Source: a virus
IMG/VR virus record: IMGVR_UViG_3300021375_000060
Location: 1 to 42,226 of that record
Strand: one strand, 5' to 3'
DNA: 42,226 bases
The notes below the pieces were generated by a model that was not told where the DNA came from, made no database searches, and was given only the letters and a program-made list of their open reading frames with translations. A program made the translations under genes and the position numbers. This document shows positions 1 through 42,226 of this stretch, one piece after another (the first letter of the stretch is position 1; every line of letters starts with the position of its first letter).

Positions 1-453
1 AATATCAAACCAGACGGTGTTGTAGATGATACCTTTATTGTAGAGAACTCTTTCCGACAAATGGGTGTTATTAAGAATCCACTGACACCAGAAAATTCCC
101 CGTTCGTTGCTACTTCCGCTAAAGTACTATCGACCATAACTCTTGTGACCTCTTCTCCGTTTGATTCCGGTGCGACCATCACAGGTGCTATCTCCGGTGC
201 AGTTGCTTACGTTGATGAGTCTGCTGATACCGTAGTTTATTACCACCAAAACGAATCTACAGGGTTCGCTCAATTCCAAGTAGGAGAGTCGGTAACTCAA
301 TCAGGTGTCGCGGTATCGGGAGAGGTCGAATCTCTTTCTCATTCAAATGGTATAAATCGGTTCTCTGGTGATGTCCTATATATTGAGAACCGCGCAAGAA
401 TACGACGTGATGCAGAACAACAAGAAGACATTAAGATAGTCATAACCGTTTAG
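1..453 (+). CDS. 8: Baseplate wedge protein gp8-like, C-terminal part (5' end outside window)
   Basis: The reading frame is open from base 1, so the ATG at 61 is internal and the gene starts upstream of the window. The visible 150 residues are beta-rich. They end in a segment with IENR followed by acidic and hydrophobic residues (EDIKIVITV), which matches the C-terminal pattern I associate with gp8 of marine T4-like phages. In T4, gp8 is a dimeric baseplate wedge component that joins gp10/gp7/gp6. The gene lies 9 bases before a large DUF4815-like structural gene, as expected in a baseplate cluster. The assignment rests on the C-terminal pattern and context, and another wedge protein is possible. 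Confidence 0.55.
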   Translation, partial: NIKPDGVVDDTFIVENSFRQMGVIKNPLTPENSPFVATSAKVLSTITLVTSSPFDSGATITGAISGAVAYVDESADTVVYYHQNESTGFAQFQVGESVTQSGVAVSGEVESLSHSNGINRFSGDVLYIENRARIRRDAEQQEDIKIVITV

Positions 454-462
454 GATTAAATC

Positions 463-3400
463 ATGGTAGATTTTACAAATAAAATTTTTAAAGAAACATA
501 TCGCGATTTTTATGATGCTGAAAAAGGTTATCATCGTGTATTGTTCAACTCTGGACGTGCACTACAAGCACGTGAGTTAATCGAATCACAAACAATCATC
601 CAAGAAGAGATTGCACGATTCGGTCGTAACATTTTCAAAGAAGGTGCTCTGGTAAATCCAGGCGGCGCGACTGTAGACAATACATTAGAGTATATTCGAC
701 TAGACCCTATTAGTATCCTGGGCCCAGACCTACTGGGTAAAACCCTAACTAACGGAACTTTAGTAGTTAAAGGTATCGAATGTAAGGTAATCGAAGTTGT
801 CGAGTCCGTTAATGGCGACCCTGCTACACTATACGTACAGTACACAGACACTTCTGAGGCCTCTGACAATACTGTCGCTCCTCGGGTATCCTCTCTCGAC
901 ACTCTAGTAGCACTAGACGGTACTTCAAATTCTTCTATTGTTGTTATTGATGACAGCGCAGACCCCATTCCTGCTGTCGGTAAGGGAACTAAAGCATACT
1001 TTGCTGCAGGCGACTTTTTTGTACAGAACCACTTCGTCTACATGGAAGGTGGTAGTTCGTTCATTAACAAATACAGTGCACTACCAACCGCAGATATTGG
1101 ATTCCGTATTGAAGAGGCGATTATCACCGAAGGTGAAGACAATAGTCTCTACGACAATCAAGGAGAAGTTCCAGATGCAACAGCTCCTGGCGCGCATCGA
1201 TACCAGATTAAATTAGTACCCACTACACGCGACCAAGTAATAGCAGAAGAGAACTTTGTATTTGTTGCACGTGTTGTTGATGGTATCATTACTCGCGAAG
1301 TAACTACCTTCGACTCATACAACCGAATCAATGACCTTCTTGCACAACGTACAAAAGAAGAGTCTGGTAACTACGTAGTAGAAGAGTTCAAGGCGATTTT
1401 TGAAGAGAAAGATGCTAATAACCTTAACCTAGATGTTACCGAAGGTATTGCATACGTAGATGGATATCGACTAGAGATAGGTACAACAGATATCAATGTG
1501 CCGAAGTCAAGAGACCTTATTACGAAAACAAATGAACCAGTACCTGCCGCATATGGTAACTACGTTTATATTGACGAAGCCCTAACTGAAGGGTTCGGTA
1601 GTTTCGATGTCTTTGGTTACCAAACACTAAAAGACTCTACTGGTTCTGTCATTGGTTACTGTAATGTTCGTGGTGTTCAACGAGATGCTGTTGGTGTTCG
1701 AGTATATATCTTTAATATTCGCATGGGCGCTATTTTTGGAAATGGAGGTTTCCACAGTTTTTCTGAAACCGATGTTATGGAAGATAACATCCCAGGCGGT
1801 GGAGCTCCACAAATAAAACTAGTAGACAGCATAATCCATGAAGCATCGAACAACAATTTATTGTTCCCGCTACCTAGAACAACACCCTCTATAGACCCTA
1901 TTACTGCTAACTACACTATCCAACGATATACTAGACAGACAGCAGATGTTAGCGGGGAGATTAGTCTTTCTGGTGTAGAACAAAGTCAGTGGGTGATATG
2001 TGATACAGGAAGTGCTATCCTGTCGATTACCCCAGATATGTCAGGCACATACAGTGGTCTAACTACCGGACAAGAATACGACATTGCATACTACGTGGAA
2101 CTTAGTAATGTGCAACCACGCACCAAACAAATTGCAACTGGAGTTCAAACCCAGACCATTCCTACTCAAGATTGGCAGGCCCGTCCAGTATTTACACAAA
2201 ATGTTGATGGTATCGCTCTGCAATCGGTTAAGTTTAGAGATGATGTTGCTACTGATTGGGCAGATGCGGAAGATATCACTTACCAATTCTACTTAGATGG
2301 CGGTCAACGTGATAACTTCTATGACCGTGTAGTGGTATACATTAAGTCTGGATATTTTATACCAAGTGGTGGCGATTCTGAGATTCAGGTCACTTACACC
2401 TACTATGACCACCAAGATGATGGTGTTTTCTTCGCCGCAAGTTCATATGTTGATGACACTTACGAAACTATTCCTGATTATAATGCAGCAACAGGTCAAG
2501 TGATCTCTATGCGTGATGTGTTGGACTTCCGTCCAGACCGAGCATTCACTTACACCGGTGAGTTCGACGTTAGAGCCGAACTACCACAGAATGCTTCTGC
2601 AATTACAATCAACACTATCCAATACTATCTACCGCGTATCGATATCCTTGTTGCTAATGCGGTAGACAGTCGTGGTAACATCGGATTCGGTGAACTACAA
2701 TTGATTCAAGGCGAGTCCAATGTAATCCCACGTGAACCAGAGATTCCTACAGGTTCAATGGCGTTGTATAAGTTCCGTTTGAACCCATACACATTCGGTA
2801 CCGCTGACCTTACTAGTACGTTTATTCCAAACAAACGTTTCACGATGAAAGACATCGGTAAACTGGAACAACGTGTTACAGACTTATTCGAATTGACCAC
2901 TCTGAGTTTGTTAGAGTCGAACACCAATGCATTGACTGTAGTAGATATCAACGGTAATGCACGTACCAAGGCTGGTTTCATTGCAGACAACTTTAGTTCT
3001 TTCATCTTCTCAGATATCGACAACTTAAACTACCGCGCATCTATCGATCCACGGGGATTGTTGAAACCATCCTTCCGCGAGAACTCAGTCCGTCTTTCTT
3101 ATAGTACGGACAACGTTGATGCTGTTGAGAAACATGGCGACCTAGTAACTCTACCTTATACAGACGTTACTCTAGTATCACAGTTGCTTGCGACAGATAC
3201 AATGAACGTGAATCCATTTGCGGTGCTTACTCAAACCGGACATATGGAGCTTTCTCCATCATCGGATGAGTGGGTTGAGACTAGAACTCTACCGTCTATC
3301 ATGCAGACCACTGTACGTCGATTCGAAAATTTCGATGCAGACCTATGGCAGCGTCAAGCATTGCGTACCGGAAGAAATTCTAATAATACCTTGACAAATA

Positions 3401-5439
3401 ATGGATTGTTCACTACAATACCAAGAGACGTTTCCTTCAGAGAAACCACTCGTAGCATTCAGGACTTTATTGGTGAACAGGTTGCAGATGTCGAGATTGT
3501 TCCATTCATGCGTTCTCGTAGAATCCACTTTACTGCAAAGGGTCTACGTCCCAACACTAAGATGTTCGCATACTTTGGTAATAAAGAGGTGAGTTCATGG
3601 GTAAGACAAGAATCATCTTCATCTATATTCTCGGACGACCCTACAGAGTTCGGTAGTCAGTATGCGAATGCAACTGAGTATCCATCAGACCTAGGTGGCC
3701 CTACCACATTACAAACCGATGCTAATGGTGAATTGGTCGGTAGTTTCTTCTTACCCAATACACCAACAATTAACTTTAGAACTGGAACTCATGAATTAAA
3801 ACTTCTTGATGTGAGCGTTAATAGCGACAATGAAGCTACGGCTTCAACTCGTGCGAACTACACCTCAACGGGTACCGTCGAAAGTGTGCAGAGAACTATC
3901 CGTACAACACGAGTGCTTAATGTCCGTGCTGGTCGTCAAGACCCTCTCGCTCAGACATTCTTCGTTGACCAAATAGAGAACCCTAATGGTCTGTTCATAA
4001 CTAAAGCGCGAATCTTCATGGAGACCAAGGACGACAACATTCCTCTACAGGTTCAGATTCGTTCAGTAGAGAACGGTATACCTACTACACGTATCGTACC
4101 TGGCGCAGTCAAGTTTGTTGACCCTGCTGATATTACAGTAACACCGGTTATTGATGTGGAAGAAAATGGTATAACCTACTTAACCGGACGAGCAACAATC
4201 GTTGAATTTGATGAACCAATCTACTTGACAAGTGGGGAAGAATATGCGATAATCTTACTTGCTGAGTCAGTGGGATATAACTCTTATATTGCTGAAACCT
4301 ACGAGAACATAATTGGTTCACGCGAAGATAGAGTAACAAGACAGCCTACTCTAGGTTCTTTGTTCCTATCTCAAAATGGTTTCACATGGACACCAGACCA
4401 GACTAAAGACTTAATGTTCGAATTAGACCGTGCTGATTTTGATACTTCGGGTACATTAGTACTTGACAATGCATCGTTACCTAAAGTTACATTGGGGCTA
4501 GACCCCTTAGAAACAACTATAGGTTCATCATCTGTTCGTGTTTATCACGAAGGTCATGGATTTAGTTATAACGATACAGTATCTATATCTGATGTGCCTA
4601 ATGCAATTGGTGGAGTACCTTCAACAGATTTCGAAGGCACCTTCTTGGTGTCTAATCCAACATGGAATGGATATGACATTACCGTTGCAACTCCTGCAAC
4701 ATCTTCTGCGGTGGGTGGTGGTAATGATGTAACTGCATCTCAACAAGTGTATTATGATGAGTTTGTTCCACAAATACAAACCGTCACACCGAAGAAAACT
4801 ACTATTACGACTGAACTGTTTAGTCCTTCGGTTTCTTCCTATGGAGATTCTAGGTCTACCAATCAGTTTGGTTATGGAATAACAACATCTAAGACCGTGT
4901 TTTTAAACGACTATAACACTAATACATTACCTAGTGTTGTCGCATCTTCGGATAATGCGGGTGGTTCAGAAACAATGAAGTTCAACCTAAACTTGTCTAC
5001 AGAAGACACGAAGGTTTCTCCGGTCATCGACCTCCAAAGGGTATCTGTTCTTGCCCTAGAGAATGTTATTGATAGTACTGATGCAGCGCAACATATAACT
5101 GTACCAATAGTAATTAACGAATCCTCTGTGGGCCTAAAGATAATCTTTGCAGCAAACCGTCCGTCTCCTGCTGACTTCGAGGTTTATGTAAGAGTCACAG
5201 CGGATGAAGACGCCTTGGTTGCAACTGATGATGAGGGTAACTTTATTACAGAATGGGTACAGGCTACTATAGACAAGGAACTGCCTTCGGATGACAATCC
5301 ATCGACCTTCCGTGATTATGAATATACTGTTAATACCGACCAGTTCACCGCATTCCAAGTAAAGATTGTGATGCACTCAAGCAATTCATCCAAGTCTCCG
5401 GTAACTAGAGACCTACGTGTTATTGCGTTGGTAACATAA
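463..5439 (+). CDS. Large baseplate/virion structural protein with DUF4815-like N-terminus
   Basis: This 1658-residue protein begins with a segment (about residues 15-70) carrying the pattern RVLFNSGRALQARELIESQ, typical of the DUF4815 family found next to baseplate wedge genes in marine T4-like phages. The rest is a long series of beta-rich, Thr/Asp/Asn-rich segments without a signal peptide or transmembrane helix. A family role in the baseplate or its fibre attachment is inferred from location after gp8; no enzymatic motif is visible. An AGGA ribosome binding site lies about 8 bases before the ATG. The stop codon overlaps the next start (TAATG), which suggests translational coupling. Cyanophage relatives are usually annotated only as virion structural protein. 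Confidence 0.75.
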   Translation: MVDFTNKIFKETYRDFYDAEKGYHRVLFNSGRALQARELIESQTIIQEEIARFGRNIFKEGALVNPGGATVDNTLEYIRLDPISILGPDLLGKTLTNGTLVVKGIECKVIEVVESVNGDPATLYVQYTDTSEASDNTVAPRVSSLDTLVALDGTSNSSIVVIDDSADPIPAVGKGTKAYFAAGDFFVQNHFVYMEGGSSFINKYSALPTADIGFRIEEAIITEGEDNSLYDNQGEVPDATAPGAHRYQIKLVPTTRDQVIAEENFVFVARVVDGIITREVTTFDSYNRINDLLAQRTKEESGNYVVEEFKAIFEEKDANNLNLDVTEGIAYVDGYRLEIGTTDINVPKSRDLITKTNEPVPAAYGNYVYIDEALTEGFGSFDVFGYQTLKDSTGSVIGYCNVRGVQRDAVGVRVYIFNIRMGAIFGNGGFHSFSETDVMEDNIPGGGAPQIKLVDSIIHEASNNNLLFPLPRTTPSIDPITANYTIQRYTRQTADVSGEISLSGVEQSQWVICDTGSAILSITPDMSGTYSGLTTGQEYDIAYYVELSNVQPRTKQIATGVQTQTIPTQDWQARPVFTQNVDGIALQSVKFRDDVATDWADAEDITYQFYLDGGQRDNFYDRVVVYIKSGYFIPSGGDSEIQVTYTYYDHQDDGVFFAASSYVDDTYETIPDYNAATGQVISMRDVLDFRPDRAFTYTGEFDVRAELPQNASAITINTIQYYLPRIDILVANAVDSRGNIGFGELQLIQGESNVIPREPEIPTGSMALYKFRLNPYTFGTADLTSTFIPNKRFTMKDIGKLEQRVTDLFELTTLSLLESNTNALTVVDINGNARTKAGFIADNFSSFIFSDIDNLNYRASIDPRGLLKPSFRENSVRLSYSTDNVDAVEKHGDLVTLPYTDVTLVSQLLATDTMNVNPFAVLTQTGHMELSPSSDEWVETRTLPSIMQTTVRRFENFDADLWQRQALRTGRNSNNTLTNNGLFTTIPRDVSFRETTRSIQDFIGEQVADVEIVPFMRSRRIHFTAKGLRPNTKMFAYFGNKEVSSWVRQESSSSIFSDDPTEFGSQYANATEYPSDLGGPTTLQTDANGELVGSFFLPNTPTINFRTGTHELKLLDVSVNSDNEATASTRANYTSTGTVESVQRTIRTTRVLNVRAGRQDPLAQTFFVDQIENPNGLFITKARIFMETKDDNIPLQVQIRSVENGIPTTRIVPGAVKFVDPADITVTPVIDVEENGITYLTGRATIVEFDEPIYLTSGEEYAIILLAESVGYNSYIAETYENIIGSREDRVTRQPTLGSLFLSQNGFTWTPDQTKDLMFELDRADFDTSGTLVLDNASLPKVTLGLDPLETTIGSSSVRVYHEGHGFSYNDTVSISDVPNAIGGVPSTDFEGTFLVSNPTWNGYDITVATPATSSAVGGGNDVTASQQVYYDEFVPQIQTVTPKKTTITTELFSPSVSSYGDSRSTNQFGYGITTSKTVFLNDYNTNTLPSVVASSDNAGGSETMKFNLNLSTEDTKVSPVIDLQRVSVLALENVIDSTDAAQHITVPIVINESSVGLKIIFAANRPSPADFEVYVRVTADEDALVATDDEGNFITEWVQATIDKELPSDDNPSTFRDYEYTVNTDQFTAFQVKIVMHSSNSSKSPVTRDLRVIALVT

Positions 5440-5669
5440 TGAATAGTCACCAGAGAGTTGAGGGACACAACGATTTGGTAAGGGATATGCGAACGGGTGT
5501 TATCCTAAATACCAATAAAACCGCAATCGAAAATGCTAGGAAACGAAGTAAGATACATCAAGAACAACAGGAAAATATCGATTCTTTATCCATAGAAGTC
5601 AAGGGATTGAAAGAGGATATGACACAAATAAAAGAATTGCTTTTTCGTTTATTAGAGGATAAGAAATGA
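5439..5669 (+). CDS. Small coiled-coil structural protein
   Basis: This 76-residue protein has a polar N-terminal half containing RDMRTGVILNTNK, a Lys/Arg-rich middle, and a C-terminal helix of about 30 residues with heptad-like hydrophobic spacing (LSIEVKGLKEDMTQIKELL), so a coiled coil is likely. Short proteins of this design follow large baseplate genes in many marine T4-like phages, but their function is not known to me. The start overlaps the upstream stop by one base and the stop overlaps the next start (ATGA), so the three genes are probably co-translated. A bridging or oligomerisation role in the baseplate is inference only. Confidence 0.6.
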   Translation: MNSHQRVEGHNDLVRDMRTGVILNTNKTAIENARKRSKIHQEQQENIDSLSIEVKGLKEDMTQIKELLFRLLEDKK

Positions 5670-6934
5670 GCACAGGTAGCATACAACTAGTCAATCTCGC
5701 AGATAATATCAATGCGGCATTCGATAAGATTAATGAAAACTTCGAGTTGGTAGAAACGGGAGCTTTTGGCGGTGGTCTCGATTCTGCGAATATCACCAAT
5801 GTGGTTAACCAAGAATTTTTAAGTCAATTCACTCTAACCACTGATGTTGACCTAACTGATGTTGAAGCAGGTATTGCAGCGAATGCAGCCTCACTGTTGA
5901 CATTACAAGCAAGCATCACTCAGAATGATAGTGGTATCAGTGTCCTCGCTGCCCAACAACAGGCTACTCAAGCACAACTTGATGGTATCACTCTTGATGG
6001 TATCGACTCTGACCTTCTTGCCAGCGCTATTGCAAATGCAAACACTGCTCTAATCTCTCGAATCGATGCAACAGACAGTAGCGTCAGTGTATTCGCAGCT
6101 AACATCGACAGCGTAAATGCAAGTTTACTTCTTCTAGATTCTGCAACCCAAGACAGAATTGATGTAAATGTGAATGCAATAAACACTCTATCTGCATCTG
6201 TGACCGCAAACACCAGTGGTTTATCCGCAGTAGTTTCTGACGTAACACAATTAGATTTAGACCTTACTCAACTTATTTCTGATGGTATCACTCTTACACC
6301 AGAACAGATAACCGAAGCAATCGGTGGTGCATTAGACGATATGACTATTCGGTTGGATGCCGATAGTGATAAACTCAGTCTCGAAGCTCAGAAGATTACG
6401 GATTTAAATACATCTCTTTCTGCACTAGACAGTGCAACAGGCGCGTTGATTACAGCAGAATCAAACGCTCGGGCAACTCTGTCTTCACGTGTCGATTACA
6501 ACTCTGATGGGCTTACTTCTATAAGCGGAGACCTCGTAGAACTAGAGACAAGGGTTGGTGATGATATCGCGGCCGCAAGTCAATCACTACAAACCCAAAT
6601 AGACGGATTGGGTGGAACAACCGCAACATGGAATCTTGACTTAGTTGCTGGTACAGAGTCCAACCCACACATTGCTGGTCTCAAGTTTGGTAATGACGGT
6701 GCAACCGCAGAGTTCGCGTTGACCGCAGATACCTTCCGTATTGTAAATGCATCTAATACCGAGATTCAACCATTCACTGTAGTCGGTGACGAAGTTAAGC
6801 TGTCAAATGCGACAGTTACGGGACAACTAGATATAGGTACAGGTCTGACAGGTTCTCGTATGGAGATAACAAATGATGTTATTAACATATTCGAAGAATC
6901 TAATCTAAGGGTTAAACTAGGAAGATTGAGTTAA
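5666..6934 (+). CDS. Tail tip/fibre protein with lambda gpJ-like C-terminal domain
   Basis: The protein has 422 residues in three parts. Residues about 6-30 carry the AAFDKINENFE pattern common at the N-termini of T4-like virion proteins that dock to the baseplate. Residues about 45-310 are Ala/Ser/Asp/Leu-rich and coiled-coil-like. Residues about 325-422 resemble the C-terminal region of siphophage central tail fibre J-type proteins (DUF1983-like): an FGNDG..AEFAL.ADTFRI segment, then an ending RMEITNDVINIFEESNLRVK. J-type proteins sit at the tail tip and contact the receptor. A GAGG ribosome binding site lies about 8 bases before the ATG. This J-like ending in a contractile-tail phage is unusual; the role in adsorption is inferred. 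Confidence 0.65.
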   Translation: MSTGSIQLVNLADNINAAFDKINENFELVETGAFGGGLDSANITNVVNQEFLSQFTLTTDVDLTDVEAGIAANAASLLTLQASITQNDSGISVLAAQQQATQAQLDGITLDGIDSDLLASAIANANTALISRIDATDSSVSVFAANIDSVNASLLLLDSATQDRIDVNVNAINTLSASVTANTSGLSAVVSDVTQLDLDLTQLISDGITLTPEQITEAIGGALDDMTIRLDADSDKLSLEAQKITDLNTSLSALDSATGALITAESNARATLSSRVDYNSDGLTSISGDLVELETRVGDDIAAASQSLQTQIDGLGGTTATWNLDLVAGTESNPHIAGLKFGNDGATAEFALTADTFRIVNASNTEIQPFTVVGDEVKLSNATVTGQLDIGTGLTGSRMEITNDVINIFEESNLRVKLGRLS

Positions 6935-6937
6935 TAT

Positions 6938-7834
6938 ATGTTTTATGTTTTGTCTAGCCACAACATTTATGCACTAAAGCGACAGTTCAAGACACTACCA
7001 AAAAATAAGACAACAGTAATAATAAACACATTAGACGATACGTTTCGAGAACAAGCAGAATCGTATTGCAAAGAAGAAGGACTTCGACACTTTATAACAG
7101 AAAGTGATGGTACCGCTGCTACTGGTAAGAATAGTTTTCTAGACCAGTTTGATAAAGACGGTGTACCACATGCGGTGTTGATTGATGGTGATGACTTTCT
7201 GACCCCAAGAGGGGTTAAGTGTTACCAAAAACTTATGGAGAAGAATGATGCTCCAGATGCGGTCGTGTTGTTCAACCAAATAAGTATTACTTCTCTGGAA
7301 GATAGTGCTGTTGATAGAAGTCAAGACCCGACTAGGCCTAATGATGATATTTCTGGATTGCCATGTAAATATACTCAAGGTGCTGCTGTAGTTGACTGGG
7401 ATTTGTTATCTAAGGGGGATTTGATAGCAGACAATATGAAGAACGCATCGCAAGAGGATGTTGAAGTTTTTAAAAGTTACATATCTATACTTCAAACCTC
7501 AATGGGTATTGATGAAATAAGTACCCGATTAGTGTTCATGTCTCGTAAGGTATTGCCTTACAGATTTAAAAATTTAATAGTTGGAGAGGACACTCTTCAA
7601 TTCTTGGAATTAAAAGACGCTCATGATAGAGGCGAACTAAATATGGTTGCCAATGATGAGACATACCCGACCTACATTTACGATGTGCGTATATCAGGTA
7701 TCGCTATAAAAGAAAGCGGTCGCGGGAAAGGGAAGGGGTTCATCTCTTGGATGAAAACTCTTCTTAACGAAATAGAAAATTTAGGAATGCAGAATAGACT
7801 GCATGATACGAGAGTTCCTTTAGCGGAGTTATAA
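6938..7834 (+). CDS. Putative GT-A-type glycosyltransferase
   Basis: The protein has 298 residues. The first 85 residues look like a Rossmann-like GT-A half: an early strand (MFYVLSSHN), a second strand (TTVIINTLDD), and the acidic LIDGDDFLTP motif around residues 81-90, which is in the position of the metal-binding DxD motif of GT-A enzymes. Members transfer a sugar from a nucleotide-sugar to protein or glycan. The remaining two thirds have no motif I recognise. It lies 3 bases after the tip protein and directly abuts two small tail proteins, so modification of a virion protein is a plausible but unproven role. A non-catalytic structural function cannot be excluded. Confidence 0.5.
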   Translation: MFYVLSSHNIYALKRQFKTLPKNKTTVIINTLDDTFREQAESYCKEEGLRHFITESDGTAATGKNSFLDQFDKDGVPHAVLIDGDDFLTPRGVKCYQKLMEKNDAPDAVVLFNQISITSLEDSAVDRSQDPTRPNDDISGLPCKYTQGAAVVDWDLLSKGDLIADNMKNASQEDVEVFKSYISILQTSMGIDEISTRLVFMSRKVLPYRFKNLIVGEDTLQFLELKDAHDRGELNMVANDETYPTYIYDVRISGIAIKESGRGKGKGFISWMKTLLNEIENLGMQNRLHDTRVPLAEL

Positions 7835-8122
7835 ATGGCTTACGGTTTAAAAGTTTGGACAGCATCTGGATATGTTGCATTCGATTCAGAAGATATGGAT
7901 ACATACGTCAAGGTATGTACGTCTGGAACTGTGTATATTGGAAATGGTGCTACAGAAACAATCACGATTCCTACTGGTTTTGATTATGCTTATGTTAACG
8001 GCCCCACGGTAAACGTCGAAAGAGCATTTGAATATACAAAAACCAGTTCAACCGCATTCACTATAAAGAATGTTTCCGGCACCACCAATTTCTTTGGTTA
8101 TGTCGCAATTAGGTTAAATTAA
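7835..8122 (+). CDS. Small beta-rich tail-associated protein
   Basis: This 95-residue, beta-rich protein begins MAYGLKVWTASGYVAFDSED. The pattern (M-x-Y-G-L-x-V/I followed by a short strand and FDS) recurs at the start of the next gene, so the two are likely paralogous at their N-termini. Similar small proteins occur beside tail-fibre genes in T4-like and siphophages and are annotated as hypothetical or tail proteins. The ATG directly follows the stop of the upstream gene, with GGAG about 7 bases before it. A fibre tip or decoration role is inferred from context only. Confidence 0.55.
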   Translation: MAYGLKVWTASGYVAFDSEDMDTYVKVCTSGTVYIGNGATETITIPTGFDYAYVNGPTVNVERAFEYTKTSSTAFTIKNVSGTTNFFGYVAIRLN

Positions 8123-8123
8123 T

Positions 8124-8942
8124 ATGTCAGATTACGGACTACAGATTACCGGAACAAAATACGGTACCGAAAAAGTTATTTTTGATAGCAGAGATGTTGG
8201 TCGAGGAACCTTTCAACATCAAAAAGGAACTCTTGCGTTTGGTTCAACTATAACAACTAAAGTGAGCGACTTGCTCATGATTAATCTGACCAGACCTTCC
8301 AGCGGTTCTGCAAATGTTTTGGTAACTGCGGTTAAAACTCGTTCTGGGGATGATATAACGTGGGAGTTTCAGAAAAGGGCTGTGGGTGGTTCAAGCATTA
8401 ACACGAATCAGTCTTCTATCACTGGAGTTAACTACGTAGTGTTACGAGATTCTGCAACTACCACCAGTTACGGTACTCACGGTTTGCAGTGTAGAGCTTA
8501 TCTGGGTGGAGAGATAACCTTTGATAGTAGAATGTTCACGTCAACCGAAGGTGAAGTTCAACTAGATCCTACTCAGGCCTATGCTGGATTGTACGGGCAT
8601 GGTTCTCTACTGGCGTTAGGTTGGAATGGTGCTGGTAGGTCTGGTTCCACTGGAGACGATTACTACTCCGCGTTTGCGTTGGAAGAAAGTTCTTGGACTG
8701 GAGGTACTCGTTCATATGGTTATTTGTGGACGACTGTCAACGTAAATAATGAGACCATTTATGGCTCAATTTATTCTGGTGGGACTTCCTCACTCATATA
8801 CGCTAGGGGAGGTTCCGATGGTGGGGTCTTTCAATTTTCTGAAATAAACAATCCTTACAGTTCCCCGAATTGGGAATATCCTCAGGCGTTGGTACCAACA
8901 TTTGCGGGAAGAAAAACCTTGGGTACGTATGACCCACAATAA
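8124..8942 (+). CDS. Beta-rich tail protein related to the preceding small protein
   Basis: The protein has 272 residues. The N-terminus (MSDYGLQITGTKYG, then VIFDSRD) shares its pattern with the 95-aa protein immediately upstream, which suggests duplication of a docking or beta-sandwich unit. The remainder is rich in Gly, Ser, Thr, Tyr and Trp, as in receptor-binding or fibre tip domains. There is no catalytic motif and no signal peptide. One base separates it from the previous stop codon, and an AGG lies about 10 bases before the ATG. It is followed by a gene resembling a tail-fibre assembly chaperone, which supports a fibre or tip role, but the exact function is unknown. Confidence 0.55.
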   Translation: MSDYGLQITGTKYGTEKVIFDSRDVGRGTFQHQKGTLAFGSTITTKVSDLLMINLTRPSSGSANVLVTAVKTRSGDDITWEFQKRAVGGSSINTNQSSITGVNYVVLRDSATTTSYGTHGLQCRAYLGGEITFDSRMFTSTEGEVQLDPTQAYAGLYGHGSLLALGWNGAGRSGSTGDDYYSAFALEESSWTGGTRSYGYLWTTVNVNNETIYGSIYSGGTSSLIYARGGSDGGVFQFSEINNPYSSPNWEYPQALVPTFAGRKTLGTYDPQ

Positions 8943-8983
8943 TAGTGAAATATTACAAAATTTATTAATTGGAGAAATATAAG

Positions 8984-9448
8984 ATGCATCCTAAAGTCGC
9001 CATACACACAGAAGCAGGCGTAATCGTAAGAACCGATATGGACAACGGTCTTTATCCAGAAGATGGTCACTCAATAGAAGGTGATAGACTGGTTCATAGA
9101 ATTTGGGATCTAGAGGGTCTCTCCGAGATGGAGTTCATGAATACTCGCGTCTGGAGCGAAGAAGACCAACAGTTCATTGAAGTTCCACCAAAACCAAATG
9201 TTTATGCCACATGGGTAGACGGTGACTGGGAGTGGGACGTAGAACACATTCTAGGCGAGATAAGATTCGTTCGCACCCAGAAACTGGTAGAGACTGACTG
9301 GATGCTTGTCACAGATGCTCCTCTAACAGAAGAAGAACGACAGTCGGTGATATCTTATCGACAGGAATTGCGTGATATCACGGAAACCATAGACATGACA
9401 CAAGTTTCTTCTCTAGAAGATGTTATCTGGCCTATACTAGACTATTAA
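8984..9448 (+). CDS. Tail-fibre assembly chaperone-like protein
   Basis: The protein has 154 residues. The C-terminal half holds the pattern LVETDWMLVTDAPLTEEE, then SYRQELRDI and VIWPI, which is the hallmark of the phage tail assembly chaperone family (Pfam Phage_tail_APC type) found next to fibre genes. Such proteins help fibres fold or trimerise and are generally not virion parts. The ATG at 8984 was chosen over the in-frame TTG at 8969 because GGAG at 8971-8974 lies 9 bases before this ATG and would be inside the gene if TTG were used. The gene ends the first transcription unit, just before a terminator-like hairpin. Confidence 0.68.
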   Translation: MHPKVAIHTEAGVIVRTDMDNGLYPEDGHSIEGDRLVHRIWDLEGLSEMEFMNTRVWSEEDQQFIEVPPKPNVYATWVDGDWEWDVEHILGEIRFVRTQKLVETDWMLVTDAPLTEEERQSVISYRQELRDITETIDMTQVSSLEDVIWPILDY

Positions 9449-9476
9449 ATATTTTATAATCTGTAAATTAATTTTG

Positions 9477-9514
9477 AAAAATGTGTGTGAACTCAGTTTA
9501 TGCACATTTTTTTT
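9477..9514 (+). terminator. Probable factor-independent terminator
   Basis: A nine-base-pair stem (AAAAATGTG at 9477-9485 with CACATTTTT at 9503-9511) closes a 17-base loop and runs into a T tract. It follows the chaperone-like gene and precedes a late promoter. The stem is AT-rich and the loop is large, so termination may be partial. Confidence 0.5.
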
Positions 9515-9516
9515 AT

Positions 9517-9524
9517 TATAAATA
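9517..9524 (+). promoter_or_regulatory. T4-type late promoter
   Basis: A perfect TATAAATA box lies 51 bases before the GTG of the 1320-aa fibre-like gene. In T4 this box is recognised by the gp55 sigma factor with gp33 and the gp45 clamp, and transcription starts about 6 bases downstream, here near 9530. It follows directly after a terminator, as expected for a new late unit. Confidence 0.75.
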
Positions 9525-9574
9525 AATACTGTTATAACCCTTAAATTTAACTTTAGCTAAAGAGAGACGATATC

Positions 9575-12500
9575 GTGTCAGCATCTAGTATACCACTAAA
9601 AATTAAGAATGCTAATGGTGACCTACAGGAAATTACACCTTCAGAAGAGATGTATCTCGCTGTAAAGGTGGGTGAAGCACTAGCAGAGGCCTCTGCTGGT
9701 GATATCGGAGACCTCAGTTTAACTGATGGTGTAAACATTGGTTCTTTTGTAGATACGTACTACAATGAACCAACGGGTACTCACCCGTTGTCAAACATCA
9801 CAGGCACTACAGTGACCACTACCTTGAAACAGGTTGGTGGTTCTGCAAGTGAAACTGATCCGAATTTCGCCCGTCCTGTAGGTTATTACGAAGTTGAACC
9901 AAATCCAGGCTTCTACGAAATGGTAGACGCAGACTTGGACAACTTAACAAATCGTGCACTAAAAAATATGGAGACATTAGGTCTTCAAGGTGCATTCGAA
10001 CTTTCTACCACCTCTCCGGGCAGTGATTGGACAAAACATATTGATAATGTTTTTTCTAATACTCTTGGTGACGGTACAACAACAACTTATCATATATGGA
10101 AAAGAACTGCTCTGTCTACACCACCAGCTGGTGTTACAACTGTTCGTCCGGTAGCGACCGACTATGATGGAACTTCATCATTCAATGGTCTGAAAGAAAT
10201 GTCAGACGCGGAGATCAAATATACTCTTGGTCAACGTGCAAAATCCCTCAGAGCAACAGCAGGCGAAATTGGTTCTTATCAGTTACGTTCGTCTGCACAG
10301 GGCGCACCAACCTCCGTTGGTACTTGGGCCGCACGTGGTTCTGCCTCAAACACTCAACCTTCTATTGTTACCGTAGACTATACTCGTACTCGCGCTTCTG
10401 CGTATGCACGTACTAGAGTATCAGCATACACTCGTGATCGAGTTTCTTCATATACCACTAATCGTGTTACAGACTTCTCTCGTACATTTGTTGGCAATTA
10501 TGCTGGAGTTTATTCTCGCGACTTCGCTGGTAATTACTCTCGTAACTTCGCTGGTGAGTACACAAGAACTCGACCTTCTTCTTTTTCCGGAACATATTCG
10601 CGTACTCGTAACTCTACTTACTCACGTACTAGACTAACCGGATTTACCGCGTCATACACTGGTGTTTATAGTCGTGAACGTATATCTGCTTATACGCGTA
10701 ATAACATTACAGAATTTGCCGGTAACTTCGCTGGTAACTATGCAAGAACTTTCGTGGGTAACTATGCAAGATCTTTCGTGGGTAACTACGCACGTGGATT
10801 CGCGGGCAACTTCGTAGGTAACTACGCTCGTGTTTCTACTCGGGCTTCTGCTAGAACTCGTTACTCAGCCTATGCCCGCACATCAACTCGCACTCGTTAC
10901 TCTGCATATGCACGTGACCGTGTAACAAACTTTGCTGGTAACTTCATCGGAAACTATTCTCGAGCGTTTACTGGTGACTTCGCTGGTAACTATACAAGAA
11001 CTTACACAGGTAATTACGCGGGCGACTTTGTTGGTAACTATGCAACTACCTTTACTGGTGACTTCGTAGGTAACTACTCACGCGGATTTGCCGGAGATTA
11101 TACTGGTAACTATGTTGGTGAGTATGCAAGAACCCGTATAACCAACTATGCTGGTAACTTTGTTGGTAACTATGCAACTACTTTTACTGGTGACTTTGTA
11201 GGTAACTACGCACGTGGATATGTAGGCAACTATGCCGGAGATTTCGTCGGTGATTATGCAAGAACCTCAACCCGAACTTCCACTCGCACCTTAAACTATA
11301 CTCGTACATTGTACTACGTTGGTGACTTTGCAGGCAACTATGCTCGTAACTACTCTGCAAACTATGCTCGCACTGTGGCATATACTCGTGTTTTGTACTA
11401 TGCTGGTGACTTTGTAGGTAACTACGCACGTGCTCGTGCATTCAGTTACGTAGGTAACTACTCTCGTACTCGCGCACAAGGCGTTACATATACTGGTAAC
11501 TATGGTCGTACTCGTACTGGTACTTACGGTGGTACCTATACGCGAGCTCGCGCTGCCTCATATGTAGGCAACTATGGTCGTACTCGTGTAACAAACTATG
11601 CCGGGAACTTCGTGGGTGACTACTCACGTAACCGAGCTGCATCCTATGTTGGCGATTACTCCCGTAACCGAGTCGCAGCTGTAGCCTATACTCGCAGTAC
11701 GGGTTATGCTCGTACAGTAAATTACAGCAGAACATCGACTCGTGTCAGTTCTGGTACTGCTTCCTTTGTTGGTAATTATGCTGGTTATGGTCAAGACTTT
11801 CAATACACCGGCACTAACGGTAGCTACGCTTCATGGAAGTATGACTATGGTTACACCGGTGGTGTAACTCTTACCATCAGCTGGGCCGGTGCTGTTCGAT
11901 TTTCCCAATTCTATTCTAATACTGCGTCGGCCCCATTCGACTATGTTGATGTAGGCAACCCATACGGTAGCACAAGATATACTAAGGGGCCAGCTCAAGC
12001 ATCTGCTTCATATTTCTCTTACCACAGTGTTGCAGCGTCGGGTAATGCAAACTACCAATACTACACCAGAACTAGAATAGGTGCAGGGACTTCCTATACT
12101 GGTGACTTCGTAGGCAACTACGGTCGATCCACTACGTATTCTCGAACAGCCTCCTATAATAGAAATGTAACATATACTGGTAACTACGGTCGAACCCGTG
12201 CCGCAACATATACTGGTAACTATGGTCGTACTCGTGTAACAAACTATGCCGGGAACTTCGTGGGTGACTACTCACGTACTCGTGCGGCATCCTATACTGG
12301 TAACTATGCTCGTAACCGTGCATTCTCATATGTCGGGGACTACTCTCGCGCTCGTGCTGCAACACTGTACTATGTTGGTAACTACGCACGTACTCGCACT
12401 GGCTCTTATGAGGGTAACTACGCAAGAACTTCAACTAGAACTTCAACCAATACTGGTTACTACACACGTCAAGTTCTTTATACTGGTAACTATGCGACGG

Positions 12501-13537
12501 CGTACACTCGTAATCGTGTTCAGACCTTTACTAATACTGGTAACTATACACGCGTTGGTTCATACGCTGGTGACTTTGTCGGCAACTACACAAGAACTTC
12601 AACTCGTACTTCTACAAGAACTCGTTACTCTGCATATGCTCGTACTCGTATCACTAACTATGTTGGTGACTTTACTCGTGACCGTGTAACAGACTTTGCA
12701 GGCAACTTTGTCGGCAACTACACAAGAACTTCAACCATAGTTTCTACTCGCGTCCGGTACTCTGCATATGCTCGTACTCGTATCACTAACTATGTTGGTG
12801 ACTTTACTCGCAATTCAACTCGCGATTCTGTTCGCAACCGTGTTTCAGCCTATGCTCGTACCCGCATTACAGATTACTCTGGTGTTTTCACAAGAGACCG
12901 TATTACGGACTTTGCTGGTAACTTCGTAGGCAACTATGCTCGCGGATATGCTGGTGACTACGTTGGTAATTATGTTCGTGGATTTGGTGGGACATACACT
13001 GGTGACTTTACTAGTGTATATACTCGTGAGTCTACCCGTGCTCGTTACTCCGCATATGTTCAAACTCGTGTGTCTTCATACGTAAACAATCGTGTATCCA
13101 CATATTCACGTGACCGTGTAACTAACTTTGCTGGCGACTTTGTAGGCAACTACTCGCGTACATTCGCGGGAGAATTCGCTGGAACATATACCCGTGACTT
13201 CGTAGGCGACTTCGTAGGTAACTACTCACGTGGATTTGTTGGTGAGTACGCTGGTGCTTATTCAAGAGACTTCTCAGGTAATTACTCTAGAGCTCGTGTA
13301 TCAGCTTACGCAAGAATACGCAACTCTACATACACTGGTACTTATTCTCGTGACCGTGTGTCTGCTTACGCTGGTGATTTCGTAGGTAACTACTCTCGTA
13401 CATTTGGTGGTAACTACAATACCGATTTCACCGGAAACTTCTCTAGGGCATTTGCTGGTAACTATGCTGGTGAAACCATTAGTGGTGACCTAGTAGATAC
13501 ACCAGAAACTTATACTTTATACGTAAGGGTTGCCTAA
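9575..13537 (+). CDS. Giant tetrapeptide-repeat fibre-like virion protein
   Basis: The protein has 1320 residues and starts with GTG after a purine-rich AGAGAGA. Residues 1-265 are a non-repetitive head. From about 268 to 726 and from about 836 to 1300 nearly every residue falls into a four-residue repeat: aromatic or Arg, then Ala/Val/Ser/Thr, then Gly or Arg, then Asn/Asp/Thr/Ala (units such as FVGN, YARD, FAGN, YSRT, RVSA). Exceptions are mostly two-residue units, so an even spacing is kept, which suggests extended beta structure. Residues about 730-835 form a different insert rich in Tyr, Trp and Gly. A short unique tail follows. There is no catalytic motif. I know of similar FAGN/VGNY stretches in marine myophage structural proteins but no named fold. 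A fibre shaft role is inferred from context. Confidence 0.7.
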   Translation: MSASSIPLKIKNANGDLQEITPSEEMYLAVKVGEALAEASAGDIGDLSLTDGVNIGSFVDTYYNEPTGTHPLSNITGTTVTTTLKQVGGSASETDPNFARPVGYYEVEPNPGFYEMVDADLDNLTNRALKNMETLGLQGAFELSTTSPGSDWTKHIDNVFSNTLGDGTTTTYHIWKRTALSTPPAGVTTVRPVATDYDGTSSFNGLKEMSDAEIKYTLGQRAKSLRATAGEIGSYQLRSSAQGAPTSVGTWAARGSASNTQPSIVTVDYTRTRASAYARTRVSAYTRDRVSSYTTNRVTDFSRTFVGNYAGVYSRDFAGNYSRNFAGEYTRTRPSSFSGTYSRTRNSTYSRTRLTGFTASYTGVYSRERISAYTRNNITEFAGNFAGNYARTFVGNYARSFVGNYARGFAGNFVGNYARVSTRASARTRYSAYARTSTRTRYSAYARDRVTNFAGNFIGNYSRAFTGDFAGNYTRTYTGNYAGDFVGNYATTFTGDFVGNYSRGFAGDYTGNYVGEYARTRITNYAGNFVGNYATTFTGDFVGNYARGYVGNYAGDFVGDYARTSTRTSTRTLNYTRTLYYVGDFAGNYARNYSANYARTVAYTRVLYYAGDFVGNYARARAFSYVGNYSRTRAQGVTYTGNYGRTRTGTYGGTYTRARAASYVGNYGRTRVTNYAGNFVGDYSRNRAASYVGDYSRNRVAAVAYTRSTGYARTVNYSRTSTRVSSGTASFVGNYAGYGQDFQYTGTNGSYASWKYDYGYTGGVTLTISWAGAVRFSQFYSNTASAPFDYVDVGNPYGSTRYTKGPAQASASYFSYHSVAASGNANYQYYTRTRIGAGTSYTGDFVGNYGRSTTYSRTASYNRNVTYTGNYGRTRAATYTGNYGRTRVTNYAGNFVGDYSRTRAASYTGNYARNRAFSYVGDYSRARAATLYYVGNYARTRTGSYEGNYARTSTRTSTNTGYYTRQVLYTGNYATAYTRNRVQTFTNTGNYTRVGSYAGDFVGNYTRTSTRTSTRTRYSAYARTRITNYVGDFTRDRVTDFAGNFVGNYTRTSTIVSTRVRYSAYARTRITNYVGDFTRNSTRDSVRNRVSAYARTRITDYSGVFTRDRITDFAGNFVGNYARGYAGDYVGNYVRGFGGTYTGDFTSVYTRESTRARYSAYVQTRVSSYVNNRVSTYSRDRVTNFAGDFVGNYSRTFAGEFAGTYTRDFVGDFVGNYSRGFVGEYAGAYSRDFSGNYSRARVSAYARIRNSTYTGTYSRDRVSAYAGDFVGNYSRTFGGNYNTDFTGNFSRAFAGNYAGETISGDLVDTPETYTLYVRVA
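10375..13470 (+). repeat. Tetrapeptide-encoding repeat tract (12-bp periodicity)
   Basis: The coding sequence for the four-residue repeat runs for about 3 kb, interrupted at roughly 11760-12080. Most units differ in synonymous codons, but two long copies are identical at the DNA level: 61 bases at 11570-11630 and 12218-12278, and 53 bases at 12626-12678 and 12758-12810. This suggests both old divergence and recent copying within the gene. Confidence 0.85.
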
Positions 13538-13568
13538 TCGCCCTTACTGTGGTATAATAAGATATAAC

Positions 13569-13597
13569 GCGGGTCATTCACTTGACCCGCTTTATCT
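13569..13597 (+). terminator. Factor-independent terminator
   Basis: An eight-base-pair GC-rich stem, GCGGGTCA (13569-13576) with TGACCCGC (13583-13590), closes a six-base loop and is followed by TTTATCTT. It lies 31 bases after the stop of the tetrapeptide-repeat gene. Confidence 0.8.
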
Positions 13598-13645
13598 TAA
13601 CACTATATACATTATAATTTGAATTGAACTCTCTGGAGATATTTA

Positions 13646-14107
13646 ATGAGTCGTAAGCAATGGATGGATAATGCCTTCTGGGAAACAGAAGAAAAGAAAG
13701 AACTGAACTGTATCCTAGAACTTGAAGATGATGTTGGTCGTGTTACACGTCAACAAATGTTTTTACACCGTCATGATAAGGATGGTGGTGAGAACGAATT
13801 GTTTAATGAAGTGATTGATGCCTTAGGCGAAGATTCTATCGATAAAGAAACTACAGATAGAGTTGTTCGTAAGGAGGCACAAGCTGAAGAAGATAAACTA
13901 CGTGAAAATGAACACCAGAAAGCACGTAAACTTGAAAAGTTATTCAACTACAAGATTGAAGCATTTGAAGTAGAAGAAATCAAAAACTCTAAAAACCGAA
14001 AGTTAAAGGCAAAACTGCGTCGAGCAAAATCAAAGATTGAAGTAGATATGTGGTCAATCATGATTCTACAAGATCAACTTGAGGCCGAGAGCGATGGAAA
14101 AGAGTAA
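13646..14107 (+). CDS. Charged helical protein of unknown function
   Basis: I do not recognise this 153-residue protein. It is very rich in Glu, Lys, Asp and Arg, and from about residue 70 to the end it is predicted by eye to be continuous helix, probably coiled coil (e.g. NRKLKAKLRRAKSKIEVDM). A GGAG ribosome binding site lies about 9 bases before the ATG. It starts a three-gene unit in which each gene overlaps the next, followed by a glycosyltransferase and an oxygenase-like gene. A chaperone or adaptor role for the adjacent fibre or for the modifying enzymes is conceivable but not shown. No perfect late-promoter box precedes it; TATAATTT at 13613-13620 is the nearest candidate. Confidence 0.6.
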   Translation: MSRKQWMDNAFWETEEKKELNCILELEDDVGRVTRQQMFLHRHDKDGGENELFNEVIDALGEDSIDKETTDRVVRKEAQAEEDKLRENEHQKARKLEKLFNYKIEAFEVEEIKNSKNRKLKAKLRRAKSKIEVDMWSIMILQDQLEAESDGKE

Positions 14108-14831
14108 AGGGTTTATAATTGTCGCTTCTAAGAAGCATAACTTTTATTTGTATGCAATCAATCTTGCGGAGTCTCTTAGAGACTACTACGAACCAGAAGA
14201 TGAATGTAAAATCTGTCTAGTGACAGAAGAAAGATTCCTAGACGACCGTGGTCGTGATGTCGCAGATGATATTATCTTATGTGACGACCATTATCGAGCT
14301 AAGTTATATGGTATGGCAAAATCACCATACGATATAACGATGTACATTGATGCTGACATGGAAGTCGAGCATGAAGACATTACCAAAGTGTGGGATGAGA
14401 TGAAAGACCACGACGTGGTATTCACTGCCCTCACTGACGACCGCGACTATATTTACGCGGAACGTGATTTTGATACTCCGGAAGGTGTTTCTAAATTTAC
14501 ATTATGTGGTGCTGTTTGTCTATATGATATGTCCAAACCAATTGTTCGGGAGTTCATGGATGACTGGTGGGACTTAACGTTCAGACAGATGAACGATTCT
14601 TGGTGGCCAAAAGGTTATGCAGATTCCCTGAAATCGTGGGATCAATTCTCCCTTTGGTGGCTGACTGAGAAAGAAGAAAAATATAAGGATCTCAAGGTTG
14701 GTATCTTCGATGACGACTTGAGGTGGAACTATTATAACGCTCTTAATTGGGCGATCACAAAACCTGAAACAGGGCCAGTGATTATACGTCACTTCTCTGC
14801 GGGTTTAAATAAGGATACTCCAATCGTATGA
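14094..14831 (+). CDS. Glycosyltransferase-like protein (GT-A fold)
   Basis: The protein has 245 residues from the ATG at 14094; an in-frame TTG at 14079 is less likely. The N-terminus has a Rossmann-like strand and helix (GFIIVASKKHNFYLYAINL), and TMYIDADMEVEH supplies a DxD motif at residues 86-88, the typical metal and nucleotide-sugar binding site. The segments FTLCGAVCLYDM and SWDQFSLWWL resemble acceptor and catalytic regions of GT8-like enzymes. Family members use nucleotide-sugars to glycosylate proteins or glycans. The gene overlaps its upstream neighbour by 14 bases and the downstream one by 4 bases (ATGA). Glycosylation of a fibre protein is inferred from context. Confidence 0.65.
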   Translation: MEKSKGFIIVASKKHNFYLYAINLAESLRDYYEPEDECKICLVTEERFLDDRGRDVADDIILCDDHYRAKLYGMAKSPYDITMYIDADMEVEHEDITKVWDEMKDHDVVFTALTDDRDYIYAERDFDTPEGVSKFTLCGAVCLYDMSKPIVREFMDDWWDLTFRQMNDSWWPKGYADSLKSWDQFSLWWLTEKEEKYKDLKVGIFDDDLRWNYYNALNWAITKPETGPVIIRHFSAGLNKDTPIV

Positions 14832-15535
14832 CACAGGTAAACGACCAATATCTCAAGCACGTCGAGGTTAATAACCCTGAGCTACTTGAGGTTCTAAACG
14901 AATACTCCAAGTTACATACCATGAAAGGGTTTGAGAAAAATTGTCACTTGAATTCTGCTCAACATAAACGTCAACGTAACTACTACGTCGGCCCAGTCCA
15001 TATGGACGAAATTGTTGCTCAGGGTGTAAGTCACGAAGGTTTCCCAGACGAACTCGTTGGTTATAACTTCAAACTTTCTGATAAAACACACATGATGTTT
15101 GAGAAGGACGCAGATCCTATCTTTAAACGTGATATGACTCACCATCTTCGCGACTTGAACGACAAGATGATGAACTTCCTATCCGTCAAACATAATGCAC
15201 TTGCAGCAGTATATCCGCCAGGGGGATTCATCTCTTGGCACAACAATGCTAACGCTCCTGGCTTCAATCTAATCTTCTCATACTCAGAAGATGGTTCTGG
15301 TTACTTCGACTACATCCATCCTGAGACTAAAGAAGTCATCCGTTGTCAAGACGAAGCGGGTAAGTGGACATGCAAAGCAGCATACTTCGGTCACTATGGT
15401 GAAGAGGGTAAGGTTATGTACCATGCCGCTTCTACAGAAGATTGGCGTTGCACAGTATCTTACGTTTTCGACTGGTCAGAAGCATCAGACGACTTCCGTG
15501 AGATGGTTCTAGCAGACATTTCTTCTGCTGAATAA
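14828..15535 (+). CDS. 2-oxoglutarate/Fe(II) oxygenase-like protein with atypical HxN motif
   Basis: The protein has 235 residues. Its C-terminal half resembles the double-stranded beta-helix of prolyl or aspartyl hydroxylase-type oxygenases: an AAVYPPGGFISWHNN entry with H138 and N140, then a distal H199 (KVMYHAAS) and R207 (DWRCTVSYVF) in the places of the second iron-binding His and the 2-oxoglutarate-binding Arg. The usual HxD/E is replaced by HxN, so catalysis may differ or be lost. Such enzymes hydroxylate protein side chains. It overlaps the glycosyltransferase start-to-stop (ATGA), so the two may act on the same virion substrate; that is inference. Other cupin-like functions are possible. 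Confidence 0.5.
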   Translation: MTQVNDQYLKHVEVNNPELLEVLNEYSKLHTMKGFEKNCHLNSAQHKRQRNYYVGPVHMDEIVAQGVSHEGFPDELVGYNFKLSDKTHMMFEKDADPIFKRDMTHHLRDLNDKMMNFLSVKHNALAAVYPPGGFISWHNNANAPGFNLIFSYSEDGSGYFDYIHPETKEVIRCQDEAGKWTCKAAYFGHYGEEGKVMYHAASTEDWRCTVSYVFDWSEASDDFREMVLADISSAE

Positions 15536-15546
15536 AATAGTTCATA

Positions 15547-15609
15547 CCTCAAACCTTAAACGGTTATAAATAGAGAGAGACATTATATAAACTGTTTAAG
15601 GTTTTGAGG
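15547..15609 (+). promoter_or_regulatory. Inverted repeat enclosing a late promoter and masking a ribosome binding site
   Basis: CCTCAAACCTTAAAC (15547-15561) pairs with GTTTAAGGTTTTGAGG (15594-15609), with one bulged base and three more pairs after a mismatch. The right arm contains the GAGG that precedes the ATG at 15613. The late promoter lies in the loop, so late transcripts should start near 15578 and lack the left arm, leaving the ribosome binding site free. Read-through transcripts should fold and be poorly translated. T4 genes e, soc and 49 are known to use this arrangement. Confidence 0.75.
15565..15572 (+). promoter_or_regulatory. T4-type late promoter
   Basis: A perfect TATAAATA box lies 41 bases before the ATG at 15613, inside the loop of the inverted repeat at 15547-15609. 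The predicted start is near 15578. Confidence 0.8.
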
Positions 15610-15612
15610 AAT

Positions 15613-15969
15613 ATGGCAACTTACGAAGATTTCACAATTGATCAAGGTTCTGATTTTGCTCTGCAAATAGAATTAGTAGATCCAGACCAATCAACAAAAG
15701 ACCTAACAGGGTTTTCGGTTGCTGCTAAGATGAAGAAAACCTTCAGAAGCGATGCCGACAGTACTGTTGACTTTACGGCCATTGTCGCAGAACCTTCGAC
15801 CAATGGCGTCGTTACTATATCCCTAACTAACATTCAAACCGATTTACTATCTACTCGCGGTAGGTATGTCTATGATGTCGAGATAAGTTATGTCGACACA
15901 GAAGGCAATACTATCATAGAGCGAGTATTAGAAGGTAAAATAAAAGTCAATCCTTCGGTAACAAGGTAA
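15613..15969 (+). CDS. Ig-like/beta-sandwich virion structural protein
   Basis: The protein has 118 residues. The ATG at 15613 is preferred over the TTG at 15604 because TGAGGA at 15605-15610 would then serve as its ribosome binding site. The sequence (DFTIDQGSDFALQIEL, then DLTGFSVAAKMKK, then GRYVYDVEI and a C-terminal ERVLEGKIKVNPSVTR) matches a small beta-sandwich family found among T4-like marine phage structural genes, similar in pattern to the N-terminal domain of BppU-type baseplate proteins. It probably forms part of a fibre or baseplate attachment unit. Translation is likely controlled by the hairpin that overlaps its ribosome binding site. Confidence 0.6.
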   Translation: MATYEDFTIDQGSDFALQIELVDPDQSTKDLTGFSVAAKMKKTFRSDADSTVDFTAIVAEPSTNGVVTISLTNIQTDLLSTRGRYVYDVEISYVDTEGNTIIERVLEGKIKVNPSVTR

Positions 15970-15976
15970 TAATACC

Positions 15977-16864
15977 ATGCCTATAAGGAAGGTCTCTACA
16001 TCTGGAACTGAAAGTGAAACCCTAGTCAAGAAAATTGGTGGGGTGGGTAGTGGCACAACTAAAGTAAGAAGAGTCACCGTTGGGAGACCTGTTAGTAGTG
16101 TCATATCCGGAGGTCGTGGTAATATTAAGACTTTTGACGGACTTGGTGATATTCCAGCAATCGATGAGTTGAAATTGGGTGAGATTGGTATTAACACCCA
16201 AGATGGCAAGCTCTATATCAAACGAGAGTATGATGGTGGGATACAGACAATCGTCGAGATTGGTACTGGCACCGACAATCTTTCTGCCACTACTACTTTC
16301 AACTCATATATCTATACTTCAGATGGAACACTAGAGGTAGTTGCCGGAGCAGATGATTCGGGAGATGTGCTTACGTATGACCCTAACCCCGATAACGCAT
16401 CAAGGATTCAAGTATATCTCAACGGTGTTCTACTCCATCAAGGAATGGACTATGTTGCTGATGACGGGAATACTATTTCCCTAACCCACGTTGTAGACGA
16501 GGAACAAGTTGTTCAAGTAGCCGCCTACAACTCAACCGGAGTTTCTCTTGGCAATGACCTTATTTTGGATGACCACTTTTCATTCTCAGTAGGAACAAAC
16601 GAAGAAACTAGATTCTATCATAATAGCGTTGATACTATCATCAAGCATTTAGGTTTCAATGATAGTAAGTTTAAAATACAACATCTGAACGATGATAGGT
16701 TCGTTCTGGATAATTCTGGTGTTCAACTTCTTGGACACTACACATTAAATGGTGAAACTATACCAACTCAAACTGAATTAGATGACGTTAATACTAGACT
16801 TGACTCATTAGACAGCGATGTCCAAGAGATCAAGACTATGTTGCAACAATTGATGCAAAATTAA
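15977..16864 (+). CDS. Virion structural protein/short fibre with C-terminal coiled coil
   Basis: The protein has 295 residues. Residues about 60-80 carry LKLGEIGINTQDGKLYIK, a pattern common in phage fibre and structural proteins. Residues about 138-160 hold RIQVYLNGVLLHQGMDYVAD, a beta unit common in fibre proteins that carry an NGV...DY motif. The last 35 residues are a Leu/Asp/Gln heptad-like helix, suggesting trimerisation. It starts 7 bases after the preceding stop with AAGG upstream and is read from the same late unit. A role as connector or short fibre is inferred; no enzymatic motif is visible. Confidence 0.6.
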   Translation: MPIRKVSTSGTESETLVKKIGGVGSGTTKVRRVTVGRPVSSVISGGRGNIKTFDGLGDIPAIDELKLGEIGINTQDGKLYIKREYDGGIQTIVEIGTGTDNLSATTTFNSYIYTSDGTLEVVAGADDSGDVLTYDPNPDNASRIQVYLNGVLLHQGMDYVADDGNTISLTHVVDEEQVVQVAAYNSTGVSLGNDLILDDHFSFSVGTNEETRFYHNSVDTIIKHLGFNDSKFKIQHLNDDRFVLDNSGVQLLGHYTLNGETIPTQTELDDVNTRLDSLDSDVQEIKTMLQQLMQN

Positions 16865-16879
16865 TTATCTAGTCAAGTT

Positions 16880-16901
16880 CCCTTTAGTTATAAATAAAGG
16901 G
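16880..16901 (+). promoter_or_regulatory. Short inverted repeat around a late promoter
   Basis: CCCTTTA (16880-16886) pairs with TAAAGGG (16895-16901), with an eight-base loop that includes the first part of the TATAAATA box. The predicted late start (about 16902) lies just after the right arm, so the hairpin could form only in read-through RNA or could act as a weak terminator. Confidence 0.4.
16889..16896 (+). promoter_or_regulatory. T4-type late promoter
   Basis: A perfect TATAAATA box lies 38 bases before the ATG at 16934. It probably drives the 119-aa protein and the following 1824-aa fibre, because no other box precedes that fibre. Confidence 0.78.
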
Positions 16902-16933
16902 GTATATTAACCATCCTATAGTATCGCCTCAAT

Positions 16934-17293
16934 ATGATCAATAACAAGTCGTTTAATCGGGTACTTGCCGAAAGCTTATTTAACTTAGCTAAGTCTAAGC
17001 AACAAGAGGTTGAGTCAACACCCGGCCAAGAAACCATATTATTCGACCTTATCGAAGGCACTTCATCGTCTACAAGTGGTAGAACAGTAATTCCGGAGGC
17101 ACAATCGATCACTGCTCCAGGCGACACTGCATTGTTTACTTTGAATGGCACCCCATCTCGCGATGATTTGATTGACGTATGGGTGAATGATGTTCTTCAA
17201 CACCCCGAAGAAATTTACGCAACCATCGACAACACTATACAGTTCTTTGAGATCCCTCCAATTGGAACGGACATTTATATTAAATTTCGTTAG
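16934..17293 (+). CDS. Small fibre-associated structural protein
   Basis: The protein has 119 residues. The first 35 residues are helical (SFNRVLAESLFNLAKSK) and the C-terminal half is beta-rich with LFTLNGTPSRDDLIDVWVND, then ending GTDIYIKFR. The latter echoes the NGV-type beta unit in the preceding protein, so they may share a fold. I do not recognise a named family. No clear ribosome binding site precedes the ATG. It sits between a late promoter and the 1824-aa fibre gene, so a docking or connector role for that fibre is inferred. Confidence 0.55.
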   Translation: MINNKSFNRVLAESLFNLAKSKQQEVESTPGQETILFDLIEGTSSSTSGRTVIPEAQSITAPGDTALFTLNGTPSRDDLIDVWVNDVLQHPEEIYATIDNTIQFFEIPPIGTDIYIKFR

Positions 17294-17357
17294 TATATTA
17301 TTAAACGTTTAATTATATTCAGAAAAAACTAATAACTCAATCCTAGGAGATAACCTA

Positions 17358-20300
17358 ATGGCATTTAGGCAGATTAAATCCCCAGCACTAGCCGATAAAG
17401 CGGTAATCAATACCAAACTAGACGAAAGTGCGGTACAGGGACAATCAACCCTTACAGATATGGTAAACCCAGCGGACTGTTTTACGCTTCTCTATGATGT
17501 CGGTTCAGACTCATTAAAGAAGATTACAGCAGACGCGTTCTTCTCTTCATTCTCAACGGATGATTTGCAAGAAGGTGCCAATCAGTATTTTACACCTGAG
17601 CGTGCTCAGGCTGCAGTTGCTCAAGATATCGCGGATGCGGTAGCGGTAGAAACAAGCCGTGCGACAGTTGCAGAACAACTACTACAGTCTAATATTGATG
17701 CTGAAGCATCAACACGTGCACAAGCGGATATTACACTACAATCAAACATCAGTGCTGAAGAAACTCGTGCGAAAGCTCGGGAAGATTCAATGGAAGCGGC
17801 ATATCAGTCTGCTGATACAGCTCTTTCTGGTCGTATCGATGACATCCTAAGCAATACTGATTCAGCTGCAATCGATTCGTTCGTAGAAGTAATCAAAGCG
17901 TTCGAAGACGCGGATGACGTACTATCTGCTTCAATTATTGCTAACTCTGCTGCAATCACTTCCGAAGTTTCTCGTGCAATCAGCAAAGAAACTGAAAACG
18001 CAACTGCGATTTCTGTTGAGACTGCTCGTGCTACTGCTGCTGAAGTTGCAATCACTTCATTGCTTACTGCTGAAGAGACTGCACGTATTTTAGCTGACGG
18101 TGCACTATCTGCACGTCTAACAACTGAAGAAGCAACATCTATATCACTCCAGTCTCAGATTACTTCTGAAGTTGGTCGTGCGACTTCTGCTGAAGGTGTC
18201 CTTACTCAGGATCTTGCAGACGAAATTGCTCGTGCTACTGGTGCAGAAGCTGCAAACGCACAAAACCTACAAGACGAAATTAACGCACGTGCTATTGCCG
18301 ATACTCAGGTTCGTACTGATTTAGGCGCTGACATCATTTCTGGAGATGCTGCAACTCTAGTATCTGCAAAGGCGCATGATGACCTACTCATCGGTGACGT
18401 TACTGTTGATGGTACTGCAAACAATACAGTTACTGACCGCATTGCAACTGCAAAAGCAGAAGCAGTCGCGAAGGCAGAAGCAGAACTAACTGTTGAAGAA
18501 CTCGAACGTGTTGCTGGTGACCTTGCGTTACAGACTGAACTTGATGCAGAAGAAGCTCGTGCTACTGCTGCTGAAGTAGTTCTACAAGGTAACATTAACA
18601 CAGAAGAAGCTGCACGAATTGCACAAGATACTGATTTGCAGAACCAAATCAACTTCATCACTTCGAATACTGACTCAGCTGCACTAGACTCACTAACAGA
18701 AATCGTTTCTGCATTCCAAAATGCTGATAGCGATATGTCTGCTCTTGTTTCTTCTAACACTACTGCAATCTCTACTGAGAAAGCACGTGCAGAAGCTGCT
18801 GAAGGCATTCTACAAACCAACATCGACACTGAAGCATCAACTCGTGCAATTGCGGACACTGGTCTACAATCACAGATTACTGCTGAAGAAGCTGCTCGAA
18901 TTGCTGCTGACGCTGCAACACTTGCATCTGCTAAGTCATACACTGACGCAGAGGCAGATTCTCATCAGGCAGCTGCACAGGCACATGCTGACGCACAAGA
19001 CGCTGCACTTATCGGTGACGCATCTGTAGACGGTACTGTTGGTAACACTGTTACTGCTCGTATCGCAACTGCTAAAACACAGGCAACTGCATACACAGAC
19101 GCACAGGTTTCTGCTGAAGCAGCAACTCGTTTGGCTGCTGACAATGCACTATCTCTACGTACTACAGTACTAGAAGGTGATATGGATTCTGTTGAAGCTC
19201 TTGCTGCACAGAATGAAATCGACCTACGTGCAGAAGAAGTTGCTCGTCATTCTGGCGATTCAGACCTACAAGGTCAAATCACTTCTGAAATTGCTAGTCG
19301 TATTGCTGGTGATTCTGGTCTACAGTCACAAATCACCACTGAAGTTGCTCGTGCTACTGCTGCGGAAGCTATTAATGCTACTGCTGTTGTTACAGAACGT
19401 CAACGTGCAGAAGCGGTTGAAGCTGGTCTACGTACAGACGTTAACACTAATACTGTAAACATCTCAGCTAACCAAGGTGCGATTAACACTGAACGAGCAC
19501 GTGCTCTAGCGGCAGAAGCTGCATTAGACCTACGTGTAGATGGTGCTATCACAGATTTCCAAGATGCTGACTCAGACCTACAGGTTCAAATCACTTCAGA
19601 AATCGCTCGTGCAACTGGTATCGAAGCTGGTCTACGTACTGATGTTGATTCAAACCAAGCACAAATCACTTCAAACGATTCTGATATTCTTGCTCTTGCA
19701 ACTCTTCAGGCATCTGACCATAGTGATAACCAAGCACAAATCACTGCTGAAGTTACACGTGCTAAGGCTGCTGAAGTAGTTAACGAACTAGCAATCAGTG
19801 CTGAAGTGACTCGTGCAACTGGTATCGAAGCTGGTCTACGTACAGACGTTGATTCAAACCAAGCGCAAATCACCGCAAATGACGGTGAGATTCTTGCTCT
19901 ACAAACTCTACAAGCTGCTGACCATGCAGACAACCAATCACAGATTACTGCTGAAGTAACTCGTGCAACTGGTGTTGAAGCAGGTCTACGTACAGACGTT
20001 GACAGTGTAACTGGTCGTGTTGATGCAATCATCGGTACTTCTCCAGAGACTCTCGATACACTTCAAGAAATCGTTGCTGCGTTCGAAGATGCTGACTCAG
20101 ACATTCAAAACATCATTACTGCAAACTCTGGTCGTCTAACTGTTAACGAAGCAGACATCGATGCACTAGAAGTACGTGCAACTGACGTAGAATCTCGTGC
20201 AACTTCACTAGAATCTCGTTCCACTGCAACTGAAGCGAAAGACTTAGAACAAGACGGTCGTCTAACAGCTAATGAAGCAGACATCGATGCACTAGAAGCT

Positions 20301-22832
20301 AAACAAGGTACTGCAACCCTAGTAACTGTAGCATCTGACCTATCAGCTGCAATCAATGAATTGCATGGTGAGATTGACGCAGATGTTCTTGCTCTTGCTG
20401 CTCTTGCTGCTCGTGTTACTACAGAAGAAGCAAATGTAGACACTCTACAGTCTGAAATGGACGCAGTAGAAGGTCGTGCAACTTCACTAGAATCACGTGT
20501 TTCTACAGAAGAAGGTCATGTTGATACTCTACAAACTCAGATGGGTTCTTCAACTCTTGCAACTGTTGCTACTGATGTTACTACAGCTGTAAACGAACTC
20601 CACACTCAACTAGATGCAGAAACTGGTAAAGTTGCTACTCTACAAGTTGAGATGGACAATGTTGAAGGTCGTGCTACTGGTCTAGAAACTCGTGCTACTG
20701 CTCTTGAAACAGAACAGACACTACAAGGTGGTCGTCTAACTGTTAACGAAGCAGACATTGACGCTCTAGAAACTAAGTTGGGTGACGGTGTATTTGATAC
20801 TACTGCTCAGTCTATCACTGGTGCAATCGATGAACTTCACTCTGAAGTTAATGTTAACACCTCTGCCATTGCAACTGCCTCTCTTCGTGCAGACGCAGAC
20901 AGTGACGCACTTGCTACAGAAATTCTTGACCGAACTGCCGCTGATTCACTAATCCGTTCTGACCTAGCTGCACATCGTGTAACTGACCAAGCGGACTACA
21001 TTGCTCGTGACGCTGCTGTTCTTGCATCTGCTCAGTCTTATGCGGAATCAGAAGCAGATGATGCTGAGGCTACTGCTAAGATTTATGCAGACGGCATCGT
21101 TGCTAACGAAGCAACTCTACGTGACAATGCAGATAACGTACTAGACGGTAAGATTTCTACAGAAGCAAACTCACGTCAAGTTGCTGATAACGCTCTTGAT
21201 TCTCGTGCTACTGTACTTGAAACAGAAATGACTGCAACTCAACTTGCTGCTGGTCTAAATGCTGACGGTACTTACGCTTCTCCAGATAGTGGAACTACTA
21301 ACTATATTGACCTATCTACATCTCTAGCAGATGCAGACAAAAAGTTAGACGCTGCAATCAAGTCTGGTGACAACGCTCGTATCGCTGGTGATGCAAACTT
21401 GCAATCACAAATGGATGCTGAAGTTGCTCGTGCTACTGCTGCTGAAGGTGTACTAACAACTAACCTAGCAACAGAAGTTGGTCGTGCGACTGCTGCTGAA
21501 GCTGCAAACGGTGTACTAATCACTGCAAACGCTGTTGCGATTTCTGATGAGTCATCACGCGCACAAGGTGTTGAAGGTTCACTACAGACTCAAATTGACT
21601 TCATTACGTCGAACACTGACTCTGCTGCTCTAGATTCACTAACTGAAATCGTCTCTGCATTCCAGTCTGCCGATGGTACTCTAACTGGTCTGATTACTCA
21701 GAACCAAACAGACATCGCAACAAATGCTGCTGACCTAACAACTGAAGCAACTACTCGTGCAACCCAAGATGGTTTGATTCGTGGTGAGTTTGCTGCTGCC
21801 GATGCGGGTCTACAGACTCAAATCGACGGTAAAGTAAGCAAGTCTGGCGACGCAATGTTTGGCGTACTGGACATGTCCGATAACAAGATCGGTGGTCTTG
21901 CAAACGGTACGCTCTCTTCTGACGCAGTGAACAAAGGTCAATTGGACGGCGGTCTTGCTGCTCAACATATCTCTGTATTCTCAACCACTAACCTTTCCGA
22001 AGGTGATAACGAATACTTCACTCCTGCTCGTGCACGTGCTTCAATCTCGGTCACAGACGTAGACGGTGAAGGTAATGTATCTTACAACAATACATCTGGT
22101 GTTCTGTCAGTATCAACTGGTAAGAAGTTCGTTGAGTTGGAAGACGTTGTCGATACAGACCTAGTAGATAAGAACGGTTTTGTTGCTCGTGTTAAGACTG
22201 ACGGTTCTGCTATGGAACTTGTTGACCCTTCCACGTTGGCATTCAATGACGCAAAACGTCAGGTCATCTCTGGTGACGGTGCACAGTCTACGTTTGCTTT
22301 GGACTTCTACACTCAAGAAGTTAACGCAATGGTATTCGTTGGTGGTGTTATTCAGGATCCATCGGTTCACTACTCGATTGATGCTGTTGCACAACAAATC
22401 ACCTTCAATGCTGCACTTCCAGTCGGTACACAGGCGGTTGTAATCGCTCAGTCTACTAACTCGGTTGGTGTACTAGATCCTAAGTCTGTTGGTCTAGAAA
22501 CTCTTGCGGACAACATCAAGGTATTTGAGCAGGGTAATGACGTTATTGCTGGAACTTCTGCTACAGTAGTTTCTGCATTCAATAAAACCATATATCGTTC
22601 TGCCAAGTACATCGTTACTGTAGAAAGCAATGGCGAATTTGAAACTCGCGAATGTCTAGTTATTCATGACGGCACAAACCCATACATCACTGAATATGGT
22701 ATCCTATTCACAGGTTCCAACGCGTTGGGTGATACTGATGTTCAGATCAATGGTTCAAGTGTTGAATTGACTTATACATCGGTAATTGCTGGTGCAGTAG
22801 TATCGGTATCTGCTTCTTACGTTGACGTATAA
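17358..22832 (+). CDS. Giant long-tail-fibre-like protein (Ala-rich helical repeats)
   Basis: The protein has 1824 residues. The N-terminus (MAFRQIKSPALADKAVI, then FSTDDLQEGANQYFTPERA) looks like a phage docking domain. From about residue 90 to 1500 it consists of Ala/Glu/Thr/Asp-rich units such as AEVARATAAEAA and GLQSQITAEE, consistent with a long trimeric coiled-coil shaft. Four copies of a related TSNTDSAALDSL.EIVSAFQ element, near residues 161, 432, 890 (as GTSPETLDTL) and 1414, break the shaft at intervals. The last 300 residues are beta-rich with DAMFGVLDMSDNKIGGLANG, a motif of short fibre knobs, and a repeated FTPARARA element. Function in host binding is inferred. AGGAG lies 8 bases before the ATG. 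Confidence 0.78.
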   Translation: MAFRQIKSPALADKAVINTKLDESAVQGQSTLTDMVNPADCFTLLYDVGSDSLKKITADAFFSSFSTDDLQEGANQYFTPERAQAAVAQDIADAVAVETSRATVAEQLLQSNIDAEASTRAQADITLQSNISAEETRAKAREDSMEAAYQSADTALSGRIDDILSNTDSAAIDSFVEVIKAFEDADDVLSASIIANSAAITSEVSRAISKETENATAISVETARATAAEVAITSLLTAEETARILADGALSARLTTEEATSISLQSQITSEVGRATSAEGVLTQDLADEIARATGAEAANAQNLQDEINARAIADTQVRTDLGADIISGDAATLVSAKAHDDLLIGDVTVDGTANNTVTDRIATAKAEAVAKAEAELTVEELERVAGDLALQTELDAEEARATAAEVVLQGNINTEEAARIAQDTDLQNQINFITSNTDSAALDSLTEIVSAFQNADSDMSALVSSNTTAISTEKARAEAAEGILQTNIDTEASTRAIADTGLQSQITAEEAARIAADAATLASAKSYTDAEADSHQAAAQAHADAQDAALIGDASVDGTVGNTVTARIATAKTQATAYTDAQVSAEAATRLAADNALSLRTTVLEGDMDSVEALAAQNEIDLRAEEVARHSGDSDLQGQITSEIASRIAGDSGLQSQITTEVARATAAEAINATAVVTERQRAEAVEAGLRTDVNTNTVNISANQGAINTERARALAAEAALDLRVDGAITDFQDADSDLQVQITSEIARATGIEAGLRTDVDSNQAQITSNDSDILALATLQASDHSDNQAQITAEVTRAKAAEVVNELAISAEVTRATGIEAGLRTDVDSNQAQITANDGEILALQTLQAADHADNQSQITAEVTRATGVEAGLRTDVDSVTGRVDAIIGTSPETLDTLQEIVAAFEDADSDIQNIITANSGRLTVNEADIDALEVRATDVESRATSLESRSTATEAKDLEQDGRLTANEADIDALEAKQGTATLVTVASDLSAAINELHGEIDADVLALAALAARVTTEEANVDTLQSEMDAVEGRATSLESRVSTEEGHVDTLQTQMGSSTLATVATDVTTAVNELHTQLDAETGKVATLQVEMDNVEGRATGLETRATALETEQTLQGGRLTVNEADIDALETKLGDGVFDTTAQSITGAIDELHSEVNVNTSAIATASLRADADSDALATEILDRTAADSLIRSDLAAHRVTDQADYIARDAAVLASAQSYAESEADDAEATAKIYADGIVANEATLRDNADNVLDGKISTEANSRQVADNALDSRATVLETEMTATQLAAGLNADGTYASPDSGTTNYIDLSTSLADADKKLDAAIKSGDNARIAGDANLQSQMDAEVARATAAEGVLTTNLATEVGRATAAEAANGVLITANAVAISDESSRAQGVEGSLQTQIDFITSNTDSAALDSLTEIVSAFQSADGTLTGLITQNQTDIATNAADLTTEATTRATQDGLIRGEFAAADAGLQTQIDGKVSKSGDAMFGVLDMSDNKIGGLANGTLSSDAVNKGQLDGGLAAQHISVFSTTNLSEGDNEYFTPARARASISVTDVDGEGNVSYNNTSGVLSVSTGKKFVELEDVVDTDLVDKNGFVARVKTDGSAMELVDPSTLAFNDAKRQVISGDGAQSTFALDFYTQEVNAMVFVGGVIQDPSVHYSIDAVAQQITFNAALPVGTQAVVIAQSTNSVGVLDPKSVGLETLADNIKVFEQGNDVIAGTSATVVSAFNKTIYRSAKYIVTVESNGEFETRECLVIHDGTNPYITEYGILFTGSNALGDTDVQINGSSVELTYTSVIAGAVVSVSASYVDV

Positions 22833-22848
22833 TACAAACCATAAAATC

Positions 22849-22873
22849 GGGGGTGGGTTTCCACCCCCCTTTA
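22849..22873 (+). terminator. Factor-independent terminator
   Basis: GGGGGTGG (22849-22856) pairs with CCACCCCC (22861-22868) around a GTTT loop, followed by CTTTAA. It lies 17 bases after the stop of the 1824-aa fibre. The same stem is reused after gp19 at 37308. Confidence 0.85.
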
Positions 22874-22879
22874 ATTCAT

Positions 22880-22887
22880 TATAAATA
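22880..22887 (+). promoter_or_regulatory. T4-type late promoter
   Basis: A perfect TATAAATA box follows immediately after the terminator. The predicted start near 22893 gives a leader of about 200 bases before the ATG at 23094, far longer than at the other late promoters in the window. Confidence 0.8.
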
Positions 22888-22892
22888 ATATC

Positions 22893-23093
22893 AAATATCA
22901 CTGGGAAATATAGTAACCCTTTCATTTCCCCTTTTAAGCTTACTCCTCAGTCCATAATGGGCTGGGGGTATTTAAAATACGTTCTGGTCTTCAGAACATA
23001 TTCCAAATAGAAAGTGGAATTCTTCTACTTTTATTCATCGGGACTGGAATCAGTCCAGTCCCTCATTAACCATTCTAAAAGGTATACTTAAAA
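22893..23093 (+). other. Structured 5' leader with five predicted stem-loops
   Basis: This is the longest gene-free stretch. Stem-loops by eye: 22903-22930 (7 pairs, GGGAAAT with ATTTCCC); 22944-22968 (10 pairs including three G-U, 5-base loop); 22981-22997 (6 pairs, GTTCTG with CAGAAC); 23011-23031 (9 pairs with one G-U, 3-base loop); 23040-23062 (9 pairs, GGGACTGGA with TCCAGTCCC, 5-base loop). The last is not followed by a T tract, so it is not a terminator. The ribosome binding site AAAAGG (23077-23082) is outside the stems. No convincing small gene is present. Confidence 0.55.
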
Positions 23094-26000
23094 ATGAGTA
23101 CTAATAAGAAATTTAGAATACAAAATGGTGTCGACATTACTGGTGAAGTAGTTGTCGGTAACCAACTTGTAATTACCGCAGAAGGCAAACTTGTACTACC
23201 AGCAATCACTGAGGCTGTAAATGAAGCAGTCGCAAGTGACCTTGCTGCCCTCCAGGCGCAGGTAGATGCAATTCTTGGCACTTCTCCGGAACACTTGGAT
23301 ACACTCCAAGAGATTGTCGCTTTATTCCAAAGTGAAGACGGTGACATTTCAACTTTAATCACGAACAATTCAACTGCAATTACGCAGATTCAACAGACAC
23401 TTGCAAGTGGCGTAGCAACTGCTGCTCAAGGTGCTCTTGCTGATACTGCTGCTCAACAAGCAGACTTGGATGCTGCAATTGCTGCAATTCCTTCAGCTGA
23501 CTTGACTCCGTACTCAACTACTGCACAGATGGATTCATCTATTGCAACTGCTAAGTCAGAAGCTCAGACATACGCAGACCAAGTTGTTGCTGCAACTGTT
23601 GATGCTGCTCCTGCTGCTCTAGACACTCTTAACGAATTAGCGGCCGCACTAGGTGACGATGAGAACTTTGCATCAACTGTTACTACTAGTATTGCAACTA
23701 AAGCTGATGCCGCTGCAACTACTGCTGCACTAGACAGTAAGGTGGATTCTCTCAAATCGTTCACTGTTACGGGTGATGGTATAACATCCGGTACACCTCT
23801 AACAATGAACACTGACGGTACTTTGAGTAAAGCCATTAGTGGTACTATTGCTTCTTGGTCAAAGTCTGAATCAGATATCTTGACTGGAAAGTATTCACAA
23901 TACATTGGTCAAGAATCAAACACAAAAGCAAGGGTCGGATTAAAAACCTTCGACAACGACCAAAAATTCTTCTTGCTCCGAGAGGGCCTTAATGAGGTTA
24001 GCCTCATAGTGGGAGAATTTGATTCTGAAGGCGAACCACAAGAACTCAGCAGTTCAATCTTCCCTTGGCGAGATTATTACACCATGGCCACAGGGTATAC
24101 TCCGCATAGTAGTACACAGTGGGGCGCTCAGCATACTATTTACACTTACGCATTTAACGAGACAAGCGGAAAGGGTATTGCCCTCTTTGGGCACACCATT
24201 AACGACGCACTTATCGCAGTAGGGTTTACAGTTGTAAATGATACCGTCATCTGGGGTTCAGCGAGTAGCGCTAAGGAGTTGACGGTACAGCCTACGGCTG
24301 GTATATGCGTTTCTGACCTTCAAGTTTGGTCTAATGGGTATTGGGCGAATGATGATAGAGTAACTCCCGGCTCTGGTACAGACCCTTGGGGCGGAAGTGA
24401 CTTTATATTTCATGCTGGAGAAAAATATGGAAATGCAACAGGAATAGTAGGACTCAAGATCTCAACTACTGGTGTTGTCAGTCAATCTTTCCATAGAGGA
24501 CGCAGCCCGGTCGCGTGGCAATATACAAACAACGATATTGAAGCAATAATGCTCGGCGGTATGAACCACTTTGATAATACCTACTACATAGTAAAAACTT
24601 CTCAAGATGCTAGTAAGTATAATGTTATTGTTTTCGATATGGATCAATACTCTACACAACAATCTCCATTATTCGATGACCCACAGGCTACATATTTAGA
24701 GTTTGACGCTGACATAGTAACTGGTACTGCATTTGATAGTACTACAGGGAATATGCTTGTACACTATTATGCGGGCGGTGATGAAAGATTGGCAGCCTAT
24801 AATAGTGGTGTGCTTGTAAGTGACACTGTTATCAATTCCAATGTTGGTACACCTCCGACCGTACTAGCGATGACAGAAAATCAACGTAGTATTGAAGTTT
24901 CGGATGATGGTCTAATAATAACTTCTAGGCGGGAAAATCCCGCGGCCACCTATAACAATGGATCAAATCAGTGGCAATATAGTATAGGTAAGTTACACAT
25001 CGAGACTTGGAGTTCGGATACATCAACAACGCCTGTGGATTCATATGAAGTGATTCGTCCTGGCTTTACCAGTACCACCGACGCTGGTGCATTCTGGGGT
25101 ATTAAAAAATCCAATGGTTCTATTTTTGGTTTATCATATCGATTCAATCATAATTCGACCCCAAACGGTCAGGGACATGATTATAATCCTTCTAGCTGGC
25201 CTTCATTCTCATTCACGAAGAGTGTTGCACAGATAGACTCGACTAAGTATATCGGTATAGCTTCGGAAACACCATCAAACTATGAAGTGTCTGTTGTAAT
25301 TTCCGGTGGTATTAGTTCTGGTCATACTGGTCTTATCCCATCTTCAATCTACTATGTGCAGACAGATGGTTCTTTAGGAACTACTCAAACTTCTTTGAAA
25401 GCTGGTGTTGCGATTAGTGCGACAGAAATTAAAGTTTCTGACAACCTAAGTGATGCTCTTACAGACTTGTCTTCATATGCTACTAAAGAATATGCTGACC
25501 AGGCTGCTGCTGGTGTAGATTTATCTACATACGCAACTACTGCACAGATGGATTCAGCAATTGCAGCAATTCCTGCAACTGACTTGACTCCGTACTCAAC
25601 TACTGCACAGATGGATTCAGCAATTGCAGCAATTCCTGCAACTGACTTGACTCCGTACTCAACTACTGCACAGATGGATTCATCTATTGCAACTGCTAAG
25701 TCAGAAGCTCAGACATACGCAGACCAAGTTGTTGCTGCAACTGTTGATGCTGCTCCTGCTACATTGGATACGTTGAATGAACTAGCAGCTGCTCTTGGAG
25801 ATGATGCAAACTTTGCTGCTACAGTAACCGCAAGTCTTGCTACTAAAGCTGATGACGCTGCAACTACTGCTGCTCTTGCTGATAAAGTTGGTCTAGCTGA
25901 AGTTGATATCCGAATGGAACCAATCAAGCAACTAGCAGAGTCTGCGATTCAAGCAGAAGACTTTGGTTCTGGCATTTCGTTGTCTTCACAGACTTTGGTA

Positions 26001-29000
26001 GACTGGTCTTCGGACAGTGTATTGCAGACTCCTGCAACGATTGCTGCCCCATCTAGTGTCACTTCAGACGCATGGGCTTATGGTACCATTGTTGCTAATA
26101 ACTCTACGAAGTGGGCCACGAATGACTGGCTTCATGATGGTGATAAGGGTAGAGTTTATGTATTTAACCAGTCGGACAATTCTTTGGCATTCACCCTAGA
26201 TGGTACATCATCGGGCGAAAGAATGGGGTCACTTGCTATTATCATGAACGATGAGTATATCGTTGCTGGTTCTTATAATTACAATGGTGAACAAGGTAGA
26301 GTTCATGTCTTCTCTGCTGTAGACGGTTCGCCTTTATACATCTTGGAACCGGACAATGTTCCTAACCCTTGGAATCAGTTCAAAGGTAGATTCGGTGGCC
26401 GAGGCCTTGCCTTAGAAGGTTCTAATCTATATGTTGGTAGTACAGAACATATCACGATTGGTGATGGTAATGTCGATGGTCAATATGAAGCAGGTGCTGT
26501 CTACCACTTTGATCTTTCCACAGGAAACAAAGTTTATCGTATCGAGAATCCTATTGCTGAAGGTTATGGCAGTAACAACTGGTTCGGTAAAGAAATTTCT
26601 GTTCATGGTAATAATGTTTATGTCAGTTATGGAAGCACTCATGGCGGTTTACATCACTACACCTTATCAGGTTCAACTCTAACACTACAAAACTCTTTTG
26701 CGTTTGGTGGTATTAGTGGTTTGGGTGACGGTGCAAACAGCCAATTCGGTCAACAAACAGATACGAACGGAACTTACTTTATAGCATATGCTCCAATGAA
26801 CCAAGGTAGCAGTGGAGACTTCGGTGTTATAGTATATAAGAATGAAGACCTCCACAATAGTGTATTTGAACCTATCTATAATATAGATACCACAAATGCT
26901 GGTTATGGTGGACTCTTGTTTATTGACGGGAATGTTATTGCTGCGGGAGTTGGTTCCAGTGATAGTATACAGATTTACACTCTTGGAGATACTCTAAGTG
27001 AAGTTGTGACTGGACAAACTCTGTCTGCGGGAAATATCTTTAGTAGAGAAGGTACTGATGGTGGTGCGAAACCATTTGCCTACTTATCCGGTTCTTCTAA
27101 GTTCATCTATAGAACGGAACAGTCATCCACAGATATCGGCATGTATGATGTTGTGTCTTCTAGCACATCAAGTTATATCGTTGATGCTTCAGTATTTGCT
27201 ACTAAAGACTATGTTGACTCTGGTGTTGCTGGTGTAGATTTGTCTGGTTACTCAACTACTGCTGAAATGGATTCAGCTATCGCTGCAATTCCTGCAACTG
27301 ACTTGACTCCATACTCAACTACTGCACAGATGGATGCTGCAATTGCTGTTGAGACTGGTGCTAGAGAAACTGCGGTAACATCTGCAATCTCTACCGCATC
27401 TGCTGATGCAACTGCCAAAGCAGACGCTGCACAAGCTGCTGCAATCGCTGCTGCCGGAACTGCCGCAACACAAGCAATCGCTGATACTATTGATGCTGCC
27501 CCTGCTTCGTTAGATACTCTTAACGAACTAGCAGCTGCTCTAGGTGATGACGCAAACTTTGCTGCTACAGTAACCGCAAGTCTTGCCACTAAGGCAGACG
27601 ATGCTGCAACTACTGCTGCTCTTGCTGATAAGGCAGACGATGCTGCAACTACTGCTGCTCTTGCTGATAAAGTTGGTCTAGCTGAAGTTGATATCCGAAT
27701 GGAACCAATCAAGCAACTAGCAGAGTCTGCAATCCAAGCAGAAGACTTTGGTACTGGTATTACGCAAGTATCCACGACTGTAGCTGATTGGTCTTTATTA
27801 ACATCAGCAGACTTCGCTGCGATATCTGATCCTGACGAAATATACACCAAAACCGACGACGTGAAAGTGGTAGATGCGACAGACACTCACTTCGTGACTT
27901 TGCTGATGTCCAATATACCAGGCGACACAAGCGACACTTATCGAGAACTAACAATCAATGTACATCTACTAGATGGTACTCTGGTCAAGTCTTTCCAAGC
28001 TACCGAGGACTACCCAGAACTTAATTATTCTTGGTTGAGTTATCTTTCTGTAAATGGCAACTACATTTCCCTAAGTAGATGCGCGGCGACAGGTGATGAC
28101 ACTGGAACTGGAGCATACAGTAAGATATATGATATAAGAAATATTGCCCAAGCAGACCACGGTCTTGTTAAAACTATTAATGAAGATAATCTACGTAGAC
28201 TCTTCACTATAGACGATACTAGAGCAATCGCGGTTTATGGGGGAACTTATCAAGCCATTGATACTGTTAAAGTACACAACATCTCCGATTGGTCTGAGTT
28301 ATACTCCTTTGACACGCCAGGAGTCCCTGATGAAACAGACTTCGGTGGCGGTTACTTTGTAACTGGTGGGGTGACTGGTAATACTAACGCCGGCATCACT
28401 ATATTGAGTACCTCCGGATCTTACGGTCTTGCTGGAATTGTATACAATGAATTGTGGCATGGCCCAACTAACAACACCATCATGTTTGCTAATGGTATCA
28501 CTGTCAATGACAAGTATGTAGTATTCAGGACTCAAGAAACAGATGGTACAAACCGTGCACATGTCCATAATCCTGTTGATGGTAGTTACATACGTTCGTT
28601 CGTAGAGGACAGCAACAATCCTTGGCAAGTTTTGAACAACACCCAAGGTCTTGGCAAAGCGGCTCTTGCACTGTCTGGGGATGTTTTATTCGTTCCTTTG
28701 GGAGACTATAATTCTGGTACCCAGCAGTTGAAGAAGGGTATTGCAATTTATAGCATACTAACAGGTGAACTATTAAATGAAGTTACTGTGTTCGACGGCC
28801 CGAGATACTCTGGTGGCAGCGAAGCTGAAAACCTGTATAATGTATATACCGTTGGTGGTTCAACTATTATTGATATGAATGAAGAGACGGCTGACGGTGG
28901 TTCTATTAGTCCACTTATTGCTGCAGCTCCAACATCAAGTACTAGTTCTTATGGTGTCGATGCTTCAGTATTTGCTAGTAAAGACTATGTTGACTCTGGT

Positions 29001-29996
29001 GTTACTGGTAACGAAAGTCGATTGACTATTGCTGAGAACAACCTCACTGCACTTGAAGCGGACTTAAGCTCTGAAGAGAATGCACGTGGCGCTGGTGATG
29101 CTGCACTTGGTCTAAGACTTGATTCTGATAAGTCTGAACTCGACACTGCAATTGGTACGTTAGGTGCGAGACTTGATTCTGATAAGTCCGAGCTTGGTGC
29201 TGCAATTGATGCTGCTATCGAACAGGAAGTTCAAACTCCATTAGACTTGGAGATTGGTCGAGGTTCTAAGTCACTTAGAGTTGGTAGAAACACTGTTGCA
29301 AATACCGATGGTGGTATTGCAATCGGTGACGCTGCTAATGCTGCTGGCGCAAAGTCAATTGCGTTAGGTACTAGTGCTACTCCTACTGGTGACAATGGTA
29401 TCGAAATCAAGACCTCTGAAGCTGGTACTTTGTCTTACTCTTCAGATTCTGATTGGTCGTTTGGTGCTCCTGTTACTGCACCATCGTTCATCGGTGATGG
29501 TTCTGGTCTAACTGGTATTAGTTCTGATGTTACAAGTGCAATCGCTGCCGAAGAAACTCGTGCAACATCTGCGGAATCTGGTCTACAGACTCAGATTTCT
29601 AACATCTTGTCTAACACTGACTCTGCTGCACTAAACTCTCTTGCAGAAATCGTTACTGAGTTCCAGAACGCTGACAGCACCCTAAGTGGTGTAATTGGTG
29701 GTCACGGTACTCGATTGACAGATTTGGAAGGTCGCACTACTGATAATATCCCAGAAGGTATTACCAATAAGTACTACTCTGATGAACTTGTCAAGGCTAC
29801 GTTGTCTGGTGGTTTGTGTATCAATGATACTAAACTACAAGCGACTGGCGAGATTGCAGTTGATGAAGTGGAAGCAGAACAATCACTACGTGTTGCTGAA
29901 GCTGTTGTGTCGGATGATACTACTAAACTAGAAGGTCAGGATGGTTCACACTACCGTATTGACATCTACGATGTGAACGGTACTATCGTTAACTAA
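23094..29996 (+). CDS. Giant modular fibre with three beta-propeller-like domains
   Basis: The protein has 2300 residues. Ala-rich helical linkers (about residues 25-220, 770-955, 1375-1555, 1965-2050) alternate with three beta-rich domains (about 225-768, 968-1348, 1563-1945). Domain 2 has units such as GRVYVFN, GRVHVFSAVDGS and GAVYHFDLSTG with preceding IVAGSYN or YVGSTE strands, like FG-GAP or YncE-type propeller blades; domain 3 is similar and domain 1 less clearly so. Domains 2 and 3 begin after the same AEDFG.GI...DWS element and end in DASVFA.KDYVDSGV. Near residues 2052-2102 GGIAIGDAANAAGAKSIALG resembles YadA-type head repeats, followed by SFIGDGSGLTGIS. A receptor-binding role is inferred. 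There is no catalytic motif. Confidence 0.78.
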   Translation: MSTNKKFRIQNGVDITGEVVVGNQLVITAEGKLVLPAITEAVNEAVASDLAALQAQVDAILGTSPEHLDTLQEIVALFQSEDGDISTLITNNSTAITQIQQTLASGVATAAQGALADTAAQQADLDAAIAAIPSADLTPYSTTAQMDSSIATAKSEAQTYADQVVAATVDAAPAALDTLNELAAALGDDENFASTVTTSIATKADAAATTAALDSKVDSLKSFTVTGDGITSGTPLTMNTDGTLSKAISGTIASWSKSESDILTGKYSQYIGQESNTKARVGLKTFDNDQKFFLLREGLNEVSLIVGEFDSEGEPQELSSSIFPWRDYYTMATGYTPHSSTQWGAQHTIYTYAFNETSGKGIALFGHTINDALIAVGFTVVNDTVIWGSASSAKELTVQPTAGICVSDLQVWSNGYWANDDRVTPGSGTDPWGGSDFIFHAGEKYGNATGIVGLKISTTGVVSQSFHRGRSPVAWQYTNNDIEAIMLGGMNHFDNTYYIVKTSQDASKYNVIVFDMDQYSTQQSPLFDDPQATYLEFDADIVTGTAFDSTTGNMLVHYYAGGDERLAAYNSGVLVSDTVINSNVGTPPTVLAMTENQRSIEVSDDGLIITSRRENPAATYNNGSNQWQYSIGKLHIETWSSDTSTTPVDSYEVIRPGFTSTTDAGAFWGIKKSNGSIFGLSYRFNHNSTPNGQGHDYNPSSWPSFSFTKSVAQIDSTKYIGIASETPSNYEVSVVISGGISSGHTGLIPSSIYYVQTDGSLGTTQTSLKAGVAISATEIKVSDNLSDALTDLSSYATKEYADQAAAGVDLSTYATTAQMDSAIAAIPATDLTPYSTTAQMDSAIAAIPATDLTPYSTTAQMDSSIATAKSEAQTYADQVVAATVDAAPATLDTLNELAAALGDDANFAATVTASLATKADDAATTAALADKVGLAEVDIRMEPIKQLAESAIQAEDFGSGISLSSQTLVDWSSDSVLQTPATIAAPSSVTSDAWAYGTIVANNSTKWATNDWLHDGDKGRVYVFNQSDNSLAFTLDGTSSGERMGSLAIIMNDEYIVAGSYNYNGEQGRVHVFSAVDGSPLYILEPDNVPNPWNQFKGRFGGRGLALEGSNLYVGSTEHITIGDGNVDGQYEAGAVYHFDLSTGNKVYRIENPIAEGYGSNNWFGKEISVHGNNVYVSYGSTHGGLHHYTLSGSTLTLQNSFAFGGISGLGDGANSQFGQQTDTNGTYFIAYAPMNQGSSGDFGVIVYKNEDLHNSVFEPIYNIDTTNAGYGGLLFIDGNVIAAGVGSSDSIQIYTLGDTLSEVVTGQTLSAGNIFSREGTDGGAKPFAYLSGSSKFIYRTEQSSTDIGMYDVVSSSTSSYIVDASVFATKDYVDSGVAGVDLSGYSTTAEMDSAIAAIPATDLTPYSTTAQMDAAIAVETGARETAVTSAISTASADATAKADAAQAAAIAAAGTAATQAIADTIDAAPASLDTLNELAAALGDDANFAATVTASLATKADDAATTAALADKADDAATTAALADKVGLAEVDIRMEPIKQLAESAIQAEDFGTGITQVSTTVADWSLLTSADFAAISDPDEIYTKTDDVKVVDATDTHFVTLLMSNIPGDTSDTYRELTINVHLLDGTLVKSFQATEDYPELNYSWLSYLSVNGNYISLSRCAATGDDTGTGAYSKIYDIRNIAQADHGLVKTINEDNLRRLFTIDDTRAIAVYGGTYQAIDTVKVHNISDWSELYSFDTPGVPDETDFGGGYFVTGGVTGNTNAGITILSTSGSYGLAGIVYNELWHGPTNNTIMFANGITVNDKYVVFRTQETDGTNRAHVHNPVDGSYIRSFVEDSNNPWQVLNNTQGLGKAALALSGDVLFVPLGDYNSGTQQLKKGIAIYSILTGELLNEVTVFDGPRYSGGSEAENLYNVYTVGGSTIIDMNEETADGGSISPLIAAAPTSSTSSYGVDASVFASKDYVDSGVTGNESRLTIAENNLTALEADLSSEENARGAGDAALGLRLDSDKSELDTAIGTLGARLDSDKSELGAAIDAAIEQEVQTPLDLEIGRGSKSLRVGRNTVANTDGGIAIGDAANAAGAKSIALGTSATPTGDNGIEIKTSEAGTLSYSSDSDWSFGAPVTAPSFIGDGSGLTGISSDVTSAIAAEETRATSAESGLQTQISNILSNTDSAALNSLAEIVTEFQNADSTLSGVIGGHGTRLTDLEGRTTDNIPEGITNKYYSDELVKATLSGGLCINDTKLQATGEIAVDEVEAEQSLRVAEAVVSDDTTKLEGQDGSHYRIDIYDVNGTIVN
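23499..23615 (+). repeat. 117-bp linker repeat, copy 1
   Basis: This segment is identical to 25644-25760. It encodes the linker from DLTPYSTTAQMDSS through VVAATVDAAPA. The two copies flank the first beta-rich domain of the 2300-aa fibre, so recombination between them could delete or replace that domain. Confidence 0.9.
25534..25760 (+). repeat. 63-bp tandem units followed by 117-bp linker repeat, copy 2
   Basis: Two full 63-base units (25534-25596, 25597-25659; 21 residues including TAQMDSAIAAIPATDLTPY) are followed by a partial third at 25660 that runs into the 117-bp repeat shared with 23499-23615. A related linker recurs near 27250-27340. Confidence 0.88.
25857..25945 (+). repeat. 89-bp linker repeat, copy 1
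   Basis: This segment is identical to 27642-27730. It encodes AATTAALADKVGLAEVDI and onward to the start of the conserved element before each of domains 2 and 3. The second copy is preceded by a 39-base tandem duplication (DDAATTAALADKA, about 27600-27677). Confidence 0.9.
27642..27730 (+). repeat. 89-bp linker repeat, copy 2
   Basis: Second identical copy of 25857-25945. Together the copies bracket the second beta-propeller-like domain of the 2300-aa fibre. Confidence 0.9.
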
Positions 29997-30017
29997 TCTA
30001 GGTTTTTACCAAGATAT

Positions 30018-30046
30018 AAGGGGGGACTTCGGTTCCCCCTTTTTTT
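30018..30046 (+). terminator. Strong factor-independent terminator with UUCG tetraloop
   Basis: Eight pairs (GGGGGGAC at 30020-30027 with GTTCCCCC at 30032-30039, one G-U) close a stable cUUCGg tetraloop, flanked by A-T pairs and followed by seven T residues. It ends the fibre transcription unit. Confidence 0.92.
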
Positions 30047-30060
30047 ATATTTAATTTTTA

Positions 30061-30068
30061 TATAAATA
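30061..30068 (+). promoter_or_regulatory. T4-type late promoter, upstream of a tandem pair
   Basis: A perfect TATAAATA box lies 15 bases after the fibre terminator and 39 bases before the gp13 ATG. A second box begins 12 bases downstream. Confidence 0.78.
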
Positions 30069-30072
30069 AACG

Positions 30073-30080
30073 TATAAATA
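30073..30080 (+). promoter_or_regulatory. T4-type late promoter, downstream of a tandem pair
   Basis: A second perfect TATAAATA lies 27 bases before the gp13 ATG. The predicted start is near 30086. The short leader consists largely of two small palindromes (CCAATATTGG and GACTATAGTC), and I see no clear Shine-Dalgarno sequence before gp13. Confidence 0.78.
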
Positions 30081-30107
30081 GTACGTAACCAATATTGGAC
30101 TATAGTC

Positions 30108-30878
30108 ATGTATTCAACAAGTAGAGAAGAATTGATAGATTACTGCCTACGTGCCTTGGGGCATCCGGTAGTTGAAGTCAATATAGACGAGGAACAACTA
30201 GACGACCGTATCGACGAGGCGTTGCAGTGGTTTCGTGAAAATCATCCGGATGGCTCCAAACGATACTATCTGAAGCATCAACTGACACAAACGGATATTG
30301 ATAATCAACAGGTAGACTTCGGTGATGATTTAGACCTCACTGCGGTAGTTCGCATGATTCCTATGAGTTTCAGCAATGCACATTCTGGGTGGTTCAGTGA
30401 CGCATGGCAGTTTATGTCACATACAATTAGCGACTTTGCTAATGGTGGTGGTTTATTAGGTGACCTTGCGCATTATGAACAAATGCAACAACAATTATCC
30501 TTGCTAGATATGAAACTGGGTGGTTACCCACAAATTACATTCGATAGACAATATAACCGTGTTAATCTACACGTTTCCAAAACGAACCTCAAAGTAGACG
30601 ATTATGTTATATTTGAGGTCTATGGTATTCGCAATCCAGACGAAACAGTCAACGAATATAACTCACTATGGAATCATCGGTTCCTAAAAGAATATACGAC
30701 TGCATTGATTAAACGTCAATGGGGAACTAATTTAATTAAGTTTGACGGTATGACATTGCCTGGCGGTGTCACTGTTAATGCCCGTCTCATCTATGAAGAT
30801 GCACTTGCTGATGTTGAGCGAATCATGGAGAAATTCCGTAACGAGGAAGACGAAGGCCCGATCTTTTTTGTAGGGTAA
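30108..30878 (+). CDS. 13: Neck protein gp13 (head completion)
   Basis: This 256-residue protein has the gp13 N-terminus pattern (SREELIDYCLRALGHPVVEVNIDEEQLDDRI is spread over residues 5-35), followed by EALQWFRENHPDG and FDRQYNRVNLHVS. T4 gp13 is 309 residues and forms, with gp14, the neck ring that closes the packaged head and receives the tail. The position first in the 13-14-15-16-17 order supports the call. The acidic ending EEDEGPIFFVG is common in marine homologues. No clear Shine-Dalgarno sequence precedes the ATG. Recognition rests on the sequence pattern and strong synteny. Confidence 0.88.
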   Translation: MYSTSREELIDYCLRALGHPVVEVNIDEEQLDDRIDEALQWFRENHPDGSKRYYLKHQLTQTDIDNQQVDFGDDLDLTAVVRMIPMSFSNAHSGWFSDAWQFMSHTISDFANGGGLLGDLAHYEQMQQQLSLLDMKLGGYPQITFDRQYNRVNLHVSKTNLKVDDYVIFEVYGIRNPDETVNEYNSLWNHRFLKEYTTALIKRQWGTNLIKFDGMTLPGGVTVNARLIYEDALADVERIMEKFRNEEDEGPIFFVG

Positions 30879-30881
30879 CCC

Positions 30882-31757
30882 ATGGCAACTAATCCATATA
30901 TAAGTCAAAAACACAGACCTGAACAGAATCTCTACGAAGATATTCTGATTGAGGCCATCCAGTTTTACGGACAGGACGTATATTATCTTCCTAGAGAGAT
31001 TGTCGAGAGAGAAGAAATTTTCCTAGACAGCATCCAGTCCCAATTCTCTGACGCATACAAAGTTGAGGTGTATATTGAAAACACTGATGCCTTTGATGGT
31101 GAAGGAGACCTATTCACTAAGTTCGGTATTGAACTGCGAGACCAAGCAACCTTCGTGATTGCTCGTCGCAGATGGCGTGAGCTTGTTGGTGACCGTCTTG
31201 CAGACAATCAATTCCGTCCACGCGAAGGTGATGTGATTTACCTTCCCCTGTCAGAGTCACTGTTCGAAGTGAGGAAGGTAGAGACCGAATCACCATTCTA
31301 TCAATTATCGCAACTACCACAGTTCCGTATGCAGTGCGAATTGTTCGAGTTTTCTGATGAAGATTTTGACACTGGTATTGATGTTATCGACCAAGTAGAA
31401 GAAGAACATGCCTTCCAGTACGAACTTATTATGGATGGTACTGGGGAATCCGAATATTATCAGGTAGGCGAAAATGTATCCCAAGACTTTACCGACTATC
31501 AGATTGAAGGTGAGGTAACATACTGGAACCATGAAACGCGTCTTCTCAAGATTGCGCACACTGGTTCAACAGATGGTGAGTACCGTTTATGGACGACTGA
31601 CCGTCCGATAATAGGAGATAACGCTTCTCTTACCCCTACAGCTATAGATGATGGTATAAATGAAATCCAACCACTTTCACAGAATAAAGTGTTTGATGAT
31701 TTCGCTAATGATTTTGTGGACTTCTCTGAGTCCAATCCATTTGGAGATATATCATAA
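30882..31757 (+). CDS. 14: Neck protein gp14
   Basis: This 291-residue protein starts MATNPYISQKHRPEQNLYED and continues with EAIQFYGQDVYYLPREIVE, a typical gp14 N-terminal pattern. T4 gp14 (256 residues) partners with gp13 at the head-tail neck. The extra length is in the C-terminal half. The gene begins 3 bases after the gp13 stop, with AGGG upstream, and its stop codon overlaps the next start (TAATG), so neck and tail-terminator proteins are likely translated together. Confidence 0.88.
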   Translation: MATNPYISQKHRPEQNLYEDILIEAIQFYGQDVYYLPREIVEREEIFLDSIQSQFSDAYKVEVYIENTDAFDGEGDLFTKFGIELRDQATFVIARRRWRELVGDRLADNQFRPREGDVIYLPLSESLFEVRKVETESPFYQLSQLPQFRMQCELFEFSDEDFDTGIDVIDQVEEEHAFQYELIMDGTGESEYYQVGENVSQDFTDYQIEGEVTYWNHETRLLKIAHTGSTDGEYRLWTTDRPIIGDNASLTPTAIDDGINEIQPLSQNKVFDDFANDFVDFSESNPFGDIS

Positions 31758-32527
31758 TGATGGGAAGTCACTTTTATCATAAACGCGTCCGTACTTGCGT
31801 TGCCGTATTCGGTTCAATGTTTAATGACCTACATGTTTTGAGAACAGATTCCGGTGGAAAGGTTCTATCTCAAGTTAAAGTCCCCCTATCATACGCACCA
31901 AAGAGGTCGTTCATTGAGCGTCTAGAAGAGATGACTAATGGAGAGGAAGCAGAACGCAGAGTCGCAATCAAGCTTCCACGAATGTCTTTCGAAATTACTT
32001 CTATTACATATGACGCGACACGACAGTTACCTAAAGTAAATGGTTTTGGCGGCATCGTGTCGTCGGACAATGGTTCACAAAGAAAGATGTATGTGGGCGT
32101 TCCTTATAATGTGTCTTTCTCTCTATCAGTTTATGCAAAGTCACAAGACGACGCTCTACAGGTCGTGGAACAAATTATCCCATACTTTGCACCCCAATAC
32201 ACGTTGACAGTAAAACCTTTTGCTGACCAACCGGATATCAAGGAAGATGTTCCCATAGTGTTGACTGGGTTGGACTTTCAAGACGATTTCGAGGGCCCGG
32301 TAGAACAGAGACGTACTATTATATACACTCTGAACTTCGACATGAAAGTTAACTTCTATGGCCCAGAACTCACTTCACCAATTATTCGTGAAGTGAACAC
32401 CAATCTTAACCTTATAAATAACGGTGATGATACTCTACTAGAGACTATTAATACAACTCCAGACCCTATAGACGTGAGTCCGGACGGAGATTATGGTTTT
32501 AATACGGAAATAATCTTTCCTGAATGA
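31757..32527 (+). CDS. 15: Tail terminator/sheath stabiliser gp15
   Basis: The protein has 256 residues compared with 272 in T4. The N-terminus (SHFYHKRVRTCVAVFGSMF, then KVLSQVKVPLSYAPKRSF) and a central YNVSFSLSVYAKSQDDALQVVEQI unit match gp15, the hexamer that caps the sheath and tube and joins the tail to the neck. Two adjacent ATG codons are possible starts (31757 and 31760); GGAG lies 10 and 13 bases upstream respectively, so the first fits better. A perfect late-promoter box lies inside the gene at 32413. Confidence 0.88.
   Translation: MMGSHFYHKRVRTCVAVFGSMFNDLHVLRTDSGGKVLSQVKVPLSYAPKRSFIERLEEMTNGEEAERRVAIKLPRMSFEITSITYDATRQLPKVNGFGGIVSSDNGSQRKMYVGVPYNVSFSLSVYAKSQDDALQVVEQIIPYFAPQYTLTVKPFADQPDIKEDVPIVLTGLDFQDDFEGPVEQRRTIIYTLNFDMKVNFYGPELTSPIIREVNTNLNLINNGDDTLLETINTTPDPIDVSPDGDYGFNTEIIFPE
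32413..32420 (+). promoter_or_regulatory. Possible internal late promoter within gp15 gene
   Basis: A perfect TATAAATA occurs in the gp15 coding sequence, 120 bases before the terminase small-subunit gene. It could add transcription of the packaging genes gp16 and gp17. It may also be chance, because the codons (Leu-Ile-Asn) are ordinary. Confidence 0.35.
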
Positions 32528-32540
32528 TTGGTAATATGTT

Positions 32541-32936
32541 ATGAGAGACAATAGTAAACCACCTGTTCTTTTTGATGAAGAGCAGAAGAAGAACTTTGTA
32601 CACGAACAGGACTATGAGTACTCTCGTGATACTTATTATGACCTAATTGAAAAAGGTCGTGAGTCTCTAGAACTCATGATAGAAGTCGCACGTGAGTCAG
32701 AACACCCACGTGCCTTCGAAGTTCTCTCTGGTATGATAAAAGGTATTGCAGATGTCAATGACAAGTTGATGGACTTGAATAAGAAACAGAAAGAACTCAC
32801 CAAAGAAGACAAACCTGCCGAACCTACCACTACTAATAATAATCTATTCGTTGGTTCCACTACAGACCTTCAGCGTATGCTGTTAGGCGATGAAAAAACT
32901 ATTGACCAAGACGACGATGAAGACGATATTACGTAA
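32541..32936 (+). CDS. 16: Terminase small subunit gp16
   Basis: The protein has 131 residues. Its central helix pair, YDLIEKGRESLELMIEVA, then ESEHPRAFEVLSGMIK, then IADVNDKLMDLNKKQKEL, is the conserved core of T4-type gp16, which forms the oligomer that recognises DNA and stimulates the gp17 packaging motor. T4 gp16 has 164 residues. The C-terminal tail is acidic (DQDDDEDDIT). The gene is followed, with overlap, by an oxygenase gene instead of directly by gp17 as in T4. Confidence 0.88.
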   Translation: MRDNSKPPVLFDEEQKKNFVHEQDYEYSRDTYYDLIEKGRESLELMIEVARESEHPRAFEVLSGMIKGIADVNDKLMDLNKKQKELTKEDKPAEPTTTNNNLFVGSTTDLQRMLLGDEKTIDQDDDEDDIT

Positions 32937-33465
32937 GAAAAACAAAACCCAATTAATAAAGATAACAGACGACACCTTCACTGTTCCAGAGTATAAGAAA
33001 TTACTCTCGACTATGAAGATAATGGTCGAAAATTCTTTAAATCCTCTCAGAAACGACACATGGCCTAAAGAATTAGTGGATGGTGTAGGTGCGTATAGTG
33101 ACACATATTCAATATCTGACCCTGATATCGTTCATCTGTTAGCTGACAAATGCATGTCTGTTATCGGTAGTAGTAAGAATTATGAGGACTACCTTGTAAT
33201 GTATTATGAGGGGGATAGTCAGTCTGGACTAAATTGGCACACCGATAAGGCCTATTCAGCATCTGCATCGATTTACCTGAATGATGACTGGAATGATAAT
33301 TATGGTGGTTACTTTATTTTCAAAATGAATGGTGACAAATTGAAAACTGGTGTTAGTCCAGACTTGGGTACGGCCGTGTTTCAAAAAGGTGAGATACTTC
33401 ATGCTGTTACTTCAACAAGACATAATGCGCCTCTCCGAAAGTCTATACAGGTCTTTATAAAGTGA
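32890..33465 (+). CDS. 2-oxoglutarate/Fe(II)-dependent oxygenase (prolyl 4-hydroxylase-like)
   Basis: The protein has 191 residues from the ATG at 32890; an ATG at 32917 would shorten it by 9 residues, and neither has a good ribosome binding site. The motif SGLNWHTDKAYSASASIYLN gives the H117-x-D119 iron ligands; H171 in KGEILHAVTSTRHNAP is the second His, and R183 in PLRKSIQVFIK should bind 2-oxoglutarate. The fold class hydroxylates proteins or small molecules. It overlaps gp16 by 47 bases (or 20) and gp17 by 4, wedged inside the packaging operon. Similar oxygenases are frequent in marine T4-like phages; the substrate is unknown. Confidence 0.82.
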   Translation: MKKLLTKTTMKTILRKKNKTQLIKITDDTFTVPEYKKLLSTMKIMVENSLNPLRNDTWPKELVDGVGAYSDTYSISDPDIVHLLADKCMSVIGSSKNYEDYLVMYYEGDSQSGLNWHTDKAYSASASIYLNDDWNDNYGGYFIFKMNGDKLKTGVSPDLGTAVFQKGEILHAVTSTRHNAPLRKSIQVFIK

Positions 33466-35069
33466 CATCATTCACCAAGAACTCATATCTAGGAAACCCT
33501 CAAGTTAAAAGAGATGGTGTCGCAGAAGAGTGGGACAAGAAAACTCTGCGAGAATATGGCAAGTGTATGAAAGACCCAGCATACTTTTGTCGTAAGTATG
33601 TCAAGGTCGTGCACCTAGATAAAGGGTTGGTACCATTCAAGTTGTATGATTATCAAGAGGAAATGTTTAAACACTTCAATGATAATAGATTTTCTGTTGT
33701 TCTCGCCTGTCGCCAGTCTGGTAAATCAATTAGTTCGGTAGGGTATATTTTATGGTATGCTGCATTCCATCCAGAAAAAACTATTGCCATTCTTGCCAAC
33801 AAAGGTGCGACGGCACGTGAGATGTTATCTCGTGTTACACTCATGTTGGAGAACCTCCCGTTCTTCCTACAGCCTGGGTGTAAGGCACTCAACAAAGGGT
33901 CAATAGAGTTCTCTAATAACTCGCGTATCATCGCAGCAGCAACCTCTGGTTCCTCTATTCGTGGTATGTCGGTCAACCTTCTATTCCTAGACGAGTTCGC
34001 TTTCGTAGAGAATGCGGCAGAGTTCTACACATCTACCTATCCAGTAATTTCGTCCGGTAAGGACACAAAAGTTATCATAACAAGTACCGCAAACGGTATT
34101 GGTAATACTTTCCAGAAGATATGGGAAGGTGCTGTACAGGGTGTAAACGCATATAAACCATTCCGCGTGGACTGGTGGGATGTGCCGGGCCGAGATGAGA
34201 AGTGGAAGGCACAGACTATTGCGAATACGTCTCAGTTACAATTCGACCAAGAATTCGGTAATACGTTCTTTGGTATGGGTAATACTCTTATTGAGGGACA
34301 AGTACTTCTAGATTTACGTGCGCGTGAACCACTTCGCCGACTGGAAGGTGGTGATGTATTAGTATATGAAGACCCCATTACGGATCACCAGTATATCATG
34401 ACCGTTGATGTTTGTCAAGGGCGTGGCCAAGATTATTCTACATTTACTATATTTGATGTTTCGGTACAACCATTTAAACAGGTGTGCGTATACAGAAACA
34501 ACAGGATATCTCCAATTCTTTATCCTAATGTCATCTATAAATGGGCTACCTCGTACAACGAAGCGTATGTTATTGTAGAGAACAATGACCAAGGTATGGT
34601 CGTGTGTGTTGGTCTGTATCAGGACTTAGAGTATGAGAACATCCACCTAGAGTCAGCAATCAAGGCTGATTCAATTGGTATTCGCATGGACAAGAAAGTC
34701 AAACGAATTGGATGTTCAGCAATTAAGGATATCATCGAGAATCATAAACTAGATATTCATGATGAAAATACCATCATGGAAGTATCAACCTTCGTCTCTA
34801 AGGGACTGTCATTCGAAGCGAGTGATGGTAACCACGATGACTTAATGATGAATCTCGTGATGTTCGGGTACTTCGTGAGTTCACAGTCTTTCGGTAATAT
34901 TGCGGACATTGATTTCAGAACAATGCTATTCGAACAACGAATGAAAGAGATTGAAGATGACTTACCACCATTCGGTATAATTGATGATGGGACAGACTAC
35001 GTCCCACAATCAGACCTAAGCGACCCATATAGCATGGCTTGGGCCAACTATGAACCCGACAATTGGTAA
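33462..35069 (+). CDS. 17: Terminase large subunit gp17 (packaging ATPase-nuclease)
   Basis: The protein has 535 residues, compared with 610 in T4. The ATPase half has Walker A ACRQSGKS (residues 82-89), Walker B LLFLDE (173-178) and a TSTAN motif (207-211). The C-terminal RNase H-like nuclease has acidic residues D316 (TVDVCQG), E373 (IVENND) and D459/D460 (GNHDDL), matching T4 D401, E458 and D542. It powers DNA translocation into the prohead and cuts the concatemer. The start is GTG at 33462, overlapping the oxygenase stop (GTGA), with AGG about 10 bases upstream. Confidence 0.96.
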   Translation: MTSFTKNSYLGNPQVKRDGVAEEWDKKTLREYGKCMKDPAYFCRKYVKVVHLDKGLVPFKLYDYQEEMFKHFNDNRFSVVLACRQSGKSISSVGYILWYAAFHPEKTIAILANKGATAREMLSRVTLMLENLPFFLQPGCKALNKGSIEFSNNSRIIAAATSGSSIRGMSVNLLFLDEFAFVENAAEFYTSTYPVISSGKDTKVIITSTANGIGNTFQKIWEGAVQGVNAYKPFRVDWWDVPGRDEKWKAQTIANTSQLQFDQEFGNTFFGMGNTLIEGQVLLDLRAREPLRRLEGGDVLVYEDPITDHQYIMTVDVCQGRGQDYSTFTIFDVSVQPFKQVCVYRNNRISPILYPNVIYKWATSYNEAYVIVENNDQGMVVCVGLYQDLEYENIHLESAIKADSIGIRMDKKVKRIGCSAIKDIIENHKLDIHDENTIMEVSTFVSKGLSFEASDGNHDDLMMNLVMFGYFVSSQSFGNIADIDFRTMLFEQRMKEIEDDLPPFGIIDDGTDYVPQSDLSDPYSMAWANYEPDNW

Positions 35070-35082
35070 ACTTTCACAAAAG

Positions 35083-35090
35083 TATAAATA
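35083..35090 (+). promoter_or_regulatory. T4-type late promoter
   Basis: A perfect TATAAATA box lies 13 bases after the gp17 stop and 68 bases before the tail sheath ATG. The predicted start is near 35096. It should give strong independent expression of sheath and tube. Confidence 0.82.
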
Positions 35091-35157
35091 GATACATTGA
35101 AAGAATTCTCCGTATTATGTTTAACTTATTATACCTTAACTAAAAAAGGACACTATC

Positions 35158-36759
35158 ATGACTCTATTATCTTCAGAGTCTCCAGCAGTAACAGTAAAAG
35201 AAATTGACCTAACGGGCATTGTGCCTGCGGTCACTTCTACTACTGGTGCTATTGTAGGCGAATTTAATTGGGGCCCAATAAACACACCAATCTTAATCGG
35301 TAACGAAACCGAATTGGCGTCTACTTTTGGATCCCCGCTAGCAGGAGATGCATATGCAGGAGATTTTCTTTCTGCCTCGTACTTCCTAAAATACTCTTCA
35401 AGCGCATTTATAATTCGCGCAGATCGACCAGACATAGACGAAGTTCTAGACTCTGATGGAACTCAAGTAACTCCGGCATACCCTGGCTACAGAAAAGCTG
35501 CAGCAGGTATTTTCGAAGCAAAGTACTTCGGTTCTCTCGGTAACACAATTACAGTATCCGTAGCTGATTCATCGACATTTACTGGTTGGGACTTCGAAGG
35601 CTACTTCACAACAGCTCCACAAGGTGACGAACTTCATGTCATCGTAACTCTAGGATATGTATCACCTGAAGAATTAGGTGAAGTTGTCGAAACATACGAA
35701 TTTGTTTCCACTGACCCTAATGCTAAAAACGATAACGGAACTAATAACTTCGTCAATGACGTTATTACTACAAGTTCTTCTTGGGTTACGGCTTCTGGTG
35801 TCCCAGCGGCAGGAACGTTTAATTTCGATAACCCACTTGGCGCGGGTGTTGGTACCGGAACAGGTTCTGACGGAACTCCCCTCGAAACAAAAACCGCATA
35901 TGTCCCTGCGTATGATGCTTTCTTAAACAAGGAAGCTATCCAGATAGATTTCCTAATCCCACCAGCTGGTGGTCAAGACTTAGCGCAAACGATACACGAA
36001 CAACTTCTTATGGTTGCTACTTCTCGTAAGGATTGTGTTGCAGTAATTTCTCCGACTTCGGGAAATGTTGATGCTATGATAGCATACATCGACACACTTA
36101 ATGAAAATTCATCTTACTTGGTCGTTGACGGTAACTGGATTAAAGTGTATAACAAATACGAAGATAAGTACGAGTTCATTCCAGCGGCATCTTCAACAGC
36201 AGGTGTTATGGCAGCGGCGGACGCAGTCTCTGCACCTTGGTTCTCACCAGCAGGTTCACGACGTGGACAGTATCTGGGTGTCACCGAACTGTTGATCAAT
36301 CCTAACAAAACAGAGCGTGATAAACTATACAAGAAAGGTATTAATCCGATTGTTAGTATTCCTGGCCAGGGTGTCCTACTGTTTGGTGACAAGACTCACA
36401 TGTCTCGCCCATCAGCATTCGACCGAATCAACGTACGTCGACTATTCTTGGTTATCGAAAGAGCTATCAGCAAAGCTGGCGAAAACGTAATGTTCGAATT
36501 CAACGATGAGTTTACTCGTGCAGAATTCGTGAACATTGTAGAACCATTCCTACGGGAAATTCAAGGTCGTCGTGGTATCACCGACTTCCGTGTTGTTTGT
36601 GACGAAACAAACAATACCGGAGAAGTTATTGACCGCAACGAATTCATCGCAAGTTGCTTCATCAAACCAGCACGTTCAATCAACTACGTAACTTTAAACT
36701 TCGTGGCTGTAAGAACTGGTGTTGACTTTGAAGAAGTCGTCGGCACAGCAGGAGTATAA
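35158..36759 (+). CDS. 18: Tail sheath protein gp18
   Basis: The protein has 533 residues, compared with 659 in T4. The N-terminus (SPAVTVKEIDLTGIVPAVTS, then GAIVGEFNWGP) and the C-terminal region (RINVRRLFLVIERAI, then FVNIVEPFLREIQGRRGI, then FRVVCDETNN) are the conserved sheath core found in contractile tails; the last parts form the inner domain that holds the tube and the linking arms. The shorter middle suggests fewer outer decoration domains than T4. AGGA lies about 8 bases before the ATG. The gene is followed 2 bases later by the tube gene. Confidence 0.95.
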   Translation: MTLLSSESPAVTVKEIDLTGIVPAVTSTTGAIVGEFNWGPINTPILIGNETELASTFGSPLAGDAYAGDFLSASYFLKYSSSAFIIRADRPDIDEVLDSDGTQVTPAYPGYRKAAAGIFEAKYFGSLGNTITVSVADSSTFTGWDFEGYFTTAPQGDELHVIVTLGYVSPEELGEVVETYEFVSTDPNAKNDNGTNNFVNDVITTSSSWVTASGVPAAGTFNFDNPLGAGVGTGTGSDGTPLETKTAYVPAYDAFLNKEAIQIDFLIPPAGGQDLAQTIHEQLLMVATSRKDCVAVISPTSGNVDAMIAYIDTLNENSSYLVVDGNWIKVYNKYEDKYEFIPAASSTAGVMAAADAVSAPWFSPAGSRRGQYLGVTELLINPNKTERDKLYKKGINPIVSIPGQGVLLFGDKTHMSRPSAFDRINVRRLFLVIERAISKAGENVMFEFNDEFTRAEFVNIVEPFLREIQGRRGITDFRVVCDETNNTGEVIDRNEFIASCFIKPARSINYVTLNFVAVRTGVDFEEVVGTAGV

Positions 36760-36761
36760 TC

Positions 36762-37286
36762 ATGTCATTAAGAGTAGACGATTTTAAAGCAAAATTAAAG
36801 GGTGGTGGTGCACGTCCCAATTTATTCCGTGCAACAGTTAACTTCCCAGCATACGCTGGCGGTAATGCAGAGTTGACTTCTTTCATGTGTAAAGGCGCAC
36901 AACTACCAGCATCAATTATGGCTGTCATTGAAGTTCCTTTCCGTGGACGACAGTTGAAGATTGCGGGCGACCGTACATTTGAACCTTGGACAGTTACAGT
37001 AATCAACGATACTGATTTCGCTACACGTAACGCCATGGAAAAGTGGATGAACGGTATGAATGGTCACAGTGCCAACACGGGTATCACTAATCCTGTTGCT
37101 TACCAAGCTGACTTAATTGTTGATCAGTTGGACAAAGATGGTTCAGTGTTGAAGACATATAACTTCCGTGGTTGTTTCCCGACAAATATTTCGGCAATCG
37201 ACCTAAGTTATGAAACCAATGATACAGTCGAAGAGTTTACAGTAGAATTCCAAGTTCAATATTGGGAGTCAGATACCACTAGTTAA
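36762..37286 (+). CDS. 19: Tail tube protein gp19
   Basis: The protein has 174 residues, close to the 163 of T4 gp19. It begins MSLRVDDFKAKLKGGGARPN, then LFRATVNFPAY, and includes MCKGAQLPASIM, PFRGRQLKIAGDRTFEPW and a final ETNDTVEEFTVEFQVQYWE, all typical of the T4-type tube fold that forms hexameric rings inside the sheath. GGAG lies about 7 bases before the ATG, overlapping the end of gp18. A strong terminator follows. Confidence 0.95.
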   Translation: MSLRVDDFKAKLKGGGARPNLFRATVNFPAYAGGNAELTSFMCKGAQLPASIMAVIEVPFRGRQLKIAGDRTFEPWTVTVINDTDFATRNAMEKWMNGMNGHSANTGITNPVAYQADLIVDQLDKDGSVLKTYNFRGCFPTNISAIDLSYETNDTVEEFTVEFQVQYWESDTTS

Positions 37287-37307
37287 TGGTATTATAAGTA
37301 GTACTAT

Positions 37308-37334
37308 GGGGGTGGTTCTCCACCCCCCTTTTAT
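37308..37334 (+). terminator. Factor-independent terminator
   Basis: GGGGGTGG (37308-37315) pairs with CCACCCCC (37320-37327) around TTCT, followed by CTTTTATT. The stem is identical to the terminator at 22849; both are placed after a highly expressed structural gene. Confidence 0.87.
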
Positions 37335-37349
37335 TATTAAGAGGTTTTT

Positions 37350-38852
37350 ATGGCAGATAACAGCGTATTTAAAGCATTTGGTTTTGAGATAAAAAAAGTT
37401 CAAAACAAAAACAATGAAAGCGAAAAGGTTTCTTCTATCGTACCAAAGGTAGACGAAGATGGTGCTGGATACGTCACGGCCTCAGGTTCTTACTTTGGTC
37501 AGTACGTCGATATGGAAGGTACTGCCGCAAAGGACAATCAAGAACTAATTAAAAAGTATCGCAACATGGCAGAACACCCAGAGTGTGATGCTGCGATTGA
37601 AGACATCATCAACGAAGCAATCGTTTCGTCTGAGCTAGAAAGTTCTGTTTCTGTTAACCTAGATAAGGTTGATGCACCAAACAAAATCAAAAAGACCATC
37701 ACCGAAGAGTTTGATAATGTAGTTAACATGTTGAACTTTGAAGAATATGGTCACGACATATTCCGTTCGTGGTACGTTGACGGAAGATTATATCATCACC
37801 TAGTAGTAAACGAATCAAACATGAAGGCGGGTATTCAAGAAGTCCGTCCTATCGATGCAACCAAGGTTCGTAAAGTCAAAGAGGTGCAATACAAAAAAGA
37901 TTCCAAGACAGGTGCGAAGATTGTTGATAAAACCAACGACTTCTACATCTATCAAGAGCGAGCGGGTGCTAATAATGGTATCAAGCTAACTCCGGATTCG
38001 ATTTCGTATGTCACTTCAGGTCTTCTGGATACCAGTAAGAAACGTGTACTGTCGTATCTACAGAAGGCGATGAAACCAGTAAACCAATTGCGTATGATGG
38101 AAGACTCTTTGGTCATCTATCGTATGGCACGTGCACCTGAACGTCGTATCTTCTATATTGACGTGGGTAACTTACCGAAGGGTAAAGCGGAACAACATTT
38201 AAAAGACATCATGTCCCGATACCGTAACAAAATTGTTTACGATGCGAATAGTGGTGAAATCAAAGATGACCGAAAGCATATGTCTATGCTAGAGGACTTC
38301 TGGTTACCACGTCGAGAAGGTGGTCGTGGTACAGAGATAAGTACTCTACCTGGCGGTGAGAATTTAGGACAGATTGACGATATCATTTATTTCCAAAAGA
38401 AGTTGTATCGTTCTTTGAATGTTCCGCTTAACCGTCTAGAACAAGAGTCGCAGTTCTCTCTGGGTAGGTCTACAGAAATTAACCGCGATGAGGTGAAGTT
38501 CCAGAAGTTCATCGACCGTCTACGTAGTAAGTTTGGACACTTGTTCTTGGGTATCCTCAAGAAGCAACTTATCCTAAAAGGTGTTTGTACGGAGCAAGAC
38601 TGGGAAGCATGGAAGCACCAAATTCAAGTCGACTTCTCTAGAGACAACCATTTTTCTGAATTAAAAGACGCAGAACTACTACGTGAACGTCTACAGACAA
38701 TGGATCAAATTTCTAGTTACGTCGGTGAATACTTCTCACGCGAGTGGGTAATGAAAAACGTAATGATGTTTAATGATGAAGACATAGAAAATATGTCAAA
38801 ACAAGTTGAAGCCGAGAACGAAAATGGCGGAAACGAAGAAGAGGAAATTTAA
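37350..38852 (+). CDS. 20: Portal protein gp20
   Basis: The protein has 500 residues, close to T4 gp20 (524). Recognisable segments are HPECDAAIEDIINEAI (about residues 75-90), the core NQLRMMEDSLVIYRMARAPE followed by RRIFYIDVGNLPKGKAEQ (about 247-285), and LYRSLNVPLNRLEQ (about 351-364). Gp20 forms the dodecameric ring at the head vertex through which gp17 packages DNA, and it nucleates prohead assembly. AAGAGG lies about 7 bases before the ATG. The gene follows the tube terminator; no perfect late box lies in between, so expression may come from read-through or from the variant TATAAGTA at 37293. Confidence 0.95.
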   Translation: MADNSVFKAFGFEIKKVQNKNNESEKVSSIVPKVDEDGAGYVTASGSYFGQYVDMEGTAAKDNQELIKKYRNMAEHPECDAAIEDIINEAIVSSELESSVSVNLDKVDAPNKIKKTITEEFDNVVNMLNFEEYGHDIFRSWYVDGRLYHHLVVNESNMKAGIQEVRPIDATKVRKVKEVQYKKDSKTGAKIVDKTNDFYIYQERAGANNGIKLTPDSISYVTSGLLDTSKKRVLSYLQKAMKPVNQLRMMEDSLVIYRMARAPERRIFYIDVGNLPKGKAEQHLKDIMSRYRNKIVYDANSGEIKDDRKHMSMLEDFWLPRREGGRGTEISTLPGGENLGQIDDIIYFQKKLYRSLNVPLNRLEQESQFSLGRSTEINRDEVKFQKFIDRLRSKFGHLFLGILKKQLILKGVCTEQDWEAWKHQIQVDFSRDNHFSELKDAELLRERLQTMDQISSYVGEYFSREWVMKNVMMFNDEDIENMSKQVEAENENGGNEEEEI

Positions 38853-38854
38853 TA

Positions 38855-39112
38855 ATGAGTGAAGTAGAAGCAAACCCAGCACTAGATTTTGTCAACGCCC
38901 TTCAGGGTGGAGACTTTAATAATGCAGAAAAGTTGTTTAATGGTATCCTAGATGACAAGATGCAACAGTCTCTAGACGCAGAGAAGGTCTCTGTAGCAGA
39001 CCAAATCTTCAACGGTGTAGAACCAGTTGAGGTAGATATGGATGACTCTGAGATTGATGCTATACTGGACAGCGAAGTCGAAGAAGAAGAATTTTCGGCA
39101 GAAACCGAATAA
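38855..39112 (+). CDS. 67: Prohead core protein gp67-like
   Basis: The protein has 85 residues, very acidic in the second half (EVDMDDSEIDAILDSEVEEE). T4 gp67 is an 80-residue acidic core protein located between portal and gp68/gp21. The helical N-terminus with NPALDFVNALQGGDFNNAEK and FNGILDDKM matches the pattern of marine gp67-type proteins. LDSE and similar sites could be cut by the gp21 protease during head maturation. GAGG lies upstream at the end of gp20, and the start follows the gp20 stop by 2 bases. Confidence 0.7.
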   Translation: MSEVEANPALDFVNALQGGDFNNAEKLFNGILDDKMQQSLDAEKVSVADQIFNGVEPVEVDMDDSEIDAILDSEVEEEEFSAETE

Positions 39113-39120
39113 ATATTCAC

Positions 39121-39128
39121 TATAAATA
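39121..39128 (+). promoter_or_regulatory. T4-type late promoter, upstream of a tandem pair
   Basis: A perfect TATAAATA box begins 9 bases after the gp67-like stop. A second copy starts 16 bases downstream. Confidence 0.77.
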
Positions 39129-39136
39129 TATTTTTG

Positions 39137-39144
39137 TATAAATA
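39137..39144 (+). promoter_or_regulatory. T4-type late promoter, downstream of a tandem pair
   Basis: A perfect TATAAATA box with predicted start near 39150, giving a leader of only about 15 bases that just includes the GAGG ribosome binding site (39154-39157) of the 65-aa gene. The pair probably drives gp21, gp22 and gp23. Confidence 0.78.
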
Positions 39145-39164
39145 CTCCTAAACGAGGACTAATT

Positions 39165-39362
39165 GTGAAAACATTTAAAAGTTTACGGGAAGCAAAAGAC
39201 AAAGTTGTCTTCAACAAGAAGATGTCTGGTTACCCTGTTGTTATCACAAAAACTGCCAAAGGATTTTACCTAACTATTGATGGTGATTCCGTTGACACGT
39301 TTAAGTCACAAAAAGAAGCGGAATCAACCGCGAAGCAAGTCCTCAAAGACTTAGGTAAATAA
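39165..39362 (+). CDS. Small basic protein in the gp68 position
   Basis: The protein has 65 residues and starts with GTG, eight bases after GAGG. It is Lys-rich, with a beta-like middle (YPVVITKTAKGFYLTIDGD) and a C-terminal helix (SQKEAESTAKQVLKDL). T4 has gp68 (141 residues, prohead core) at this place; this protein is less than half that length and I cannot see clear similarity, so I do not assign the symbol. A small protein of this kind before gp21 is common in marine T4-like phages. A prohead core role is inferred from position. Confidence 0.6.
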   Translation: MKTFKSLREAKDKVVFNKKMSGYPVVITKTAKGFYLTIDGDSVDTFKSQKEAESTAKQVLKDLGK

Positions 39363-39363
39363 A

Positions 39364-40023
39364 ATGAAACTGATTAGCGAATACGTAGAAAACGATGTAC
39401 AATGCATTGTAGAAGCTAAAGATAATGGTGAGAAGAGTTACATTATTGAAGGTGTATTTGCGCAAGCAGACAAGAAGAATAGAAACGGACGTATCTACCC
39501 AAGAGCCATTATGGAACGAGCGGTAGATAAGTACGTTGAAGACCAAGTTAGCAAAAAACGTGCTGTAGGTGAGTTGAATCACCCTGAAGGCCCAACTGTT
39601 AATTTGGATAAAGTTTCTCACCTCATCACTGACCTAAAATTGGAAGGTAATGATGTGGTAGGAAAGGCACAAATTTTGGATACTCCTATGGGTAAGATCG
39701 TAAAAGGTCTCTTAGAGGGTGGTGTTCAACTAGGTGTGTCAACTCGTGGTATGGGAAGTCTTGAGCAGAAAAATGGCGTCATGTACGTCAAAGAAGACTT
39801 TATTCTTAATACGGTAGATATCGTACAAGACCCAAGTGCACCTGAAGCTTTCGTTAATGGGATTATGGAAGGTGTCGACTGGGTATGGAATAATGGAATT
39901 CTACAACCTCAAGTCATTGAAGAGATAGAGACTGAAATTAAGCAAGCACCAATTGCACATCGACCTGAAGTGCAAATTCGTGAGTTCAAGAATTTCCTCT
40001 CGTTAATCAAATCTAAACTATAA
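39364..40023 (+). CDS. 21: Prohead maturation protease gp21
   Basis: The protein has 219 residues, matching T4 gp21 (212). It contains NRNGRIYPRAIMERAV near residues 39-54, GELNHPEGPTVNLDKVSH with the likely catalytic His73, and GVQLGVSTRGMGS with the likely nucleophile Ser126, as in herpesvirus-type prohead serine proteases. It degrades the scaffold and trims gp23 and other head proteins after (Leu/Ile)-x-Glu. It starts one base after the preceding stop (TAAAATG), and its own stop codon forms part of the next ribosome binding site (TAAGGAG), which suggests coupling with gp22. Confidence 0.93.
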   Translation: MKLISEYVENDVQCIVEAKDNGEKSYIIEGVFAQADKKNRNGRIYPRAIMERAVDKYVEDQVSKKRAVGELNHPEGPTVNLDKVSHLITDLKLEGNDVVGKAQILDTPMGKIVKGLLEGGVQLGVSTRGMGSLEQKNGVMYVKEDFILNTVDIVQDPSAPEAFVNGIMEGVDWVWNNGILQPQVIEEIETEIKQAPIAHRPEVQIREFKNFLSLIKSKL

Positions 40024-40033
40024 GGAGTCATCT

Positions 40034-41080
40034 ATGACTGATCTTAATCAAAAAGTCGAAGCTGAAATCCGCGATACAGATGTTGAAACTAACGAAATCG
40101 TGGAGGAAACTCTCGAAGAAGCACAAGCTCCTGCAGCTAAGGGTGTAAAGACAGACGGACAGGAAATATCTGAGCCAGAGTCAATCGCATCAGTAGACAA
40201 AGCAGCCGACGCAACTTCTAAGGCTTCATTACCAAAAACTAAGGCAGGTATGATCAATGCGATGTACCAGTCCTTAAATAAAATGAAAAAAGGCGACCTA
40301 ACGGCAGCCTACTCGAAGATGATGGAAGGTACTGACCTAGAAGACGTTATTGCAGAAGAGACTAACACTCAGTCTGAACTTGCGGCAATTGTTGAAGGTG
40401 AAGCAACTCTATCTGAAGAGTTCAAAGAGAAGACATCAGTAATTTTTGAAGCAGCTGTAAAAACTAAGTTGTCAGAAGAAATCACGCGTCTTGAAGAGCA
40501 ATACTCTGAAGAACTATCTGAAGAAGTCGAATCTATCAAAACTGACCTAGTCGGTAAAGTCGATTCATATCTTAACTATGTAGTTGAATCTTGGATGGAA
40601 GAGAACAAGTTAGCGATCCACTCCGGTCTACGTACCGAAATCGCTGAAGGGTTCATGGACAAGATGAAAGACCTATTTACAGAGTCTTACATCGAAGTTC
40701 CAGAGTCTAAGGTAGACCTAGTTGACGAACTAGCAGCACAAGTAGAAGAATTAGAAGAAAAACTAAACTCTACTACTGGCGATGCAGTTTCACTTGCAGA
40801 AGAACTAGAAACTTACAAGCGTGAGTCAATCATCGCTGAAGCTTCTCGTGGCCTTGCAGACACACAAGCGGAAAAGTTAAAAGACCTTCTAGAGACAGTA
40901 GAATTTGAAAGTGAAGAAACCTTCACTGCTAAAGTAACTACTGTTAAAGAGTCATACTTTTCAAAAGAAATCCCTGAGCAAATCGAAGAATCAGTTTCAG
41001 ACGAAGCTGAAGAAGAAGTTGAAGTATCTTCTATGATGGAAGGTTACATCTCTGCTCTAAGAAAAACCTCTAAGAAATAA
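40034..41080 (+). CDS. 22: Prohead scaffold/core protein gp22
   Basis: The protein has 348 residues, longer than T4 gp22 (269). It is acidic and almost wholly helical, with predicted coiled coil around residues 230-275 (VDELAAQVEELEEKLNS). It ends with SSMMEGYISALRKTSKK, a basic tail typical of gp22 proteins, which contacts the capsid shell. Gp22 forms the transient inner core and is destroyed by gp21. A clear TAAGGAG lies 7 bases before the ATG. The position between gp21 and gp23 is diagnostic. Confidence 0.92.
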   Translation: MTDLNQKVEAEIRDTDVETNEIVEETLEEAQAPAAKGVKTDGQEISEPESIASVDKAADATSKASLPKTKAGMINAMYQSLNKMKKGDLTAAYSKMMEGTDLEDVIAEETNTQSELAAIVEGEATLSEEFKEKTSVIFEAAVKTKLSEEITRLEEQYSEELSEEVESIKTDLVGKVDSYLNYVVESWMEENKLAIHSGLRTEIAEGFMDKMKDLFTESYIEVPESKVDLVDELAAQVEELEEKLNSTTGDAVSLAEELETYKRESIIAEASRGLADTQAEKLKDLLETVEFESEETFTAKVTTVKESYFSKEIPEQIEESVSDEAEEEVEVSSMMEGYISALRKTSKK

Positions 41081-41091
41081 GGAATCTAAAA

Positions 41092-42226
41092 ATGAACAAA
41101 TCATTCGACACACTGATTGAAAAGTGGTCACCAGTTCTTAACGAAGAATCAGCTGGTAAAATCACCGATCATCACCGTAAGGCAGTAACTGCTGCTATCC
41201 TAGAAAACCAAGAACGAGCAATGATGGAAGAACGTTCAGCTTCTCAGGGTTTTCTAACTGAAACTCCAACCAACGCAACTGGCGCTGGTGTAAACAACTG
41301 GGATCCAGTTCTAATCTCTCTAGTCCGTCGTGCAATGCCTAACCTAATGGCATATGACGTTTGTGGTGTTCAGCCAATGTCAGGCCCAACTGGTCTTATC
41401 TTCGCGATGAAATCACGTTACACTTCACAAACTGGTGACGAAGCACTATTCAACGAAGCTGACTCAGCATTCTCTGGTTCTCCTTCAAGCTCACAAACTG
41501 GTGACTCTTCTGGTATGTCTGGATTTGATCCAGCAGCACAAACTGGTCGTGAACTAGATGCAGCTGGTCGCCCAATGGCTACTTCTGTTGCTGAATCTCT
41601 AGGTAACACTGGCCCTGACTTCGCAGAAATGGGTTTCTCAATCGAGAAGCAATCTGTTGTTGCTAAGTCACGTGCACTTAAAGCAGAATACTCTCTAGAA
41701 CTAGCACAAGACCTTAAAGCAATCCACGGTCTTGACGCAGAAACTGAACTAGCGAACATCCTTTCAACTGAAATCCTAGCGGAAATCAACCGTGAAGTAG
41801 TTCGTACAGTTAACACTCAAGCAGTTCTAGGTGCACAACAAGCTTCAATCGCACAAAAGGGTGTATTCGACCTAACTTCAGACGCAGATGGCCGTTGGTC
41901 AGCAGAGAAGTTCAAGGGTCTAGTAATTCAATTAGATCGTGAAGCGAACGAAATTGCTAAGACAACTCGTCGTGGTAAGGGTAACATCGTAATCTGTTCA
42001 TCAGACGTTGCTACTGCACTTGCTGCTTCTGGTCAGTTGGATTATCAAGTTGGCGCTGGTCTTGCAGTTGACGATACTGGTAACACTTTTGCTGGTACTC
42101 TAAATGGTAAGATGAAAGTTTATATCGACCCATATGCCACTACTGACTACGTAACTGTAGGTTATAAGGGTGCTAACGCATATGACGCTGGTGTATTCTA
42201 CTGCCCATACGTACCTCTAGAGATGG
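41092..42226 (+). CDS. 23: Major capsid protein gp23 (3' end outside window)
   Basis: The frame runs from the ATG at 41092 to the window end without a stop (378 codons visible; T4 gp23 has 521). The segment VLISLVRRAMPNLMAYDVCG, then VQPMSGPTGLIFAMKSRYT, is the most conserved signature of T4-type gp23. The N-terminal 57 residues are helical and charged and end in FLTE followed by TPT, a plausible gp21 cleavage site of the L-x-E type, corresponding to the 65-residue prosegment of T4. TAAGGA at the gp22 stop serves as ribosome binding site. Codon use is strongly biased (CTA, GCA, CGT), as expected for a very highly expressed gene. Confidence 0.97.
   Translation, partial: MNKSFDTLIEKWSPVLNEESAGKITDHHRKAVTAAILENQERAMMEERSASQGFLTETPTNATGAGVNNWDPVLISLVRRAMPNLMAYDVCGVQPMSGPTGLIFAMKSRYTSQTGDEALFNEADSAFSGSPSSSQTGDSSGMSGFDPAAQTGRELDAAGRPMATSVAESLGNTGPDFAEMGFSIEKQSVVAKSRALKAEYSLELAQDLKAIHGLDAETELANILSTEILAEINREVVRTVNTQAVLGAQQASIAQKGVFDLTSDADGRWSAEKFKGLVIQLDREANEIAKTTRRGKGNIVICSSDVATALAASGQLDYQVGAGLAVDDTGNTFAGTLNGKMKVYIDPYATTDYVTVGYKGANAYDAGVFYCPYVPLEM

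Follow-up and report, generated by a model that had tools for sequence, protein, structure and literature searches.

Two long arms in mirror register in a viral repeat protein, a probable out-and-back tail-fibre shaft

Described phage shafts and the locus

In the needle of T4 gp37 (D10-D11), the chain runs from the knob to the distal tip and back again, so that both termini are found at the knob; the stem arms (882-931 and 960-1009) enclose the tip domain (932-959), which binds the receptor (PMC9603124). The triple-stranded beta-helix of T4 gp5/VgrG is a phage beta-structural shaft in which three parallel chains are wound round one axis, and its octapeptide repeat is rich in Gly and Asn/Asp (PMC3004832), a feature shared with the protein described here.

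We analyzed a window of 42,226 nucleotides of viral DNA (IMGVR_UViG_3300021375_000060), in which one ORF encodes a repeat protein of 1320 residues. The features of this gene and its neighbourhood are listed in Table 1. As judged from its sequence, the protein appears similar to gp37 in having equal arms around a central region and a single mirror register, and the AlphaFold2 model of one relative (L046) suggests that the termini may likewise lie together at the base. The two differ in scale: the gp37 arms have about 50 residues, whereas those of the present protein have 470 and those of relatives up to about 1000, so that the gp37 needle is about ten times shorter, and phmmer and PDB profile searches detected no sequence homology. 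T4 gp37 uses iron-binding HxH motifs, whereas neither arm of the present protein contains a single histidine. To our knowledge, no complementary repeat code has been described for T4 gp37. Among named phages, the N-domain was found in C48C1 only (64% identity), whose homolog WJE88074.1 (OQ984149, Kyanoviridae; 3347 residues) is annotated as hypothetical; it shares the mirror stem, with an arm 1 of 1024 residues.

Table 1. Features of the repeat-protein gene and its surroundings, in window positions
Feature	Position	Strand	Remarks
ORF of the repeat protein	9575-13537	+	GTG start; 1320 residues
N-terminal domain, residues 1-267	9575-10375	+	family-conserved start SASSIPLKIKN..GDLQEFTP
Arm 1, residues 268-737	10376-11785	+	HMM segmentation; residues 268-700 (10376-11674) pair gap-free with arm 2
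Central non-repeat region, residues 738-829	11786-12061	+	HMM segmentation; centre of mirror symmetry i+j=1566
Arm 2, residues 830-1299	12062-13471	+	residues 866-1298 (12170-13468) pair gap-free with arm 1
Proposed C-terminal clasp, residues 1300-1320 (...ETYTLYVRVA), and stop	13472-13537	+	kept in almost all complete members
Tail fibre assembly chaperone	8969-9448	+	PHROG 4912 E=5.9e-11; Pfam Phage_tail_APC E=1.4e-11
Baseplate wedge piece	61-453
Glycosyltransferase-like protein	14079-14831		weak Glycos_transf_2 match; homologs downstream in 44/56 loci
Iron/2-oxoglutarate hydroxylase-like protein	14828-15535		resemblance by eye; homologs downstream in 38/56 loci
L-shaped-tail-fibre assembly protein	15604-15969
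Large tail fibre protein	23094-29996

The chaperone gene lies directly upstream of the repeat-protein gene, a homolog precedes the fibre gene in 23 of 56 distinct loci, and its product likely assists folding of the fibre. Beyond the large tail fibre gene, head closure, tail sheath stabiliser, terminase and sheath genes were found. These gene assignments identify the surroundings as the fibre block of a T4-like myophage; the C48C1 homolog sits in the same gene order. By its location, in a fibre/baseplate block with an assembly chaperone, the gene falls into the functional class of phage tail fibres, and this neighbourhood lends support to the fibre-shaft role proposed in an earlier note on this DNA. 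The glycosyltransferase-like and hydroxylase-like products may modify the fibre.

As in the earlier note, which knew of no described fold, database searches did not connect the protein with any described family or known fold. Pfam and PHROGs searches with the 1320-residue protein returned nothing usable, phmmer and profile searches of PDB sequences returned nothing significant, and Pfam gave no accepted match to the central region. Foldseek comparison of AlphaFold2 models with PDB and BFVD found nothing at E<=0.001. A match to an S-RIM2 'structural protein' was discarded as a short local similarity with no hairpin.

Tetrapeptide repeat, equal arms and mirror register

Residue-identity autocorrelation over residues 268-1300 gave z values of 8.7, 16.2, 17.2 and 18.1 at lags 4, 8, 12 and 28. 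Lags that are multiples of 4 lay at z 7 to 18 above shuffles, while each odd lag from 1 to 39 lay 5 to 8 sd below them. Because all odd lags fell below the shuffles, odd/even parity is held over at least 40 residues. A four-phase HMM assigned Y/F/R to phase 1, A/T/V/S to phase 2, G/R to phase 3 and N/T/D/A to phase 4. The period-4 unit and the strict alternation of a beta-strand kind that the earlier note had claimed were thus borne out, the former by periodicity and HMM and the latter by parity. Its statement that the breaks are mainly two-residue units also held: 11 of 12 HMM phase jumps skipped two residues and one skipped three, and in 27 non-redundant relatives 264 jumps skipped two, 31 skipped three and 14 skipped one. 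The repeat is not the single run of about 900 residues that had been described, but forms two arms of 470 residues each, separated by about 92 residues of non-repeat sequence. Nor are the two-residue breaks scattered; they are mirror-placed between the arms, at residues 573/994, 579/986, 638/931 and 716/852 (sums 1565-1569). Lys, His and Cys are absent from the arms (window 10376-13471), which contain 127 Arg and a single Pro and carry a net charge close to +80.

Arm lengths were also near-equal in relatives with total lengths from about 830 to 2280 residues (634/635, 659/660, 709/709, 544/544, 886/883 and 193/197). Given the mirror-placed breaks and near-equal arms, we therefore tested residue S-i for its dependence on residue i. 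The mutual information peaked sharply at S=1566/1568, with values of 215 and 207 against a median of 26 (sd 30), and in other full-length relatives too the peak fell at the S that the arm ends imply. With a leave-one-out pair matrix, the expected register was top-ranked in 17/17 proteins, which share ancestry and are thus not independent tests. A matrix trained without the 1320-residue protein scored S=1566 at 1.53, compared with 0.52 for the best alternative within +-300. Locally, register 1566 scored positive in every 24-residue block from 264 to 719 and came third or better among 201 in 18 of 19 blocks; it was mostly first or near-first rather than always first, the blocks at 384 or 456 being exceptions. 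The gap-free stem comprises 433 residues per arm and scored 750, compared with 76 for a unit-shuffled copy and at most 41 for the other long window ORFs tested, none of which had a mirror stem. In 6/6 proteins compared, the antiparallel register outscored the best parallel offset. The forward sequence of arm 1 complements the reversed sequence of arm 2 in a single register (i+j=1566) that extends across at least 433 residues.

These results bear on whether the tetrapeptides could be successive faces of a beta-solenoid or of a triple-stranded beta-helix of the T4 gp5/VgrG type, with the arms independent of each other. Although periods of 4 and 8 with GN/GD motifs recall octapeptide beta-helix repeats, such a structure predicts no mirror pairing, equal arms or central turn, and leaves the equal arms, the one mirror register and the mirror-matched indels (see below) unexplained. 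Parallel chains without reversal do not fit the advantage of the antiparallel register or the central turn of the simple members, and searches of PDB, Pfam, PHROGs and Foldseek for an octapeptide beta-helix found no match. We consider this fold very improbable. The beta solenoid suggested in the earlier note likewise gained no support: the family autocorrelation contained no single coil period, lags 12, 24, 28, 44 and 72 being prominent with shared ancestry as a confounder, and antiparallel mirror pairing of the arms dominates.

The earlier note had also suggested structure prediction of the monomer, which was carried out with AlphaFold2 for single chains of L046 (829 residues) and of residues 201-1320 of the window protein. 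The L046 model reached a pLDDT of about 75-88 for the greater part of the N-domain (residues 1-275) and of 85 in the final C-terminal block, in which residues 816-827 formed a strand; these were its sole confident parts. The shaft had a pLDDT below 30 in L046, and across the two models it stayed below 30 to 41. This low confidence neither supports nor refutes a fibre, as alignments of little depth and the lack of partners would both produce it. It could also be taken, together with the Tyr/Arg 'sticker' composition, as a sign of a disordered sticky polymer without defined structure, its shaft bearing a net charge of about +80. However, such a polymer would require neither a strict parity of odd and even positions nor indels of even length, nor a long-range register that is unique, and we regard it as highly implausible.

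Pairing rule and its conservation in relatives

Pair preferences were derived from 10,904 mirror pairs in 17 proteins. On one face, Tyr:Tyr (5.2 times expectation), Arg:Gly (3.6-4.0), Arg:Phe (3.6-4.1) and Ser:Arg (1.6-2.4) were enriched, while Arg:Arg (0.1) and Tyr:Gly (0.1-0.2) were depleted. On the other face, the enriched pairs were Asp:Ile (9-11), Asp:Val (3-5), Asn:Val (2-3), Val:Thr (2.6-3.3) and Ala:Asn (about 2.8), and the depleted ones Val:Val and Asn:Asn (0.2). In the 1320-residue protein, Arg of arm 1 stands opposite Gly or Phe 39 times and opposite Arg 0 times. Octads of the Arg type face octads of the Gly/Phe type, and the types swap sides along the shaft. The aromatic ladder of the earlier note is recast as a cross-strand pairing rule of Tyr:Tyr, Arg:Gly and Arg:Phe.

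Identity between residues at mirror positions was low (about 0.12-0.16), indicating complementarity and not identity. This value also argues against mirror symmetry being a DNA-level by-product of inverted repeats or palindromic duplication, meaningless for the fold. Repeat genes do recombine readily, but the sole DNA inverted repeat was a single 17-nt chance-like pair, and a palindrome would set Tyr codons against Val/Ile codons, in conflict with the Tyr:Tyr excess. We give this explanation almost no weight.

A second profile scan of viral contigs yielded 229 stretches that encode relatives. Thirty-one proteins were withheld from training of the pair matrix; in 27 of them, the top-scoring stem without gaps closed at S-L=237-256, the same site relative to the C-terminus; the held-out set includes L152 (a near-identical second contig of the window phage) and L109 (a duplicate of an earlier relative), so that about 25 of the 27 are new. 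The held-out stems spanned 127-656 pairs. A full-length stem was absent in a few relatives (L071, L139, L149 and L067).

The central loop ranged from 13 residues (L129, L138 and L147) to about 1080 (L114). In simple relatives, a GGGK(S/G)G(D/N) turn is exactly central and pairing reaches up to it. The pairing rule is most plainly visible in these simple members: around the centre of L147, which reads ...AYSRTRATNYAGGGKGGNAYNYTGNFVGNYTGNF..., RATNY lies opposite reversed FVGNYTGN with the Gly-rich loop exactly central. The relation i+j=constant would fit equally well an antiparallel head-to-tail homodimer paired over its full length, with the centre as the middle of a two-headed rod. However, the turn-like loop of the simplest members, the insertions of 13 to about 1080 residues precisely at the centre, the C-terminal strand predicted to fold with the N-domain in a single chain (L046) and the out-and-back precedent of T4 gp37 (PMC9603124) speak against it. 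Because of the central turn and the tip insertions in particular, a full homodimer is less likely than a chain folding back on itself, and we regard it as unlikely.

Comparison of close relatives revealed 83 arm indels, 82 of which were even in length. Thirty had a mirror partner of equal length and direction, whereas random placement gave a mean of 2.7 and a maximum of 10 in 1000 trials; the other 53 were without a mirror partner by the strict test, many of them in more divergent pairs. The arms of L072 and L081 differ solely in two indels of 4 residues each, one at 521 and the other at 748 (the mirror of 521 being 746). Matched indels were also seen in L010/L034 (40+40 and 2+2) and L052/L057 (60+60). 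Mirror-paired indels of 28 residues (seven units) recurred in the arms of L007/L022, L018/L013 and L061/L063, which may point to 28 residues as a quantum of structure or of duplication. Mirror positions were co-substituted at 2.55 times expectation, compared with 1.43 times in shifted controls; between L007 and L022, for example, I:D is exchanged for V:N and D:I for N:V.

In the C48C1 protein, arm 2 alone is broken up by five domains of about 130-280 residues that lack the repeat, and arm 1 keeps pairing past each of them with zero residues skipped. These domains resemble bulges in an RNA stem. Pfam gave no accepted match to them. In the same protein (L003, residues 1785-2061), a near-exact duplicate, KTRHRSYLYYSTDTSTNQQFFEPRVDDMTHSSVPSLDLLRQATPS, flanks a short repeat piece in arm 2 and is a recent domain-end duplication.

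Two tandem hairpin-fibre genes, one short and one long, were observed in many related phages, namely L068 (439-6448), L072 (5950-14457), L092, L093, L096, L104, L114 and L158, both products ending in TYTLYVR-like C-termini. Members of the family occur widely in viral metagenomes from aquatic habitats and are nearly absent from the records of named phages. One relative (L088) lies on a 142-kb contig, JAAXIF010000028.1, that was binned into a Sphingobacteriales genome; this is perhaps a phage contig and might hint at the host. A search of ten related contigs, several of them fragments, failed to reveal psbA, so that a cyanobacterial host is not indicated.

Proposed fibre and its meaning

We propose, with a probability of roughly 0.8, that the protein is the tail-fibre shaft of a T4-like marine myophage with an out-and-back antiparallel beta structure. 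Very probably, the chain leaves along the fibre and folds back over its full length. The N-domain would anchor the fibre at the base, arm 1 would extend outward from it as one very long strand, the chain would cross a tip domain formed by the central region, and arm 2 would come back as a second strand of the same length. The last 20 or so residues would then clasp the N-domain again; docking of the C-terminal strand on this domain is proposed from the predicted L046 model. A single register would be kept by the Arg-rich octad (YxRx RxSx) opposite the Gly/Phe octad (YxGN FxGN), with Tyr:Tyr, Arg:Gly and Arg:Phe pairs on one face and Val/Ala opposite Asn/Thr/Asp on the other.

The arms are presumably beta strands, and pairing would occur within one chain or between neighbours of one fibre. 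By analogy with known fibres, the assembly would be oligomeric, probably a trimer, and the protein would sit in the virion with a receptor-binding tip. If the strands run along the axis at 0.33 nm per residue, 433-470 residues would correspond to a shaft of roughly 145-155 nm, similar to the T4 long tail fibre, and fibre lengths between about 40 and more than 300 nm would be expected among the relatives.

Long-range order in proteins is normally not readable as simple strand complementarity. We think it likely that these proteins represent a class whose arms, from about 100 to 1000 residues long, recognise each other by residue-level antiparallel complementarity in a nucleic-acid-like manner. 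The out-and-back topology has a precedent in T4 gp37, but the sequence principle of complementary arms is rated as categorically new, because such complementarity was not found described in the open-access literature, homology to gp37 is lacking and the arms are about ten times longer. That literature yielded neither a description of this repeat nor one of a fibre of this kind.

If such a class is real, compensating substitutions, paired indels, loops and bulged-out domains would all belong to its scheme, and fibre length and branch points would be readable from sequence. A pairing rule derived from one part of the family predicts the register in which other members fold back. Three questions thereby become testable: by what means very long beta fibres come into register, how phages adjust the length of their fibres and how two distant gene segments stay matched in length during evolution. 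The pairing preferences also offer a candidate set of rules for long hairpin fibres of protein.

Follow-up and report, generated by a model that had tools for sequence, protein, structure and literature searches.

The locus around the hairpin

The stretch of DNA that we analysed, referred to here as the window (42,226 nt), is from a marine T4-like virus. Its nearest isolate is phage C48C1 (Kyanoviridae; OQ984149), which also carries the hairpin and has the identical gene order: a gene for a fibre-like repeat protein, a 153-aa gene, a probable glycosyltransferase gene, an oxygenase gene, the hairpin that concerns us here and a tail-fibre gene. The features of this region are as follows.

13530..13558, + strand: sigma70 promoter-like sequence ahead of the upstream unit: TTGCCT-17-TATAAT, its -10 preceded by TG
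13569..13590, + strand: GC-rich stem-loop resembling a terminator, just downstream of the sigma70-type site and behind the late fibre-like gene (which ends at 13537)
13646..14107, + strand: first gene of the upstream unit, 153 aa, no assigned function
14079..14831, + strand: likely glycosyltransferase, weak GT2 profile match, conserved DxD
14828..15535, + strand: protein with a 2-oxoglutarate/Fe(II) oxygenase fold (predicted model), last of the upstream unit
15547..15565, + strand: 5' (left) hairpin arm, ahead of the inferred +1 of the late RNA
15565..15572, + strand: T4-type late promoter TATAAATA, inferred +1 at about 15578
15590..15609, + strand: 3' (right) hairpin arm, with the ribosome site inside it
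15598..15601, + strand: AAGG, conserved stem sequence and candidate Shine-Dalgarno, separated from the ATG by 11 nt
15606..15609, + strand: GAGG, lower-stem sequence and the Shine-Dalgarno of the first-pass annotation, separated from the ATG by 3 nt
15613..15969, + strand: regulated gene, LtfC-like tail-fibre assembly protein, 118 aa (PF23926, E 3e-6)

The regulated gene had been described as coding for a structural protein. Matches of its product to PF23926 and to phrog_1084/phrog_3304 (L-shaped tail-fibre assembly families), with a weak similarity to p132 of 7qg9, correct this to an LtfC-like tail-fibre assembly gene. The upstream genes had been called a glycosyltransferase/oxygenase unit. 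The oxygenase part of that name holds at the level of predicted fold, as the model (pLDDT 84) matches AlkB, PHD2 and prolyl-4-hydroxylase (Foldseek E ~1e-5). The glycosyltransferase part comes down to a weak profile match (GT2, E 0.001, below the cut-off), and the structure model of this protein was too poor for confirmation; ATG 14094 is its likelier start. The fibre-like gene (9575-13537) codes for a 1320-aa protein of short repeats, such as DFVGNY/TRTR, and its C48C1 counterpart is 3347 aa long.

Cyanomyoviruses possess gp55 and NATAAATA late promoters (PMC2984593). In the window TATAAATA occurs 10 times, against 2.0 expected, and every copy is on the + strand. One late promoter, at 9517, lies 5' of the fibre-like gene. 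The copy at 15565 lies 48 nt 5' of the ATG at 15613, and T4 late promoter geometry would place its +1 near 15578.

Pairing of the arms and access to the ribosome site

The first-pass annotation had noted a 15-pair inverted repeat with one bulge around this late promoter. The repeat is real and its position exact. The core arms (15551-15565 and 15590-15604, 15 nt each) form 14 Watson-Crick pairs and one G.U pair (15562.15593), and past a one-base bulge at 15605 four further pairs (15547-15550 with 15606-15609) bring the total to 19. RNA from 15540-15630 folds at -25.7 kcal/mol, compared with -11.3 +/- 2.6 for 200 dinucleotide shuffles, none of which folded as well (z -5.5). The repeat does enclose the promoter, as annotated. 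However, the promoter had been placed in the loop; the first T of TATAAATA is part of the stem, so the promoter occupies the hairpin's top and is not wholly a loop element. A search of the whole window against Rfam gave no match.

We found that the right arm contains two possible ribosome sites. The GAGG that had been proposed as the ribosome site is indeed inside this arm, but it is unlikely to be the sole or main one. AAGG is better spaced from the ATG. Among close relatives GAGG changes to GATG, GAAG or TAGG whereas A(A/G)GG is retained, and for this reason the inner AAGG is probably the main ribosome site of the 15613 gene.

Folding both transcripts, as the first-pass annotation had suggested, gave the predicted outcome: the ribosome site is closed in read-through RNA and open in late RNA. 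We computed how much energy it takes to open positions -18 to -4 in read-through RNA and in RNA from the inferred late start. For the 15613 gene this cost is 21.7 kcal/mol in read-through RNA and 4.3 in late RNA, which, given the inferred +1, is predicted to lack the hairpin and leave the site accessible. Over 50 hairpin loci the medians are 15.2 and 5.0; for hairpin-less loci they are 5.2 and 3.5. The late motif stands 42-49 nt ahead of the ATG in the 50 hairpin loci. Across 165 late-promoter genes of 11 related genomes, the median difference between read-through and late RNA is just 0.8, and the top-ranked differences belong to the tail-fibre gene (in several genomes), an 89-aa gene and HNH endonuclease genes. 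A genome-wide count of start-spanning pairs proved too permissive, and occlusion, z-score and opening energy were used instead.

Rebuilt arms in related phages

We examined the hairpin in relatives, initially in 80 viral contigs with homologues and afterwards in an enlarged set. Counting folds with z <= -2 and >= 10 spanning pairs, a hairpin precedes the tail-fibre gene in 44 of 60 distinct loci with an adjoining oxygenase gene. Under a stricter definition (z < -3 plus an occluded ribosome site) it is present at 31/51 distinct loci with the oxygenase upstream and at 0/12 with another upstream gene.

Loci with another upstream gene carry a different conserved element in the late leader, GCAGGGgc-loop-GTCCGACAAAGAAAT...ATTTCATGG, with the ribosome site in its second loop. 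It occurs at 4957-4984 of L041 and also in L045, L055, L063 and L076, with variants in L069, L070 and L073. Its stems seem to covary (GGGGC/GTCC to GGTGG/CCACC; GAAAT/ATTTC to GAACT/AGTTC), and it has no match in Rfam.

The arms themselves differ wholly among relatives, as in the pairs CCTTAAAC/GTTTAAGG, CCTTGAAC/GTTCAGGG, CCTAAGTG/CACTTAGG, CCTCAGATTG/CAATCTGAGG and CCAGTTTCC/GGAAACTGG. We compared them with an alignment-free arm-swap test, in which each left arm is paired with its own right arm and with those of other phages. Arms from 32 distinct loci paired at a mean of -22.4 kcal/mol with their own partner and -13.0 with a foreign one, and the observed sum was not reached in any of 20,000 permutations. 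The same test on hairpin-less control loci showed no effect (p 0.75). RNAalifold returned no common structure for a 16-sequence cross-clade alignment, because MAFFT cannot align rebuilt arms.

Pairing is also preserved within families. For the family to which the window belongs, standard pairs fill 94.3% of the pair cells; a one-column shift lowers this to at most 55%, and three sequences carry an A-U to G-C exchange. The CCAGTTTCC family has 88.7% standard pair cells and likewise collapses on a one-column slide. Changes on both sides of a pair are few within families (2 and 4 pairs) and the within-family shuffle controls are exceeded only modestly, so we place the main weight on the arm-swap between clades. 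The variation of the arms is thus compensated, as the switch annotated on first pass would require.

In the Mosig and Melnitz phages the homologous gene has a different genomic context and the hairpin was not clearly found there; the Melnitz fold is weak and ambiguous (z -2.3). A strong match at 75082 of Melnitz-1 was rejected, as with its T run it resembles an ordinary terminator. Syn9 and S-PM2 have few, weak candidates, located elsewhere in the genome.

A proposed early/late switch and its counterparts

The first-pass annotation had linked the hairpin to read-through from the upstream unit, behind which it saw no terminator. A terminator scan likewise detected no terminator-like site between the upstream stop at 15535 and the hairpin and ATG at 15613. 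The route for read-through would consist of a host-type promoter upstream and a boundary without a terminator, yet a terminator-like stem (13569-13590) follows right after that promoter and could limit early read-through. Among relatives, the upstream unit has a good sigma70-type site ahead of it at 41/44 hairpin loci and 5/16 hairpin-less loci (Fisher p 3e-6). A late-type motif occupies this place at none of the 44 hairpin loci and at 4 of the 16 others (p 0.004). Such an association is a prediction of a device against early read-through. It may also reflect shared ancestry, because hairpin state changes only about four times on the tree, where an independent-pairs test of the promoter link has no power. 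Three hairpin loci (L201, L236 and L178) lack a clear host-type promoter, and a promoter-like site occurs with no clear hairpin at L028, L034, L037, L040 and L078. The early timing of the unit is read from the promoter match.

Two further elements lie near this promoter. Stem-loop 13569-13590 (GCGGGTCA...TGACCCGC) recurs about 10 nt after the host-type promoter in one large clade, where its sequence varies and its pairing persists; it could terminate late RNA or, alternatively, protect early RNA at its 5' end. The motif CTATATAC (13603-13610) has a single exact copy in the window, and nearly every relative, whether it has a hairpin or not, carries a near variant ahead of its 153-aa gene. This motif is possibly an unrecognised promoter or leader element.

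Our analysis makes it very probable that the tail-fibre assembly gene is controlled by an early/late switch in translation of the T4 gene e/I-TevI type. Upstream RNA would probably begin at the host-type promoter (about 13530-13558) that precedes the 153-aa, glycosyltransferase and oxygenase genes, and would run past the oxygenase stop, where there is no terminator. This read-through RNA, carrying both arms, would fold, hiding the ribosome site and leaving the tail-fibre gene untranslated. Late in infection, the phage sigma factor would start RNA near 15578, inside the hairpin; this RNA would be without the 5' arm, the hairpin could not form and translation would follow. As only late RNA would escape the hairpin, the tail-fibre assembly protein should be made late only.

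We weighed this switch against other readings of the hairpin. It is improbable that the hairpin instead serves the upstream unit, either by capping and protecting its early mRNA at the 3' end or as a target for cleavage by a double-strand RNase, with the hiding of the ribosome site as a by-product. The hairpin does start 12 nt past the oxygenase stop codon and does tend to accompany the unit's own host-type promoter. Across hairpin loci, however, the distance from the upstream stop varies from 4 to 122 nt, as against 42-49 nt from promoter to ATG. The position of the hairpin is tied to the promoter and the ATG, not to the upstream stop codon. The ribosome site is always within the 3' arm, and identical geometry is found at unrelated genes (below), neither of which suits a role in the upstream unit.

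We consider it somewhat less probable again that the silenced read-through is late RNA from the 9517 promoter, with the hairpin separating two late operons. That promoter does precede the fibre-like gene, and all genes are on the + strand. This reading is opposed by the terminator-like stem after the fibre-like gene, and by the hairpin's association with a host-type promoter and never with a late-type motif at that place.

Slightly less probable still is a role of the dyad as DNA, either as the operator for a repressor of the late promoter or as a cruciform. The dyad straddles the promoter, and there is a precedent in I-TevI, which represses its own late promoter through an overlapping site (PMC2988022). 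If a DNA palindrome were selected, A.C mismatches, which read as G.U pairs on the opposite strand, should equal G.U pairs in frequency. We counted 47 G.U and 23 A.C at loci picked by a strand-symmetric score (p 0.006), and 29 and 13 in a stricter set (p 0.02). The sense strand also folds more stably than the antisense (p 0.0003). The G.U excess points to selection on the plus-strand RNA and not on a DNA palindrome, and the complete change of arm sequence between clades is unlike a protein site. Lastly, a chance palindrome or an intrinsic terminator is hardly credible: the arms are of low complexity and AT-rich, but the z-score is -5.5, 44 of 60 distinct relatives retain the hairpin with new sequences, and there is neither a GC-rich stem with a T run, nor a T run after either arm, nor a hit in the terminator scan.

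Building on the translational switch, we tentatively suggest, at somewhat less than even chances, that the hairpin is an evolvable insulator in marine T4-like phages. Where early cargo with a host promoter lies before a late structural gene, a hairpin would be built, or rebuilt, with fresh sequence around the late promoter; it would be dropped when the cargo is driven late or moved.

We scanned 11 related genomes for the same geometry. In four genomes (W01 80999, G005 980, G002 15252 on the - strand, G007 30658) the late promoter of the gene for the 89-aa protein is surrounded by a hairpin that hides the ribosome site. This protein has an N-terminal hydrophobic stretch and no family match. Two HNH endonuclease genes (G002 40318, - strand, and G007 6921) also have a late promoter within a ribosome-hiding hairpin, matching the pattern of the T4 and Aeh1 homing endonucleases.

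A small number of T4 and Aeh1 genes are known to have early/late translational switches. In T4 e, soc, 49 and I-TevI, a helix in the long early RNA hides the ribosome site, and late RNA starts inside the helix and so is without its 5' strand (PMC3014915, PMC2988022). For gene e, with which soc and 49 are classed (PMC3014915), the reduction is about 100-fold (PMC3014915, PMC2988022). Scanning T4 late promoters with our fold and occlusion measures placed gene e first and found I-TevII; it missed soc. A text search of the open literature, leaving subscription papers aside, gave no description of such a hairpin in cyanophages or their relatives. The marine lineage offers dozens of natural variants in which the arms are replaced and the pairing kept, a divergence far beyond that of the T4-type examples. 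This makes it testable how such switches originate when early cargo genes settle in a late structural cluster, and it flags genes whose early production these phages avoid.

The sequence-level features of the gene e class are present in the window: a T4-type late promoter near the gene and a helix spanning the RNA start and the ribosome site. As in T4 gene e, where long early RNA is untranslated and late RNA is free, late promoter sequence TATAAATA lies within the region giving the 5' arm, and the 3' arm covers the ribosome site and start (PMC3014915). Against -24 to -26 kcal/mol for the hairpins here, T4 gene e has a shorter and weaker stem (-13.3 kcal/mol, z -4.4), which guards a lysis gene rather than a tail-fibre assembly gene, and here the arms have been rebuilt with new sequence in many phages. 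I-TevI, I-TevII, SegB and MobE, whose genes are embedded in early or middle units, share the late promoter in a ribosome-hiding hairpin (PMC2988022), but they are mobile endonucleases, whereas the gene here is for structural assembly. Judged by its predicted fold, the window hairpin is an unusually strong addition to the T4 gene e-type switches.
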